Below are positions 1-57,105 of a stretch of DNA of 57,105 bases, in pieces. The notes under the pieces were generated by a model. It was not told where the DNA came from and did no database searches. It saw only the letters and a program-made list of their open reading frames with translations. The position numbers were made by a program, and so were the translations under genes. The stretch is from Cytophagales bacterium. Its GTDB lineage: Bacteria; Bacteroidota; Bacteroidia; Cytophagales; Thermoflexibacteraceae. The DNA lies in assembly GCA_013298985.1 (NCBI GenBank), contig JAAFJS010000008.1, forward strand, positions 1 through 57,105. The letters are read 5' to 3'. Position 1 is the stretch's first letter; the number at the start of each line of letters is the position of its first letter.

Positions 1-256
1 CTGCATCAAGGTCTATTTTCATTTCTGGAACATTCATATACATGGGCGCAAACTCTGGGTTAATAGTTGCATATTCCATGATTTTTTCTACAAAAGGGAG
101 TGTCTTATCACTCATTTTGGGAATCGTTTTACGGTCTTCGGGGGTCAGTGCTACCAAATAAGGTTTCAAAATGACTTCAATTTCTTTGAGATATTGCATT
201 ACTTTTTGCAAATCTTCTTTTGGGATTTGAATAGAAACTACGTTTTCGTTTGACAT
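1..256 (-). CDS. Hypothetical protein, 3' end outside window
   Basis: An open frame starts at an ATG read leftward from 256 (MSNENVVSIQIPKEDL) and runs off the left edge after about 85 codons without a stop. The visible part is soluble, helical-looking and charged, with no signal peptide or membrane segment. I do not recognise the family. It diverges from the response regulator at 379, so the 122-base AT-rich interval between them should hold both promoters. Confidence 0.7.
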   Translation of the reverse strand, partial: MSNENVVSIQIPKEDLQKVMQYLKEIEVILKPYLVALTPEDRKTIPKMSDKTLPFVEKIMEYATINPEFAPMYMNVPEMKIDLDA

Positions 257-378
257 GGAAACAAAAATTTAAAGGTTGTAATTAATTTATAAATTGATAC
301 ATAAAGTTATAACAAATACAATAAATACTAATAAATAAACTAAAATTTGTTTTTATTTTTTAAATTTGATTTTAAAAA

Positions 379-1092
379 ATGCTAAAAATGGAGTTAAAAC
401 AGCAAATCTTGCTTGCCGAAGATGATGTAAACTTTGGAATGATGCTTAAGTTTTTTTTAGAAACAAATAATTTTCAAGTTACGTTGTGTGAAAATGGAAA
501 CGTGGCAGTCCAAGTTTTTAAAGAAAAGGATTTTAATTTGTGCATTTTAGATGTAATGATGCCTTATTTGGACGGATTTTCGGTAGCAGAGGTCATCACT
601 AAAAGCAAAAAGAATGCGTTTTTTATATTTTTGACTGCAAAGGCTCTCAAAGAAGACCAAATTAAAGGCTATAAATTAGGTGCGTCTGATTATTTGATTA
701 AGCCGTTTGACCCTGAAATTTTATTGTTAAAAATACAGGTATTATTGAAAAGCAAAGAAAAAGAGCAAAATGAAAATACAGTTTTTCAGATAGGCAATTT
801 CCGATTTGACAGTGAAAAAAGGACGCTTATTTTAAAAGAAAAGGTAGAAAAACTAAGCCCCAAAGCCTCTGCATTACTCAAATTGCTTTGTGAAAAAGAA
901 AACGAAATTCTTTCTCACGAAGAGGCACTTATCAAGATTTGGGGAAATGACGATTATTTTACCAAACAGAGCATGAATGTTTTTATTACAAAACTTCGTA
1001 AACAATTTAGTCAAGATACAGCACATAAAATAGAAATAGAAAATCTCCACAGCAAAGGTTTTATATTAAAAATAACAAAAATGGAAACATAA
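379..1092 (+). CDS. OmpR/PhoB-family response regulator
   Basis: This is a two-domain transcription regulator of 237 aa. The N-terminal receiver (about residues 8-125) has the acidic pair in LLAEDD, the phospho-acceptor D58 in CILDVMMP, the switch residue T86 and the conserved lysine K108 in LIKPFD. The C-terminal half (about 137-233) is a winged-helix Trans_reg_C domain with the usual LSPKASALLKLLC helix and a K(G)F-type wing. No partner histidine kinase lies beside it, so it is an orphan here. A second ATG at 388 (MELKQQ) is an equally good start. Target genes cannot be read from the sequence. Confidence 0.93.
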   Translation: MLKMELKQQILLAEDDVNFGMMLKFFLETNNFQVTLCENGNVAVQVFKEKDFNLCILDVMMPYLDGFSVAEVITKSKKNAFFIFLTAKALKEDQIKGYKLGASDYLIKPFDPEILLLKIQVLLKSKEKEQNENTVFQIGNFRFDSEKRTLILKEKVEKLSPKASALLKLLCEKENEILSHEEALIKIWGNDDYFTKQSMNVFITKLRKQFSQDTAHKIEIENLHSKGFILKITKMET

Positions 1093-1128
1093 TTAATTAT
1101 AAATTGTGAATTGTAAGTTATGATACTT

Positions 1129-1234
1129 TGACAATTTTTGTGGAAAGTTCCCCCCGCTAAAGCGAGGGGTTAATCTAACCCCTCGCTTTAGCAGGGGGAA
1201 CTTGTAAAAACTCAGTTTGCCACAAAAATTGTCA
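1129..1234. repeat. Nested inverted-repeat element
   Basis: The outer arms are 15 nt and perfectly complementary (1129-1143, TGACAATTTTTGTGG, and 1220-1234). Inside them is a GC-rich hairpin of about 25 bp arms (1147-1201) with one mismatch, built on CCCCCGCTAAAGCGAGGGG. It lies in the 363-base gap between the response regulator and the SLC13 gene. A close relative of the outer arm recurs at 40536-40550, so I read it as a non-coding mobile-type repeat rather than only a terminator. The inner hairpin could still terminate transcription. Confidence 0.75.
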
Positions 1235-1260
1235 GACAACCTAAATTATAAATTAAATAC

Positions 1261-1297
1261 TTATAAATTATTAGTTATAAATTATGAATTAATACAA
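1261..1297. repeat. AT-rich interspersed repeat (copy 1)
   Basis: A run of short degenerate AATTATGAATTA-type units ends in the motif TTAATACAA. Similar runs occur at 28261-28293, 37991-38013 and 40496-40527, and a coding version lies at 10807-10838. The rest of the 1093-1455 gap is AT-rich with no supported gene. Confidence 0.6.
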
Positions 1298-1455
1298 TTT
1301 TCTAATAATCAATGTTTTATAAAATATATGTAATGTAAACAAATTAGGCTTTCTTTATTACTTAATTTATACTTTTTTATATTATGCTGCTTACAAAGAA
1401 AGTATTATTGAAAGTTTAAAACACTAAGTTTTTACTATTAAAATTACTTTTTACT

Positions 1456-3099
1456 ATGAAAACAAATCACAAGCAATTCAATTTTTCCTTTTCTTTTTTA
1501 GGGCTTGTAGCTGGGCTTATCGTTTTTGTAGTTTTTCTCCATATTTCTACCTTTGAGGCTTTCAGCACACTCTTACAGGCAAAGTTTCCCACTCAAAATG
1601 CTCAAAGTATAGCCATTGCTGCAGAAAGTATGCAAAAAGCGTTTGCTTTGCTTGCCTTGATGATTATTTGGTGGCTTACGGAGGCAGTACCTATTCCTGT
1701 TACTGCGCTTATGCCTGCCGTATTGATTCCATTTTTGGACATTCAGAAACTCACAGAAAGTGGATTGAAAAAAGTAAATAGTGTAGATATTTTGGCAAAT
1801 TATGCTGACCCTATCGTTTTTTTGTTTTTGGGTGGATTTATTCTTGCATCTGCTATGACGTATCATCAATTAGACAAACGCATTACTTTTAAGCTACTTT
1901 CTTATCCTATTTTTACCAAAAGTCCAGAAAGATTACTGCTGGGCATTATGTTGGCGACGGCTTTTATTTCTATGTGGATTAACAATACGGCTGTGGCGGC
2001 TATGCTGATGCCTATCGGGGTGGGCATGGCGAGCAGTATAGGTTCTTTGTCAGGAGAAAACCAAAATGCAAAAGCAGTACGGAATTTCGCTGCCTGTATT
2101 GCAATAAGCATTGCTTACAGCGCATCTATCGGCGGAATCGCGACGATTGTAGGCAGTACCCCCAATGGTATCGCGGTTTCCATGCTCAAACAGCAGAATC
2201 TTGCAGATATGACTTTTGTAAGCTGGCTTTCTTACGGTGTTCCTGCGATGTTTCTCATTTTGCTTTTTGCGTATTTTTATCTTTGCAAAACATTGCCTTT
2301 CAAAGAAATTTCTTTTCATACGATTGATGAAAAAGTAAAAATGGAATTACAAAAATTAGGAAAAATGACATCAGGAGAACAAAGAACTTTATATGTTTTT
2401 TTGATGACAGCCTTTTGTTGGTTATTTTTACCCTTTTTGAAAGGTGTTTTCCCTCCATTTTTAGATAAAATAGTAACGGCAATGGATACGTGGGTAGTGG
2501 CGATGCTCTCTGCCCTCGCGTTGTTTTTTATTTCCGTAGGAAAGACAGAAAAGTTGTCTGTGGGGACACAGACAACGGCAATGGGGACACAGACAACGGT
2601 AGAAAACAATCAAACGAGTGTAAAAAATAAACGTTTGATTTCTTGGGAACACGCCCAAAAGTCAGTGGATTGGGGTGCGTTGATACTTTTTGGGGGTGGA
2701 CTGGCATTATCTAAAATTTTGTTTGAAACCAAGAGTATCGTTTTTGTTGCCGAGCAAATCACGAGCTTATTGGGAGAACCATCTTTATTAGTTTATGTAC
2801 TCGTGATGACCTTTTTTGTCAATTTTTTGACTGAAGTAAGTTCCAATACTGCGGTAGCTTCTATGATGACTCCCATTGCAATTTCTATGGCGGCTTCTGC
2901 TGGTTTTTCACCGATTCCCTTGTGTATCGCGATTGCTTTTGGTGCTTCTATGGCTTTTATGCTACCTATCGCGACTCCTCCCAATGCCATCGCTTACGGT
3001 ACAGGACTTTTCAAACTCAAAGACATGGTGCGCGTGGGCTTCGTGCTGAATCTCGTTTCTACCTTAATCATTACGCTGGTAATTATGCTGAATCAGTGA
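1456..3099 (+). CDS. SLC13/DASS-family sodium-anion symporter
   Basis: This is an inner-membrane permease of 547 aa with the repeated architecture of divalent anion:Na+ symporters, which import dicarboxylates, sulfate or phosphate. The two pseudo-symmetric signature motifs are visible: WINNTAVAAMLMP with GSTPNGIA in the first half, and SSNTAVASMMTP with ATPPNAIAYGTG in the second. These form the Na+ and carboxylate sites in the family. The protein is hydrophobic throughout except for a cytoplasmic-looking insert at about residues 365-395. That insert holds two copies of a 7-residue GTQTT repeat and is not part of the family core. The substrate cannot be assigned. The gene is convergent with the MFS gene, 21 bases away. 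Confidence 0.93.
   Translation: MKTNHKQFNFSFSFLGLVAGLIVFVVFLHISTFEAFSTLLQAKFPTQNAQSIAIAAESMQKAFALLALMIIWWLTEAVPIPVTALMPAVLIPFLDIQKLTESGLKKVNSVDILANYADPIVFLFLGGFILASAMTYHQLDKRITFKLLSYPIFTKSPERLLLGIMLATAFISMWINNTAVAAMLMPIGVGMASSIGSLSGENQNAKAVRNFAACIAISIAYSASIGGIATIVGSTPNGIAVSMLKQQNLADMTFVSWLSYGVPAMFLILLFAYFYLCKTLPFKEISFHTIDEKVKMELQKLGKMTSGEQRTLYVFLMTAFCWLFLPFLKGVFPPFLDKIVTAMDTWVVAMLSALALFFISVGKTEKLSVGTQTTAMGTQTTVENNQTSVKNKRLISWEHAQKSVDWGALILFGGGLALSKILFETKSIVFVAEQITSLLGEPSLLVYVLVMTFFVNFLTEVSSNTAVASMMTPIAISMAASAGFSPIPLCIAIAFGASMAFMLPIATPPNAIAYGTGLFKLKDMVRVGFVLNLVSTLIITLVIMLNQ
2561..2600 (+). repeat. 21-bp tandem repeat inside SLC13 gene
   Basis: Two copies of TGGGGACACAGACAACGG lie 21 bases apart and encode two GTQTT-containing heptads. 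The copies are nearly identical and keep the frame. This suggests a recent slip or duplication in a surface loop. Confidence 0.8.
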
Positions 3100-3120
3100 T
3101 GAGGTAAAAAGAAATAAATT

Positions 3121-4380
3121 TTAGAATTTTTGAATCTTCATTTTGGCTTCTAAGCTCTTAAATCCGATAAAACCAATCACGTTAAATGCAATCATTAAAT
3201 ACCAAAGTGTAGTGAAATCAAAGTTTTTAGCTACGTTTGTACCTATTAATGGTGCAAATACCCACGCAATGGAAAAAACAGAGGCGTAAATACCAATAAA
3301 TTTCCCGCGTGTGCTGGGAGAAGAACGGCTTACTGTAAAAACATTTAGGTAAGGAAACATAAAAATCTCTCCAAAAGTAAAAAATACAATTGCAAAGACT
3401 ATTATTATCAAACTTTTAGAAATAGCAATCAAGCTAAATGCTACAACAAGCATCAGTGCGCCTATGCTTATCATACGAATTGGAGAAACACGTTGTCCTA
3501 TTTTATAGACTATCAGCATTTCAGCCAACGCAATAATCAATCCGTTTGTTCCTAATAAAACTCCGATTTTTTGCTCAGAATAAAAGCATATTTGTTTGAA
3601 ATAAAGAGGCATGACCGTAAATAATTGAAAAAAAGTAGTTACACAAATCATTGCCAGCCCGACAGCTATTAGGAAATCGTAATCTTGAGAAGGTAGTTTC
3701 TTTTCGGTTTTAGCTAATTGGTTTTCGGTTGAGGCTTTTTGCTGGGTGGGTTTGAACCAATACCTAAAAAATAAGCCTGCGGAGATACAAGTAATGGCAT
3801 CGACAAGGAACAAATAGCGAAAATCATAAGCGGCAAGCAGTCCACCCACAGAAGGTCCGACGGCGTAGCCCAAATTAGCAGCCAAACGGTTCAAGGCATA
3901 AGAACGCGTTAGGTTTTCTGGTGCGCTGTACTGCGCGACAGAGGCAGAGTTAGCAGGGCGCAATGCCTCTACAATGATGCTAATGACAAAAATAGCCACC
4001 GCAAACTCCCAAAATGTTTGCATAAACATTAGGACAAAAAAGCCAAATCCCCCGATAAGCAAGCTCCAAAACTGGACGTGGTATTGTCCGATTTTGTCAG
4101 CCAGCCAGCCACCCAAATATGTGCCTACAATAGACCCCATGCCAAAAATAGTGATAATTGTACCCGCCTCAGTGAGTGAAAAGTGTAATTTTTGTACCAG
4201 ATACACGCCCATAAAAGGAATGACCATCGAGCCACTACGATTAATGAGCATGATAGAAGCAAGCAGCCAGGAAGTGCGAGGTAAACCACCGTAAGCATTT
4301 TTATAAAGAGTCAGCGTAGTTTGAAAAAACATAAAAATTGAGTTTGTACTATTTTCTTGAAAACCTATTTGGCTTATCAT
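3121..4380 (-). CDS. MFS transporter (drug-exporter-like)
   Basis: This major facilitator protein has about 12 membrane helices. After the short N-terminus comes a family-typical first helix region (LLASIMLINRSGSMVIPFMGVYL) and the loop 2-3 motif GGWLADKIGQ, matching the MFS G-x-x-x-D-(K/R)-x-G-(R/K) signature. The open frame extends upstream to 4593, but that extension overlaps the RDD gene and a terminator. The ATG at 4380 (419 aa) or the one at 4332 (403 aa) is therefore preferred. A TACCTTTG promoter box lies 15 bases before 4380 and supports that start. The substrate is unknown; multidrug or small-molecule export is the usual role of this subgroup. Confidence 0.9.
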   Translation of the reverse strand: MISQIGFQENSTNSIFMFFQTTLTLYKNAYGGLPRTSWLLASIMLINRSGSMVIPFMGVYLVQKLHFSLTEAGTIITIFGMGSIVGTYLGGWLADKIGQYHVQFWSLLIGGFGFFVLMFMQTFWEFAVAIFVISIIVEALRPANSASVAQYSAPENLTRSYALNRLAANLGYAVGPSVGGLLAAYDFRYLFLVDAITCISAGLFFRYWFKPTQQKASTENQLAKTEKKLPSQDYDFLIAVGLAMICVTTFFQLFTVMPLYFKQICFYSEQKIGVLLGTNGLIIALAEMLIVYKIGQRVSPIRMISIGALMLVVAFSLIAISKSLIIIVFAIVFFTFGEIFMFPYLNVFTVSRSSPSTRGKFIGIYASVFSIAWVFAPLIGTNVAKNFDFTTLWYLMIAFNVIGFIGFKSLEAKMKIQKF

Positions 4381-4395
4381 TTTGATAAAATTGCT

Positions 4396-4403
4396 CAAAG
4401 GTA
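4396..4403 (-). promoter_or_regulatory. -7 box TACCTTTG of the MFS gene
   Basis: On the minus strand this reads TACCTTTG, an exact match to the Bacteroidota primary sigma -7 consensus TAnnTTTG. It lies just upstream of the preferred MFS start. No good -33 TTG was found at the expected spacing. Confidence 0.5.
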
Positions 4404-4434
4404 AGAAAAATAGAGTAATTGGCTTGGTTTTTAC

Positions 4435-4476
4435 AAACAAACAACTGCCTTCTTGTAGAAAAGCAGTTGTTTGTTT
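4435..4476 (-). terminator. Terminator of the RDD gene
   Basis: The arms are perfect and 14 bp long (AAACAAACAACTGC and its complement) with a 14-nt loop. The hairpin lies 20 bases beyond the RDD stop codon and before the promoter of the next minus-strand gene. It separates the two transcription units. Confidence 0.75.
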
Positions 4477-4495
4477 TATTATGTTTGTGGTTATT

Positions 4496-5029
4496 TTATG
4501 CTTCTGCGAGCATTTTTTCATTAAATACGGCTGTTTTTGCAATGTCGTCATGCAAAGCCAAGCGACTGTCGCGTGCTGCCATGAAGCAGCCAATCAAATA
4601 TACCAAGCCAATAACCATGCTTACCCAAATTAAGGTGCCAAGATTCAAAAACACTGCAAGAATGATAATCAATGTACTTGCTTGTTTGAACAAAAATCGT
4701 ATCACCAAGGCGTTCATGGGCGGTTTGTTGCCTTCTTGGTCAGTGACGATTAATCCCAATATCATTTTTCCTGGTGTTTTGAGTAGGAAAATTTCTGTCA
4801 GAAAATAGAGTACGGTCAAAATGTAAGTAACAATGCTCGCCGAGTAAGACATCAGTAGTATTTGGTCCATCGGCAAGCCGAGCATTTCCTCAGGGTTGGG
4901 GTCTTTCTGCCCCAAAATCATTTTGAATACGTAGCCAACGGCAAAGATAATGATGCCGTCCAGCACCAGTGCGCCAAATCGGACTCCAAAACCTGCTCTT
5001 TTAGAAATAATGTCTTCATACTGTTCCAT
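4496..5029 (-). CDS. RDD-family membrane protein
   Basis: This 177-aa membrane protein shows the RDD family pattern. An Arg-containing first segment (AGFGVRFGALVLDGIII, where R, D and D give the family its name) is followed by a second helix near residues 65-85. A conserved TPGKMILGLIVTDQEG motif precedes a third helix. The biochemical role of RDD proteins is poorly defined; some act in ion or compatible-solute transport. It is transcribed alone, with a hairpin terminator downstream and an AT-rich leader upstream. Confidence 0.88.
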   Translation of the reverse strand: MEQYEDIISKRAGFGVRFGALVLDGIIIFAVGYVFKMILGQKDPNPEEMLGLPMDQILLMSYSASIVTYILTVLYFLTEIFLLKTPGKMILGLIVTDQEGNKPPMNALVIRFLFKQASTLIIILAVFLNLGTLIWVSMVIGLVYLIGCFMAARDSRLALHDDIAKTAVFNEKMLAEA

Positions 5030-5134
5030 GGGTAGTTTTTTTTTAGTTAAAAATAATTTTTGAAAAATACATTTGAAAAGTAAATATCGTAAATAAAGTT
5101 AAATATTGTGTATTTTGAAAATAAAAAAGAAAAA

Positions 5135-5165
5135 AACACCCTACACGCAAGGCGCGCAGGGTGTT
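5135..5165 (-). terminator. Terminator after the TPR/ASKHA gene
   Basis: Arms AACACCCT and AGGGTGTT enclose a GC-rich loop. On the minus strand the hairpin is followed by a long T-rich run, as expected for an intrinsic terminator of the 5333-7088 gene. The rest of 5030-5332 is AT-rich with no gene seen. Confidence 0.7.
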
Positions 5166-5332
5166 CCATAATTAATTTACTACCATTTTAAGCTGTATCT
5201 TTATTTGTAAAAAAATCTTTTCTTACCTTTCTTGATACAATTAACGGTATTATTTCTGACAAGGTCTAAGAGATAAGGAAGTTCTAACGACCTTCTAATG
5301 AGTTACTAATATGCAGGTACGGTTGAAGTTTT

Positions 5333-5671
5333 TTATTCATCTACTTCCTTCAACTTTTTGTAGGTTTCGGCGATATAGTGTACTGTATAGCCTGCTACCC
5401 AGCCTGTGGAGCCAGGGCGCGCAAAGTAAAACTGGGCGTTGCCTTTGGGTTGGTTAAACTCAGTAACGACGGTAGAAAGCAACAACGCACTCGATATCAA
5501 GGATTCTTTGGTAAAGAGTTGTTTGGCTTGGTCTATGTCCGTTTGTGCTTTCTGGCGCGCCTGTGCATCTGTGATTTTGGTCAGGTCGGGCTTGGTGAGC
5601 TTGTCATAGAGGAGCATGGACATATCTTTGTAGCGATTGATGTCTGCGGTAGCGGGGCACAAAAGTTTCAT
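5333..5671 (-). pseudogene. C-terminal part of frameshifted TPR/ASKHA protein
   Basis: This frame continues the upstream gene after a one-base shift. The upstream frame reads FVPRYRRHQSL and stops. This frame reads PATADINRYKDMSMLLYDKL, which looks like natural protein. Dropping one C from the CCCC run near 5658 joins the two as FVP-ATADINRY. The joined gene, 5333-7088, is 1756 bases, one more than a multiple of three, and would encode 584 aa. The AMTA-like end (STGWVAGYTVHYIAETY) fits the last helices of an ASKHA domain. It could be real inactivation, phase variation at a short C run, or an assembly error. Confidence 0.75.
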
Positions 5672-7088
5672 TGATAAACTGTGGGTAAAGGTAGGTAGCC
5701 AATCCCCAAGCGGCGTTGCCCATCAGGTAAACTTCCTTGCGCTCTTTGATGATGCCTTTCCGCGCCAATTCATTTTTGATAGTGGGTAATATTTTGGTCG
5801 TAGCCAATGCTTTTGCCGTATTGTTAAAATCTCCTTTTTGCTGCTGTACCAATTCCTTAAAATTTTCTGAACCGTAGGGAACACTCAAAGAAAATACGTT
5901 TCTCACGCCTTTGGCATCGGGCGCAGTCATGCAACCTACCTTGATAGTGCCATCACCCACATCAATCACAGTGGAAGTGTAGCGCGAGCTTGGCGGAAGC
6001 GCGCCAATGATGTCATACTCAATTTCTTCTTCTGGGCTAACAAAATCAACAAGGGGCGGGAAATTGGTAAAATGTCCCTGAATTTTTTTGCGGAGCATAT
6101 CTGTATTTTTTGCCATCGCCACACCGCTACTCCCCACGATAAAAATGCGGTCTTGGGCAATCTCAAAATCATTCATTAGTTTGTCCGTATAGAACTTGAC
6201 AATGCTGGACGCGCTTTCCATCTCAGTTTCGGTGAGGGTTTCGCCTTGCTTGCCCACTACCAACTTCTGCTGGTTATTTTCCTCTGAGTGCTTGATGTCA
6301 AACTCATATTCGCCTTTCTTGGTTAGTCTGATGCCTATTACGTTCATTCTCAATCCAGTAGGTTTTATTTCTATACCGCCATACAGTTCTTCTTTTTGTT
6401 CTACACTTTTGAGCAGATGCCTCAGCACAGCCACACTGATATTGCAGTTGAGTTTGGAATATTTCTGGATAGCAAGGTTAAAATATTGTCCTGCCAGCAC
6501 GTTGTTGTTGGTTTCCCAGCCGAGCATTCCCAAGTATTCATAAGCAGAAGCCTCCCAGTAAATATTTGCATCTTTGACCAAGGGAAGTGCCTGCTGTAGA
6601 ACCTGTTGCGCTACTTCGTATTGCTTTGCTTCTATCAGCGTATTGGCAGTTCTGATGTTGATAAAGGCATCGCGTGCGCTGGTGGGCGCGCTAATTTTGA
6701 AATCTTTGAAAACCTCTTTGCTTGCTTCTGCGCCCTCGATAAGGTCATGGACGGCTTTTTCGCAGAGTGGCAGTTTTTCCAAGTTATAGAGATTGAGCGC
6801 ATCTAAAAAGTATTTACTGGCATTTTCCTCATCACCTCGTTCGCGGCAGATGAGTCCTAAGTTTTCGTAGGCAGTTGCCTCCCAGTATTTATCGCGGTTT
6901 TTGACGGCAGAAAGCCCCTTTTTGATGTAATATTCACCCAGCTCTATTTGCGAGCCGCGTCTGAGCAAATTGCCCAACTTGATGTAAAGAGAATAAGAAC
7001 TTTCCTGCGCTTTGGTTTGGGCAAATACGGCAGAAGAGCCTGATAATACGCAAGATACGCAGAAAACAAAAGCAATAATTTGTTTCAT
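5604..7088 (-). CDS. Secreted TPR protein with Ppx/GppA-like (ASKHA) domain, frameshifted
   Basis: The protein starts with a clear signal peptide (MKQIIAFVFCVSCVLSGSSA). Residues about 30-240 form TPR-like helical pairs (EATAYENLGLICRERGDEENA; EASAYEYLGMLGWETNNNVLA). The C-terminal half resembles an actin/Hsp70/Ppx fold, with IFIVGSSGVAMAKN as a possible first glycine loop, TVIDVGDGTIKVG as a second phosphate-binding loop, and VYLMGNAAWGLATYLYP. The frame ends in an unnatural tail after FVP, and the missing C-terminus lies in the next frame (5333-5671). The fold assignment is inference from loop patterns, and the substrate is unknown. A T-rich terminator follows the repaired gene. Confidence 0.8.
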   Translation of the reverse strand: MKQIIAFVFCVSCVLSGSSAVFAQTKAQESSYSLYIKLGNLLRRGSQIELGEYYIKKGLSAVKNRDKYWEATAYENLGLICRERGDEENASKYFLDALNLYNLEKLPLCEKAVHDLIEGAEASKEVFKDFKISAPTSARDAFINIRTANTLIEAKQYEVAQQVLQQALPLVKDANIYWEASAYEYLGMLGWETNNNVLAGQYFNLAIQKYSKLNCNISVAVLRHLLKSVEQKEELYGGIEIKPTGLRMNVIGIRLTKKGEYEFDIKHSEENNQQKLVVGKQGETLTETEMESASSIVKFYTDKLMNDFEIAQDRIFIVGSSGVAMAKNTDMLRKKIQGHFTNFPPLVDFVSPEEEIEYDIIGALPPSSRYTSTVIDVGDGTIKVGCMTAPDAKGVRNVFSLSVPYGSENFKELVQQQKGDFNNTAKALATTKILPTIKNELARKGIIKERKEVYLMGNAAWGLATYLYPQFINETFVPRYRRHQSLQRYVHAPL

Positions 7089-7182
7089 TTTTGATAAAAA
7101 CGTTTGAGTGTAGAAAAAGGCAAAATTTGCACAATTAGTTTAACGTAAATAGCCAAAAAAGAAACGAATTTTTTTAACAAAG

Positions 7183-9069
7183 ATGGCATATTTTCAAAAA
7201 ACTATGCCCATTTTGTACCAAACAGAAAATTGCTCCCTTTTTGATTTACAAGAATTACAGCTATATTTGAAAAAAAACTCATTTATGTCCATTGCTCGCA
7301 TAAACCAATATTACACCGAACTACACGAAATCACTCAATTTTCGGGAGAAGTCAAAGAAACCTCACTACGCAGACCTTTTGCAGAGTTGCTTAGTTATTT
7401 TGCAAAAGACAGAAACTTGCGGCTGGTAGATGAGGTAAAAATCCCCCATTCACCCAAGCAACCTGATGGCGTTTTAATAGATATTTTCCGCTTTCGATAT
7501 GGGTATTGGGAGGCAAAAGATTTAAAAGATGATTTTGAAAAAGAACTCAATAATAAAATCAAAATAGGCTATCCTACAGAAAACTTGTTGTTCGAGAACT
7601 CACAAAAAGCTATGCTTATTCAGGGTGAGGTGCGTGAAGTTTGCGACATGAAAGATGCAAAAGCATTACTCAAACTGCTACAAAAATTCGTTAGTTTTGA
7701 ACGAAAAGAAGCCGCAGATTTTAAAGAGGCTTTGGCTATTTTTAAGCGCGATGTGCCTGATATTGCAGGAGTGCTGAAAAAAATGCTTGACCAATACGTA
7801 AATGCAGAGCAAACAGCAATTGACAAAGAGGAATATTACAATGAAAAATTTGTCGTAGAACATCAAAAGTTTTTTGAGCTTTGTAAGGTTTCTATCAACC
7901 CCAAAATAGAAAAATCTGACATCAACGAAATGATTATTCAGCATATCCTCACCGAAGAAATCTTTAAAACCATTTTCAGCGATACCCAATACCATGAGGA
8001 AAATAACATTGCTATTGCACTTACGCAGATAGAAAAATCTTTTTTTACAGGAGATTTAAAGCGTAGCACTTTACAAGCCATTCAGCCTTATTATCAGGCA
8101 ATTAAGGCGCAGGCAGCCGCGCTTTTGGCGCATGAAGAAAAGCAAGATTTTCTCAAATCTATTTACGAAAATTTTTATCAGGCATATAATCCCAAAGGCG
8201 CAGACAGGCTTGGTATCGTCTATACGCCATCAGAGATAGTGAATTTTATGCTTGATAGCACTGAATACCTGCTCGAAAAGCATTTTGATAAAACCCTCTC
8301 GGACAAGGGTGTAGAGATTCTTGACCCCGCCACAGGTACAGGCACTTTTATTACACATCTTATCAAAAAGCTAAGTCCACACACCCTGCCTTACAAATAT
8401 GAACATGAGCTTCACGCCAACGAAGTTTCTATTTTGCCTTATTATATTGCCAACCTGAATATTGAGTATATTTACAGGCAGAAAATGGGAGCTTATAAGA
8501 ACTTTGACAATATATGTTGGGTAGATACGCTGGATAATTTGGGTGGAATGGACAAAGGATGGCAGGGAAACTCAAATATGTATCAGACTTCAGGCGATTT
8601 GTTTGGGGTAACAGAAGAAAACACACGCAGGATAAAGCAACAAAATGAAAAAAAAATCTCCGTTATTATTGGGAATCCGCCTTATAATGCCAATCAGCAA
8701 AACGAAAATGATAACAATAAAAATAGAGAATATGCACAAATAGATACACGTATCAAAGCAAGCTATATCAAAGAAAGTTCAGCGCAAAAAACCAAGCAGT
8801 ACGATATGTATAAGCGGTTTATCAGGTGGGCAAGTGATAGAATTGCAAAAAATGGTATGGTGTGCTTTGTGGTAAACCGTAGTTTTATAGATAAAAAGCA
8901 AGATGACGGCTTTCGCAAAACGATAGAAAAAGAATTTGATGAGTGCTACATTTCGGATTTTGGCGGTGATGTACGCGCAGAAGGGGCAGTAGCAGGCGAT
9001 AATGTTTTTGGTATTATGATAGGCGTAGCTGTAATAATTTTAGTAAAAAAAACAAAAATTGAGAAATAG
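7183..9069 (+). CDS. Type ISP-like restriction-modification enzyme, N-terminal part (split gene)
   Basis: This is the first 628 codons of a single-chain DNA methyltransferase-nuclease. The N-terminal nuclease has a PD-(D/E)XK core: P94-D95 in QPDGVLID and E110-A-K112 in YWEAKD. A helical coupling segment (about 150-340) leads to the adenine methyltransferase domain, with motif I D381-PATGTGTF (SAM binding) and motif IV N498-P-P-Y (catalysis). The frame ends at VAVIILVKKTKIEK, just where homologues continue into the strand (A)KIYYYR. That continuation starts at 9780 after a toxin-antitoxin insertion. Whether the two halves still work as separate chains is unknown. An alternative start at 7204 (MPILYQ) is possible. 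Confidence 0.88.
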   Translation: MAYFQKTMPILYQTENCSLFDLQELQLYLKKNSFMSIARINQYYTELHEITQFSGEVKETSLRRPFAELLSYFAKDRNLRLVDEVKIPHSPKQPDGVLIDIFRFRYGYWEAKDLKDDFEKELNNKIKIGYPTENLLFENSQKAMLIQGEVREVCDMKDAKALLKLLQKFVSFERKEAADFKEALAIFKRDVPDIAGVLKKMLDQYVNAEQTAIDKEEYYNEKFVVEHQKFFELCKVSINPKIEKSDINEMIIQHILTEEIFKTIFSDTQYHEENNIAIALTQIEKSFFTGDLKRSTLQAIQPYYQAIKAQAAALLAHEEKQDFLKSIYENFYQAYNPKGADRLGIVYTPSEIVNFMLDSTEYLLEKHFDKTLSDKGVEILDPATGTGTFITHLIKKLSPHTLPYKYEHELHANEVSILPYYIANLNIEYIYRQKMGAYKNFDNICWVDTLDNLGGMDKGWQGNSNMYQTSGDLFGVTEENTRRIKQQNEKKISVIIGNPPYNANQQNENDNNKNREYAQIDTRIKASYIKESSAQKTKQYDMYKRFIRWASDRIAKNGMVCFVVNRSFIDKKQDDGFRKTIEKEFDECYISDFGGDVRAEGAVAGDNVFGIMIGVAVIILVKKTKIEK

Positions 9070-9119
9070 CCACCTTGTTTTCTATATTTTTTCGTAAATT
9101 GTACTCAAAATAATACAAA
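9052..9119 (+). promoter_or_regulatory. TA leader, copy A (promoter and dyad)
   Basis: This 68-bp stretch just before the first PIN module is about 93% identical to 13647-13713 before the second, with four substitutions and one indel. It contains TTG, 17 bases, then TAAATTG, a fair Bacteroidota -33/-7 pair. A dyad TTGTA-N10-TACAA lies at 9099-9118, a plausible antitoxin operator. Its left end overlaps the direct repeat that flanks the cassette. Confidence 0.75.
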
Positions 9120-9120
9120 C

Positions 9121-9324
9121 ATGATTTTACAGCGTCAAGAAAATAATATTATCATCAGTATCAATGCCAATATCGATATGAAAATATTGGAAGGCTTTAT
9201 TCAGTATCTACGCATTGTAGAGCTATTAGCCCAAAGTAAAGGAACACAAGAGCAGGCTTTTGAACTTTCAGAAGAAATCAAAGAAAATTGGTGGAAAGCC
9301 AATAAACAGTCGTTCGTAGCATGA
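9121..9324 (+). CDS. Putative antitoxin of PIN module A
   Basis: This 67-aa protein begins with a short beta stretch (NNIIISINANIDM) followed by helices rich in Glu and ending in WWKANKQSF. Size, position and a 4-base ATGA overlap with the downstream PIN gene are those of a type II antitoxin. The long C-terminal acidic helix would wrap the toxin. I do not recognise the DNA-binding family. The leader upstream carries a dyad that it may bind. Confidence 0.75.
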   Translation: MILQRQENNIIISINANIDMKILEGFIQYLRIVELLAQSKGTQEQAFELSEEIKENWWKANKQSFVA

Positions 9325-9761
9325 AAATTATTGTAGATACCAATAGACTGTTTAGTGCCTTGCTTACCCCTTTTGGGAAAATTGCTGATTTATTGATAAA
9401 CCCCAAATATAATTTTGAAAAATATTGTTGTCATTATACAATGGTCGAACTTTTCAAATACCACAACAAAATCATAGAAATTAGTAAACAGCCACCCGAA
9501 GACATAGGGCAAATTATGTACGGATTTCTCAATAAAATTACCTTTATCAATGAAAGTCAGCTAACCACTACACATAAAACTCAAGCATACGAACTCACCA
9601 AAGACGTAGATGAAAAGGATATGCCTTTTGTGGCTCTTACCTTGGCTATTCCCGAAAGTTTGCTCTGGACAGGAGATAAAAAACTCATCAGCGGACTCAA
9701 AAACAAGGACTTCCAACGCTGTATTTCTACAGAGGATTTATTCACAACACTCAATATGTAA
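9321..9761 (+). CDS. PIN-domain ribonuclease toxin (module A)
   Basis: This 146-aa PIN protein (VapC-like) is a Mg2+-dependent RNase. Acidic residues of the active site are visible: D6 in IIVDTNRLF, E43 in TMVELFKY, D97/D100 in DVDEKDMPFVALTL, and D119 in LWTGDKKL. These match the four-acid PIN pattern. It starts inside the last codons of the antitoxin, so the two are translationally coupled. The pair sits inside an R-M gene. The RNA target is unknown. Confidence 0.88.
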   Translation: MKIIVDTNRLFSALLTPFGKIADLLINPKYNFEKYCCHYTMVELFKYHNKIIEISKQPPEDIGQIMYGFLNKITFINESQLTTTHKTQAYELTKDVDEKDMPFVALTLAIPESLLWTGDKKLISGLKNKDFQRCISTEDLFTTLNM

Positions 9762-9776
9762 TAAGGCAGACTTTCC

Positions 9777-11252
9777 ATGAAAAAAGCAAAAATTTACTAC
9801 TACCGATTCCCCACTATGCCCAGCAAGGCAGAAAAACTACAACTTATCAAAGATACAAAGTTTGACGATATACCTTTTGAAAGAATTACGCCCGACGAAA
9901 AAGGTAATTGGATAAACCAAACAGATAACGACTTTCAATCTCTGATTCCTCTCTGCGCCAAAGACGTAAAACTTGGTAGAAGCAAAGAAGCTATTTTTGA
10001 ATTGTTTTCCAATGGTGTGTCTACCAACAGAGATGAATGGGTGTATGATTTTTCTAAGGAGAATTTGGAGCAAAAAATAAGATTTTTCCTAAAAGAATAT
10101 AATAGCGAAGTGGATAGATGGATAGAATGGAAAAAGAAAAATAATTACCAAGATACAGAAGGCGAAAGCAGCCCTACTGTGGATAGGTTTATTCACGAAC
10201 GAAATCTAATAAAATGGAGTAAAATGATAAAACGTGATAAACTAAGAAAACATAAAAAAGAAGAATTTGACAGTAATAATATTCGGAAGGTTTTATACAG
10301 ACCTTTTACTACTAAATATTTGTATTTTGGCTATGTTCCCATTGATTTAAAAGGAGAGTTTATCTCTATTCTACAACAAGCTAATCAAGTAATTAGCATA
10401 TCAGGGACAAGTCAAAAACCTTTCCATACTTTGATAAGTGATTGTGTATTAGATTTACATTTCACAGGAGATACAGTAGCTTTTCCTTTCTACCGTTACG
10501 ACAATGGCGAAAGAACAGAAAATATCACAGATTGGGGATTATCAGTTTTCAGTAATCAGTATTCAGTGAACAGTAATCAATTAACAGTAAACAGTGAACA
10601 AAAAAATGTAACTGATAATTGTTCACTGATAACTGAAAAACTGCTCACTAAAAAAGATATTTTTCACTATATCTACGCAGTTCTCCATTCACCTGACTAT
10701 CGCAAAAAATACGAATTAGATTTGAAACGTGAATTTCCTCGTATTCCTTTGTATGCAGATTTTTGGAAATATGCAGAGGCAGGAGAAAAACTGATGGAAT
10801 TGCACCTTAATTACGAATTAGAAATTACAAATTACGAACCTTTTTTAGAACGAAAAGATATTGAATTAGCTAAGTTTTTAGAAAAATTACGAGGTAAAAA
10901 GAAAGAAAAAGACTTGTCTGATAAAGAAAAAACAGCACCTTTTGAGCAAGAAGCCAAAGAACCCACTATAAAAATCAATCCTATTCTCAAAATCAAGGAA
11001 GGCAACATAGAAATAGACGAATTGACTATGCTTTGCGGAGTTCCTGCGGAGGCTTTGGCATATAAACTTGGAAATCGGAGTGCTATCGAGTGGGTGCTTG
11101 ACCAATACAAGCCCTATAAATCTGATGACAAAACCATTCAAGAACAATTCAACAACTATGATTTTGCAGATTATAAAGAAGAAGTAATTGAATTGTTGCA
11201 AAAAGTCTGCTATGTGAGTGTGGAAACGATGAAAATAATAGAAAGTTTGTAG
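9777..11252 (+). CDS. Type ISP-like restriction-modification enzyme, C-terminal part (split gene)
   Basis: This 491-aa frame carries the end of the methyltransferase fold and the target recognition part of a type ISP-like enzyme. It begins KIYYYRFPTMPSKAEKLQLI, which follows the VKK strand in intact relatives. Later family hallmarks include SLIPLCAKDVKLG, FELFSNGVSTNRDEWVYDF, the YRPFTTKYLYFG motif and PFYRYD. The C-terminus (ILKIKEGNIEIDEL to EWVLDQY) matches the usual end of these proteins. Two stretches (SVFSNQYSVNSNQLTVNSEQ and LNYELEITNYE) are read through repeats and are probably not part of the fold. The start is an ATG created at the cassette junction, so separate translation is possible but unproved. 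Confidence 0.85.
   Translation: MKKAKIYYYRFPTMPSKAEKLQLIKDTKFDDIPFERITPDEKGNWINQTDNDFQSLIPLCAKDVKLGRSKEAIFELFSNGVSTNRDEWVYDFSKENLEQKIRFFLKEYNSEVDRWIEWKKKNNYQDTEGESSPTVDRFIHERNLIKWSKMIKRDKLRKHKKEEFDSNNIRKVLYRPFTTKYLYFGYVPIDLKGEFISILQQANQVISISGTSQKPFHTLISDCVLDLHFTGDTVAFPFYRYDNGERTENITDWGLSVFSNQYSVNSNQLTVNSEQKNVTDNCSLITEKLLTKKDIFHYIYAVLHSPDYRKKYELDLKREFPRIPLYADFWKYAEAGEKLMELHLNYELEITNYEPFLERKDIELAKFLEKLRGKKKEKDLSDKEKTAPFEQEAKEPTIKINPILKIKEGNIEIDELTMLCGVPAEALAYKLGNRSAIEWVLDQYKPYKSDDKTIQEQFNNYDFADYKEEVIELLQKVCYVSVETMKIIESL
10541..10643. repeat. Palindromic repeat inside the R-M gene
   Basis: Short CAGTAATCAGT / CAGTGAACAG units on the left are answered by TGTTCACTGATAACTG units on the right. Together they form a degenerate palindrome of about 100 bp that stays open in the reading frame and encodes an S/N/Q-rich loop. 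It sits between well-conserved blocks of the enzyme. Confidence 0.75.
10807..10838. repeat. AT-rich interspersed repeat inside the R-M gene
   Basis: AATTACGAATTAGAAATTAC-type units translate as NYELEITNYE. They resemble the intergenic AATTATGAATTA repeats elsewhere in the window. The insertion keeps the frame. Confidence 0.6.
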
Positions 11253-11261
11253 CTACTATTT

Positions 11262-11296
11262 AATGTGTGTCAAGTTTTGAAAGCCTGACACACATT
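11262..11296. terminator. Hairpin between convergent genes
   Basis: Perfect 11-bp arms (AATGTGTGTCA / TGACACACATT) with a 13-nt loop lie between the R-M stop and the stop of the M56 peptidase. It probably ends both transcripts, although no strong T run follows. Confidence 0.6.
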
Positions 11297-11331
11297 GATT
11301 GCAAAACCAAGAGCCATCTCTGCCAATCACC

Positions 11332-13095
11332 CTAACACACCCCACGAATCAGATGGAGGGGAATCCTAAACTGAATCTTGGTATCTACACGCTTGCCATC
11401 TTTTTTTCCTACTTTCCAGCCTCTCCTACTGGAACGTTCCATAAAAGCACGAAATACTGCGCCATTGAGGTCATCATGCGGCGAAGGCGTATTTTTGAAA
11501 ATAGAAATCGGGAAAACAGTTTGCTTTTTGGCTACCGTCTTGACCGTTACACTTTCTATGATATTTGCTTTGGTGATTTGCCCTGTTTTAGTTACAATCA
11601 TTTCCAGCACCATATCTCCAGCCAAGTCTTCCGCCTTGATGTCATTTTCAAACTTTACCAATTTCAGCATTTCTGCATAAAAAGCCTCACCATCGCGGGG
11701 CGCGGGAAACTCATCTACCGAAGTATAAACGGTCATATCTTCTTCCACAAAAGAAAATTCATCTTTTGCGAAAAGAGAATAATTAGACACATAAATAAAA
11801 CCCACCATTGGCTCATTGCTCCATTGCTGAGATTTCATCATTTCTCTGTGTGTAACTACCTGTTTGCTGTCTTTTCCATGCTCTTTTATGAGCAAATTTT
11901 CATGCTCTTGAAACTCACCTTCCATGTACTTTCTGTCTTCTTCGGCAGAGATGGGGCGGTAGTAGGTGATTTTATCCCAATTTATGCCCTCATTGGCATC
12001 ATCTAAATCCCTTTGGAGAAATTTTGCCTCTCTCACATTAAAATAAATGTATTTTTCAGGAAATTCTTTTTTAAAGGCATTGATTTTTTCTTGAAAATCC
12101 GCAGGAATATACGCCAGTAGCTTGGCTTCGGTATTGCTCTCTTCGTTTTCCTTTACATCGAAAGTCTGTTTTTCACAAGCCGCCACCAACAGGCACACGA
12201 GCAATACAGGAACAGCAAGCAAATATTTTAATCTTGCCTTGGTGTTAGATTTCTCTTGATAAATTTTCATAATTCTTTGTTTTAAGGTTTGAGGATAAGA
12301 AATTTGAGGATAAGAAAAATAATGTGCAAATAGTGAAACATTGGACGATTGCGTCGCGTAGGCGAGCAAGGTATGTGCGTAGTCAGTTTTGGAGCTAATT
12401 TGCCCTGTAACTGCTTCATCTGCAAGGTATTCGTGAATCAGCCGAATGGACTTTTGATACAAAGCAATCACAGGATTAAACCAAAAAACGACTGCCAACA
12501 TTTCAAAAAACAAAATGTCAAAACTATGCCTTTGCCTGATGTGCGCCAATTCATGTTTCATAATCAGCTCATTAGGAGGGATTTGGCTTGACCAAAAAAG
12601 GAAATTGAAAAAAGAAAAAATGCCCTGCGTACCTGAATAGTTTATCAAAATGTAATCGCCTTGCTTCGTTTTTTCGTGCTTTGCTATGATTCTATACAAA
12701 TTCCAACTCGTTTTTGCAAATTTGATAAAAAACACCGCTACGCCCGCCCAGTACAGACACCACACCATAGGTTTCCAGAAAATACTCACCCATTGCCAAT
12801 AAACAGAGCCACTTGCCGTTTCCAGCTTTTCCACGCCTGCGTGCGTAGTTACTGCTGTTTCCAGCTTATTTTCCTGCAAAATAGGAACAACAGAAATCAC
12901 GCTAACAACTTGGTTATTAACGGATTCACTAATAATTTCGGGAAACTCTGCGGCAGGAATAACCAAAGAAAGCACTCCCGCACCGAGCAAGTAGAAGCGA
13001 TTGAGCCGCGAGAAGGTTTCTCGCCTCAAAAACAGCCAATAGACCGCATACAGCAGGCATAGGCTAAGGTTTGTCAAGAAAAAATAAGAAAGCAT
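11332..13095 (-). CDS. BlaR1-like M56 metallopeptidase with TonB-like C-terminus
   Basis: This 587-aa membrane protein starts with helices near residues 1-25, 34-50 and 105-127. It then carries the zinc peptidase motif H181-E-L-A-H185, with the second region HEYLADEAVTG supplying the third ligand. A fourth helix near 285-303 (YLLAVPVLLVCLLVAACE) leads to an extracytoplasmic domain. The last 90 residues (VLEMIVTKTGQITKANIIESV to KIQFRIPLHL) resemble the TonB C-terminal fold used by many Bacteroidota M56 proteins. It forms an operon with the BlaI repressor, one base apart. By analogy it senses a stress in the envelope and inactivates BlaI; the inducer and regulon are unknown. Confidence 0.9.
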   Translation of the reverse strand: MLSYFFLTNLSLCLLYAVYWLFLRRETFSRLNRFYLLGAGVLSLVIPAAEFPEIISESVNNQVVSVISVVPILQENKLETAVTTHAGVEKLETASGSVYWQWVSIFWKPMVWCLYWAGVAVFFIKFAKTSWNLYRIIAKHEKTKQGDYILINYSGTQGIFSFFNFLFWSSQIPPNELIMKHELAHIRQRHSFDILFFEMLAVVFWFNPVIALYQKSIRLIHEYLADEAVTGQISSKTDYAHTLLAYATQSSNVSLFAHYFSYPQISYPQTLKQRIMKIYQEKSNTKARLKYLLAVPVLLVCLLVAACEKQTFDVKENEESNTEAKLLAYIPADFQEKINAFKKEFPEKYIYFNVREAKFLQRDLDDANEGINWDKITYYRPISAEEDRKYMEGEFQEHENLLIKEHGKDSKQVVTHREMMKSQQWSNEPMVGFIYVSNYSLFAKDEFSFVEEDMTVYTSVDEFPAPRDGEAFYAEMLKLVKFENDIKAEDLAGDMVLEMIVTKTGQITKANIIESVTVKTVAKKQTVFPISIFKNTPSPHDDLNGAVFRAFMERSSRRGWKVGKKDGKRVDTKIQFRIPLHLIRGVC

Positions 13096-13096
13096 T

Positions 13097-13462
13097 TTAC
13101 TTGTTTTTGTTTTGCGCTATAATTTTGAGAATATCATCTAATGCATGAGTATCCAGTTTTTTGTTTTCTAAAAAAAATGAAACCAAGCGTTGGGGCGAGC
13201 CTTCAAAGTAGTTTTCTAACATATTGTTAGTCATATAGTTGGTGTAGGTTTCTTTGCTTACCAGCGGAAAATACTCGTGGGTATTGCCGTAGGTTTTATG
13301 CCCGACATATTCCTTGCTTTCCAATATCCTGATGACCGTCGAAACCGTAGTGTAGCTCGGTTTTGGGTCTTCGAATTGCACCAAAATATCTTTGACAAAA
13401 CCTCTATCGATTTTCCAAAGCATTTGCATTACTTTTTCTTCTGCTTTTGTGAGTTCTTTCAT
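13097..13462 (-). CDS. BlaI/MecI-family repressor
   Basis: This 121-aa winged-helix repressor has the family start ELTKAEEKVMQMLWKID, the recognition helix region PSYTTVSTVIRILESKEYVGH, and the HEYFPLVSKETY wing followed by a dimerisation tail. It is the first gene of the BlaI-M56 operon and lies one base before the peptidase. A dyad near its promoter is a probable autoregulatory site. Because the pair lacks a beta-lactamase neighbour, antibiotic sensing should not be assumed. Confidence 0.93.
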   Translation of the reverse strand: MKELTKAEEKVMQMLWKIDRGFVKDILVQFEDPKPSYTTVSTVIRILESKEYVGHKTYGNTHEYFPLVSKETYTNYMTNNMLENYFEGSPQRLVSFFLENKKLDTHALDDILKIIAQNKNK

Positions 13463-13480
13463 TGATTAACTAATTTTCTA

Positions 13481-13523
13481 CAAATATAACTATATATTTA
13501 GAAATACTACTATTTTTATAGTA
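13481..13523 (-). promoter_or_regulatory. blaI-type promoter and operator
   Basis: On the minus strand TATATTTG (13481-13488) matches the -7 consensus. Upstream of it, at 13508-13523, lies the perfect dyad TACTAT-TTTT-ATAGTA. This is a likely binding site for the BlaI dimer and would block the promoter. Confidence 0.55.
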
Positions 13524-13593
13524 ATTTTTTCAAATGATTGGCGATAATATTTTGACATTATGATGATGCGCGGCAGGAAATGAGGACAAATCT

Positions 13594-13620
13594 ATCGGAC
13601 ACTTTAATAAAGTATCCGAT
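13594..13620. repeat. Small hairpin upstream of TA module B
   Basis: Arms ATCGGACACTTT and AAAGTATCCGAT pair at 11 of 12 positions around a 3-nt loop. It lies between the blaI operator and the second TA leader. Its role is unclear; it may insulate the divergent units. Confidence 0.45.
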
Positions 13621-13646
13621 AATTGATTTCCATTTTGATGAAGAAG

Positions 13647-13713
13647 ACAAAAATTAAGAAATAGCCTGCTTGTTTTCAATATTTTTCGTAAATTGTACTC
13701 AAAATAATACAAA
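13647..13713 (+). promoter_or_regulatory. TA leader, copy B (promoter and dyad)
   Basis: This is the second copy of the leader found at 9052-9119. It has the same TTG / TAAATTG promoter-like pair (one base shorter between them) and the same TTGTA-N10-TACAA dyad at 13693-13712. The similarity stops just before the antitoxin start codon, although the downstream genes are unrelated in sequence. Confidence 0.75.
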
Positions 13714-13717
13714 GACA

Positions 13718-13951
13718 ATGAATAACTTAAAAAATAGGGAGGTATTAACCATTTTAGTAAATCCAGCAAAAAAAGCGGCATTACTGCAAATGCTCGCTGC
13801 CTTTGAGATTGGAGAGGTAGAAACCAAAGAACAAATATTGGAAAGGTACATAGGAAATTCGCCTAAAAATGTGCCTTTGACAGAGGAAGATATTATGCAA
13901 GAAGTTTATCAAGTACGACAAAATAGGAGAACAAATGCAAAAAAAGATTAG
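13718..13951 (+). CDS. Putative antitoxin of PIN module B
   Basis: This 77-aa protein starts at the ATG at 13718 (MNNLKNREVLTILVNP). An upstream in-frame start at 13670 would put coding sequence into the conserved leader and is rejected. A beta strand VLTILVNPAKKAALLQMLAAF is followed by helices ending in a basic RQNRRTNAKKD tail. It overlaps the PIN gene by 17 bases. It shows no resemblance to antitoxin A apart from size and position. Confidence 0.75.
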   Translation: MNNLKNREVLTILVNPAKKAALLQMLAAFEIGEVETKEQILERYIGNSPKNVPLTEEDIMQEVYQVRQNRRTNAKKD

Positions 13952-14348
13952 AATAGTTTTTGATGTAAACATCTGGATAAGTTTCACTATTGGTAAACAA
14001 CTTGATAGTTTGAGGCATATTTTACTTGATAAAAAATTTGAAATTTATATAAGCACAGAGTTAATTGCTGAATATATGTCAGTCATAGAAAAACCAAAAC
14101 TGAAAAAATATTTGGCTAAAGATAGGATAATAGAAACCTTGAATTTATTGGAAAGTATGACCAAAAATGTGGTAATAAAGTCATCAATTACTGTTTCAAG
14201 AGATATTAAAGATGATTATTTGTTAGCTTTATCTCAAGACTACAAAATAAAATACTTAGTTACAGGAGATAAAGATTTGCTGGTACTGAAAGAGCATAAA
14301 AAAACACAAATACTCACTATGTCAGAGTTTTTAGAAATAGTTTCATAG
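13935..14348 (+). CDS. PIN-domain toxin (module B)
   Basis: This 137-aa PIN protein fits the 'toxin component, PIN family' type. D10 in RIVFDVNIWIS, E42/E46 in STELIAEY, D93/D94 in RDIKDDYLLAL, and D112/D114 in VTGDKDLLVL supply the acidic site. Its sequence is clearly different from PIN A, which lacks the VNIWIS start and the conserved KPKLKKYL segment. A small hairpin overlaps its stop codon (TTTCATAG-TTCT-CTATGAAA, 14341-14360). Confidence 0.88.
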   Translation: MQKKIRIVFDVNIWISFTIGKQLDSLRHILLDKKFEIYISTELIAEYMSVIEKPKLKKYLAKDRIIETLNLLESMTKNVVIKSSITVSRDIKDDYLLALSQDYKIKYLVTGDKDLLVLKEHKKTQILTMSEFLEIVS

Positions 14349-14453
14349 TTCTCTATGAAAGAAGTAGAGGAGTTGTAAAACTATAATTCAATTTTTCTTA
14401 TATTTTAAAATTATTTAGCACTGGAAAAGCAGGAACTCAAAACTATTTTTAGT

Positions 14454-14906
14454 ATGAAAAATATCATTTTAAGCATTATTAATTTGTTGTTTATCAGCGT
14501 AGTAAGTGTCTATGCCCAGCCTTCGGTCAAGTTTAACAGAGATGCGTTTCAGCGCAATCTCATTGGGCAGCATGGGATTACCTTGCAGTGGGTGGGCTGG
14601 GAGCATCGCGGCATAGTCAAAGTTACAGAAGAAGACAAGGCATTGAAAATCAAAGGTTTCCAGAAAAGCAAAGAGAACAAGACGGATTCTGTCAGTATTG
14701 ATGGCAGGCTGGAAATTATCAGCGACAAAGAACTCAAATTTACTGGCAAAATCATTACTACGGTGAATTACAACAACGGCGGCAAGCCCTGCGAAAAAGA
14801 GGGCGTTTATACTTTCAAAAAAACGGGAAACAGAAAATACTGGCGAATGCAGGAAATGCAGAACTGCGACGGCGTGGTGGTCGATTATGTGGATTTGTAT
14901 TTCTAA
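14454..14906 (+). CDS. Hypothetical secreted protein
   Basis: This 150-aa protein has a signal peptide ending near VSVYAQ. The mature part is predicted to be mostly beta (ITLQWVGWEHRGIVKVT, LEIISDKELKFTGKIITTV) with a C-terminal YWRMQEMQNCDGVVVDYVD stretch and two cysteines. It was not recognised. The compact size and beta content would suit a small periplasmic or lipocalin-like protein, but that is only an impression. Confidence 0.8.
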   Translation: MKNIILSIINLLFISVVSVYAQPSVKFNRDAFQRNLIGQHGITLQWVGWEHRGIVKVTEEDKALKIKGFQKSKENKTDSVSIDGRLEIISDKELKFTGKIITTVNYNNGGKPCEKEGVYTFKKTGNRKYWRMQEMQNCDGVVVDYVDLYF

Positions 14907-14910
14907 TAAT

Positions 14911-15006
14911 ACTTCTTGCAAAAGTGTTTTTTATCAACCTCACTGTGCGACGGTCGCCCCAATCCCTCTCCTGCTGAGAGGTGAAATTGTTACTTTTGCA
15001 AGAAGT
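14911..15006. repeat. Inverted-repeat element, 15-bp outer arms
   Basis: ACTTCTTGCAAAAGT at 14911-14925 is the exact complement of 14992-15006, with 66 bases between. The interior contains a smaller CCTCTCCTGCTGAGAGG hairpin. The plan (perfect 15-bp outer arms and a GC-rich inner hairpin) matches the element at 1129-1234, although the arm sequence differs. The remaining 15007-15210 is AT-rich, with no gene seen. Confidence 0.7.
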
Positions 15007-15210
15007 CCAATTTCTTTAGAAGCCTCTTTTTTAGGTCTGAATAGCACAAAAAAACTTAAATTTTTTAGAAGTTCCAAACCTTTGCGTAAATTGCGTAGCT
15101 ATTGCTGACTATACTTTTACCTCCCTTTGCTAAACTACTAATCGCGTGTTATTATTATTTTTTAATTATCTAATTGATTTTCAAGTAGATTGATGACAAA
15201 TTATACGCAA

Positions 15211-17610
15211 ATGAAACAAACAATTCTTATTATTACATTTTGTTTTGCCTTTTCTAATAGTATTGTTTTTGCACAAAAAAACGTATCAAAGCCAGACACT
15301 GTTTATGCCAATATGGACAGGCTGGGCGTGGCAGAGGTGATTCAGGGCAGGGCTATGACAGAGGAGAAAGTTGTGGGCGCGAGCCGTTCGGTCAAGAAAT
15401 TAGAAGATTTGCCCATTACGGTCTATGTAGTTACGCAGGAGGACATCTTAAAAAACGGCTATACTACACTAACAGATGTACTAAAAATGGTGCCAGGCAT
15501 ACGCATTTCCAAGCCAGGAAGTGGGTTGTCTGGGGAAACTTTTTTGTTGCGCGGGCTGGAAGGCAATATTTACACCAAGATTTTGCTGAACAACCTGCCT
15601 ATCCAGCCCTCAGCAAGCAGCGCACTGGCAATTGGAGAGCAACTGCCCATCAGCCAAGTAGATAGAATAGAAATCATTTATGGACCCTCTTCCGCAGTAT
15701 ATGGGGCTGACGCAATGGCGGGCGTTATCAATATCATCACCAAAACTATGCAAAACTCGTCTTTTGCCCAAGTCAATGCTATTGCGGGCGAATACGGTTA
15801 TCGCCACGTCAATTTTATGGTGGGCGGTAAAACAGGTCGCGACAAAGATATAGTACAGTATAGCATCTACGGCAATCGAGGCACGCGCGCAGACCAAAAC
15901 ATCAAACAAGGCAATTACCAAAGAGTGTATAGCCCTTTACGTAATATTAACGAGTTTGAAAATCTGTCTGACGCACAACTGCTGCAAGCATCACAAGCAC
16001 CCCAATTCAGACGTTTCAAAAGCTTTATTGCCCAGCAAGTGCCTTATTATCAGCAAAGCCTTATCAGCCCTACCTTGAACGAACTGCCCCAAGAAAGCTA
16101 TTTGCTGGGGCTGAACCTCAAATACAGAGGTTTGCAAATTACCTATAATGAGATGTATCGCGCAGACCATTCGTCCATTGGGCGGCAGCCACTCTACTTT
16201 GGCTACCAAAATCCTGAAAATAAAATTGGCGAAAAAGTGCAAATGACGGCTTTAAACTATACCAATGTGTGGAATAAAGTAAATTTTACCACCAACCTGA
16301 TGTATTTGAGGGAAAGATATGATAAGCAATCGTCCTTCGCAACCAACTATAACAATGATGGAAAAAGCTATGTCTATCAAGCCTCAGATGACATCTTTGC
16401 AGAAACCGTCCTCAATTATAATTTGACAAAGAAAATGGAACTCACAGGCGGTCTATCCTACCGAGTTGCCAGTGCCTTGCCACTTACACGCGAGTTTTCA
16501 AGTCCTTTTAATCCTGCTGATTACCAGCCTTTTAGTAACAAAAAGCCCAAACCAGACCCACTCCTCGGAGATTTTGGGGTGAACCCATTAATGTTGAATA
16601 ATTTTGGGGCTTTTTTTCAGGCATATTACAGTTCCAAAAGGTGGAATTTAGTAGCAGGCTGGCGTTATGACCGCCCCTCTAATTATGCCTCTCAAGATTT
16701 TTCCCGAATTGCTTTAATGTATAAAATCACACCCAAAACGTCTGTGCGTGCCTCCTTTGGCTATGCCTTCAAAGCCCCCGCCCTGACGGTTTCTTATAAT
16801 TCCATTGCTTTTGGAGCAAATGAATTTGATACCCTTACACTAAAATACGTCAAACCCCTTGACTCTATTGCCTATCAGGTAGTTCCCAGCCCTAACTTAG
16901 CCCCCGAAGAATTAAGAGCAGCGGATTTTGGATTGCGGTATGCAATTAACCCAAATACATTCTTGGATATTTCAAGTTTCTTTAATACAGTGAGTAACTT
17001 AATTGTAGCACAGATAGATACCGTTGACCAAAAACAATACCCCAAAGCAGTAAGACAGTTAGTCAGAAGCTACAGAAATAGTAAAACAACCTCCTCTTTT
17101 TTATTTGGATTACAAGCAGTATTACGCGCCAAAAACTTGATTCCCGCTATTGGGCTAAGTACCAATTTTGCCTATACTTTCCAAGCAGGTTATGAGGTCT
17201 TAGATGTGGAGGGCAGTACGATTGATGATGTAGAAAGAGGCACTATCAATCAATACCGTCAAGTACCTTTCCACACCTTGCAGTGGGGAATTTCCTTTCA
17301 GCCTTTCAAAAAACTGTACTTGAATTTTGACAATGTGGCAATGAGTGGCTGGTATCGCAAATATATATCAACAGACATCAATATTGGGAATCTGGAAGAT
17401 TTACAAAAGGCTTTTATTAAAGGATATTATACCTTGGACATGACGGCGCGTTATTCTTTTAACAAAAATTTAAGTACATTCCTAAAAATCACCAACGCTT
17501 TTGATGCACAGTACGGTGGATTAAGTGCTACGGGGTTTGACATAGATTTGAAATATACGCCCCAGCTTGGGCGCAACGTGCAGGTAGGCGTTACGTTTAA
17601 GATTGATTAA
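15211..17610 (+). CDS. TonB-dependent outer-membrane receptor
   Basis: This is an 800-aa class TonB receptor. The signal peptide is MKQTILIITFCFAFSNSIVFA. ATG codons at 15193 and 15211 both fit; 15211 puts the signal peptide at the very N-terminus. The plug domain lies at about residues 45-180 (VTQEDILKNGYTTLTDVLKMVPGI, FLLRGLEG, DRIEIIYGPSSAVYGADAMAGVINI). A 22-strand type barrel follows to the terminal LGRNVQVGVTFKID. There is no SusD partner and no N-terminal carboxypeptidase-like domain. The ligand could be a siderophore, vitamin B12 or a peptide and is not decidable. The unknown gene at 17625 follows 14 bases later and may be cotranscribed. Confidence 0.93.
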   Translation: MKQTILIITFCFAFSNSIVFAQKNVSKPDTVYANMDRLGVAEVIQGRAMTEEKVVGASRSVKKLEDLPITVYVVTQEDILKNGYTTLTDVLKMVPGIRISKPGSGLSGETFLLRGLEGNIYTKILLNNLPIQPSASSALAIGEQLPISQVDRIEIIYGPSSAVYGADAMAGVINIITKTMQNSSFAQVNAIAGEYGYRHVNFMVGGKTGRDKDIVQYSIYGNRGTRADQNIKQGNYQRVYSPLRNINEFENLSDAQLLQASQAPQFRRFKSFIAQQVPYYQQSLISPTLNELPQESYLLGLNLKYRGLQITYNEMYRADHSSIGRQPLYFGYQNPENKIGEKVQMTALNYTNVWNKVNFTTNLMYLRERYDKQSSFATNYNNDGKSYVYQASDDIFAETVLNYNLTKKMELTGGLSYRVASALPLTREFSSPFNPADYQPFSNKKPKPDPLLGDFGVNPLMLNNFGAFFQAYYSSKRWNLVAGWRYDRPSNYASQDFSRIALMYKITPKTSVRASFGYAFKAPALTVSYNSIAFGANEFDTLTLKYVKPLDSIAYQVVPSPNLAPEELRAADFGLRYAINPNTFLDISSFFNTVSNLIVAQIDTVDQKQYPKAVRQLVRSYRNSKTTSSFLFGLQAVLRAKNLIPAIGLSTNFAYTFQAGYEVLDVEGSTIDDVERGTINQYRQVPFHTLQWGISFQPFKKLYLNFDNVAMSGWYRKYISTDINIGNLEDLQKAFIKGYYTLDMTARYSFNKNLSTFLKITNAFDAQYGGLSATGFDIDLKYTPQLGRNVQVGVTFKID

Positions 17611-17624
17611 AAACAACATTTTTG

Positions 17625-18350
17625 ATGCAAATAAATTACAATCAACCATCGCAATACGGCAAATTTGCCATTGAAAAAACAGAGGGAAGCGAAATTATTG
17701 GTTTATACATTGATGAACAAACACAACTGCTAATAGTAGAGGAACTTTTGGAGGCAAATAAGGGACAAAAATCAAACTCCATTTATTTGACTACCATCAA
17801 TCCTGCCACAGGGCAAATCATTCCAATAGCAGACCGAAAAAACTACATCAATTATGCTGAACAAGAAGAAATCAATGCCGAGCTTGGCTTAAAAAGAGTT
17901 TTCAGGCGCGAAACCAATCAGTTGAACGGTTTTGAATCAATTTACGAACAGCTTTACCGAGTGGGCGAGGAAGCTATCATCAGCCAATCCACTCGAATTG
18001 CTTTTTCCAAAGAGAAGATAAAAAATGGATTTGACAGCTATGAGCAAGGATTGGAATGGGCAAGACAAAAAGCCAAGTTTTGGCGCGAAGAATACCCCCA
18101 CAAAACGTTTGATGAAAAAGTAAGCTATTGGGCGAGCAGTTTTCACCGCCAAATGCGTTGGCAGGGCGAAAGCGATTATGATGAATACGCCATTTACTCG
18201 CCTCAGTTATACGCAGATTGCAAGCAGAAAGAACCTGAATTTGACAAAATCTGGAAGGAAGTTTTTATACGTTACTTTATTCCGTATGGCTGGGATACCG
18301 ATGAAATAGAGAAAAGAATGTATCACATCTTGTTTTCAGAAAGCAAATGA
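17625..18350 (+). CDS. Hypothetical protein downstream of TonB receptor
   Basis: This 241-aa soluble protein has no signal peptide. It starts at the ATG at 17625. It is rich in Tyr, Glu and Trp and reads as alpha/beta, with segments IGLYIDEQTQLLIVEELLE, SIYLTTINPATG and a C-terminal helical part WARQKAKFWREEYPHKTF. The family was not recognised. Its tight spacing to the receptor suggests one transcript, but nothing in the sequence shows a functional link. Confidence 0.75.
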   Translation: MQINYNQPSQYGKFAIEKTEGSEIIGLYIDEQTQLLIVEELLEANKGQKSNSIYLTTINPATGQIIPIADRKNYINYAEQEEINAELGLKRVFRRETNQLNGFESIYEQLYRVGEEAIISQSTRIAFSKEKIKNGFDSYEQGLEWARQKAKFWREEYPHKTFDEKVSYWASSFHRQMRWQGESDYDEYAIYSPQLYADCKQKEPEFDKIWKEVFIRYFIPYGWDTDEIEKRMYHILFSESK

Positions 18351-18507
18351 ATGAGTTTTTGAGATTTTATTTTGGGCTTATTGATTTTTTTGATGATTTT
18401 AGTTTTATTTGTATCGTCAAAATCGTATTTTTATAATTTTGGTTATAATTTTGTTTGTTGGCAATATGATTATATTATCAATTCATCATTTTTTGCAATA
18501 GATTTTT

Positions 18508-18912
18508 ATGAAAAAAACAGTGTTTTTTATATTATCAATTTTATCAGTCAGTATTTTGTTTTCTTTTTCTTTCCAAGACGACTTGGCGGCAAGCATCAAG
18601 AAGGGTAGCAACATCTATGCCTCTAACTGTATAGCCTGCCACATGGAAAGTGGCGAGGGTATGGCGGGCGTTTTCCCTCCACTCAAAGGCTCTGATTACC
18701 TGAAAGACAAGAAGAAAATTATCGCAGCAATGCTCAATGGGCTGCAGGGAGAGATTACAGTCAATGGTAAAAAATATAATAATGCAATGCCCGCTTCTGG
18801 GCTGAACAACAAGGAGATAGCCGACGTACTAACCTATGTAAACAATACGTGGGGAAACAAAGGCGCACGCATCACCGAACAAGAAGTGGCAGCACAGCGA
18901 AAGAAAAAATAA
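18508..18912 (+). CDS. Secreted cytochrome c
   Basis: This class I mono-heme cytochrome c of 134 aa has a signal peptide of about 22 residues. The heme motif is C41-IAC44-H45, and the likely axial methionine is M94 in NNAMPASG. The ITVNGKKYNNAMP block and LTYVNNTWGN end are shared with the lipoprotein cytochrome at 24788, so the two are paralogues. It acts in periplasmic electron transfer. The SiaC-like gene follows after 19 bases, possibly on one transcript. Confidence 0.93.
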   Translation: MKKTVFFILSILSVSILFSFSFQDDLAASIKKGSNIYASNCIACHMESGEGMAGVFPPLKGSDYLKDKKKIIAAMLNGLQGEITVNGKKYNNAMPASGLNNKEIADVLTYVNNTWGNKGARITEQEVAAQRKKK

Positions 18913-18931
18913 CTTATCGAAGTATATCAAT

Positions 18932-19327
18932 ATGTCATTAGTACAAGAAGTAATTAAGGTAGTACCTACACGCGACACACCCGAAGTACATTTTAATTCT
19001 CTGACAGGTGTGCTGAGAATCAAAGGTCGTTGCTATCCATCAGATGTAAAAAAATTTTTTGAACCACTGCTTGCTTGGGTAAAAGACTATGTAGAAAACC
19101 CTAAGTCTGAGCAGACTGCTGTGCATATAGACCTCGAATACTTTAACACTACTTCTGGGAAATTGCTACTAAATCTATTTGAGATGCTGAAATCTCTTTA
19201 TAAAAATGGGCATAATGTAAGTGTAAAGTGGTATGAATGGGAATCGGACGAGGAGAAAGATGATGATTATTCTTTTTTAGATGAGTTTGAGGGGGAATAT
19301 CCTTTTGTAGAAGTAATTTACAGATAA
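18932..19327 (+). CDS. SiaC-like (DUF1987) regulator
   Basis: This 131-aa protein has the DUF1987/SiaC pattern: a beta strand RIKGRCYPSDVKKFFEPLLAWVKDYV, then VHIDLEYFNTTSGKLLLNLFEMLKSL. In the known family the Thr/Ser cluster (here T73-T74-S75 after YFN) is the phosphorylation site read by a kinase (SiaB) and a PP2C phosphatase (SiaA). These control a diguanylate cyclase or similar output. No kinase partner is adjacent. A TPR-SpoIIE phosphatase at 35206 could in principle act on it; that link is inference only. Confidence 0.85.
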   Translation: MSLVQEVIKVVPTRDTPEVHFNSLTGVLRIKGRCYPSDVKKFFEPLLAWVKDYVENPKSEQTAVHIDLEYFNTTSGKLLLNLFEMLKSLYKNGHNVSVKWYEWESDEEKDDDYSFLDEFEGEYPFVEVIYR

Positions 19328-19372
19328 AATTTAGGTATTAAAACAACAAATTTACGCTACTAACCTATACTA

Positions 19373-20908
19373 ATGAAGGATACTCTTTTTAATAAGACGC
19401 TACAAGGGCTTCAATGGACTACAATTGCTACTGTGCTGGGCATATTGATTCAAGTGGGCTACATGGCGGTCATTTCGCGTTTGTTGGACAAAGAAGATTT
19501 TGGGCTGGTAGCCTTAGCAAATACGGTTGTTAATTTTAGTTATTTTTTTGCTACCTTGGGTTTAGGACAGGCGCTGGTACAAAAAGAACATCTTTCCAAA
19601 GAAGACATCAGGGCAATTTTTACCCTTAGTTTGTGCTTAGGGAGTTTCTTTTTTGCCTTGATTTGGATATTATCTCCGTACGCGATTGCTTATCTGTATC
19701 CAAACTCAGAAATAGAAAAACTTACCACCATTGCTCGCTATTTTGGAATTACCATTTTTTTAAGTTCAGCGGGTATGACTTCGGGTGCAATGATGAAGCG
19801 GAATTTTGATTTCAAACGTAGCTCTATCATTAGTGTAGTCCTTACCATTTTCCAATGTGTTTTGGTAATCACTTTGGCTTATCAAGACTTTGGTGTTTGG
19901 AGCTTGGTCATAGGGACAGTGCTGCACAGCATCTTCAGCTTTACAGCTGTTTATTCCCTCAATCCTCATTCCATTATCCCTCTTTTCAGTTTCAAAGCCT
20001 TCAAACCATTTTTCTCTTATGGCACTAACTTGTCATTAAACAGCATCATAGAATACATAAACCAGACCATGGACCAATTTCTGATTGGACGTTTCTACGG
20101 TGATGCCAAAGTGGGACTTTACACGCGCGTAACCTTGCTTTTTTACCTGCCCAGCTACCATTTGACGACTACTGTTACGCGGGTATTATTCCCTGCCATT
20201 AGTCGTATGCAAAACGACAAAGCCAAAATGCGCGACAATTTTCTGCGTACCATCTTGTTTCTAAGTTTGATAATTGTACCATTTGCAGGCGGGATAGCAG
20301 TAGCGGCAGAAGGGCTGATAACGATTTCTTTGGGAGGTTCATGGGTCGAGGGCGCACCTATATTGCGCTTGTATGGGTTTGCAAGTGTACTAAATATGAT
20401 AACTATGCAGTCAGGCGTAATTTGTGATGCCACAGCCTACCTGCGCCCCAAATTTATTTTGAACATTCTTTACTTTTTTGTAGTTTCTTCTCTTTTTTAC
20501 TTATTCAGAGATTTTGGCTTGGTAGGGCTGGCAGGCGCATTGGTCATTGCAGAACTTATTCGCAATATCGCCTATACGGTGCTGATGAGAAAAGTGCTTG
20601 AACTTTCATACCGAACCTATTACCTCAACTTGGTTCCCTCCCTCATTGTAGGGGCGTTGGTATCTGGTGCTATTTATTGCGTTACAATTATTTCAAATTA
20701 TTTTGGACTTAATTATATCCTCTTATTTATTTTTCAAGCACTTACAGGCATGATTTCACTGCCTCTTGCCATCTTGTTTTTGCCCTTGCCTTCGGTAAGA
20801 AAAGAAATAAAATGGTTTTTAGAAAAACTATTAGATAGGTTTACACACCCCAAAATAGTCAGAGGAATTAATGGGTACATCAATTTTTTGGAAAAAAAAC
20901 AGGCATAG
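19373..20908 (+). CDS. Polysaccharide flippase (Wzx/WzxC-like)
   Basis: This 511-aa integral membrane protein of the MOP superfamily has about 12-14 helices. The family start WTTIATVLGILIQVGYMAVISRLLDKEDFGLVALANT is clear, and YTRVTLLFYLPSYHLTTTVTRVLFPAISRMQ is the conserved middle block. Such proteins move lipid-linked sugar units across the inner membrane. It is the first gene of a run of four (flippase, GT9, HldE, GmhA) with gaps of 14, 39 and 30 bases, ending in a strong terminator, so a surface-glycan operon is very likely. Confidence 0.92.
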   Translation: MKDTLFNKTLQGLQWTTIATVLGILIQVGYMAVISRLLDKEDFGLVALANTVVNFSYFFATLGLGQALVQKEHLSKEDIRAIFTLSLCLGSFFFALIWILSPYAIAYLYPNSEIEKLTTIARYFGITIFLSSAGMTSGAMMKRNFDFKRSSIISVVLTIFQCVLVITLAYQDFGVWSLVIGTVLHSIFSFTAVYSLNPHSIIPLFSFKAFKPFFSYGTNLSLNSIIEYINQTMDQFLIGRFYGDAKVGLYTRVTLLFYLPSYHLTTTVTRVLFPAISRMQNDKAKMRDNFLRTILFLSLIIVPFAGGIAVAAEGLITISLGGSWVEGAPILRLYGFASVLNMITMQSGVICDATAYLRPKFILNILYFFVVSSLFYLFRDFGLVGLAGALVIAELIRNIAYTVLMRKVLELSYRTYYLNLVPSLIVGALVSGAIYCVTIISNYFGLNYILLFIFQALTGMISLPLAILFLPLPSVRKEIKWFLEKLLDRFTHPKIVRGINGYINFLEKKQA

Positions 20909-20922
20909 TTTGAAAAATTGAC

Positions 20923-22149
20923 ATGATAAAAAATTTACAATACATCACACAAAATTGGTGGTGGGAACGCAACTGGACACAAAGGATTATATTTCCTATG
21001 GTGGACTTGATACTTAAATGGTTATGGAAAAGTAGAGAAATAGCACCTAAAACGATATTGATTGTCCGCTTAGATGCCATTGGTGATTACGTGCTGTTCA
21101 GAAACTTTTTGGCACTCATCAAGCAAAGTCCTCAATTTGCAGATTACCGCGTTACCTTTTGCGGAAATACGCTGTGGAAGCCTTTATCAGAAACCTTTGA
21201 CAAGACGTGGGTCGACGAGTTCGTCTGGTTAGACACCTATAAGTTTCTGGGCAAAGCCTCTTACCGCTTCCATGCCTTGAAAACACTCTCTACCACAGGC
21301 TATGAAGTGATTTTGAACCCTACCTCCGCAAGGGCTTTTCTCAGAGAAGACGCGATAGTACGGATTATAAAGGCAACGCAGAAAATAGGCTCGCAAACTC
21401 GGATTTGGGAAAATATGCTCCCACGCCAAAAAGAAATTGCAGACAAATATTACACTCGCCTCGTCCACGTCAAAGACCACAATCAGTTTGAGTTTTTTAT
21501 CAATCAAGCCTTTTTCCAAAATTTATTGCAATTAGAAGACTCCAAACTCATTCCTAAAACGTCTTTTCCGCTTACTAACCAAGCCACCAGTAACGCGCTG
21601 CCTAACGCGTATGCCGTAGTTGCCCCAGGAGCTAATGCCGCATTCAGACGTTGGAGTAACCAATATTTCGCCCAAGTAGCCGATTTTCTCTATGAAAATT
21701 ACAAACTCCAAAGCGTGATTGTGGGGAGCAAAAGCGACAAAAAACTGGCAGATGAAATCATAGCCGCTTCTCGTTACCCCAATGCCTTACTTGACTTGAC
21801 AGGAAAAACCTCACTGGTCGAGATGGTAAGCCTGCTGGGTAGGGCTAATATCCTGATAGCCAATGAATCAGGCGCAACACACATTGCCGTTGCGACCAAT
21901 ACTCCCGTTGTTTGCATTTCCAATGGCAACCATTTTGGCAGGTTCAATCCCTATCCAAAGGCAATTACTGAGCTTTGCCAAACCGTTTATCCACAAGAAA
22001 TCAAGACGCTATGGGAAAATAGAGAACAACTCATCAAGCAATATGCCAATGGCTCGGCACTGAATATCAATAGCGTCAGCCCAGAAGAAGTGATAGAAGA
22101 TGTAAAAAAACTAATGGAAAAAACCAACCTATTAGAAAAACAAAATTAA
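20923..22149 (+). CDS. Glycosyltransferase family 9 (heptosyltransferase-like)
   Basis: This 408-aa GT-B enzyme has an N-terminal segment ILIVRLDAIGDYVLFRNFLAL, typical of ADP-heptose:LPS heptosyltransferases. The C-terminal nucleotide-sugar block has AVVAPGANAAFRRWSNQYFAQVADFL, LTGKTSLVEMVSLLGRANILIANESGATHIAVA and TPVVCISNGNHFGRF. The conserved D/E-x-G(A/P)-x-H site is present as ESGATH. With HldE and GmhA downstream, transfer of heptose into a lipid A core or other glycan is the most coherent role. Confidence 0.9.
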   Translation: MIKNLQYITQNWWWERNWTQRIIFPMVDLILKWLWKSREIAPKTILIVRLDAIGDYVLFRNFLALIKQSPQFADYRVTFCGNTLWKPLSETFDKTWVDEFVWLDTYKFLGKASYRFHALKTLSTTGYEVILNPTSARAFLREDAIVRIIKATQKIGSQTRIWENMLPRQKEIADKYYTRLVHVKDHNQFEFFINQAFFQNLLQLEDSKLIPKTSFPLTNQATSNALPNAYAVVAPGANAAFRRWSNQYFAQVADFLYENYKLQSVIVGSKSDKKLADEIIAASRYPNALLDLTGKTSLVEMVSLLGRANILIANESGATHIAVATNTPVVCISNGNHFGRFNPYPKAITELCQTVYPQEIKTLWENREQLIKQYANGSALNINSVSPEEVIEDVKKLMEKTNLLEKQN

Positions 22150-22188
22150 TTTTTTATCTTGCGTATCTAATTTTCAATCTAAAATTTT

Positions 22189-23625
22189 ATGATGAAACTT
22201 TCGTTTAGCAATCTATCTCCAAAAGTATTAGTCGTTGGTGATTTGATGATAGACCATTATTTATGGGGCAGCTGTTCGCGCATCTCCCCCGAAGCACCCG
22301 TACAAGTGATTGATATTCAGCGAGAAACCGCAGTTCTTGGCGGCGCAGGAAATGTAGTCAATAACCTACTTGCCTTTGGTGCAAGTGTAGATGTAGGTAG
22401 CGTGATAGGGCAAGACGAGGTGGGCATGGAGCTAAGGCAAATGCTCAGAAAAGCAGGTGCAGGCACTACGCTACTCCATACCCAAGAAAACAGAAAAACC
22501 AGCAAAAAAAGTAGAATCATTGCCTCCAACCAGCAAGTAGTACGCTATGACAAAGAATCCAAAGAAGACATTACCAAAGAAAGCGAAATGCAACTTTTGG
22601 AAAAAATCTCTGATGTAATTGCTGATTACGAACTCGTTTTCCTCTCTGACTACAACAAAGGAGTGCTTACGCCCACACTCACGCAAGGCATCATCAAGAT
22701 GGCTAACCAATACAAAATCAAGGTGTTGATAGACCCAAAAGGCACAGATTATGCCAAATACGCAGGCGCATATTTACTCACCCCCAACAAAAAAGAAGCA
22801 AGTCTTGCCGCCAAAATAGACATCAAAGACGATGCCTCTCTGGAAAGGGCTGGCTTTGCTCTCAAAACGCAGTGCAACCTTACCTATTCCCTCATCACAC
22901 TTTCTGAGGAAGGCATTGCACTGTTTGACGATAAGCAAATGCACAAAATTCCCACGAAGGCAAAAGCCGTTTATGACGTTACAGGCGCAGGCGATACCGT
23001 TTTAGCCAGTTTGGGTTTTGCCATTGCCAACGGATTAGACATGGACGAAGCCTGTAACTTTGCCAACTATGCCGCCGCCGTTGTCATCAGCAAAGTGGGT
23101 AGCGCTACTACTACATTAAGCGAAATTGAAGAATATATTGCCTCGTATAGCACTGATTTTGACAATGATGCCTCCCTCAAAACACGTGAGGAAATGGCGC
23201 ACACTGCCGAAGATTTGAGGAAACGCAAGAAAAAAATCGTTTTCACCAATGGCGTTTTTGATGTACTTCACTTGGGTCATGTCAAATATCTGGAAACTGC
23301 AAAAAGTTTTGGCGACATTCTCATAGTGGGGGTAAATGCAGACGCTTCGGTCAGGCGACTCAAAGGCGAAGAACGCCCTATCAATCCCGAATATGACCGC
23401 GCATACCTCTTGGCTTCATTAAATTCGGTGGACTATGTTGTTATTTTTGAGGAAGATACGCCGTATGAACTCATCAAAGCCTTGAAGCCCGAAATATTGG
23501 TCAAAGGTGGTGATTACGAAGGCAAGGTCGTGGTAGGAAGTGATTTGGTCGACGAGGTCAGGTTAGTAACCTTTGTGGAAGGCAAAAGCTCTACCAATAT
23601 CATCAATAAAATCAAGGCAAAATAA
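22189..23625 (+). CDS. hldE: Bifunctional heptose kinase / ADP-heptose synthase HldE
   Basis: This 478-aa fusion performs two steps of ADP-L-glycero-D-manno-heptose synthesis. The N-terminal PfkB-type kinase (about 1-320) phosphorylates heptose-7-phosphate at O1. It shows VVGDLMIDHYLWG, GGAGNVVNNL and the anion hole DVTGAGDT at 263-270. The C-terminal nucleotidyltransferase (about 347-478) has FTNGVFDVLHLGH, with the catalytic H361-L-G-H364, and the KGGDYEGK block. Length and order match E. coli-type HldE. It sits between a GT9 enzyme and GmhA. GmhB and HldD, needed to complete the pathway, are not in the window. Confidence 0.97.
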   Translation: MMKLSFSNLSPKVLVVGDLMIDHYLWGSCSRISPEAPVQVIDIQRETAVLGGAGNVVNNLLAFGASVDVGSVIGQDEVGMELRQMLRKAGAGTTLLHTQENRKTSKKSRIIASNQQVVRYDKESKEDITKESEMQLLEKISDVIADYELVFLSDYNKGVLTPTLTQGIIKMANQYKIKVLIDPKGTDYAKYAGAYLLTPNKKEASLAAKIDIKDDASLERAGFALKTQCNLTYSLITLSEEGIALFDDKQMHKIPTKAKAVYDVTGAGDTVLASLGFAIANGLDMDEACNFANYAAAVVISKVGSATTTLSEIEEYIASYSTDFDNDASLKTREEMAHTAEDLRKRKKKIVFTNGVFDVLHLGHVKYLETAKSFGDILIVGVNADASVRRLKGEERPINPEYDRAYLLASLNSVDYVVIFEEDTPYELIKALKPEILVKGGDYEGKVVVGSDLVDEVRLVTFVEGKSSTNIINKIKAK

Positions 23626-23655
23626 CCAAAACAACGAACATAAAACGGAAAAAAC

Positions 23656-24222
23656 ATGAAAACAATGATTTTGAGTGAATTACAGTCCCACAAAGACGTA
23701 ATTCAAAAAGTAATAGATGGCTTGCAAGACGACATTTTGAAAGCCTCTGAAATGGCGGTGGCTGCCCTGAAAAGAGGTAATAAAATTTTGCTTTTTGGCA
23801 ATGGTGGCAGTGCAGGTGATGCCCAGCACATTGCCGCAGAGCTGACTGGTCGCTACAAAACCGAACGCAAAGGGCTTCCTGGCATTGCGCTTACCACAGA
23901 TACGTCTGCGCTCACTGCCATAGGCAATGACTTTGGCTATCAACGCGTTTTTGAAAGACAGGTAGAGGCTCTGGCGGTCAAAGGCGATTTACTCATTGGG
24001 ATATCGACAAGCGGAAATAGTCCTAATGTGATGAGTGCCTTGAAGTTAGGCAAAGAAATGGGCTGTGTAACGCTGGGCATGAGTGGCAGAGGTGGTGGAA
24101 AAATGACAGAATTTTGTGATTTGAACTTGGTCGTACCCTCAGATGATACGCCTCGTATCCAAGAAATGCACATTCTAATAGGGCATACTATCTGCCAAGC
24201 CATAGATAATGAACTTTCTTAA
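23656..24222 (+). CDS. gmhA: Sedoheptulose-7-phosphate isomerase GmhA
   Basis: This 188-aa SIS-domain enzyme converts sedoheptulose-7-phosphate to heptose-7-phosphate, the substrate of HldE. The family landmarks are [69 protein letters not shown] and the C-terminal [18 protein letters not shown], with the Glu/His that take part in catalysis and zinc binding. It is the last gene of the glycan operon and is followed by a long-stem terminator. Confidence 0.96.
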
Positions 24223-24228
24223 ACAAAA

Positions 24229-24263
24229 AAAGATGACATCTTAACTGCTAAGATGTCATCTTT
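24229..24263. terminator. Bidirectional terminator after gmhA
   Basis: The 15-bp stem is perfect (AAAGATGACATCTTA and complement) around the loop ACTGC. T runs follow on the plus strand and A runs precede. It serves gmhA and the convergent Hc1-like gene. Confidence 0.9.
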
Positions 24264-24270
24264 TTGTTTT

Positions 24271-24525
24271 TTACTTTTTCTTTTTTGCAGGAGCCGCTTT
24301 CTCCTTTGCAGGTGCTTTGGCAGGCGTAGCAGGTGCTGCTTTTGCCTCTTCCTTATTTTTCTCCTCTTGAACGTGTAACCTAACGCTTTGTGCCAAAGTC
24401 TTTAAATCCAGCATACCTTTACGCACGCGTGTACCAGCCGCCTTGTTACCTTGTTCGTAGAATTTCTTAAAATCGCCTTCCAGAGAGGCAACTAAGTCTT
24501 TAATTTCATCAAATCTGTTCGCCAT
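24271..24525 (-). CDS. Histone H1-like (Hc1-type) protein
   Basis: This 84-aa basic protein has an N-terminal helix (NRFDEIKDLVASLEGDFKKF), followed by GTRVRKGMLDLKTLAQSVRLHVQEEKN. The tail is rich in Ala, Lys and Pro and ends KKKK. This is the layout of Bacteroidota Hc1-family nucleoid proteins, which bind and compact DNA through the tail. An upstream hairpin (24581-24606) may belong to its regulatory region. Confidence 0.9.
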   Translation of the reverse strand: MANRFDEIKDLVASLEGDFKKFYEQGNKAAGTRVRKGMLDLKTLAQSVRLHVQEEKNKEEAKAAPATPAKAPAKEKAAPAKKKK

Positions 24526-24580
24526 AATGATTGCAAGCTAATGTTTTAAAAATTGGTTAAATAATAACTATTTTTTGGGT

Positions 24581-24606
24581 TTAGATTAGATTCTTTCATA
24601 ATCTAA
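24581..24606. repeat. Small dyad upstream of Hc1-like gene
   Basis: TTAGATTA and TAATCTAA face each other with 10 bases between. They lie about 55 bases before the Hc1-like start, within a 262-base gap that otherwise holds no gene. It could be an operator or a chance AT-rich palindrome. Confidence 0.35.
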
Positions 24607-24787
24607 CTGCCAATTAAGCACATATCTTTCAATAATCCAAAAAAAAATGCGTTATTAGCAACAAAATCACTGTTTTTTCAAAAAAATAAGTATTTATGAC
24701 TTGTTTTTGGGGCTTTCCAGCCCAAATGATACCTCCTCTTTTTATTTTTTCCACAAAGCAGTTGTACTAATTGGCACTTGGGTTTAC

Positions 24788-25291
24788 CTATTTTTTATTG
24801 CTTTTTCTTGCGGTTGTTACTTCTGCCTCTGTAATAGCCTCATAATCATTACCAAAACTTTTGCGGACGTAGGTAAGCACCTCTGAGATTTGTTTGTCAG
24901 TCAGGAAATCATGCGAAGCCATCACGCCTTCATATTTTTCTCCATTGACCGTAATTGGCTCACTCAGCCCATTTAAGACCACCCCAATAAGTTTGGCTTT
25001 GTCGCCACCCACCCAGTCCTTGTTTGCCAAAGGAGGATTCATGTTCGGTACACCCTTGCCGTCTGCTTGGTGGCAAACCGCGCAGTAAGTCGTATAAGTG
25101 CCTTTGCCAACCAGCTCTTCGGTTTTAGTATCTGCTTGTACCTCTGTTTTTGCAGTGGTGGTATCTGTGGGCTTCGGCTCAGTAGTGGGCGCAGTTTGCG
25201 TTTCGGTAGTAGCAGGCTGACTGCCGCCACAAGCCACTGAAAAGTAAGTGATTACACAGCCAATTAATATTTTTACAAAATACTTTTTCAT
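24788..25291 (-). CDS. Lipoprotein cytochrome c
   Basis: This 167-aa protein has a lipoprotein signal with lipobox FSVAC and lipid cysteine C21. A Pro/Thr-rich linker (about 25-55) leads to a class I cytochrome domain with C70-AVC73-H74 and likely ligand M124 in EGVMASHD. It is a paralogue of the cytochrome at 18508. It follows the sorbosone-dehydrogenase-like gene on the same strand across a hairpin, and may be its electron acceptor at the membrane surface. Confidence 0.93.
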   Translation of the reverse strand: MKKYFVKILIGCVITYFSVACGGSQPATTETQTAPTTEPKPTDTTTAKTEVQADTKTEELVGKGTYTTYCAVCHQADGKGVPNMNPPLANKDWVGGDKAKLIGVVLNGLSEPITVNGEKYEGVMASHDFLTDKQISEVLTYVRKSFGNDYEAITEAEVTTARKSNKK

Positions 25292-25340
25292 TTATGCTTA
25301 ATGATTGTTTTTTTAAATTATTTTCCTTAAATAGAATAAT

Positions 25341-25373
25341 AAACCTGTCAGGTTTTTAAAACCTGACAGGCTT
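25341..25373 (-). terminator. Palindromic hairpin between dehydrogenase and cytochrome genes
   Basis: AAACCTGTCAGGTTT and AAACCTGACAGGCTT pair at 14 of 15 positions. Each arm is itself a near-palindrome (CCTGTCAGG). It lies 10 bases past the dehydrogenase stop. It may end or attenuate the transcript before the cytochrome gene. This type of sequence is also a common Bacteroidota repeat. Confidence 0.6.
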
Positions 25374-25382
25374 ACAACTAAT

Positions 25383-26735
25383 TTATTTCATGGCAGTTGC
25401 GCTTTTTAATTTATCACCATAATAAACAATTTTCCAGATTCTGCCTTTGCGTGAGTCTGTTACGTATAGCGTGCCATCAGGCGCAACTGCCAAGCCAGTA
25501 GGTCTGTAAACAGCATCAGAAGGGCTTTTTACTTTGGTTGCACCCTCAAAACCACTCGCAAAAACTTCCCACTGTCCGTGGGGCTTGCCATCTTTGAAAG
25601 GTACAAAAACCACAAAATAGCCTTCTTGGTCAAAGGGAGCGCGATTCCACGAGCCATGAAAAGCGATAAAAGCCCCATTGCGATATTTTTCAGGGAACTG
25701 CGTGCCATTGTAAAAAACAACATCATTGGGCGCGGCGTGTGCAGGAAAAGCGACAATCGGTTTTTTGATATTTTCACAACGTCCCAGTTTTTTGCCATCA
25801 CCACCGTATTCGGGCGCAAGCACTTTTTTGTCTTGGAAAGGGTCAAAGTAGCAATAAGGCCAGCCAAAATCGTCGCCATCACTAATCTGCAAAAACTCTT
25901 CCGCAGGCAAATCTCTACTCATTGTGTCATTGTAATTTTTTGGAAATAAGGTATTTAGCATATCTCTGCCATGCTGCAAGGCATACAAAGAATTAGAAGT
26001 TTTGTCCCAATCTAAGGCAACTGCATTGCGGATTCCCGAAGCATAGCGTTTGCCGTCTTTGCCATGTACCTGCCCTGCTTGCTCTGCCTTAAACTGCCAA
26101 ATACCTGCTTGCAGATTGAGTTCTGGGCATGGGTCAAGTGCTTTTGAGCCTACTTTGCGGTCTTCTTCTTGGCAGGCATTGGAGGGCGCGCCTACGGTAA
26201 CATAAATATTTCCTGCACCATCAAAAGTGATTGGTTTGGACTCGTGAGAACGCTGATTGATAAAACCGCTTACTATCGTTTCTGCTTGTAAATCAGGGAC
26301 TAACTCACCAGATTTGAGTTTGTAACGAAAAACAGCAGTATCTGATGAGGCATACAAATAGCCATTGTAGAGTGCCATGCCTGTACCTGTATAGTCTGCG
26401 AAACTTTCTATGAGGTCAGCCTTGCCGTCGCGATTGGTGTCGCGCATGGCTACGATTCCCTTGCCGTCGAGCAGGGTGGCGAGCTTTACATAAATATCGC
26501 CATTGTCATTGATGCTGATGTGTCGCGCTCGCGCACCAAGCGAGTCTGCGACCAGTGTAGCCCCAAAACCTTCTGCAAGTTTGATTCCGCCATTGTCTGA
26601 GGCGGGTTTGTAGAGGTCAGCAGGGTTGTTAGAAGCTACTTCTGATGTTTCTTTGGGTAGCTGGTTACTACCGCAGGAAGTAAGAAAGAAAATGGAGAGA
26701 ACGAAAGTAAATCCTTGAATAGTCAATTTTTTCAT
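25383..26735 (-). CDS. Sorbosone/glucose dehydrogenase-like beta-propeller lipoprotein
   Basis: The preferred start at 26735 gives 450 aa with a lipoprotein signal (FFLTSCGS). The mature part is a six-bladed propeller of the PQQ-dependent sugar dehydrogenase (GSDH/L-sorbosone) type. Typical blocks are LAEGFGATLVADSLGARARHI, GIRNAVALDWD, LQHGRDMLN, DDFGWPYCYFDP, FIAFHGSWNRAP and GLAVAPDGTLYVTDSRKGRIWKI. PQQ dependence is inferred from the family. The cytochrome c gene downstream suggests electron output to the respiratory chain. An ATG at 26747 is also possible. Confidence 0.9.
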   Translation of the reverse strand: MKKLTIQGFTFVLSIFFLTSCGSNQLPKETSEVASNNPADLYKPASDNGGIKLAEGFGATLVADSLGARARHISINDNGDIYVKLATLLDGKGIVAMRDTNRDGKADLIESFADYTGTGMALYNGYLYASSDTAVFRYKLKSGELVPDLQAETIVSGFINQRSHESKPITFDGAGNIYVTVGAPSNACQEEDRKVGSKALDPCPELNLQAGIWQFKAEQAGQVHGKDGKRYASGIRNAVALDWDKTSNSLYALQHGRDMLNTLFPKNYNDTMSRDLPAEEFLQISDGDDFGWPYCYFDPFQDKKVLAPEYGGDGKKLGRCENIKKPIVAFPAHAAPNDVVFYNGTQFPEKYRNGAFIAFHGSWNRAPFDQEGYFVVFVPFKDGKPHGQWEVFASGFEGATKVKSPSDAVYRPTGLAVAPDGTLYVTDSRKGRIWKIVYYGDKLKSATAMK

Positions 26736-26882
26736 ACTTAAAATCATTAATTTTGAATATTAAAATAGTTTTCTGGCTCAGAAACAAGCCATGAGTAATT
26801 CAGTTGATAAGTATTAAAAAGCAACGCAAGTTAAGTAGAAAATAAAAAAATAGTACATTAGCCTCTCAAAAAAACAAAAAAC

Positions 26883-28247
26883 ATGGAAAATATCAACGAA
26901 AATCAACCATTACTTGACAATCAACCCACAGAAGACAAAGAATGGCTCAAAGAAATCTCACAAAAATCATGGGAGCCAGAGCTGCTCGTATCGGGCGCGG
27001 CAATTTACCTCACGTCCAATCTGCCTGCGTGGATAGACAGTTTTTACAATTTTTATACCGTTGATGTACTGGCTGACGCAGACTCGGTAACGGCTGTTCT
27101 CCCTATTCTGAGTTTCTCTTTTTTAAGTATCATTGCCTATTTATTACTTTTCGCTTTTGTGGCTCACTTTGTGATGCGTGCTTTCTGGGTGGCGGTGGTA
27201 GGCTTGCTTTCTGTTTTCCCACAAGATATTCAGTATGATAAACTACCCAGCTATACACCTTATTTCAAAGAAAAACTCAAAGAACATTTGGGTTCTTTGT
27301 CAGATTATACCACTCGCTTGGACAAAACGTGTAGCTCCTTGCTTTCACTTGCTTTTCTGATAGCCATGACTTTGGTAGGCATGAGTGGCGTTTATGTGTT
27401 CTGTTTTTTGTGTATTGAGTTATTAGGACTGCTTATTCCTGCTCCTGTTTTTGAGAAGTACGAAAAAGTCGTTTATTTTTCATTTATGTCATTGATGTTT
27501 GTTTTTTCCATGCTCATTTTAGTATTGAACTTGCCCATGTTCAAAAATAAACCTGCTGTTAATAGATTCCAATTTAAGTTTTATATATTTTTCAACAGCT
27601 TATTTTTCCCTTTTATCAGCAAACCCCAGCAAAGAATCAGCAATATTTTCATGTCCAATATTTCCCAACGCAAATATTATACTGCCATTGCAATACTGTT
27701 CTTGGCAATCATTGGCGTAATTCCTTTGGCATTCAAATCAAAATTTACAGAGGACTGGGCAAAAAACAGAGTTTTTTATACCGCAGATGCACCCAAATTG
27801 AGATTAGAAAACGATTATTATGAAAACTTGCGTAACCCCAATAAGCCTATTCTCAATGGTTTAACTATTCCCAGTGATGTGATTGAAACTAATTTTCTCA
27901 AAATTTTTATTGGCTACCCCAAAAGATTGGACAAGGAATTAGCCAAGATTTGTAAGCCTGATGTATTCCCTGATAGCTTGGGGAAAGCGGAAAAAGAGGA
28001 ACGGGAAGGTGAAAATGCAATCACTTGCTTGAATAGCTTTTACCAACTCTATGTGAATGATTCGCTGTACCAAAATGATTTTATTTTTTACAAACACCCC
28101 ATTACCAATGAGTTAGGCTTGATTACCTATCTGCCCACCCAAGATTTTAGGAAAGGAAAAAATATGCTCAGAATGATACGCAACTATGTGGACTCTGCGG
28201 ATAGAAAGAGTAGCGAACGTTTTTTGCCGTTTTGGTATATTCCTTGA
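26883..28247 (+). CDS. Hypothetical integral membrane protein
   Basis: This 454-aa protein has a charged N-terminus (KEWLKEISQKSWEPELLVSGAAIYLTS), then hydrophobic segments near 80-125, 155-190, 198-220 and 262-282. A C-terminal soluble domain of about 160 residues follows, with two cysteines. It starts divergently from the dehydrogenase gene. I do not recognise the family. The layout (membrane bundle plus a large extracytoplasmic tail) suggests a surface or sensing role but does not prove it. Confidence 0.8.
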   Translation: MENINENQPLLDNQPTEDKEWLKEISQKSWEPELLVSGAAIYLTSNLPAWIDSFYNFYTVDVLADADSVTAVLPILSFSFLSIIAYLLLFAFVAHFVMRAFWVAVVGLLSVFPQDIQYDKLPSYTPYFKEKLKEHLGSLSDYTTRLDKTCSSLLSLAFLIAMTLVGMSGVYVFCFLCIELLGLLIPAPVFEKYEKVVYFSFMSLMFVFSMLILVLNLPMFKNKPAVNRFQFKFYIFFNSLFFPFISKPQQRISNIFMSNISQRKYYTAIAILFLAIIGVIPLAFKSKFTEDWAKNRVFYTADAPKLRLENDYYENLRNPNKPILNGLTIPSDVIETNFLKIFIGYPKRLDKELAKICKPDVFPDSLGKAEKEEREGENAITCLNSFYQLYVNDSLYQNDFIFYKHPITNELGLITYLPTQDFRKGKNMLRMIRNYVDSADRKSSERFLPFWYIP

Positions 28248-28260
28248 TTTGTGTCTAAGT

Positions 28261-28293
28261 AGTTATGAATTATTAGTTATGAGTTAATACAAT
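28261..28293. repeat. AT-rich interspersed repeat (copy 2)
   Basis: AGTTATGAATTATTAGTTAT followed by GAGTTAATACAA belongs to the AATTATGAATTA family seen at 1261 and 40496. It lies in the gap 28248-28404, where no gene was seen. Confidence 0.65.
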
Positions 28294-28404
28294 ACAATCA
28301 TGCTATAAAAAGTTACATCAGGGCTTCCATTCTTTATGTGTTGCACCCAGCGTGTTTTTACATAAAAAACGGAAATACTATTAATATAAATTTTAGAAAC
28401 AATC

Positions 28405-29604
28405 TCATTTTACGATTTCTACATTCACAGGCTTTAGCTTTTGGGCGATGAAAATGCACAAAATACTGACTAAAATGGACGCATAGCCCACATAATCATA
28501 GTGTTGGAGTTCTCCACTTGCTGATTTGGTGATGATAAGTCCGCCCGCAAAGGAAGCAAAACCTGCCGCTAATTGCTGAAAAGAGGAAGAAATACTCATA
28601 AATCCGCCTCTCTGCTGCGGAGAAACCAAGGCAGTAATCATGGCATTGGCAGGAATAAATCTGCTACTCGCAAACACAAAAAACAAGGCTGTGATGACCA
28701 ACGCATAATAAACAGGTATGCGTGGCATATTGGTTATCAGGAAAATAGGAATCAATGCCAACATTCCAAAAATGGTAAATATACGCAATTTGCCATATTT
28801 GTCTGCCCACTTGCCAATCAAGGGAGAAGTGAAAAAAGTAAGCGCGCCACCTACAAAGTAAATATACGTCAAATCTTTTTCTGAAAAACCCACATTGGCA
28901 ACCATGTAAGGCGAAATAAATGGAATGATAGCAAAATGCCCTACCATCAGCATTGCTCCAAAGAGCAAGCCAATTTGCTGATTTTTGTCTTTGGCTATAT
29001 TTTCAATGACCGCAAATGGCTGTTTTTTAGCACTTTGCTGGATATGCGAAACCATAGTAGGGAAAATCTTAAACATGAAGGGAACAAGAACGGCACTCAA
29101 AGAGGCTATGAAAAAGAAAGGTGCGTGCCAAGAAAGCTCTGTCGCAATATACAAACTGAAAGGCACTCCCGCCACCGAAGCCACCGAAAATGCCGCGCTC
29201 ATATTGCCCATCGCGCTTCCGCGGCGTTCGTAGGGAATCAAATCGCCAATAATGGAGAAAACCTGCGCGCCAATCAAGCCTCCAAATGCGCCCGCAATGA
29301 TTCGAGCAATGACCAAAAAAGCGTAGGTAGGCGCAAAAGCACACGCAAACGTACCTAACACAAAACCAATATAAGCAAACAATAATACCTTTTTTCTATC
29401 AAATTTATCAACAAAAAATGCTGCCAAAAAACCTGAAATACCCGCACTAAACGTGTAGGCAGATACAATAAAGCCAAATTCCTTGGGGGTGATTTCAAAC
29501 AAACGCATCAGTTGAGGGCCCAGAGGCATCATAATCATAAAATCCATGATATGGGTAAAATTAATACAAGAAAGTAAAAAGACAATCCATTTTTCTTTGT
29601 TCAT
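28405..29604 (-). CDS. MFS transporter (DHA1-like)
   Basis: This is a 12-helix major facilitator of about 399 aa from the ATG at 29604; an ATG at 29643 adds 13 residues. The family start FLLSCINFTHIMDFMIMMPLGPQL is conserved among Bacteroidota MFS proteins. Loop 2-3 reads FFVDKFDRKKVLL, and GLIGAQVFSIIGDLIPYERRGSAMG is the conserved helix 4-5 region. It was probably a small-molecule or drug exporter; the substrate is unknown. The Rpn-like gene lies 52 bases upstream on the same strand. Confidence 0.92.
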   Translation of the reverse strand: MNKEKWIVFLLSCINFTHIMDFMIMMPLGPQLMRLFEITPKEFGFIVSAYTFSAGISGFLAAFFVDKFDRKKVLLFAYIGFVLGTFACAFAPTYAFLVIARIIAGAFGGLIGAQVFSIIGDLIPYERRGSAMGNMSAAFSVASVAGVPFSLYIATELSWHAPFFFIASLSAVLVPFMFKIFPTMVSHIQQSAKKQPFAVIENIAKDKNQQIGLLFGAMLMVGHFAIIPFISPYMVANVGFSEKDLTYIYFVGGALTFFTSPLIGKWADKYGKLRIFTIFGMLALIPIFLITNMPRIPVYYALVITALFFVFASSRFIPANAMITALVSPQQRGGFMSISSSFQQLAAGFASFAGGLIITKSASGELQHYDYVGYASILVSILCIFIAQKLKPVNVEIVK

Positions 29605-29656
29605 GATGTTGGTCAAAAGTTTTGAAATTTTGTGTTGAGTCATTGATTTACTACGC

Positions 29657-30460
29657 CTATGTATTTCCCTTTATGTCAGCAAATAATGCCTCTACTTCTC
29701 TGATATTCAAGCCCGTATCTTCGGCAACAATTTCAAAAGAAGTACCACGCCGAAGCATTTTTGTAGCAATCTCTATTTTTGCTTTTTTCTCAGCCGCTAT
29801 AATTTTGCCTTTTTCGTCTTGCAAACCTATCGAGGCATTATCATAAGCTATCAGTTCTTTCTTTTTCCATTTGTGCTTGTCCGCCTCCAAATAAGCCTCT
29901 ATCAGCCCTTCATCATCTACATTGACTGGAATCATCTCCAATTTTTCTGATTTTTTGATGAAATAGGTCCATTTGTCTATGAGGCTCACTAATTCTTGCT
30001 CTTGCTTATTAAATTTGGGCAACTCAATAAAGGCAAAACGCAAATCTTTCAGCTTACTTTCGTATGTTTTTTCGTCCAGTAAAGAATGATAGGACAAATA
30101 ATTACTGCCCTTAAAATAGTCAAAATTAAGAATCCCTATAAAAACGGTAGGATTTAGCATGGAATAATCTCTACTCGCATAATACTGAACCCTTTTATCA
30201 AATCCGTCAGCCTCAGTAACTTGCATCTCCACTACAAATTGCCTCCCACTTACTTCTGTGGCGCGCACATCAACAATACTTGCCTTTTCACCTGCCAATC
30301 GCGGAAATTGATAGGGATTTTCTATCTTTACAGCAGATACTTTTTTATCACCTTCCAGTTGTAGCACTGCGTTCAGAAAAGAAATTAAGATTTTCGCTTT
30401 TTTGGCATTCCCAAAAATTTTGCGAAAAGCAATATCATTTTTTACATCAGCAAACTGCAT
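29657..30460 (-). CDS. Rpn/PD-(D/E)XK nuclease family 'transposase' protein
   Basis: The start at 30460 (MQFADVKNDIAFRKIFG) gives 267 aa and lies just downstream of a TACCTTTG promoter box. The nuclease core is visible: D64 in SIVDVRAT and E78-M-Q80 in FVVEMQ, after the family motif NDIAFRKIFGNAKKAKILISFLNAVL. Rpn proteins are recombination-promoting nucleases often annotated as transposases. They usually have no inverted repeats of their own, and none was seen here. The C-terminal IEIATKMLRRGTSFEIVAEDTGL helix is common in the family. Confidence 0.9.
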   Translation of the reverse strand: MQFADVKNDIAFRKIFGNAKKAKILISFLNAVLQLEGDKKVSAVKIENPYQFPRLAGEKASIVDVRATEVSGRQFVVEMQVTEADGFDKRVQYYASRDYSMLNPTVFIGILNFDYFKGSNYLSYHSLLDEKTYESKLKDLRFAFIELPKFNKQEQELVSLIDKWTYFIKKSEKLEMIPVNVDDEGLIEAYLEADKHKWKKKELIAYDNASIGLQDEKGKIIAAEKKAKIEIATKMLRRGTSFEIVAEDTGLNIREVEALFADIKGNT

Positions 30461-30477
30461 ATCTTTGATTTTTTTTA

Positions 30478-30485
30478 CAAAGGTA
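30478..30485 (-). promoter_or_regulatory. -7 box TACCTTTG of the Rpn-like gene
   Basis: On the minus strand TACCTTTG stands 18 bases before the preferred start codon. The surrounding ATTTTTCTTACCTTTG is the same as before the MFS gene at 4380. No clear -33 element was found. Confidence 0.5.
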
Positions 30486-30592
30486 AGAAAAATCTTGAAT
30501 AGCTTTGTGATTAAATCGGCTAAAAGCACATTTAATCATCAGACATTTGAATACTGTGTTTTATCTGGTTATGAAATCTCCCAATAGATGCT

Positions 30593-30600
30593 TACCTTTG
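30593..30600 (+). promoter_or_regulatory. -7 box TACCTTTG of the VCBS lipoprotein gene
   Basis: TACCTTTG lies 26 bases before the ATG at 30626. It diverges from the promoter of the Rpn-like gene about 110 bases away. Confidence 0.5.
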
Positions 30601-30625
30601 CGGTCTTAAAAAAATAGTACAAAAT

Positions 30626-33600
30626 ATGAAAAGTCTAAATTTTACAATCTTTTTGACCCTCTTTGCCCTTTTGTTTTCTTGCAAACAAAAAGAAAATAAT
30701 AATGAATCTCAAACCAATGACAAACCGCTATTCAACCTCCTTTCTGCCAGCGAAACAGGCATCGACTTCGCCAATATGGTCAAAGAAGATACTACTTTTA
30801 ACATTCTCAATTATTTGTATTTTTATAATGGCGGCGGCGTAAGTATTGGCGATATTAACAATGATAGTTTGCCCGATATTTACCTCACAGCCAATCGTTT
30901 ACCTAATAAATTGTATCTGAACAAAGGCAATTTTAAGTTTGAAGACATCACCGAAAAAGCAGGCGTAGCAGGGCAGATAGGCTGGACTACGGGAACATCA
31001 ATGGCGGACGTAAATGGCGATGGCTGGCTCGACATTTATGTATGCAATGTAAGTGGGCTTCTCGGATTAAATGCTCATAATCAGCTTTTTATCAATAATC
31101 AAAATGGCACTTTCTCAGAAAAATCCAAAGAATATGGGCTTGATTTTTCTGGTTTTGCCACCCAAGCCGCCTTTTTTGACTATGACAATGATGGCGATTT
31201 GGATTGTTACCTGCTCAACCATTCCACGCACTACGAAGGTACGCTAAAACGTGCAGACGAGATTCGCCCTGAAAAAAACGACCGCGCAGGCGACCGCCTC
31301 ATGAGGAACGATTTGATTTCCCCCAGCAGGGGGGACGGAAGGGGGGCAATTTTTACTGATGTAACCTCACAATCAGGCATTTACAGCAGTGCAGTAGGTT
31401 ACGGATTGGGCATTAGCATTGGCGACCTCAACCAAGACGGCTGGCAGGATATTTACATTGCCAACGACTTTCACGAAAACGATTATGTGTATCTGAACAA
31501 TGGAAACGGCACTTTTACAGAAAATATCAAACAAATCGCTGGGCATACGAGCAAATTTTCTATGGGCGTGGACATGGCTGATTTTAACAATGATGGACGT
31601 TTGGACGTTTTTTCTGCGGACATGATGCCTGAAAATGAGCAGATTAGAAAAGAATCAGAGGAAAGTTCGGACGCATACAGCATTTATTTGTTCAAAAATA
31701 CCTTTGGTTATCATCATCAGTTTGCCAAAAATGCCTTGCAACTCAATGTTCCTCTCAACAAAAATGCAAATAAAATAAATTTCCAATTTGCTGAAATTGC
31801 CCAACTTGCGGGTGTCGCAACGACCGATTGGAGTTGGTCTGTTCTTTTTGCCGATTTGGACAATGACGGCTGGAAAGATTTGTTTGTCGCAAACGGAATC
31901 CCGCACCGCCCCAACGACATGGATTATTTGAAATTTGTTTCTGAACCTGAAATCAAAGGCGGCTTACAAATGGGACTTGACGAGGCTAAACTCAAATATG
32001 TCGAAAAAATGCCTGTCATCAAAATTGGGAATTATGCTTTCAAAAACAATAAAGACCTCACTTTCAGCAATGTATCCAAAAATTGGGGCTTAGACAAAGC
32101 AGGTTTTTCTAACGGAACAGCCTACGCAGATTTGGACAATGACGGCGATTTGGATTTGGTGGTGAACAATATAAACGACCCTGTGGCTATTTACAAAAAT
32201 GAAAGTGAGAAATTTGAGAAAAATAATTATCTGAAAATCAAGTTTTTAGGAAACGACAAAAACACCTCAGGCATTGGCGCAAAAGTTGCCCTGAAACTAA
32301 AAAACAAACTCATTTATCAAGAGCAATCGCCCACGCGAGGTTTCCAATCTTCCTCAGACCCGATTTTGACGATTGGGCTTGGAGAAAGTCAAATAATTGA
32401 TACACTAATGGTTACATGGCTCAGTGGAAAAACTCAATTACTCATCAACCTCAAATCCAACCAACTTCTAACCTTAAAACAAAGCGAAGCAGATAAATCT
32501 TACCTAATTTTTGAAAATTTTATAAAATTTCCAACTTCAAAAACGCAGTTCCAAGACATTACAAATCAAGTAAATATCCCTTTCAAACATGAGGAAAATG
32601 CCATTTCGGATTTCGAACGCGAGTTTTTGATTCCCTACGCGCTTTCTACGCAGGGCAGCAAGATTGCCAAAGGCGACATCAACAATGACGGATTAGAAGA
32701 TATTTTTATCCCCAATGGCAAGTGGAAAACAAGTGCATTGCTCATTCAGCAAAAAAATAGTAGTTTTCAAAAAGCGCAACAAGCTGTTTTTGAGCCTGAT
32801 AGCATTTGCGAAGATGTGAGTGCCGCCTTTTTTGATGCGGACAACGATAAAGATTTGGATTTGATTGTGGTCAGCGCAGGCAATGAATTTTTTGGAAATG
32901 CAAAGGAAATACAGCCTCGCCTCTATTTGAATGATGGCAAAGGAAATTTGACGAAAACAAACAATGCAATTCCTGAAATTTTCTTAAATGCGTCTTGCGT
33001 AAAGCCTGCGGATTTTGATGGTGATGGCGATACGGATTTGTTTATAGGTGCGAGAATAGAAACTCGCAAATTTGGGACTGACCCACAAAGCTATCTACTT
33101 GAAAACCTGACAATTTCTCTCAGTAAGGGGGCGCAAACAGTTTCCGCCAACAATGACAGCAAAAAAGGAATATTCCGAGATATTTCTGCCCAAGCATTGC
33201 CCAAATCAGCATTAGGAATGGTAACTGACGCAGTGTGGGCAGACTTTAATAATGACAAACAGCTTGATTTGGTGGTAGTTGGCGAGTGGATGCCCATCAC
33301 TTTTCTCGAAAACCAAAAAGGAAAATTTATGCCCGCTACCAACTCCCAAACCTCAAATTCCGAAGGTTTTTGGAACAGCATTATCGCGGAGGACTTTGAT
33401 GGTGATGGAGATACGGACTTTGTAGCAGGCAACTGGGGACAAAATTCCTACTTGAAACCTACTGAAAAAGAGCCAATTACGCTTTATGTCAAAGATTTTG
33501 ACGCTAACGGTAGCCCTGACCCCATCATTTGTACCTTCCGCACCAATTCCGAAGGCAAGCGCGTTTCCTATCCGCTACCTTCCAAAGACGAAATGACTTC

Positions 33601-34108
33601 GCAGTTACCGCACTTGCGTAAGAAATTTTTGAAATACAAGGATTATTCAAAAGCAACGATAGAGGATATTTTTCCTGCCGATTCGCTAAAAAATGCGCTT
33701 GTCAAATATGCCTATAATTTCAATACTTCATACATTGAAAATCAAGGAAATAGGAAAATGGAATTGCGCGCATTGCCCATAGAAGCGCAGTTTTCAGTGG
33801 TATCTGCCTTACAATCAGGCGATTTTGATGGAGATGGCAAAAAAGATATTTTGTTAGCAGGAAATTTTTACGGTGTTACGCCCTTGCTCAGTCGCTATGA
33901 TGCGAGCATGGGTTTATTGCTCAAAGGTGATGGAAAAGGGAACTTTTCAGCGATTTCTCCCGCGCAAAGTGGCTTTGTTACGAAGGGAGAATGTCGTGAT
34001 ATTCAGCTTGTTACGTTGGCAAATGGCAAAACAATAGTTTTAGTCATGCGAAATAATGAGGCTTTGCAAGTATTGGAATTTTTGAAACCAAAACTGCTTG
34101 CTCAATAA
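30626..34108 (+). CDS. VCBS/FG-GAP repeat lipoprotein with ASPIC/UnbV-type region
   Basis: This large 1160-aa surface lipoprotein has the lipobox LLFSC. Many FG-GAP/VCBS blades carry Ca2+-type loops such as DINNDSLPDIY, DVNGDGWLDIY, DYDNDGDLDCY, DLNQDGWQDIY, DFNNDGRLDVF, DLDNDGDLDLV and DFDGDGDTDLF. A central ASPIC/UnbV-like domain (YLKIKFLGNDKNTSGIGAKV, SPTRGFQSSSDPILTIGLGE) lies near residues 535-625. The layout matches the 'VCBS repeat-containing / CRTAC1' proteins abundant in Cytophagales. They are probably exported surface propellers; the ligand is unknown. A short repeat (31320-31347) inserts SPSRGDGRG in frame. Confidence 0.93.
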   Translation: MKSLNFTIFLTLFALLFSCKQKENNNESQTNDKPLFNLLSASETGIDFANMVKEDTTFNILNYLYFYNGGGVSIGDINNDSLPDIYLTANRLPNKLYLNKGNFKFEDITEKAGVAGQIGWTTGTSMADVNGDGWLDIYVCNVSGLLGLNAHNQLFINNQNGTFSEKSKEYGLDFSGFATQAAFFDYDNDGDLDCYLLNHSTHYEGTLKRADEIRPEKNDRAGDRLMRNDLISPSRGDGRGAIFTDVTSQSGIYSSAVGYGLGISIGDLNQDGWQDIYIANDFHENDYVYLNNGNGTFTENIKQIAGHTSKFSMGVDMADFNNDGRLDVFSADMMPENEQIRKESEESSDAYSIYLFKNTFGYHHQFAKNALQLNVPLNKNANKINFQFAEIAQLAGVATTDWSWSVLFADLDNDGWKDLFVANGIPHRPNDMDYLKFVSEPEIKGGLQMGLDEAKLKYVEKMPVIKIGNYAFKNNKDLTFSNVSKNWGLDKAGFSNGTAYADLDNDGDLDLVVNNINDPVAIYKNESEKFEKNNYLKIKFLGNDKNTSGIGAKVALKLKNKLIYQEQSPTRGFQSSSDPILTIGLGESQIIDTLMVTWLSGKTQLLINLKSNQLLTLKQSEADKSYLIFENFIKFPTSKTQFQDITNQVNIPFKHEENAISDFEREFLIPYALSTQGSKIAKGDINNDGLEDIFIPNGKWKTSALLIQQKNSSFQKAQQAVFEPDSICEDVSAAFFDADNDKDLDLIVVSAGNEFFGNAKEIQPRLYLNDGKGNLTKTNNAIPEIFLNASCVKPADFDGDGDTDLFIGARIETRKFGTDPQSYLLENLTISLSKGAQTVSANNDSKKGIFRDISAQALPKSALGMVTDAVWADFNNDKQLDLVVVGEWMPITFLENQKGKFMPATNSQTSNSEGFWNSIIAEDFDGDGDTDFVAGNWGQNSYLKPTEKEPITLYVKDFDANGSPDPIICTFRTNSEGKRVSYPLPSKDEMTSQLPHLRKKFLKYKDYSKATIEDIFPADSLKNALVKYAYNFNTSYIENQGNRKMELRALPIEAQFSVVSALQSGDFDGDGKKDILLAGNFYGVTPLLSRYDASMGLLLKGDGKGNFSAISPAQSGFVTKGECRDIQLVTLANGKTIVLVMRNNEALQVLEFLKPKLLAQ
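31320..31347. repeat. G/C-run repeat inside the VCBS gene
   Basis: CCCCCAGCAGGGGGGACGG and a following GGGGGG run are out of character for this AT-rich gene. They encode an SPSRGDGRG insertion between conserved blades. The hairpin arms CCCCC/GGGGG resemble the inner hairpins of the intergenic elements at 1147 and 14966. Confidence 0.65.
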
Positions 34109-34120
34109 AAGATTTTTTTA

Positions 34121-35104
34121 TTAAAACCGATACAAATAGGCAACCGAAGCAACCCATTCACGCGAAAGCCCGTCGGGGTTTGTAATGCGCGAGATGCCAT
34201 CAAGTTCTTTTTTTCCATACAATAATTTGATGCCTGACTTGGTAGAAAACTGATAGCCCAGCCCAGTGAGTATCGTCAAAGCAAGTCCATCACTGCCTTG
34301 CACGTCCACGCGTCTGCCTGTGCTTGGCAGAACGATGGTATCTTTGGTAAAGCGATAAATTGGCAACACACCTACAAAAAAATTAAACCTTGCAAATCGG
34401 AAATTGCGTTCTACGCGCAGCATCACGTCTTTTCCTCTGATAATCTGAGGGGCAGGCGGATAGAGAAAAAATGAGTTGGGGATAATTGCCATATTTCCAT
34501 CATCAGTAACTTCCAGATTTCTGGTAAATTGGTTGTTATTAGCATTGAGTGCCTGCTGATAACCCACCGCAAAAAGCCAATTACGGCTAATCACCGAAGC
34601 CCCAACGATAAAGTCGTACGTTCCCAAGCTCGTTTGATAGTACATGGGCAAGGGTGCGCCCGATTCTCTATTGGTCAAATCTCCGCGGTTAGTAGGGATT
34701 TTTGTGCCAATGGTAATGCCAATCTGGTACTTCTCATTGTTAAAAATATTGCGGCTAAGGCTGAGAGAAATATCACTTAGCCCATGTGTATCGCCAAGCC
34801 TGCCCGAAGTTGCCATATAGGGCAATTTGGCTTGAAATAGCGTTTTGGCGTTGATGCTGAAGTTTGCATCTATCGTAGTTGCCCAAATATGCGTGCCAAA
34901 CTTGGTGAAACCATAGCCTTGACTGATTTCTACGGACTGCAAACGAATGTCTAATTTTTTGTTAAAAGATTGATTGGGCTTCATCGCACCCATTGTACAA
35001 AAACCTGCATCACTGCAACCCTGCGCGAGGAGAAATGATTGGTTTAAACCAATTAAAACACTAATAATCAGTATTTTAAAAGACATTAAAAATAAAATTT
35101 TCAT
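34121..35104 (-). CDS. Hypothetical outer-membrane beta-barrel protein
   Basis: The start at 35104 gives 327 aa with a signal peptide (KILIISVLIGLNQSFLLAQG). The mature N-terminus CSDAGFCTMGAMKP is followed by alternating beta strands. It ends on a barrel-type C-terminal strand SVAYLYRF with terminal Phe, the usual outer-membrane insertion signal. It resembles the transporter/phenol-degradation-like barrels of Bacteroidota. No substrate can be assigned. It is convergent with the VCBS gene, 12 bases away. Confidence 0.85.
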   Translation of the reverse strand: MKILFLMSFKILIISVLIGLNQSFLLAQGCSDAGFCTMGAMKPNQSFNKKLDIRLQSVEISQGYGFTKFGTHIWATTIDANFSINAKTLFQAKLPYMATSGRLGDTHGLSDISLSLSRNIFNNEKYQIGITIGTKIPTNRGDLTNRESGAPLPMYYQTSLGTYDFIVGASVISRNWLFAVGYQQALNANNNQFTRNLEVTDDGNMAIIPNSFFLYPPAPQIIRGKDVMLRVERNFRFARFNFFVGVLPIYRFTKDTIVLPSTGRRVDVQGSDGLALTILTGLGYQFSTKSGIKLLYGKKELDGISRITNPDGLSREWVASVAYLYRF

Positions 35105-35205
35105 AGTATTTGTTAGTTTACCTATCCATACAAGCACAAAACAAAAAGGGTTGTTTGACCCCCTTAGCAATTTAGCAAAAGATATTAAAAAGTAGAGAGA
35201 ATTTT

Positions 35206-37275
35206 CTAAACTTTTATACCTACCACCAGCATATCGTCAATCTGGGAATTTTTGCCAAGCCAATTTGTAATTATCTCATTGATAATCTGTTGCTGTACGT
35301 GCATTGGCTTGTCTTGGATATGAAAAAGCATTTCTTTGAAGCGACGCGCCATAAATTTTTTATTGCTTTCTCCGCCAAACTGGTCGCGGTAGCCGTCTGT
35401 GGAAAGATAGAAAGTGGTAGGTTTGGAAATGTCAATGATATGTTTTTCAAAAAAGCGTTCTTCCTCGTCGCGTTGGAATCCGCCAATGGTGCGCTTGGTT
35501 GCCTTGATTTCAAAAAATTCAGCGACCTGATTTTCGTTGGTTTGGATATAATAAAGCGGATTAATCGCGCCTGCATAAGCCAAGGTTTTTTGCTTTTTAT
35601 CTACCACACAAAGAATAATATCCATGCCATCGCGCACCTCATTCATCTGTTGTTTAAGCACTTGGCGAATTTCTTTGTGCAATTCGAAAAGAATTTCATC
35701 AGGGGAAACAACTCCTGACTGAATAATTTTATTCAGGGATTGTACGCCCAGCACTGACATAAACGCGCCAGGTACACCATGCCCAGTACAATCTGCAACG
35801 GCAATAATCACCTTATCACCAAGCTCTGCAAGAAGGTAAAAATCACCACTAATCACATCTTTGGGCTTGTAATACACAAAATTTTCGGAAAAAAGCGTAT
35901 TTATCTCTTCTTGGTTAGGAAGCAGCGCAGTTTGGATTCGTTTGGCATAGCTGATACTTGCCATGATGCTTTCATTTTTCTTTTCTATTTCAGTATAAGC
36001 CCCTTCTAAGTCTTTGTTTTTATCTTCTATGGCTTTCTTCTGCTCATTGATTTCATCACTCTTAATATTGATTTCTTCGTTTTGTGTAATGATTTGCTTG
36101 TTTTGTTCCTTAATTTGCCTCACAGCCTTGGACTGATTGCGATAAAGCACAAAAGCCAAGATGGAAAGCCCAATAAAAATGATAGAAGAAGCGACAAAAA
36201 TATAAGTGATTTTTTGCTGGTTTTGAAGGTCTTTGTTTTTTTGTTCTAACTGCAACTGATTGATAATGCGTTCTTTTTCTTTTGCTTCATTTTCATATAT
36301 AGAGGTGATAGCGGAGTATTGTTGCTCGTAATCCTTGCCCAAAATGCTGTCTTGCAGTATCTTGCTTCTCTGATGATATTGGTATGCCTTTTCATATTCT
36401 TTTTTTTGACCATAAACTTCGGAAATTATACTTAAACTTTTCTGAATGAGAAACTTAGCACTCATTTTTTCGGCGGCATCAAGGCTGGTAGTGGCATAGG
36501 TGAGCGCGCCATCGGGGAGTTGTTTTTTCAAATAATATTCAGCCAAAATCAGTGCATTATCTGCTACTTCCTCCATATTATTGTACTTTTTGGCGGTAGC
36601 CAGTCCTTTTTGGAAAAACTCTATCGCCAAGCTACTCATGTCTTGCGCCAAATAAACCCTGCCAATATTGCTCTCAATATCAGCGATTTTTGATTTATCA
36701 TTTAGTTTTTCTGCTAATTTTTGCGCTAAAAAATAACTTTCTAATGCTTGCTTATAATCTTTTCGTGCCGCAAATACATTACCCATACCGTTCTGAATCC
36801 CTGTCATTAGCTCGAAGTCATTGTTTTTTTGGGCAATCACCAGTGCTTTTTCATAGTGTTCTTCTGCCTTATCCACATTGTTTTGATGGAGATAAATATG
36901 CCCCAATAGCTTGAAATTCAGTCCGATACAATCTTCGTACTGTATTCTTTCAGCTATTTCTAAGGCACTCAGCAAAAAGGAAAGAGCTTCATTGTATTCC
37001 GCCAGTTGAAGTTTTGCGTGTCCTATGCGGCACAGAGCCATTGCCACACCACGTTCGTAATTTGTATCCTGCGAAAGTCGTAAAGCCTTATCTGCTTCCT
37101 CGTTCATTTTCAGGGGATTACTATACACATAATATTTGCTGAGGGTGAGTAACTGATTGATTTGGGACGTATCTTGGTGAGAGGTCAAAGCATTTTCAGC
37201 CTTTGCTCCTTGGGTGTAAGCAATGGTATTAAAAAGTAGTAGGTATGAAAGTGCAATGTAAAAAGTAAATCGCAT
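35206..37275 (-). CDS. TPR sensor protein with SpoIIE-type PP2C phosphatase
   Basis: The start at 37275 (MRFTFYIALSYLLLF) gives a signal peptide and 689 aa. About seven TPR repeats occupy residues 50-330 (e.g. LLGHIYLHQNNVDKAEEHYEKALVIA written over two helices). Then come a membrane helix (YIFVASSIIFIGLSILAFVLY), a coiled coil and a cytoplasmic SpoIIE phosphatase. That domain shows ISGDFYLLAELGDKVIIAVADCTGHGVPGAFMS, with metal-binding aspartates, and ends at the DDMLVVGIKV motif. It should dephosphorylate a Ser/Thr-phosphorylated partner in response to an external or periplasmic signal. A SiaC-type protein at 18932 is a candidate partner; this is inference. Confidence 0.93.
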   Translation of the reverse strand: MRFTFYIALSYLLLFNTIAYTQGAKAENALTSHQDTSQINQLLTLSKYYVYSNPLKMNEEADKALRLSQDTNYERGVAMALCRIGHAKLQLAEYNEALSFLLSALEIAERIQYEDCIGLNFKLLGHIYLHQNNVDKAEEHYEKALVIAQKNNDFELMTGIQNGMGNVFAARKDYKQALESYFLAQKLAEKLNDKSKIADIESNIGRVYLAQDMSSLAIEFFQKGLATAKKYNNMEEVADNALILAEYYLKKQLPDGALTYATTSLDAAEKMSAKFLIQKSLSIISEVYGQKKEYEKAYQYHQRSKILQDSILGKDYEQQYSAITSIYENEAKEKERIINQLQLEQKNKDLQNQQKITYIFVASSIIFIGLSILAFVLYRNQSKAVRQIKEQNKQIITQNEEINIKSDEINEQKKAIEDKNKDLEGAYTEIEKKNESIMASISYAKRIQTALLPNQEEINTLFSENFVYYKPKDVISGDFYLLAELGDKVIIAVADCTGHGVPGAFMSVLGVQSLNKIIQSGVVSPDEILFELHKEIRQVLKQQMNEVRDGMDIILCVVDKKQKTLAYAGAINPLYYIQTNENQVAEFFEIKATKRTIGGFQRDEEERFFEKHIIDISKPTTFYLSTDGYRDQFGGESNKKFMARRFKEMLFHIQDKPMHVQQQIINEIITNWLGKNSQIDDMLVVGIKV

Positions 37276-37490
37276 TATATTTGAGCAAGGTTTGCATAAG
37301 TTGTTTGGGGGAAACTTAAAGTACAACTATTAGAAGCAAAAATACAACATTTCTTGAAAATTAATAATTTATAATCCTTATTTTTGACAAAAATCAATCA
37401 ATTACTCAGTTTTTCCTGCAAAGAAGGGGGACATTGGGAATGAATATGAGGTATTTTTTTCTAATCTAAAAATCAGTTTGAGCTATATCA

Positions 37491-37979
37491 ATGGACAAGG
37501 AATCAGTCATCAAAGCACTTTTGGACACCCTGCCACAGGTGGGAGAAGTGAGCTGGATAAGCATACGCCCAGAGCGCGGCGAGGAGGTCAAAGTAATAGA
37601 AGAAGTGGAAGTGATTGAAAATAAGGGACTTGCAGGCGACCACTACAAAGGCAAGTCGGATAGCAAACGCCACGTTACACTCATTCAGGCGGAACATTTG
37701 GCGGCGGTAGCCTCGATGCTGGGCAAGGAAACCATCAATCCTGCCCTCACGCGACGCAATATCGTGGTCAAAGGCATTAACCTACTCGCTTTGCAGGGCA
37801 GGCAGTTCCAAATCGGAGAGGCTATCTTGGAAACGACAGGGCTTTGCCACCCCTGCTCACAAATGGAAAAAAAATTAGGTGAGGGCGGCTACAACGCCAT
37901 GCGCGGGCATGGAGGCATCACCACGCGCGTAGTCAAAGGAGGCAAAATCAGGCTGGGTGATGAGGTGAAGATGATTTGA
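37491..37979 (+). CDS. MOSC-domain protein
   Basis: This 162-aa single MOSC domain binds the molybdenum cofactor sulfur in known relatives. Typical blocks are GLAGDHYKGKSDSKRHVTLIQAEHL and NIVVKGINLLALQGRQFQIG. The conserved cysteine region is TTGLC119-HPC122-SQM. It resembles YiiM-like bacterial proteins. The likely role is in sulfur transfer or Moco-dependent reduction; the substrate is unknown. The gene stands alone, divergent from the phosphatase. Confidence 0.92.
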   Translation: MDKESVIKALLDTLPQVGEVSWISIRPERGEEVKVIEEVEVIENKGLAGDHYKGKSDSKRHVTLIQAEHLAAVASMLGKETINPALTRRNIVVKGINLLALQGRQFQIGEAILETTGLCHPCSQMEKKLGEGGYNAMRGHGGITTRVVKGGKIRLGDEVKMI

Positions 37980-37990
37980 AAAGTGTGTAA

Positions 37991-38013
37991 GTAATTATGA
38001 ATTATTAATTAAT
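37991..38013. repeat. AT-rich interspersed repeat (partial copy)
   Basis: GTAATTATGAATTATTAATT is a short member of the AATTATGAATTA family. The nearby ATAATCAATGTTTTAT (38039-38054) also occurs at 1305-1320, beside the copy at 1261. Confidence 0.5.
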
Positions 38014-38100
38014 TGCAGTAGCAAACCTTGTAAAATATTGATAATCAATGTTTTATTTATTTTTTATAATAAAACAAAAACATCACTTAATCAATAAAAT

Positions 38101-38334
38101 ATGGAACAACGAATTATCAAAGGGAAAAATTGGGACGGTGATGCAGGGCAAGAACACTACCTGCAAATGTGCGCGAGGCTTACTGTCGCAGAGAGAATTG
38201 AGCTATTAGAAAAATTAAATAAGAAAATATACGATTTTTTTTATTCAAACCCTGATAATCATAGACTTATACAACAAAAAGATGGTAAGCAATCAAGACT
38301 ACAAGGACTTTCTAAGTCTATTAGAACGATTTGA
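38101..38334 (+). CDS. Small hypothetical protein
   Basis: This 77-aa soluble protein has a charged N-terminus (MEQRIIKGKNWDGDAGQEHY), a helix RLTVAERIELLEKLNKKIYDFF and a basic tail. It has no signal peptide. It was not recognised. It lies before the GIY-YIG-like gene with a 58-base gap, so it may belong to the same accessory block. Confidence 0.6.
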   Translation: MEQRIIKGKNWDGDAGQEHYLQMCARLTVAERIELLEKLNKKIYDFFYSNPDNHRLIQQKDGKQSRLQGLSKSIRTI

Positions 38335-38392
38335 GGTTTGATAAATAGCAATTAGCTCAATTAATTTTATCCCAATCACTAAATTTATTTAC

Positions 38393-38944
38393 ATGAAAGT
38401 TTCTCAAGAAGAAATACTATCCAACAAAATCAAACAACCTGATAAAAAAAGTCTTAAAAGTACAAATCTGTCAATATCTATAGTGGGTTTACTTTTGTGT
38501 TTATTTGTTTATGCAGTGCTGAAATATGAAGATGTGGTTGATGAACAGCCAGATGGGACAGTTATTTTGAAGCCAGAGAGAGAAGCAAAATTAAAAGAAG
38601 GAATAAAAAAAATTGAAAAATGCACACAATACGCATTAGTAGCTACAGAAGATGGTTGGTTTCCATGCTATACTTGCACAAATGGAAAAAATTTCATATT
38701 TTTGTCAAGAGGTGAAATTTGGAAATATGGATATACCTGTGAAAAAGATATAAAAAAAGACCGCTATAAAGGGGATTTTCCTGCACAAAACTTAGAGGCA
38801 ATCCCGCAATTTAAAGGTTTTTTACAAGAATGTAAGGTAGAGGAGCTACGCAAAATATTCAATTACCCCATTTTGCCTGAAAATCAGAAAAGGAAATTAG
38901 AAGACCGTTTAGCAAGACCTGCGGGCAATAACTATGACACTTAA
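38393..38944 (+). CDS. GIY-YIG-like orphan toxin candidate with one membrane helix
   Basis: This 183-aa protein has an N-terminal charged stretch, then one membrane helix (about 25-43, NLSISIVGLLLCLFVYAVL). The C-terminal domain (about 74-180) reads QYALVATEDGWFPCYTC, GEIWKYGYT, DRY, LQEC...E and RPAGNN. This fits the order of a GIY-YIG nuclease: Y80, Y112-G113, R124, an acidic residue near E150, and N179. The block resembles C-terminal nuclease domains of polymorphic toxins, as I remember them. C92, C95 and two other cysteines could bind metal. It overlaps the next gene by 11 bases, as toxin-immunity pairs do. Confidence 0.6.
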   Translation: MKVSQEEILSNKIKQPDKKSLKSTNLSISIVGLLLCLFVYAVLKYEDVVDEQPDGTVILKPEREAKLKEGIKKIEKCTQYALVATEDGWFPCYTCTNGKNFIFLSRGEIWKYGYTCEKDIKKDRYKGDFPAQNLEAIPQFKGFLQECKVEELRKIFNYPILPENQKRKLEDRLARPAGNNYDT

Positions 38945-39401
38945 TGTAAATTTAACGCAAAATACGCCACCCACAGAAAAGTTTGTACTTGATATTACAA
39001 GTGTGGCATGGCATGAAGTAAGCCCAAAAATGCGAAATAGTGAGCTTCGCAAAGCCTTAAAAGCACTCAATATCGTAAATTATACCTCTGAAATAAAGGA
39101 GGTCTATTTTACCTTTATGGTTCTTCCTGCTGATGTAGAAACTTGGCGAGATTCTAAAAGTAGCTATTCTCCCCAAAAGAAAAAACTCTCTCTTATTGCA
39201 TGGCTGGATTACAAAAAATTTGCTCAAGCCTCTGATAAAGAAGCTATTACCATGCAAGCACAAACCTATTTAGATACAATTTTGACATTCCCAACTATCA
39301 GAGGACTGAAAAAAAACCCATTTGACCACCAGAAATTTTATAATGATGTAAAGGCATTATTTGAAAAAAACCAGTGGATTCCTACCACCATTTCTTCGTA
39401 G
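38934..39401 (+). CDS. Hypothetical partner (possible immunity protein)
   Basis: This 155-aa protein starts inside the end of the GIY-YIG-like gene, so the two are translationally coupled. It is a soluble alpha/beta protein (VYFTFMVLPADVETWRDSK, KKLSLIAWLDYKKFAQASDKE) with no signal peptide. It was not recognised. Position and size suit an immunity protein or antitoxin. The 3' end overlaps the convergent metallo-hydrolase by 20 bases. Confidence 0.6.
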   Translation: MTLNVNLTQNTPPTEKFVLDITSVAWHEVSPKMRNSELRKALKALNIVNYTSEIKEVYFTFMVLPADVETWRDSKSSYSPQKKKLSLIAWLDYKKFAQASDKEAITMQAQTYLDTILTFPTIRGLKKNPFDHQKFYNDVKALFEKNQWIPTTISS

Positions 39402-40488
39402 GATAAAGGCTATCTATCACCACCAACTCGCCAATCATGGGCGTAGTAATAGGCTGATTCAGCGTTTTGGCGTGCGCGCTCACCCGCGTAATCGGCTCGT
39501 CCCAAGCGTGCATTGCCAGCGTAAACTTACCCCAATGCACAGGCATTAACACCTTTGCCTTCAAATCCACCGCCGCCTGCGCTGTTTCTTCGGGCATCAC
39601 GTGAATATTTGACCAATATTTATTGTACTGCCCACACTCCAATAGAGCCAAATCGAAGCCACCAAACTTTTCACCAATTTCCTTAAAATGAGTGTCATAG
39701 CCTGAATCTCCACCAATAAAAATTTGATAATCAGGAGTTTGCAAAACAAAAGAAGTCCAAAGTGTATTGCCTCGTGTAAAACCTCTGCCCGAAAAATGTC
39801 GCGCAGGCGTAGCAGTCAGTTGTATATTTCCATCAATTTTCAGGCTTTCCCACCAGTCAAACTCGTGGATTTGGCTTTCCTCAAACCCCCAGCGCGATAG
39901 GTGTGCGCCCACGCCAAGCGCAGTACAGACTTGCTTTGTAGTAGGAATTAATTTGAGCATCGTTTCATAATCCAAATGGTCGTAATGGTCGTGCGTAATC
40001 ACCAATATATCGATGATAGGAAAGTCCTCGACCTTGTAAACATCAGTCCCTGCAAAATTTTTATCGCCAAAAGGTATGGGCGAGGGTCGCAGGCTAAAAA
40101 CAGGGTCAATCAAAATGTTTTTGCCATTTATCCTCAAAAAATAAGAAGAATGTCCGAACCATACCAACATTGGTTTTTCTCCTGTCAAGTTTTTCAAATC
40201 TGTTTTAACAGAAGGTAGCGGTTTGTCAGGGGCAACATTGCTGGGCTTATTGAAGAAAAACTCACGCATCATTTTTGGGTAGCTACCGCCACCTGTGAGC
40301 ATGGGCGTTTCGCTTTTATTTTTGAAAGTGCCGTCTTTGTACTGAGGTGATTTTTGGATTCTTTCCAGCCTTGCGCCTGCGGGGTTTGCGCCAAATTGAG
40401 GCAACTGAACAAACAAAAAAACAGCTACTACCAAAACTACAATGACAATGAAGAAAATAAACATGAGTTTTTTGAAAAATTTAAGCAT
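39382..40488 (-). CDS. MBL-fold metallo-hydrolase (NAPE-PLD/UlaG-like)
   Basis: This 368-aa protein has an N-terminal membrane anchor (FIFFIVIVVLVVAVFLFVQL) and a metallo-beta-lactamase domain. The metal motif is T-H166-D-H168-Y-D170-H171. Further blocks are LVWFGHSSYFLRINGKNILIDPVFS, TATPARHFSGRGFTRGNTLWTSFVL, FIGGDSGYDTHFKEIG and MPVHWGKFTLAMH. These are the hallmarks of NAPE-PLD/UlaG-like hydrolases found in Bacteroidota. The substrate may be a phospholipid or lactone. Confidence 0.93.
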   Translation of the reverse strand: MLKFFKKLMFIFFIVIVVLVVAVFLFVQLPQFGANPAGARLERIQKSPQYKDGTFKNKSETPMLTGGGSYPKMMREFFFNKPSNVAPDKPLPSVKTDLKNLTGEKPMLVWFGHSSYFLRINGKNILIDPVFSLRPSPIPFGDKNFAGTDVYKVEDFPIIDILVITHDHYDHLDYETMLKLIPTTKQVCTALGVGAHLSRWGFEESQIHEFDWWESLKIDGNIQLTATPARHFSGRGFTRGNTLWTSFVLQTPDYQIFIGGDSGYDTHFKEIGEKFGGFDLALLECGQYNKYWSNIHVMPEETAQAAVDLKAKVLMPVHWGKFTLAMHAWDEPITRVSAHAKTLNQPITTPMIGELVVIDSLYPTKKWW

Positions 40489-40495
40489 GAAAAAT

Positions 40496-40591
40496 AATTA
40501 TGAATTATAAATTATGAGTTAATACAATGGTTCTCTGACAGTTTTTGTGGAGAGCCGAAATCTATGCGGTTTTAAAAACCTTATAGATTTG
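40496..40591. repeat. Modular intergenic repeat
   Basis: An AATTATGAATTATAAATTAT-type run (40496-40527) is followed by TGACAGTTTTTGTGG (40536-40550), a 14/15 match to the arm at 1129-1143. A hairpin AAATCTATGCGGTTTT / AAAACCTTATAGATTT (40558-40591, 14/16) comes next. The module order is the same as at 1093-1234. The rest of the 392-base gap 40489-40880 is AT-rich; no gene was seen. Confidence 0.65.
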
Positions 40592-40809
40592 ATTATCAAT
40601 CGAATAATTAAGCAACAAAATTAAGGAATTATTTTTGCAATGCAATCCAGACAGAAAATCAAGTTTGGTATCAAATCCAATTTGTAAAAAAGAGCATAAA
40701 AAGACAACGGAAAACACCTTTTAACGTTTAAGTTCTTAAATAGTTACAAGTGCCAAATTCAAAAGTTTAGTTTTTGTCAAAAAATAATCAAAAAAATATA
40801 CTTTTTGCC

Positions 40810-40847
40810 GTTGTTGTGTGTTGAACGCTGTGTGCAACACCAACAAC
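40810..40847. repeat. Hairpin before the VIT/vWA gene
   Basis: GTTGTTGTGTGTTG pairs with CAACACCAACAAC with one bulge, 33 bases before the ATG at 40881. It may affect translation. It resembles the hairpin that follows the gene (43429-43470). Confidence 0.5.
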
Positions 40848-40880
40848 AATATAATATCACTCATTTAACACTCGTTTTGT

Positions 40881-43421
40881 ATGAAAAAAAGGGTTTTTAC
40901 TTTTCTAAATAATTGGTTATCAGTCGTTTTATTAGGTTTGACTACTTCTGTTTTTGCCCAAAAAAGTGAGGCTACAGGCGAGGCAGAACGAACGTTATCG
41001 CCTTATTTCGTGGTGATTACGGAAAACCCCGAATTAGACCAAATGCCACTCAAAGGCACTACCGCAGAGGTGAATATTGCGGGTGTCATCGCTGATGTGA
41101 AGGTGAGGCAGGTCTATATCAATACTGGCAAAAAACCTTTGGAGGCATTGTACGTATTTCCCGCCTCTACACGTGCCGCCGTTTACGCGATGCAGATGCA
41201 AGTGGGCAAGCGGCTGGTTGTAGCGCGAGTAGCTACCAAAGACCAAGCCCGCGAACGCTATGAAAAGGCAAAATCGGAGGGAAAAACAGCTTCCCTTTTA
41301 GAGCAGGAACGTCCCAACGTTTTTCAGATGAGTGTAGCCAATATTCAGCCCAACGACTCTATCATTGTTACCATGAGCTATACGGAACTGCTTGTACCAG
41401 AGGAAGGTATGTACGAATTTTCTTACCCAACCGTAGTGGCACCGCGCTACTCGACCACGCTGGCAAAGTTTATGAAAGACAACGAGCAGTGGATAGAGCA
41501 GCCTTACGAACAGGAAGGTAAAAAGCCGTCTTATACATTTGACATCAAAGCGAAAATTAATGCGGGTATGCCCATAGACGAAGCAAGTTGTAGCTCACAT
41601 AAAGTATTGGTTTCCAATGACAAAAGTGGTGCAAAACTGATAAAATTAGATGCCACAGAAAAATTAAGTGGTAACCGCGATTTCATTATCAAATACAGGT
41701 TATCAGGAGGCAATACACAGTCGGGCTTGCTGACTTATGAAACCAAAGATGAGAATTTTTTTCTACTGATGCTGCACCCACCCAATCGCGTGGAAACAGC
41801 GCAGATTCCGCCCAGAGAGTTCGTGTTCCTCATAGACGCTTCTGCCTCAATGGAAGGATTCCCAATTAATGTTACCAAATCACTGATTTCTAATCTTTTA
41901 AATAGTCTTCGCCCCAGTGATTTTTTCAATATTATGCTTTTTGACAATACCCACAATTTTGTTGCGCCAAAATCTATGGAGGCAACCCCAGAGAACATAA
42001 AAGCGGCTTTGAGTAGGATTGTACTGAGAAACGCGATAGGTGGAACGGATTTGTTGCCTGCACTCAGAACGGCTTTTGCTCACAGCAAGCGCACTGACCT
42101 TTCCAAAACTTTTGTGGTGGTTACTGACGGTTTTGTTTCGGTCGAAAAAGAAACTTTTGACATGATTCAGCGCAATTTGAATGATGGAAATTTATTTGCT
42201 TTCGGCATTGGCAGTAGTGTAAACCGCTATTTGATAGAGGGCATGGCGCGTATGGGCATGGGTGAGCCGTTCATCGCCACTAATGAAAAAGAGGCAATTA
42301 CGGCGGCGGAAAAATTCAGAAAATATATCCAAACTCCTGTACTGACAGAGGTAAAAGTAGGATTTGAGGGTTTGCAAGCGTATGATGTAGAGCCTTCTGC
42401 CTTTCCTGATATGCTCGCAGAACGTCCATTGATAGTTTTTGGGAAATATAAGGGCAAATTGCAGGGAAATATTAAGATTACAGGCAAAACGGGAAGTGGT
42501 GATTTTGAAAGTGTGGTAAACACTTCTTTGGCAAGCACACAGAACAATCAGGCACTGAAATACTTGTGGGCAAGACAGAGAATCAGGGAGTTAGATGACT
42601 ACAATGCTATCCAGCTGGGCTGGGCTGAGGTAGAGCAGATTTTGAATATTGGGTTGAAATACCATTTATTGACCAATTATACTTCATTTGTGGCGATAGA
42701 TTCGACTGTAAATCGCCAAAAACAGGTCGCCACTGTTACGCAGGCACTTCCGCTTCCGCAGGGCGTGAGTAATGCTGCCGTAGGTTCGCAAGAGTTTAAA
42801 ACGAATGTGATGGCGGCTTCCCCCGCTTCGCCAAGTAGCTTTAACCCAAGCAAAACCGCAGGAAATAGCAAGCGCGGCACAGACGGTATTCGCTATGCGC
42901 TACCCGACCAAACCAAGCTCTACGGTGATTCGGTGGTGCTAAATTGGGATTTATTGGAAGATGTAAGCTACAAAGACAAGATTGAAAAGTACGAGGTTCG
43001 CGTGTATGACCTTTCCGAAGAATTGCTTTTCAAACAAAATACAGACAGCAAATTCATGTTGCTCAATACCAACAAAGACAAAATGGCAGGACATAATAAC
43101 CTGATTTTCAAGGTTATTCCTTTGGACAAAAGTGGAAAACCGCTTATTGATGTAGAAAACAGCGAAGGAATTGCCATTAATAAATTAGATGCAAGCCAAA
43201 AGACAAGCGTGCAAAGCCAAGTAGTTCCTGTGCTTAACGCCAAAAAAGCATGGAGTGACAGACTGATAGAAACCGCCAAACTCTTTGAAAAACAACAACT
43301 TTGGACTGATGCAATGAATATGTACGAAACGGCAATTCGTACGCTGAAAGACCGCCAAAAGCTAAAAGCAGAAGTGTTTTACCAAGAATTTTTGGAAAGA
43401 CAAGGCATGAGCTTGAAGTAG
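40881..43421 (+). CDS. VIT and von Willebrand A domain protein
   Basis: This 846-aa secreted protein starts with a signal peptide (MKKRVFTFLNNWLSVVLLGL). A VIT domain (about 50-190) contains LEALYVFPASTRAAVYAMQM and the ARERYEKAKSEGKTASLLEQ motif. The vWA domain (about 310-480) has the MIDAS motif D319-A-S-A-S323 and the later T in NAIGGTDLLP and D in VVTDGFVS. The C-terminal third (about 620-846) is a less conserved beta region. The layout resembles inter-alpha-trypsin-inhibitor-type bacterial proteins. A role in surface adhesion is an inference from the domains. Confidence 0.93.
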   Translation: MKKRVFTFLNNWLSVVLLGLTTSVFAQKSEATGEAERTLSPYFVVITENPELDQMPLKGTTAEVNIAGVIADVKVRQVYINTGKKPLEALYVFPASTRAAVYAMQMQVGKRLVVARVATKDQARERYEKAKSEGKTASLLEQERPNVFQMSVANIQPNDSIIVTMSYTELLVPEEGMYEFSYPTVVAPRYSTTLAKFMKDNEQWIEQPYEQEGKKPSYTFDIKAKINAGMPIDEASCSSHKVLVSNDKSGAKLIKLDATEKLSGNRDFIIKYRLSGGNTQSGLLTYETKDENFFLLMLHPPNRVETAQIPPREFVFLIDASASMEGFPINVTKSLISNLLNSLRPSDFFNIMLFDNTHNFVAPKSMEATPENIKAALSRIVLRNAIGGTDLLPALRTAFAHSKRTDLSKTFVVVTDGFVSVEKETFDMIQRNLNDGNLFAFGIGSSVNRYLIEGMARMGMGEPFIATNEKEAITAAEKFRKYIQTPVLTEVKVGFEGLQAYDVEPSAFPDMLAERPLIVFGKYKGKLQGNIKITGKTGSGDFESVVNTSLASTQNNQALKYLWARQRIRELDDYNAIQLGWAEVEQILNIGLKYHLLTNYTSFVAIDSTVNRQKQVATVTQALPLPQGVSNAAVGSQEFKTNVMAASPASPSSFNPSKTAGNSKRGTDGIRYALPDQTKLYGDSVVLNWDLLEDVSYKDKIEKYEVRVYDLSEELLFKQNTDSKFMLLNTNKDKMAGHNNLIFKVIPLDKSGKPLIDVENSEGIAINKLDASQKTSVQSQVVPVLNAKKAWSDRLIETAKLFEKQQLWTDAMNMYETAIRTLKDRQKLKAEVFYQEFLERQGMSLK

Positions 43422-43428
43422 GATTTTA

Positions 43429-43470
43429 CTCCGTTGTTGTTTGTTGATAAGAACGCAAACAACAGCGGAG
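43429..43470. terminator. Hairpin after the VIT/vWA gene
   Basis: CTCCGTTGTTGTTTG and CAAACAACAGCGGAG pair at 14 of 15 positions, 8 bases beyond the stop. It lies between convergent genes and probably terminates both. Confidence 0.8.
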
Positions 43471-43495
43471 ATTATTTAAAAAATATAAAAACTAT

Positions 43496-43813
43496 CTACT
43501 GCTTCCCTTTTCCTTCCTTATAAAAAATCTTACTCACCACTTTCCATTCTCCATTGATTTTCAAGAGGTTAAAAAAGTCGATAAACTTGAAAGTGTCATA
43601 CACCAATTCTACTTTCGCTTGGGCGGCAGTGCCTTGTACCGAGGCGTGAAATGCGCTGCAAAAGCGAGCCGTATCGCCTACCGTACCTCCCTCTATGTAG
43701 TTCATGAGGGTTTCTTTCACTGCTTCTTTGTCAGATTTTTGAGCAAAAGATGATTTGCCAATGCTCACAAGAACGAAGAGAAATAGGAAGAAAAAATTTA
43801 CTTTGTTTTTCAT
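43496..43813 (-). CDS. Secreted NTF2-like/lumazine-binding-type protein, internally shortened
   Basis: This 105-aa protein has a signal peptide (FFLFLFVLVSIGKSSFAQ). The start KEAVKETLMNYIEGGTVGDTARFCSAFH and the end AKVELVYDTFKFIDFFNLLKINGEWKVVSKIFYKE match the two ends of the Lumazine_bd_2/NTF2-like family. As I remember the family, the middle of the fold (some 50 residues between AFH and the VQGTAAQAKVEL strand) is absent. The junction is in frame. It is probably a non-functional remnant, or a drastically pared form. It shares the strand of the PD40 gene, 12 bases downstream of it. Confidence 0.75.
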   Translation of the reverse strand: MKNKVNFFFLFLFVLVSIGKSSFAQKSDKEAVKETLMNYIEGGTVGDTARFCSAFHASVQGTAAQAKVELVYDTFKFIDFFNLLKINGEWKVVSKIFYKEGKGKQ

Positions 43814-43825
43814 GGTTTTTGATAT

Positions 43826-44728
43826 TTATTTCACAGATTTATTTTTCAACTCCTTAATTTTTAACTGTTTAAACTTTATAAAAAATGGGCTTTCTTCTAA
43901 CTTTACACCCCCTTTTTTCAGGCGTGAAAAGTAAAAATATTTACCGTCCGCAGATACCGAAGGACAAAAATCACTGATTTCTGTATTGACGACTTCTCCC
44001 AAGTTGATAGGCTTTGACCAAACGCCATTTTCGTTGAAACTGATATATAAATCTGAATCTCCCCCTGCTTTATTATCACTAATAAAAATAAGATAATCTT
44101 CTTTTGGCGAAATATAAGGGTTTGAATTCAAGCTATTTGCATTGACGTTTTGCCCCAAATTGACTGGTGTTTGATAGAAGCCATTTTTAAATTCTGATTT
44201 ATAAATGTCTATCCTACCATAATTACCTGCACGCATAGACGCAAAGTAGAGGTTGCCGTTATTTGCTACCGAAGCATAGAAATCTGAAGAATCAGAATTG
44301 ACTGTTTCGCCCAAATGAAATGGATTGCTCCAAGTATTATCAGACTTTTTTTTCACCATCCAAATGTCAAAATCCTTATTTTGAGGGTCTTGTGGTGTAG
44401 GGCGGTTAGAATTAAAAACCAAAGTGCGACCATCGGGCGAAAATAGCGGGTCTATGTCCTTGTACTCATTTTTCTGATTTGAAAAAGAGGCTCTTACTGG
44501 TGCTGACCACTTGTTTTTCTCTTTTTTGGCATGAAAAATCGCCAAGCTGTCCCGCCCGCCCCACGACTTGACAAAAAATATTTCCTTCTCATCTGGCGAA
44601 ACTGTTAATCCAAAAATGTCCTTGCTATTCAGTATTTCTGGTGCAAAGGGCTTGACTTGCGCTTGGCTTTGAGCAAGGCAAGCGAAGAAGCCTAAAAACA
44701 AAATAAAAGACTTAATACATTGATTCAT
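43826..44728 (-). CDS. PD40/TolB-like beta-propeller protein
   Basis: This 300-aa secreted protein has a signal peptide (ILFLGFFACLAQSQAQ). Several WD40-like (PD40) blades are seen: DIFGLTVSPDEKEIFFVK, DIDPLFSPDGRTLVFNSNRP, FYASVANNGNLYFASMR, SNPYISPKEDYLIFISD and FCPSVSADGKYFYFSRLKKGG. It is mostly propeller, without the OmpA domain of some relatives. It may bind a sugar or peptide at the cell surface. It is divergent from the LytS/LytTR pair. Confidence 0.9.
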   Translation of the reverse strand: MNQCIKSFILFLGFFACLAQSQAQVKPFAPEILNSKDIFGLTVSPDEKEIFFVKSWGGRDSLAIFHAKKEKNKWSAPVRASFSNQKNEYKDIDPLFSPDGRTLVFNSNRPTPQDPQNKDFDIWMVKKKSDNTWSNPFHLGETVNSDSSDFYASVANNGNLYFASMRAGNYGRIDIYKSEFKNGFYQTPVNLGQNVNANSLNSNPYISPKEDYLIFISDNKAGGDSDLYISFNENGVWSKPINLGEVVNTEISDFCPSVSADGKYFYFSRLKKGGVKLEESPFFIKFKQLKIKELKNKSVK

Positions 44729-44879
44729 AGTATTTTAAAAGTTTAAGTTTCACACAAACTAATTTGTTTTTTTCCACATACATTCACAAGTACGAATTGG
44801 TTTGTATTGGATTTGGGAACAAAAATCGCTGGTAATTTTACCTTTAAGAATTGTTTTAGACTGTTGTTACTCAATTTTA

Positions 44880-44927
44880 GACCATTTGCCGTATAAGGAA
44901 ACTATCTAAAAAAATAGGGAAATGGTC
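44880..44927. promoter_or_regulatory. Dyad upstream of the LytS-type kinase gene
   Basis: GACCATTT and AAATGGTC face each other across 32 bases, 44 bases before the kinase start. The 242-base divergent interval also has TTTTACCTTTAAG, a weak -7-like match. It may be an autoregulatory LytTR site; this is only a suggestion. Confidence 0.35.
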
Positions 44928-44970
44928 GAGAAAATGGTGTGAAAGCAATCGCATTACTTATTTTTGGGTG

Positions 44971-46014
44971 ATGAGTGAATATAAAAAATCATATCTTACA
45001 CTGATTCAGGTAGTTGCATGGACTATTGTTTATCTGCTACTGCTATTTTATGGTATGCACAAGTGGGAACAGTGGGAAGCTGGATTTACTGCCACTACGG
45101 TTTATTCTATTTTTTACCTCATTGCTATTTACGCACAGGCAAATTGGGCAGCAAAGTCTTTCCTGAAAAAAGGTTTCTACACAAAATTTATTGCCTACTC
45201 TTTGCTTATTCTGGTGCTGACGGTGGTTTTGAGAATGTATATTGGTCATGTATTATTTTTCCTTCATTTTGCACGTAATCAATTTTTTAGTTTCTACAAC
45301 CTCAGCAACTTTTCCTTTGTATTAGTGAGCCAATTTTTGGCTTCTGCTTTTGGCGTTTTGCTTCGTATCTGCCTGAATTACATTGTTTTATTGCAAAATC
45401 AAGAAAAACTAAAAGTCCAGCAACTCCAAAGCGAACTGAACCTGTTGAAGTCCCAAGTACAGCCTCATTTTCTGTTTAATACGCTCAATAATATTTACTA
45501 TTTGGCGCATACCAAGTCCGAAAAAACCAAAGACATGATAGCCAAACTATCAGAAATGATGCGGTATTTTTTGGAAGAAGCTCCGAAGGAAAAAGTGTCG
45601 TTATCTGCTGAGATTCAGTTTATTAAAGATTATATTTGTTTGGAAAAAATACGAATGCCCTACTTGGTTCAGATAGATTTTTGTATTCATGTTCCTCACG
45701 AAAGCGTGCTTGTGCCACCGATGTTACTCATGCCTTTGGTGGAAAATGTGTTCAAACATGGCATAGACAAGGCGAAAAATCACAATGAGGCAAAATTGCA
45801 CTTGACAGTGAAGCAACAAACAACGATAGGAAAGGAGCAGACGGTTTTGCGTTTCGAGGTAGTTAATGACTTGCAAAATATGAAGTACGAAAAAAAAGGA
45901 ACAGGTTTGGCAAATCTCAGGAAGCGATTGGAACTGCTCTATGGTGAAAATTACCTCTTGGAAACGAAAGAAAAAGAAGGGAAGTTTATAGCAATTTTAG
46001 AAATAAGTATATGA
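44971..46014 (+). CDS. LytS/YehU-type sensor histidine kinase
   Basis: This 347-aa protein starts at the ATG at 44971. Four membrane helices (about 8-28, 40-60, 72-98, 115-140) are followed by a short coiled coil. The His_kinase domain has H166 in QVQPHFLFNTLNNIYYL. The ATPase part shows LVENVFKHGI (N box) and KGTGLANLRKRLELLYG (G box). It makes a classic pair with the LytTR regulator, which it overlaps by 4 bases (ATGA). Confidence 0.94.
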   Translation: MSEYKKSYLTLIQVVAWTIVYLLLLFYGMHKWEQWEAGFTATTVYSIFYLIAIYAQANWAAKSFLKKGFYTKFIAYSLLILVLTVVLRMYIGHVLFFLHFARNQFFSFYNLSNFSFVLVSQFLASAFGVLLRICLNYIVLLQNQEKLKVQQLQSELNLLKSQVQPHFLFNTLNNIYYLAHTKSEKTKDMIAKLSEMMRYFLEEAPKEKVSLSAEIQFIKDYICLEKIRMPYLVQIDFCIHVPHESVLVPPMLLMPLVENVFKHGIDKAKNHNEAKLHLTVKQQTTIGKEQTVLRFEVVNDLQNMKYEKKGTGLANLRKRLELLYGENYLLETKEKEGKFIAILEISI

Positions 46015-46742
46015 AAATCAAGTGCTTGATAGTTGATGATGAACCTTTGGCGGTGAGCCTACTGGTGGATTACATTGGGCAAGTTCCTTTCTTAGAACTC
46101 AGCCATACTTGCTACAATGCAATGGAGGCACTCACTTTTTTGCAGGGACAAACCGTAGATTTGATTTTTTTGGACATCAATATGCCGCACCTTTCGGGCA
46201 TGGAACTAAGCAATCTTTTGGGCAAAAAGCAGAAAATCATCTTTACCACTGCCTATTCCAATTATGCGGTAGAAAGCTATGAAAAAAACGCACTTGACTA
46301 CCTACTGAAACCCATTACTTTCGAACGCTTTGTGCGGTCTGTTACCAAGGCGTGGGAAATCTTGGAAAAATCCAAAGAAAATTCATTGCAAAATACTGAA
46401 TCTGCGGAAGATACTGCGAAACAAATTCCTACAACTATTTTTTTGAAAACGGGTAAGTCGGTTATCAAAGTGGAGGTGTCAAAAATAGATTACATAGAAG
46501 GACTGAAAGATTATGTTATTTTTGTAGTGGGGAGCGAAAAACATATCGTCTATAAGCGTATGAAGGACTTAGAAACGGGACTTTCGCCAGATTTTTACCG
46601 TATTCATCACTCTTACATTGTCAATATCAATCGTATCCGCAAAATAGAAGACAACCACGTTTTTATTGGGGAAAATAGAATCGCAATTAGTGAAAAATAT
46701 CGGGATAGTTTTATTGATAAGATTCAAGAGAAGTTGATATAA
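46011..46742 (+). CDS. LytTR-family response regulator
   Basis: This 243-aa regulator has a receiver with DDEP at 9-12, phospho-acceptor D55 in LIFLDINMPHLSG, and a conserved T/K pair (TTAYSNYAVESYEKNALDYLLKP). The LytTR DNA-binding domain (about 140-240) shows FLKTGKSVIKVEVSKIDYIEGLKDYV, YKRMKDLETGL and FYRIHHSYIVNINRI. It is translationally coupled to the kinase. Targets are unknown; such pairs often sense a peptide, sugar or redox signal. Confidence 0.95.
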   Translation: MKIKCLIVDDEPLAVSLLVDYIGQVPFLELSHTCYNAMEALTFLQGQTVDLIFLDINMPHLSGMELSNLLGKKQKIIFTTAYSNYAVESYEKNALDYLLKPITFERFVRSVTKAWEILEKSKENSLQNTESAEDTAKQIPTTIFLKTGKSVIKVEVSKIDYIEGLKDYVIFVVGSEKHIVYKRMKDLETGLSPDFYRIHHSYIVNINRIRKIEDNHVFIGENRIAISEKYRDSFIDKIQEKLI

Positions 46743-46872
46743 GAGTGAAAATATGCTTTACCAAGTTATTAGTATTTTAGGTAATTTTCTATCTTTGGGG
46801 GTAAATGAATCTCAAAATAAAAATAACCAATCACTCATAAACAACTTGTAAGATTATCCAACAACATCATTG

Positions 46873-47233
46873 ATGGACATAGCAATAAAGAAACTTTCAA
46901 TAGAAGATATTGATTATTTTTCTGCGCTTATACACGTTTTTGAGGTGGTTTTTGAGATAGAGAATTTCAAAATACCTAAAAATGAGTATTTGCAGTGGTT
47001 TTTGGCTAAAACAGACTTCTTTGCGCTGGTCGCAGAGCATGACCAAAAAGTGATTGGCGAGCTAACTGTTTATATTATCCACCAATATTATGCGCCAAAA
47101 CCGTCAGCATACATCTATGACTTAGGGGTTTGTGCAAGCAGAAACAGACGATATTCAAACTGTGAATTTTTATAGGACTACGCCCATCAATAGCGAATTA
47201 GAGGCAATCCATTTTACTTATTCGGTTGGCTGA
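46873..47233 (+). pseudogene. Broken GNAT acetyltransferase (AAC(3)-I-like)
   Basis: The first part (to about residue 90) reads as an N-acetyltransferase: MDIAIKKLSIEDIDYFSALIHVFEVVFE, TDFFALVAEHDQKVIGELTVY and SAYIYDLGV. The frame then changes to CASRNRRYSN and stops at 47175. From 47132 the other frame reads FVQAETDDIQTVNFYR and IHFTYSVG, the normal C-terminal end of the same family, and stops at 47233. The acetyl-CoA loop (R/Q-x-x-G-x-G/A) between the two parts is missing. An out-of-frame internal deletion is the simplest reading. Resemblance to aminoglycoside acetyltransferases is a family-level inference. Confidence 0.8.
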
Positions 47234-47255
47234 GTAAGTAGTAAAATGGGCGTAG
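47178..47255. repeat. Nested inverted repeat at the end of the GNAT remnant
   Basis: CTACGCCCAT (47178-47187) and ATGGGCGTAG (47246-47255) are exact complements. Inside, ATTTTACTTA faces TAAGTAGTAAAAT with a bulge. The outer left arm lies within the broken gene. It may be a terminator shared with the convergent gene. Confidence 0.55.
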
Positions 47256-47272
47256 AACTATTATAAAGCATT

Positions 47273-49672
47273 TTATTTTCTCACCTCCACAAAAATTTCC
47301 TTCCTGCCCAGTGTGCCGTTCTTGCTTCTACCCTCTACCACGATTCTATATTTGGTAGGGACATCAGCGCAAAAGAAAGAAAAACTTGCCTTGCCGTTTG
47401 CATCAGTTTTTACACTTGGATTCCAGTAAAGCGTAGTGCGGTAATCAGGGCGTAATTTTTCTGTTTCCGTAGGATTTTCGTAATTAGGGCTGTAAAACTC
47501 TTTGGCAGTGTAGAAGCCTTGGATTGTCTTTTTATTCAGATATTTAGAAATATCTCTGTCGGGACCTTTTTTGGAATAAACCGCTATCACACCACCATCA
47601 CCTCTTGAGCCATAAATTGAAGCCCCTGTATTTTTCAGAACTTCTATATAATCAATGTCATTTGGATTAATACCACTAAAAAAATCAGCAGTAACAATTA
47701 CTCCATCAAACAAAAATAGTGGAGAGCCTCTGCTTGCTCTTATGCGAACCACTGGTGGGTCTCCTATTTCAAGTGGAGGCTCAACCATTACCCCTGCTGC
47801 CCTGCCTTGCAGCCCCCATATTATATTTTGATAGGCTTGAGGTGTTTTTGAGAGGACTTCACCTTTTACTACTACATCAGCTTGTCCATGTAATTTCAAG
47901 ACAGTGGGTACATAACCATCTTCTTCTATCTTTTTATCTTTGATTGTTACCGCTTTGAGCATAGTTACATCATTTTCTGCTTTAAACTCTTTTTCAGCGT
48001 TTATTGCTTTCTCACTATTGACGAGAAAACTATCTTGCTTTTCATTTCCAAATGATATAGTGAATCGTTGTTGAATAACAGGATAGTTTTTTTCCATAAA
48101 CTTGAATCGCACATTCTTTTCTTTTTCCACTCGCACCAAAAAATCCGTACTGTCTTTTGCTTCCAAATCTTCTATTACAAATTCACCTTTCTCATTGATA
48201 TTGCCCATTGCCAGAAAGTTCGTTTTGGTATTGACAAAGCTAATTGCTTTATTTTTAACCATTTTCCCATACTCATCATTTGCTGTTCCTCTTACCGAAA
48301 TGCCATGCTCCATTTGATAAGAAAAGCTCGGTAACTCTTTGTTTAAGCGTTGTTTCCAAGTAAACCTACGCCAGCCTTGCGTAAGTAGCAAATTATCTAA
48401 AGCCTTATTTGATTCTGCTGTTTGCTCAAAATAATACATGGATTTTTCTATGTAGCCTTTTAGCTCGGAGGTGAGTAAGTGATAGGTCAAAATATTTTCC
48501 TTGTGTGCTTCTACACTATTGGTATCTGTAACAGCAACAGAAAAATCGCCGTTGGTTTCGTCTATGCCTAAATTGATAGTTACTTTTTCTCTTGTTTTGT
48601 ATTCCTTTTTATCTGCTTGCAAGTCCAGATTTAAGGTTTTAAAGTGATTTGTCCATACAAGCCTTTCACAATGAGGAATATTTTTCTCATCAAAAAGTGT
48701 AAAATGCACAATCCCCGAAGGAAAAATATTTTTAGCAATTTCGGTGCTTACCGCATTTCTATCGCTACTGTCTTGCACCATAAAATAAACCTTCCCATAC
48801 TGCTGGGCTATCAGTGTGAGATTTGCTTTTACACTTTTTAGTATCTTGATTTTCAATTTATCCTTGTCCGAATTGTCAATCGTCATCACAAAACCACTTT
48901 TTTGTGCTTTTGGCAATTCATAACTTTTTTCCATGCCATTCTCAAAAACGACTTTGGCTGTGTAGGTTCTATTGGGCAAAGGCGAAAGTTTGAACTTGCC
49001 CGTTCCCATCTCATTACTTTGAAAAATAGCTACTTTAATATGCTCATTATCAAATATTTCTCCTTTCGCTTTTATAGCCTTTCCATTGAGCATGGTTGCT
49101 TTGAAGGCAACTACACTTTGCAAGTTTTCTACCAAATCGCCACCTTCGGGAAAAAATTGGAAATCAAAATTGGCGTAAGTGTTCCCAACTTGGACCGTCG
49201 TATTTTTTATATCTTCGTTCGGACTTAGCAAGTCTGATTCTTGTTTCTTTTTAGGATTCAGTACAGCAATATCTTTTTCAAAAAAGTTATCAAAATTTCG
49301 CATATAGTTGGTATAGGCACGCAAGCGATAGTTTCCCGCAGACAAGGTATCAGCAAGTACAAAATCTCCATTTGTACTTCCCTCTTTGATTTTCAAAGTT
49401 AGTCGCTGGTGTAGCTGATTATCAGGCTTAATGAGTTCTACATACAGCACTTTGCTCATAGAATCAAGTTGGGCGAAATTTTCCGTTTGCATATACGCCT
49501 TGAACCAAACGGTACTCCCAAGCGCGTAGTGCGGTTTATCCAAGTGTAGATAGACTTTTTCTGTGGGAAGGCTTTGGGAGTTGAAGAAATGAATATAAAT
49601 TTTTTTAGCAGATTGGAAGGCAAACAAGCTAAAAATAGCGACTGATAATACTACTAATTGTTTGGTTTTCAT
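47273..49672 (-). CDS. Secreted MG2-like protein with TonB-plug domain
   Basis: This 799-aa protein has a signal peptide and an N-terminal MG2-like beta domain (LPTEKVYLHLDKPHYALGSTVWFKAYM, AGNYRLRAYTNYMRNF). Further beta domains follow. A plug-like module lies near 625-715 (AYQNIIWGLQGRAAGVMVEP, RGSPLFLFDGVIV, DIDYIEVLKNTGASIYGSRGDGGVIAVY). There is no 22-strand barrel after it, so it is not a receptor itself. The plan is common in Bacteroidota and may interact with TonB or other receptors. The upstream gap 49673-49882 is AT-rich, with no gene seen. Confidence 0.9.
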   Translation of the reverse strand: MKTKQLVVLSVAIFSLFAFQSAKKIYIHFFNSQSLPTEKVYLHLDKPHYALGSTVWFKAYMQTENFAQLDSMSKVLYVELIKPDNQLHQRLTLKIKEGSTNGDFVLADTLSAGNYRLRAYTNYMRNFDNFFEKDIAVLNPKKKQESDLLSPNEDIKNTTVQVGNTYANFDFQFFPEGGDLVENLQSVVAFKATMLNGKAIKAKGEIFDNEHIKVAIFQSNEMGTGKFKLSPLPNRTYTAKVVFENGMEKSYELPKAQKSGFVMTIDNSDKDKLKIKILKSVKANLTLIAQQYGKVYFMVQDSSDRNAVSTEIAKNIFPSGIVHFTLFDEKNIPHCERLVWTNHFKTLNLDLQADKKEYKTREKVTINLGIDETNGDFSVAVTDTNSVEAHKENILTYHLLTSELKGYIEKSMYYFEQTAESNKALDNLLLTQGWRRFTWKQRLNKELPSFSYQMEHGISVRGTANDEYGKMVKNKAISFVNTKTNFLAMGNINEKGEFVIEDLEAKDSTDFLVRVEKEKNVRFKFMEKNYPVIQQRFTISFGNEKQDSFLVNSEKAINAEKEFKAENDVTMLKAVTIKDKKIEEDGYVPTVLKLHGQADVVVKGEVLSKTPQAYQNIIWGLQGRAAGVMVEPPLEIGDPPVVRIRASRGSPLFLFDGVIVTADFFSGINPNDIDYIEVLKNTGASIYGSRGDGGVIAVYSKKGPDRDISKYLNKKTIQGFYTAKEFYSPNYENPTETEKLRPDYRTTLYWNPSVKTDANGKASFSFFCADVPTKYRIVVEGRSKNGTLGRKEIFVEVRK

Positions 49673-49882
49673 GGTTCTGTGCTTTTATAGGTAAAGACAA
49701 ATGATTAGCTTAAAAAGGTGTATTTTTACCTTTCTGTATTTGTGCAAAGAAATTTTTTTGTTAAGAGTATATACGGACTTGTAATAAAATTGTTTAACAA
49801 AAACTAAAAATAATTAAACATTTTATTAGATAAATGCAATTTCCCCTCCATTAGTGTTTTTCCATCCACAAAAAGAAAGAAA

Positions 49883-50518
49883 TCAATCATAAAATGGAAT
49901 AGCTGCCAAGTCGAATAGATAAATGGTTTTGTCGCTTTCTACATCTCTTGCCTTTGATAATTCGTGGACTTTTAATATTGATTTGGGCAACGAAAAAGGT
50001 TTTTTAAATAGATTTAGAGGGTGGTAGTCGCCATCATAAATATCGTGATTGCGGATAGTTTTGGGGTAAGAAGTGGTCAAAAGCCACTTTGAGCCACTGG
50101 ATTTGAAGTTATTAAGGGCTTTTTTTATATTTTGATAGGATAAATGCTGGAAACAATCTTTACAAAAAATCAAATCTACTTGGGGCAGCGCGTCTTTGGT
50201 GATGTCGATGAGCCTAAACTGCACATTGGCTGAGGAATATTGTGCTTGATTGTTCTCGATAATCGCAGGAACTATATCGCCGCCAATGTACTGACACTTT
50301 TTTTCTACGTGCCGCATCCAATTATAATCTCCACAAGGCACATCTAACATCGTTTTGATGGCATATTCTTCAATAAATGTCGCTAAAAATGTGCGAACAC
50401 TTTGGGTTGCCTGTAGCGTAGAGCCGCCACCAGAGAGGGATTCTTCGGAAAGCCACAAATTTTTATGAGAAATGACAGAAAACACAAAGGCACATCTAAC
50501 ATCGTTTTGATGGCACAT
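49883..50518 (-). CDS. SAM-dependent methyltransferase, 3' part (disrupted gene)
   Basis: The conserved part reads MLDVPCGDYNWMRHVEKKC (SAM-binding glycine/acidic loop), YIGGDIVPAIIENN, FRLIDITKDALPQVDLIFCKDCFQHLSYQNIKKAL and LLTTSYP. It is a class I methyltransferase of the type beside glycosyltransferases and secondary-metabolite genes. The N-terminus MCHQNDVRCAF is an artefact of a tandem duplication that shifts the frame. The true N-terminus lies in the next frame at 50383-50745. Removing one 152-bp period gives an intact 236-aa protein. Confidence 0.8.
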   Translation of the reverse strand: MCHQNDVRCAFVFSVISHKNLWLSEESLSGGGSTLQATQSVRTFLATFIEEYAIKTMLDVPCGDYNWMRHVEKKCQYIGGDIVPAIIENNQAQYSSANVQFRLIDITKDALPQVDLIFCKDCFQHLSYQNIKKALNNFKSSGSKWLLTTSYPKTIRNHDIYDGDYHPLNLFKKPFSLPKSILKVHELSKARDVESDKTIYLFDLAAIPFYD

Positions 50519-50637
50519 TCTTCAATAAATGTCGCTAAAAATGTGCGAATACTTTGGGTTGCCTGTAGCGTAGAGCCGCCACCAGAGAGGGATTCTTCGG
50601 AAAGCCACAAATTTTTATGAGAAATGACAGAAAACAC
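50335..50637. repeat. 151-bp tandem duplication in the methyltransferase gene
   Basis: Bases 50335-50485 and 50487-50637 are identical at 149 of 151 positions (differences at 50364/50516 and 50398/50550), with one base between. The 152-base period is not a multiple of three, so the copy puts the gene out of frame. The near identity suggests a recent event. Confidence 0.93.
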
Positions 50638-50745
50638 CGCGTCCGCATTTTTCAATGCAAATTTTTCTTTGTCGTAATAATAACTTCGTAGAAGTCGCTC
50701 CACGGGTTCTGGTAAAAACTTTTTGATAATATTTTTTAAGCTCAT
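50383..50745 (-). pseudogene. 5' part of the disrupted methyltransferase
   Basis: The start at 50745 (MSLKNIIKKFLPEPVERLLRSYYY) is followed by FSVISHKNLWLSEESLSGGGSTLQATQ and AIKTMLDVP, which belong in front of the CGDYNW loop. After DVP the frame enters the second copy of the duplication and reads LCFLSFLIK, then stops. It is the natural beginning of the 49883 gene. Confidence 0.8.
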
Positions 50746-50863
50746 ACTTGTTAGGAAAGGTCAAGGATTTCGTATAATTTTTGAGCAATATGCAAAAATA
50801 TTTATTCATTTACAAGGAGAATTTTCATGGCAAAATTTGTTTGTGATTGAAGACATTGACAAT

Positions 50864-50885
50864 AGCATAGTCGGATTACAAATCC
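50864..50885. repeat. 22-bp dispersed repeat, copy 1
   Basis: The sequence AGCATAGTCGGATTACAAAT plus two further bases (CC) occurs here and again at 53225-53246, at the 3' end of the sensor kinase gene. The two copies flank that gene in direct orientation. Confidence 0.8.
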
Positions 50886-50970
50886 TCAAAAAATTAAGGG
50901 CGAGATTACAAATCCCGCCCAACGGAATCCTCAAAAAATTAAGGACGAGATTACAAATCCCGCCCAACGG
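50881..50970. repeat. 45-bp tandem repeat
   Basis: Two 45-base units (50881-50925 and 50926-50970) differ at one base. Each contains AAATTAAGGRCGAGATTAC and CCCGCCCAACGG. Together with the 22-bp repeat they form the only structure in the 335-base gap 50746-51080. An open frame of 101 codons crosses it, but it shows no protein features. Confidence 0.85.
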
Positions 50971-51048
50971 GAACAGCATACAACGTAAGACTTTATTTTT
51001 AGTAGCGATAATTCAGCGCGGAATCTGAAATAAATTATAAAGATTTGC

Positions 51049-51056
51049 TATATTTG
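51049..51056 (+). promoter_or_regulatory. -7 box TATATTTG of the sensor kinase gene
   Basis: TATATTTG matches TAnnTTTG and lies 24 bases before the preferred GTG start at 51081. It rules out a start at 51045, which would lie inside the promoter. Confidence 0.5.
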
Positions 51057-51080
51057 AAACTATCAACAATACATTTTTCT

Positions 51081-53231
51081 GTGAAAAACAAAGTCTGTTT
51101 CGTCTTATTGCTTTTTTTGCTTCCTACGCTTTGTCCTGCCCAAGCCCTCTTGGACAGCGCATTTAGGCAGCTTTATAGCAAGGACGAGCGCGCAGTGATG
51201 CACACAGCAAGATTTTTATTCCTCATAGAAACCTTAGAAAGAATTGCCAAAAACAGACACGATTCTTTGTTAGGTGTAGTCGTGGAAAGGCTTGAAAGAG
51301 AGGTAATTAATAGAGATAATGTTCCCTCTTTCACTCATACAGTTGCTTGTGTCATGGTGGGAAGTCATTATTTTAACAAAAAGCAAAATGAAAAGGGCTT
51401 TCTGTATTTTGACAGAGCAGAAAAAGAAAATAAAGGACTAAGAAACAGGGCTTTACACTTTCTTTATGAAAGAAATACAGGCAACTACCAAGGCTGGCAT
51501 CGCTTAGACTCAGCTTTGGTTTATGCAGAACGGGAAATCGAGATTGCCAGAGAAATTGATGATGATACGCTTGTTTTTTATTCTTCTTACCGCTTGGGGG
51601 GAATTTTGTACGGCATCAACAACTACCTCAAAGCAAGGCAGGTATTGCTATTTGTTGCTCATCATAACCTGCAAGGGAAAGATTTTTTGAGAACTGTCTA
51701 TAATACCATTGCGCTTTCTTACCAAAAACAGGCGATTCAAATCCAAGAAGCAAAAGAAAAGCACAAACATTTTGACTCTGCAAGGGCATATTACGATACT
51801 GCCTATTACTATGCGAGCCTTTATCCCAAAGATTTTTTTTGGAAAGGACTCATCAGAGGCAATATTGGTGATTCGTACTTTTTTGAGGAAAAATACGACA
51901 TTGCGATTCCTTACCTGCACGAAGACCTCGCAAGCACTTTGCGCTACCACAAGGGCAAAGTTACTGAAAATGCGATATTTAACATCAACAGATTGATGGC
52001 ATCTTACATTCATTTGGGCAAAATGGACAGTGCAAAAATTTTCAAGGATTCATTAGAACGAAATATTTATAAAGTAAATAAACCAAGCATTACCAAAGAT
52101 TTTTACGAAACATCTGCGCTTTATTTCAGGAAAAAAGGCGATTTTACCAATGCTTTTGCCGCTTTGAATCGGTATTTGATTTTTTCTGACAGCATGAACA
52201 AAGTAGAAAATATAACCAATGCTAATCAACTGGAAGGGCAACTAACAACTGATTACAAAAGAAAACAGGTATTGGAGGAATTGGAAAAGCAAAAGGAGGA
52301 AAACAAGCGCACCAATGGCATTTTGATAAGCATTTCCTTCATTGTTTTGCTGCTGCTTGTGTTGATTTACGCACTTTACAGGTTAAATCGTGATAAAGTC
52401 AAGGTAAATGGCTTGCTAAACTTGCAAAAAGCAGATATTTCTGCCAAAAATGGAAAACTCAATCAAATCAATGAGGAATTGAAAAATACCTTAGAAGTAG
52501 TAGCCAATCAGAATGAGGCTATTAGCACTCAGACAAGAAAACTAACAGAGCTTAATCAACTCAAAGACAAGTTGTTCTCTATCATTTCACACGACCTTCG
52601 CAGTCCCTTGGGTGCGATGAAAGGTGTGCTTTCTATTTTGGAAATGGGCGGACTTTCTGATGCGGAGCTACAAATTATTAGTAAAGACATCAAAAAACGC
52701 TTAGATGGATTAGATTATACACTCAATAACTTGCTTGTTTGGTCAAAAGCGCAAATGAGTGGAGAAATGAGCATCAAGGAAAACATTGATTTACAGCAAC
52801 TAATGAATGGGAAAATAAATCTATTTGCCAATAATGCAGAAGCAAAACACATTCGATTGGTCAATCTCGTTCCTGAAAATAGCTACGTATATGCTGACCT
52901 GAATCACTTGCGGGTGGTGCTTCGCAACCTGATAGGCAATGCGATTAAGTTTACACCCGAAGGAGGAAAAATAGAACTAATAGTAATAGAAAGTGTTGAT
53001 TTTGTGCGGATTGGAATTAGAGATAGTGGCGTAGGCATGACCAAAGAGCAAATCAATAAGTTATTCAATCGCAACACACACTTCACTACCAGAGGAACAA
53101 AAGATGAAAAAGGGACAGGTTTGGGGCTGCTACTTTCACAAGAATTTGTGGAAAAAGATGGTGGGAGAATTTGGGTCGAGAGCAAAGAGGGCGAAGGAAG
53201 TACCTTTTTTGTGGAGTTGCCCAAAGCATAG
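51081..53231 (+). CDS. TPR-containing sensor histidine kinase
   Basis: The preferred start is the GTG at 51081, giving a signal peptide (KNKVCFVLLLFLLPTLCPAQ) and 716 aa. The periplasmic part (about 25-405) holds TPR-like helices (SYRLGGILYGINNYLKARQV). One membrane helix (ILISISFIVLLLLVLIYALY) and a coiled coil lead to the kinase. It has H504 in LFSIISHDLRSPLG, then NLIGNAIKFTPEGG (N box), IRDSGVGM (D/G1 box) and KGTGLGLLLSQEF (G2 box). No receiver domain or adjacent regulator is present, so it is an orphan kinase. Its stop codon lies inside the 22-bp repeat. Confidence 0.92.
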   Translation: MKNKVCFVLLLFLLPTLCPAQALLDSAFRQLYSKDERAVMHTARFLFLIETLERIAKNRHDSLLGVVVERLEREVINRDNVPSFTHTVACVMVGSHYFNKKQNEKGFLYFDRAEKENKGLRNRALHFLYERNTGNYQGWHRLDSALVYAEREIEIAREIDDDTLVFYSSYRLGGILYGINNYLKARQVLLFVAHHNLQGKDFLRTVYNTIALSYQKQAIQIQEAKEKHKHFDSARAYYDTAYYYASLYPKDFFWKGLIRGNIGDSYFFEEKYDIAIPYLHEDLASTLRYHKGKVTENAIFNINRLMASYIHLGKMDSAKIFKDSLERNIYKVNKPSITKDFYETSALYFRKKGDFTNAFAALNRYLIFSDSMNKVENITNANQLEGQLTTDYKRKQVLEELEKQKEENKRTNGILISISFIVLLLLVLIYALYRLNRDKVKVNGLLNLQKADISAKNGKLNQINEELKNTLEVVANQNEAISTQTRKLTELNQLKDKLFSIISHDLRSPLGAMKGVLSILEMGGLSDAELQIISKDIKKRLDGLDYTLNNLLVWSKAQMSGEMSIKENIDLQQLMNGKINLFANNAEAKHIRLVNLVPENSYVYADLNHLRVVLRNLIGNAIKFTPEGGKIELIVIESVDFVRIGIRDSGVGMTKEQINKLFNRNTHFTTRGTKDEKGTGLGLLLSQEFVEKDGGRIWVESKEGEGSTFFVELPKA

Positions 53232-53246
53232 TCGGATTACAAATCC
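53225..53246. repeat. 22-bp dispersed repeat, copy 2
   Basis: An exact copy of 50864-50885. Its first six bases supply the end of the kinase gene (GCA TAG). It continues into CACCCAGCAGG, similar to the CGCCCAACGG of the tandem repeat. Confidence 0.8.
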
Positions 53247-53304
53247 CACCCAGCAGGTTATAATGACATAAAACATTGATAATGTGCATACTACTTCCAA
53301 AATT

Positions 53305-53329
53305 ATTGTTGGTCAAAAAGACCAACAAT
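53305..53329 (+). promoter_or_regulatory. Hairpin reaching the start codon of the next gene
   Basis: ATTGTTGGTC and GACCAACAAT form a perfect 10-bp stem with an AAAAA loop. The right arm includes the A and T of the ATG at 53328. It may hide this start codon or act as a terminator of the kinase gene, although no T run follows. Confidence 0.55.
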
Positions 53330-53765
53330 GGCAGGTAGATTAACCAAAGAGATGATGAACAATTTTAAAAAAGGATATGAATTATTTGATGCTAAGCAAT
53401 TTGACGAATCGTTTAAAATATTTGAATCAGTTGCCCAAAGTGAATTATACACCAATGAAGAACGTGCAGAAGCATTCAATATGATAGGTGTAATAACTTC
53501 ATTTTTTGCTCCTCATCTAAGTCCATCGGAAGAGCAAAATCCATTATTTTTTTTCAAAAAATCTTTAGTATTCAACCCATATTATTTAGGTGCTTTACTT
53601 AATATTATTAATTATTTTGGGCAAAAAAGTCACTCTATGCATAATGACAAGAATGAATTTTTGAAAGCATACAATATTTTAAACTCAAAACTTTATCAAA
53701 GTCTTACTGAAACAGATAAAGAAGAATTAAAGTTGAAATATCAATTTTATCAAAGCCTATATTAA
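53328..53765 (+). CDS. Hypothetical TPR-like protein
   Basis: This 145-aa soluble helical protein has KKGYELFDAKQFDESFKIFESVA and ERAEAFNMIGVITSFFAP, which look like one and a half TPR units. The start could be 53328 or the ATG pair at 53352 (MMNNFKKGYELF), since the first ATG lies in a hairpin. It was not recognised further. It is downstream of the sensor kinase on the same strand. Confidence 0.7.
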   Translation: MAGRLTKEMMNNFKKGYELFDAKQFDESFKIFESVAQSELYTNEERAEAFNMIGVITSFFAPHLSPSEEQNPLFFFKKSLVFNPYYLGALLNIINYFGQKSHSMHNDKNEFLKAYNILNSKLYQSLTETDKEELKLKYQFYQSLY

Positions 53766-53780
53766 TGTCATTATTCTTTG

Positions 53781-53863
53781 CGCTGTTGTAAGTGTCCCAC
53801 TGACAATTTTTCCTCCAACGCAAAGCTAAAAAGCTATGAGATAACACCAGACCTACAACAGCG
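53781..53863. repeat. Inverted-repeat element at the end of the 53834 gene
   Basis: CGCTGTTGTA (53781-53790) and TACAACAGCG (53854-53863) are exact complements. The interior holds TGACAATTTTT, as in the element at 1129. The right arm lies in the last codons of the minus-strand gene. Confidence 0.55.
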
Positions 53864-54391
53864 TATTATTTTCTTATCTACTAAATCAAATTCTATATAA
53901 TAATTAGTTTCTAATGTAAAACCTCTAATTAGTATATGAACCATACAAGTATTTGGTTTATATGCAATTGCTCTATATGTTTGAAGGACATAGGTAATTT
54001 TTTTTCTAAATAATTTATCCATTAAACTTAATCGTAATTTTAACATTTTAGCAGGCTTTATTTGAATATCATTAATCAAAAAATATTCTTTTGGCAGTTT
54101 TCCATGAATTTTTTGGGCATTACTGCGTTCTTCTAAACTAATATGTCTATAATCTCTGTAACAATAGTCAAATAAACCATTATTTATTGTTATCCAACCA
54201 AGTTCTTTCTTAGCAAGAAGTATAAATGGTTTGTTGTCATATTCGCCAACAAAATCCTTTCCTAATAGACTATCAATGAAATAATTAATTGCTAATTGCT
54301 CAAAAGTTACTATTTCTTTTGATTGACCAAATGAGATATTTGACACTGATAAAAGGAAAATTATGACAATATATGCAATTTTTTTATTCAT
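53834..54391 (-). CDS. Hypothetical secreted protein
   Basis: The start at 54391 (MNKKIAYIVIIFLLSVSNISFGQ) gives a signal peptide and 185 aa. The mature part is mixed alpha/beta, with YFLINDIQIKPAKMLKLRLSLMD and a C-terminal strand set (CMVHILIRGFTLETNYYIEFDLVDKKI). It was not recognised. Its 3' end is part of an inverted repeat, so the last residues may be altered. Base composition is more AT-rich than in its neighbours. Confidence 0.75.
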   Translation of the reverse strand: MNKKIAYIVIIFLLSVSNISFGQSKEIVTFEQLAINYFIDSLLGKDFVGEYDNKPFILLAKKELGWITINNGLFDYCYRDYRHISLEERSNAQKIHGKLPKEYFLINDIQIKPAKMLKLRLSLMDKLFRKKITYVLQTYRAIAYKPNTCMVHILIRGFTLETNYYIEFDLVDKKIIRCCRSGVIS

Positions 54392-54503
54392 GTTTTTTTT
54401 GAATTTCAAGAAGTTATTTTTCCCTTCGTTGGCGTTTTTCCACCAACAAACAAATCTCCGCCTTTACAAATTAAAAAAAACTTGGAGGATTAGTTTGCAA
54501 TTC

Positions 54504-54896
54504 TTATTTATTTTTTGGCTCTATAAAATCCCATAAATTGCCGTACAAGTCCTCAAAAACCGCTACTGTTCCATATTCTTCCTCAGAGGGCAGCCTAACA
54601 AAATGAATATTGTTTTCCACCATTTGCTGATAATCTTTCCAAAAATCATCTGTGTATAAAAACAAGAAAACGCGTCCGCCTGTTTGGTTGCCTACTCGAT
54701 TCCTCTGCTCGTCAGTCGCAGCTTGCGCCAGCAAAAGTTGGCACTGCTGCGCGCCATGCGGGGCTACTACCACCCAACGCTTCGTCGGGCTGAGAGGTGT
54801 ATCCTCGACCAGCCTAAAACCAAGTTTTTCAGTATAAAATTTGATAGCCTCGTCATAGTCATCTACAACAAGGGCAATGCGTGCAATGTGTTGCAT
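54504..54896 (-). CDS. VOC-family (glyoxalase-like) protein
   Basis: This 130-aa protein has two beta-alpha-beta-beta-beta modules of the vicinal oxygen chelate fold: HIARIALVVDDYDEAIKFYTEKLGFRLVED, then GGRVFLFLYTDDFWKDYQQMVENNI and TVAVFEDLYGNLWDFIEP. Metal ligands would be the N-terminal H3 and the late E. Such small proteins act as dioxygenases, lyases or resistance proteins; no substrate is inferred. Confidence 0.92.
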   Translation of the reverse strand: MQHIARIALVVDDYDEAIKFYTEKLGFRLVEDTPLSPTKRWVVVAPHGAQQCQLLLAQAATDEQRNRVGNQTGGRVFLFLYTDDFWKDYQQMVENNIHFVRLPSEEEYGTVAVFEDLYGNLWDFIEPKNK

Positions 54897-54951
54897 ATTA
54901 TTTTTTTGTAAATATAATAGATTTCTTACATCAGTTTATTTTATGATACAC

Positions 54952-56499
54952 TCACTCTGCCCAATACGTCCAAGTCCTGCTGCCATCATTGAGTACAAGC
55001 GAGCCGCCGTTTCCTTGGAGGCTGAGGTCAAACTCGTTGTTGTCATTGTCGCGGATTCGGTATACACCGCGCTGATTATCAGTGGCTACCACGCGCATCA
55101 TTGTCCAGTTGCTGTTGCCGCTTTGCGTTTGGACTTGCGTATTGTTGCGGTTGCTGTCATTGATAATTCTAATCCTAAAATTCGTTCCGTTGTGCCTCAT
55201 GCGGTAGGTGCGATTCCAGTTGCTGAAAATGCTTTGGTTAGGATTGGGCGTGGGATTGGGGTTGCGGTTGGTAGTTGGAACATCATTAGCACTGTTGTTA
55301 GGCAGGGTAGCAATGATAACTTCTTGATTATCTGTGTTTTTATTGGCATTTTTCCGACTGATTCGCATAGACATGGCGCGATTGTCCCAGCCAATTTTTT
55401 CCAAACTACTGGTATTTTCGCTAATATCCACAAAAGCACCTGCATAATCCTCGCGACCGTACAGGCGCACAACCAAGCCCACAGGCACACGAATTGAGGA
55501 AACATCATAATTTCTGACAGGCATCTTGTCCAAACTTGGATAGTTTCCTACCGTAAGCACATTCGTTTTGCCCTCAAAATCAGCGTATTGATAAGCTACA
55601 ATTTGGTCTGCCTCCTTGCCATTGTACCAATCTTCGTCAGTAACGACATTCTCTGCGGGTGCATTGCCTTTGAAAACTCTGATGGAAGCTATTTTTCCTC
55701 CCCAACCCGCTGAATATAAGTCATTTACTTCATTTTTGAGGTCGACAAAACCACCGCCAAAACCAGCATTTTCAAATAAGCGAACGGTATAGCCCTGTGG
55801 AATTTTGATGGAATTTATCTTGTTTTTGCCAAGCGCAAGTTCAGCTTCGTCGAACCCGCCCTCCGCCAATATTTGCCCTTGCCCCTGAAAATCTTTATCC
55901 GCAAAAACCACCACATCATCAGTAGAATAATTGACAGAAACCTTGTCTGTTTCCCACCAAGCCTGATTTTTCTTTGGTTTGCTGTCAGTTGTTTGCTTGT
56001 TTGTCGTGCTTGTTTGCCTGTTTTCTGTGTTCGTCGTGGGTGGATTATTGGGCTTGTTTGTTTGCTTATTTTCTGTTGTTTTGTTTGTATTTGCTTTTTG
56101 GTTTTCAGTTTTTTTGTCTTGCTTTTTTTCTGTATTGGTGTTTGTTGTCGTTTGTTTATTCGTAGGTTTTATAGCCACTGATTGCTGTAAATCAATTACT
56201 TGGATAGAAGAAATGCGTTTACTCCAAAAATCCAAATTGGGCAAACTAATCGTTACTTCCAAAGATTCCCCCTGAAAATTATCTTTGTCAAAAACCAGCA
56301 TTTTGAAGCCCTTGGGCAGTTGAATAGAAGTAATTGCCTTGTCCCCAATCGTCAAATCTGCGGTGCGATAGTTGCCCGCGCGCAGGGCTTGGCTCTGTCC
56401 TGCAAAATGCGCTTCCGTATGCACCAGAGGACTTTGGGCGGCGGCATCATGGATACACAAAAAAAGACTAAGTAAAAAAAAGACAATCGTATTTTTCAT
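54952..56499 (-). CDS. Secreted beta/gamma-crystallin-like repeat protein
   Basis: The start at 56499 (MKNTIVFFLLSLFLCIHDAAAQ) gives 515 aa. Three beta/gamma-crystallin-like units are seen: EAHFAGQSQALRAGNYRTADL with GFKMLVFDKDNFQGES; VVVFADKDFQGQGQILAEGGF with YTVRLFENAGFGGGF; and VAYQYADFEGKTNVLTVGNY with VVRLYGREDYAGAF. Between the first and second lies a linker of about 80 residues rich in Thr, Asn and Lys. A separate C-terminal domain has YRMRHNGTNFRIRI, GVYRIRDNDNNEFDLSLQG and WTYWAE. Such proteins often bind Ca2+ and are secreted or surface-bound. Confidence 0.9.
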   Translation of the reverse strand: MKNTIVFFLLSLFLCIHDAAAQSPLVHTEAHFAGQSQALRAGNYRTADLTIGDKAITSIQLPKGFKMLVFDKDNFQGESLEVTISLPNLDFWSKRISSIQVIDLQQSVAIKPTNKQTTTNTNTEKKQDKKTENQKANTNKTTENKQTNKPNNPPTTNTENRQTSTTNKQTTDSKPKKNQAWWETDKVSVNYSTDDVVVFADKDFQGQGQILAEGGFDEAELALGKNKINSIKIPQGYTVRLFENAGFGGGFVDLKNEVNDLYSAGWGGKIASIRVFKGNAPAENVVTDEDWYNGKEADQIVAYQYADFEGKTNVLTVGNYPSLDKMPVRNYDVSSIRVPVGLVVRLYGREDYAGAFVDISENTSSLEKIGWDNRAMSMRISRKNANKNTDNQEVIIATLPNNSANDVPTTNRNPNPTPNPNQSIFSNWNRTYRMRHNGTNFRIRIINDSNRNNTQVQTQSGNSNWTMMRVVATDNQRGVYRIRDNDNNEFDLSLQGNGGSLVLNDGSRTWTYWAE

Positions 56500-56621
56500 T
56501 GGTAGTGAGGTTTTGATAGCCATAAATTTCACAAAAAATATACAAATATACACTAAAATCTGTGAAATAGCTTAAATGAAATGTTAATGAAAAAATCCTT
56601 TATCATTTCAGCAAGAACTGT

Positions 56622-56658
56622 CGGCAAAGCTAAAGCTGTTGCCGAAGTTTAGCAACAG
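56622..56658 (+). repeat. Alternative hairpins in the 56500-56869 gap
   Basis: CGGCAA can pair with TTGCCG (56622-56644), or CTGTTGC with GCAACAG (56636-56658); the two are mutually exclusive. The 370-base gap otherwise shows only AT-rich sequence. The plus-strand gene starts 212 bases later, so an attenuator role is possible but unsupported. Confidence 0.4.
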
Positions 56659-56869
56659 TGGCTATTTTTTGATGTAATAAAAAATAATAAAAACTGTATC
56701 AAAACCGAACACTAATAGTTTGGAAACGAACAGTAATTATACTTTATCATTCTCAAGAAATAATCATAAATAAGTGATTATAAATATTTTATAAATATTG
56801 GCACGAGCTTGGTATATCTCTCTGCGTAATCAAATTAAATTTTATAAAAACTTAAACTTCTTAAATTAA

Positions 56870-57105
56870 ATGAAAAAGTTAGTAATGTTAATTGTAATGT
56901 TTGCCATAGTTTTAGCAAGTAATTTGTACGCAAATAATTTGATGTCAGATACATTGGCGAGAAATAGTCGTGTGAATAGCGTAAGTAAAATGATGGAGAA
57001 AAAGCCTGTGGCGGTACTTTCTGCCGAAGAAATTGCCTTCAACAACGAAATGGAAGCGTACTTTGACGCAAAATATAGCAACCCTTTCAAAGTGATGGAA
57101 AGCAA
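56870..57105 (+). CDS. Partial secreted protein, 3' end outside window
   Basis: An ATG at 56870 opens MKKLVMLIVMFAIVLASNLYAN, a clear signal peptide. It continues with SAEEIAFNNEMEAYFDAKYS to the right edge, 78 codons without a stop. The mature start is helical and charged. It was not recognised. It is divergent from the crystallin-like gene. Confidence 0.75.
   Translation, partial: MKKLVMLIVMFAIVLASNLYANNLMSDTLARNSRVNSVSKMMEKKPVAVLSAEEIAFNNEMEAYFDAKYSNPFKVMES

Follow-up and report, generated by a model that had tools for sequence, protein, structure and literature searches.

What becomes of a methyltransferase gene once a tandem duplication has broken its reading frame is the question raised by a locus of a Cytophagales bacterium (assembly GCA_013298985.1, contig JAAFJS010000008.1), found in the stretch of 57,105 nucleotides analysed here as a whole and referred to as the window. 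The gene lies on the minus strand between positions 49883 and 50745 and is interrupted by the duplication. A preliminary description of this DNA had considered the two-copy state either as the off position of a reversible switch or as a very recent inactivation. The explanation that we favour, tentatively, is that the full-length enzyme was lost through a one-off duplication, which left behind a trimmed methyltransferase provided with a new start.

Structure of the tandem duplication

The duplication is present in the sequence as it had been described. Tandem Repeats Finder returned for 50335-50637 a period of 152 bases, 2.0 copies and a score of 592. In the direction of the gene, the upstream 151-bp unit (copy B, 50487-50637, minus strand) shares its frame with the native N-terminus and the downstream unit (copy A, 50335-50485, minus strand) with the remaining catalytic core, the period of 152 being completed by an extra A placed between them at 50486. 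The copies are identical at 149 of 151 bases, which in tandem far exceeds chance, and the near-perfect repeat with two differing positions reported earlier was reproduced: T in copy A against C in copy B (50364/50516), and C against T (50398/50550). These differences separate exact runs of 29, 33 and 87 bases. At the junction, besides the added A, the end of the unit has no more than three bases (CAC) in common with the sequence immediately preceding copy A. A query of 504 bases taken from the locus matched its own genome once, and no second copy of the locus was found there.

The span that begins with the ATG at 50745 and closes with the last base of the stop codon at 49883 measures 863 bases, and removal of one period leaves 711, or 237 codons, which agrees with a single-copy product of 236 amino acids plus a stop; the intact 236-aa enzyme claimed for the one-copy state is thereby upheld as to its length, by arithmetic on the two-copy sequence. 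With both copies in place, the native frame ends after 120 amino acids, at a stop codon whose last base is 50383, so the extra copy breaks the frame, as had been stated and as would be expected of a phase-variable gene. The resulting ORF1 (50383-50745, minus strand) comprises the native start, 36 N-terminal residues and the stretch encoded by copy B, followed by out-of-frame sequence. No Pfam family at E 0.01 and no NCBIfam family at E 0.1 was matched by ORF1, which lacks a Pfam Methyltransf domain.

A methyltransferase core in a second open frame

The preliminary description had omitted a second frame that starts inside the duplication. This 211-aa ORF2 (49883-50518, minus strand) begins in copy B, runs through copy A to the native stop and overlaps ORF1 by 136 bases; the 36 native N-terminal residues are absent from it and eleven others stand in their stead. 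The idea that the enzyme is off in the two-copy state was thus sustained as regards the broken full-length frame, but not as regards ORF2, which is open and carries a complete core.

ORF2 scored above the Pfam cut-offs of Methyltransf_25 (PF13649, 34 bits versus 27), PF08242 (32.1 versus 30) and PF08241 (26.6 versus 21.2), in line with the original naming of the gene as a methyltransferase; it remained below those of PF13847 (23.6 of 27) and CheR (17.9 of 27), and matched PHROG 3382 'methyltransferase' at 7e-51. Compared with the class I SAM-dependent methyltransferases of Pfam Methyltransf_25/12/11 and PHROG 3382, its core is alike, whereas the native N-terminus is replaced. The stretch DVPCGDYNW is common to ORF2 and its relatives, and homology to them starts at about residue 12, where the core of distant homologues starts too. 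ORF2 is predicted from such similarities to be a candidate class I SAM-dependent methyltransferase. A methyltransferase fold is likewise predicted: the AlphaFold2 model had a pLDDT of 88.9 and a pTM of 0.87, with poorly modelled first ten residues (mean pLDDT 56), and among the 50 matches listed in a comparison with solved structures, all of which we take to be methyltransferases by title or known function, the best E was 1.9e-9 and TM did not exceed 0.63 of the query, a moderate superposition. The closest relatives resemble one another in the N-terminal segment that ORF2 has lost, and in the model of one of them (L031) it forms two helices, at residues 6-17 and 23-33; this similarity counts against the reading of ORF2 as a working trimmed enzyme.

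The solved chains found by sequence search were phosphoethanolamine N-methyltransferases, at E 3e-8 or weaker, and this substrate was rejected as a specific assignment, the similarity being weak and not specific. The 10 neighbour genes of the relatives L031, L033, L036 and L038, mostly mixed or unassigned, gave no clue to the substrate either; among these four, genes for capsule synthesis, CDP-glycerol glycerophosphotransferase and epimerases of the sugar-nucleotide type were seen beside L038 only.

Relatives and probable origin of the gene

The comparison covered 83 relatives, made up of 80 loci kept of 308 found, plus L003, L006 and L009. The closest were nine Bacteroidota loci (L030-L038) with 60-65% identity, mostly metagenome-assembled genomes, from Dysgonamonadaceae, Prevotellaceae, Lentimicrobiaceae and others; they share the same core with the locus and, where their N-terminus is present, a similar preceding segment. 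By comparison, the nearest paralogue in the own genome showed 33-40% identity and the best relatives in the genus and family 41-42%. None of the 83 relatives carried a tandem unit of at least 40 bases at 85% identity or more within 300 bases of the match, and the 23 that were read out are open single frames, two of which (L037, L041) reach the contig end. In a tree of ORF2 and 33 chosen relatives, ORF2 was placed with nine Bacteroidota rows, with support of 89/87 and the fork drawn open, and apart from the paralogue of its own genome. When the DNA of the gene was sought in 58 other related genomes, two matches only were obtained, of 62 and 29 bases. It is likely, as far as sequence comparison goes, that the gene was acquired by transfer from another Bacteroidota lineage.

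The own-genome paralogue C347 (L006, G000, 1483-2280) is a distinct, open gene of 265 aa. A match in the genome G001 (L003, C50, 1507-2229) was considered as an orthologue of the window gene within the genus and rejected, since in the tree it groups with C347 at 100/99; near both L006 (G000:C347) and L003 (G001:C50), ORFs were observed that resemble, by eye, acetolactate synthase subunits, both large and small. No match to the window gene was found in G002, which is 62% complete. Comparison with an empty site by means of the flanks was also attempted in G002 and abandoned, as the kinase gene has a 69% match there in different surroundings and the 799-aa neighbour a 48% match on another contig.

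Other features of the window

Just upstream of the methyltransferase gene, a 45-bp tandem repeat (50881-50970) is built of a dispersed palindromic element with the core GATTACAAATCCCGCCCAACGG; the element is terminator-like on the minus strand. The element occurs at 10 genome sites at up to 2 mismatches, including the two at 50881-50970, and its reversed control at none. Terminator-like sites were in excess between 49700 and 51100 (5 versus 1.1 by chance, sd 1.1), and promoter-like matches were near chance (6 versus 4.9, sd 2.4).

Elsewhere, at 7183-11252, the window carries a Type ISP restriction-modification enzyme split in two genes. The N-terminal one (7183-9069) has ISP_coupler, Eco57I and N6_Mtase matches and the C-terminal specificity gene (9777-11252) matches Type_ISP_C at 2e-83; the sequence between them encodes a PIN_2 protein (9321-9761, 1.7e-25), preceded by a small ORF without assignment (9121-9324), and the insert is flanked by a direct repeat with 14 of 15 bases alike (9046-9060 and 9780-9794). 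In a related genome (L135, G005:C251, about 2208-3310), an enzyme of this kind is interrupted at the site that corresponds to window 9066-9780, between ...GVAVIILIKK and KAKIYY; the gene inserted there is a different one, lies on the opposite strand, encodes 276 aa and has a Bro-N match just below the cut-off (25.0 of 25.6 bits). Several other relatives have single frames of about 1050-1140 aa, and shorter frames were seen at G003:C43, G004:C15 and G000:C164. On this comparison, two different cargoes appear to occupy one site between the methylase and specificity parts.

A putative start codon generated in the upstream copy

The ATG of ORF2 (50516-50518, minus strand) is owed to the derived base of copy B at 50516, the equivalent codon in copy A being ATA. 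The same change converts TAT to TGT, and hence Tyr to Cys, in the frame of ORF1. Cys was found at this site in none of the 83 relatives, and the 14 relatives with at least 55% identity have Tyr (10) or Phe (4), so copy B is taken as the changed copy at 50516; at the site of the second difference, the 83 relatives have I (42), V (22) or L (19). A TGA in the frame of ORF2 (50522-50524, minus strand), two codons upstream of the ATG, sets the upstream limit of ORF2, and out of the 453 possible single substitutions in copy B, just this one gives an in-frame ATG between this TGA and the core. Without the change at 50516, a GTG (50483-50485, minus strand), with poor upstream context, stays as a possible start at 50485.

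Start contexts were scored with a matrix for which the window, together with 20 stretches from its genome, supplied 169 presumed genes; the ORF2 ATG obtained 1.76, the native start 1.45 and the GTG -1.75. The ORF2 ATG exceeded 94% of 3482 internal ATGs, and among the presumed genes, scored here with the matrix derived from themselves, it ranked at the 23rd percentile, 77% of them scoring higher. The argument from the ATG was arrived at post hoc, and a single base carries it. Moreover, the start of ORF2 sits inside ORF1, so ribosomes translating ORF1 would cross it, which counts against translation of ORF2.

Remnant gene or trimmed enzyme

The course of events that we would tentatively propose begins with a single tandem duplication of 151 bp and one base in a probably acquired methyltransferase gene, by which the full-length 236-aa enzyme would have been lost, the duplication staying unreversed in the sequenced lineage. 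What was left would be the dead-end ORF1 and, overlapping it, ORF2 with the SAM-binding and catalytic core. After the duplication, the base change in the upstream copy would have given ORF2 an in-frame ATG where ATA had stood, and a re-headed, N-terminally trimmed and perhaps active methyltransferase would most likely be made from the new ATG.

A close rival, although somewhat unlikely in itself, is that the duplication inactivated a dispensable acquired gene, now an early pseudogene, ORF2 being an untranslated remnant and its ATG a coincidence. The position of the ORF2 start within ORF1, the presence of the distinct open paralogue in the same genome and the very short DNA matches in related genomes, as for a dispensable gene, are in keeping with such a loss. 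The coding sequence of ORF2 speaks on both sides. Conservation reaches 90% or more among the 83 relatives in 34 columns, and ORF2 keeps 32 of them, the exceptions being H166 (R in 81 of 83) and S180 (P in 75 of 83). Two or more such changes were counted, leaving each out in turn, in 28 of the 83 relatives; among the closest 14 they occur in L031 only, and being rare there, the changes at H166 and S180 give a mild hint of decay. Set against loss are the conserved columns retained, the well-predicted fold and the rarity of a substitution that makes a start. Instead of the several independent disabling lesions typical of a pseudogene, one frame break was found, and the 211 codons of ORF2 contain no stop and no second break. 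The condition of ORF2 would suit a functional gene as well as one in early decay.

Assembly and tandem units elsewhere in the genome

The possibility that two alleles of a strain mixture, or overlapping contig ends, were set in tandem by the assembly is rather improbable. In favour of an artefact, the assembly is a draft of 383 contigs, 151 bases is a common short-read length and 127 a common k-mer length of assemblers, and an exact tandem unit of 127 bp does occur on another sampled contig. The latter emerged from an ungapped scan in which full units of 80-1999 bases had to be at least 95% identical. The scan covered the window together with the 57 stretches of the own genome that were usable (1,001,930 bases; three all-N stretches excluded) and returned five units, with periods of 152, 127, 102 (2 x 51), 84 and 81. 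The 152 unit is the longest of this small, ordinary class; such duplications are uncommon in the genome and not unique. The 127-bp unit (L153, G000:C378, 7076-7331) lies at the 5' end of a gene with, by eye, a paralogue about 1 kb away, and may be a genuine duplication or else an overlap left by the assembly. At L013 (G000:C60, 12971-13193), 4.4 copies of a 51-bp unit were observed, with 98% matches.

Against an artefact, the window and the 57 usable stretches contain no N, and hence no visible scaffold gap, and the edge of a repeat would not be expected at a locus that matches its genome once. In addition, the two differences and the extra A misfit an untrimmed exact overlap, and the five sampled units have five different periods. 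An extract of a study of another genome (PMC12817950) states that misassembly is expected to collapse tandem copies rather than to expand them.

Age of the duplication and the question of switching

Since the copies differ at two positions, the two-copy state is probably old enough to have acquired mutations. If each site mutates at a rate of 1e-10 to 1e-9 per generation, two differences in 151 bases mean some millions of generations, an estimate with wide error as it is drawn from two events. Copies produced by a fresh flip to the off state would be identical, and it is therefore improbable that the array is brand new or cycles rapidly; accordingly, the very recent inactivation proposed earlier found no support.

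The reversible on/off state proposed as its alternative would require the array to collapse by slippage or recombination and to form again, as in pneumococcal capsule genes. In its favour, the period is one that breaks the frame, by arithmetic a gene that lost one unit would regain its length, and the exact run of 87 bases could serve for misalignment. Collapse to one copy is plausible in principle, by analogy with 101-bp tandem repeats on an E. coli plasmid, deleted at high frequency according to an extract of PMC8378479. Spontaneous and reversible duplications in the capsule operon of pneumococcal serotypes are reported in the available portion of PMC4243769, and intragenic tandem duplications at the type 3 locus, cap8E and tts are attributed to Waite et al. 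2001 and 2003 in portions of PMC4243769 and PMC4022640; such cases show that intragenic duplications can be reversible. In those accounts, as here, a tandem duplication within an ORF removes the full-length product; reversion is described there, whereas here the copies have diverged and a core ORF with a new start codon remains. In a non-exhaustive search of the literature, precedents were found and no match to the same arrangement.

The copies, moreover, are not identical as they would be after a recent flip or re-formation, and the same array would have to arise by a fresh event at a junction of three matching bases plus an added A, which offers no template for re-forming it. Collapse may be rare at this locus or selected against; alternatively, the differences may date from the event itself or stem from mixed strains. 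None of these options fits a fast switch. On balance, a reversible switch is the least probable of the explanations considered, and a distinctly unlikely one.

Significance of a proposed re-headed methyltransferase

The usual interpretation of a gene-breaking tandem duplication is a knockout or a phase switch. In the present locus, the copies have diverged and one of their mere two differences has created a start codon, which points to a third outcome, in which the catalytic part of the gene would be rescued with a new N-terminus. At its fullest, the re-headed reading would make the duplication a remodelling and not a lesion, the N-terminal segment being dropped and the core translated from a repeat-born start, so that copy number would set the N-terminus of the enzyme and not its existence; we regard this stronger form as doubtful. 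If it held, copy number would perhaps also set the location or the partner of the enzyme. Should the re-headed reading prove wrong, the locus would be an ordinary broken accessory gene; if true, it would offer a small example of how the start of a gene is remade.
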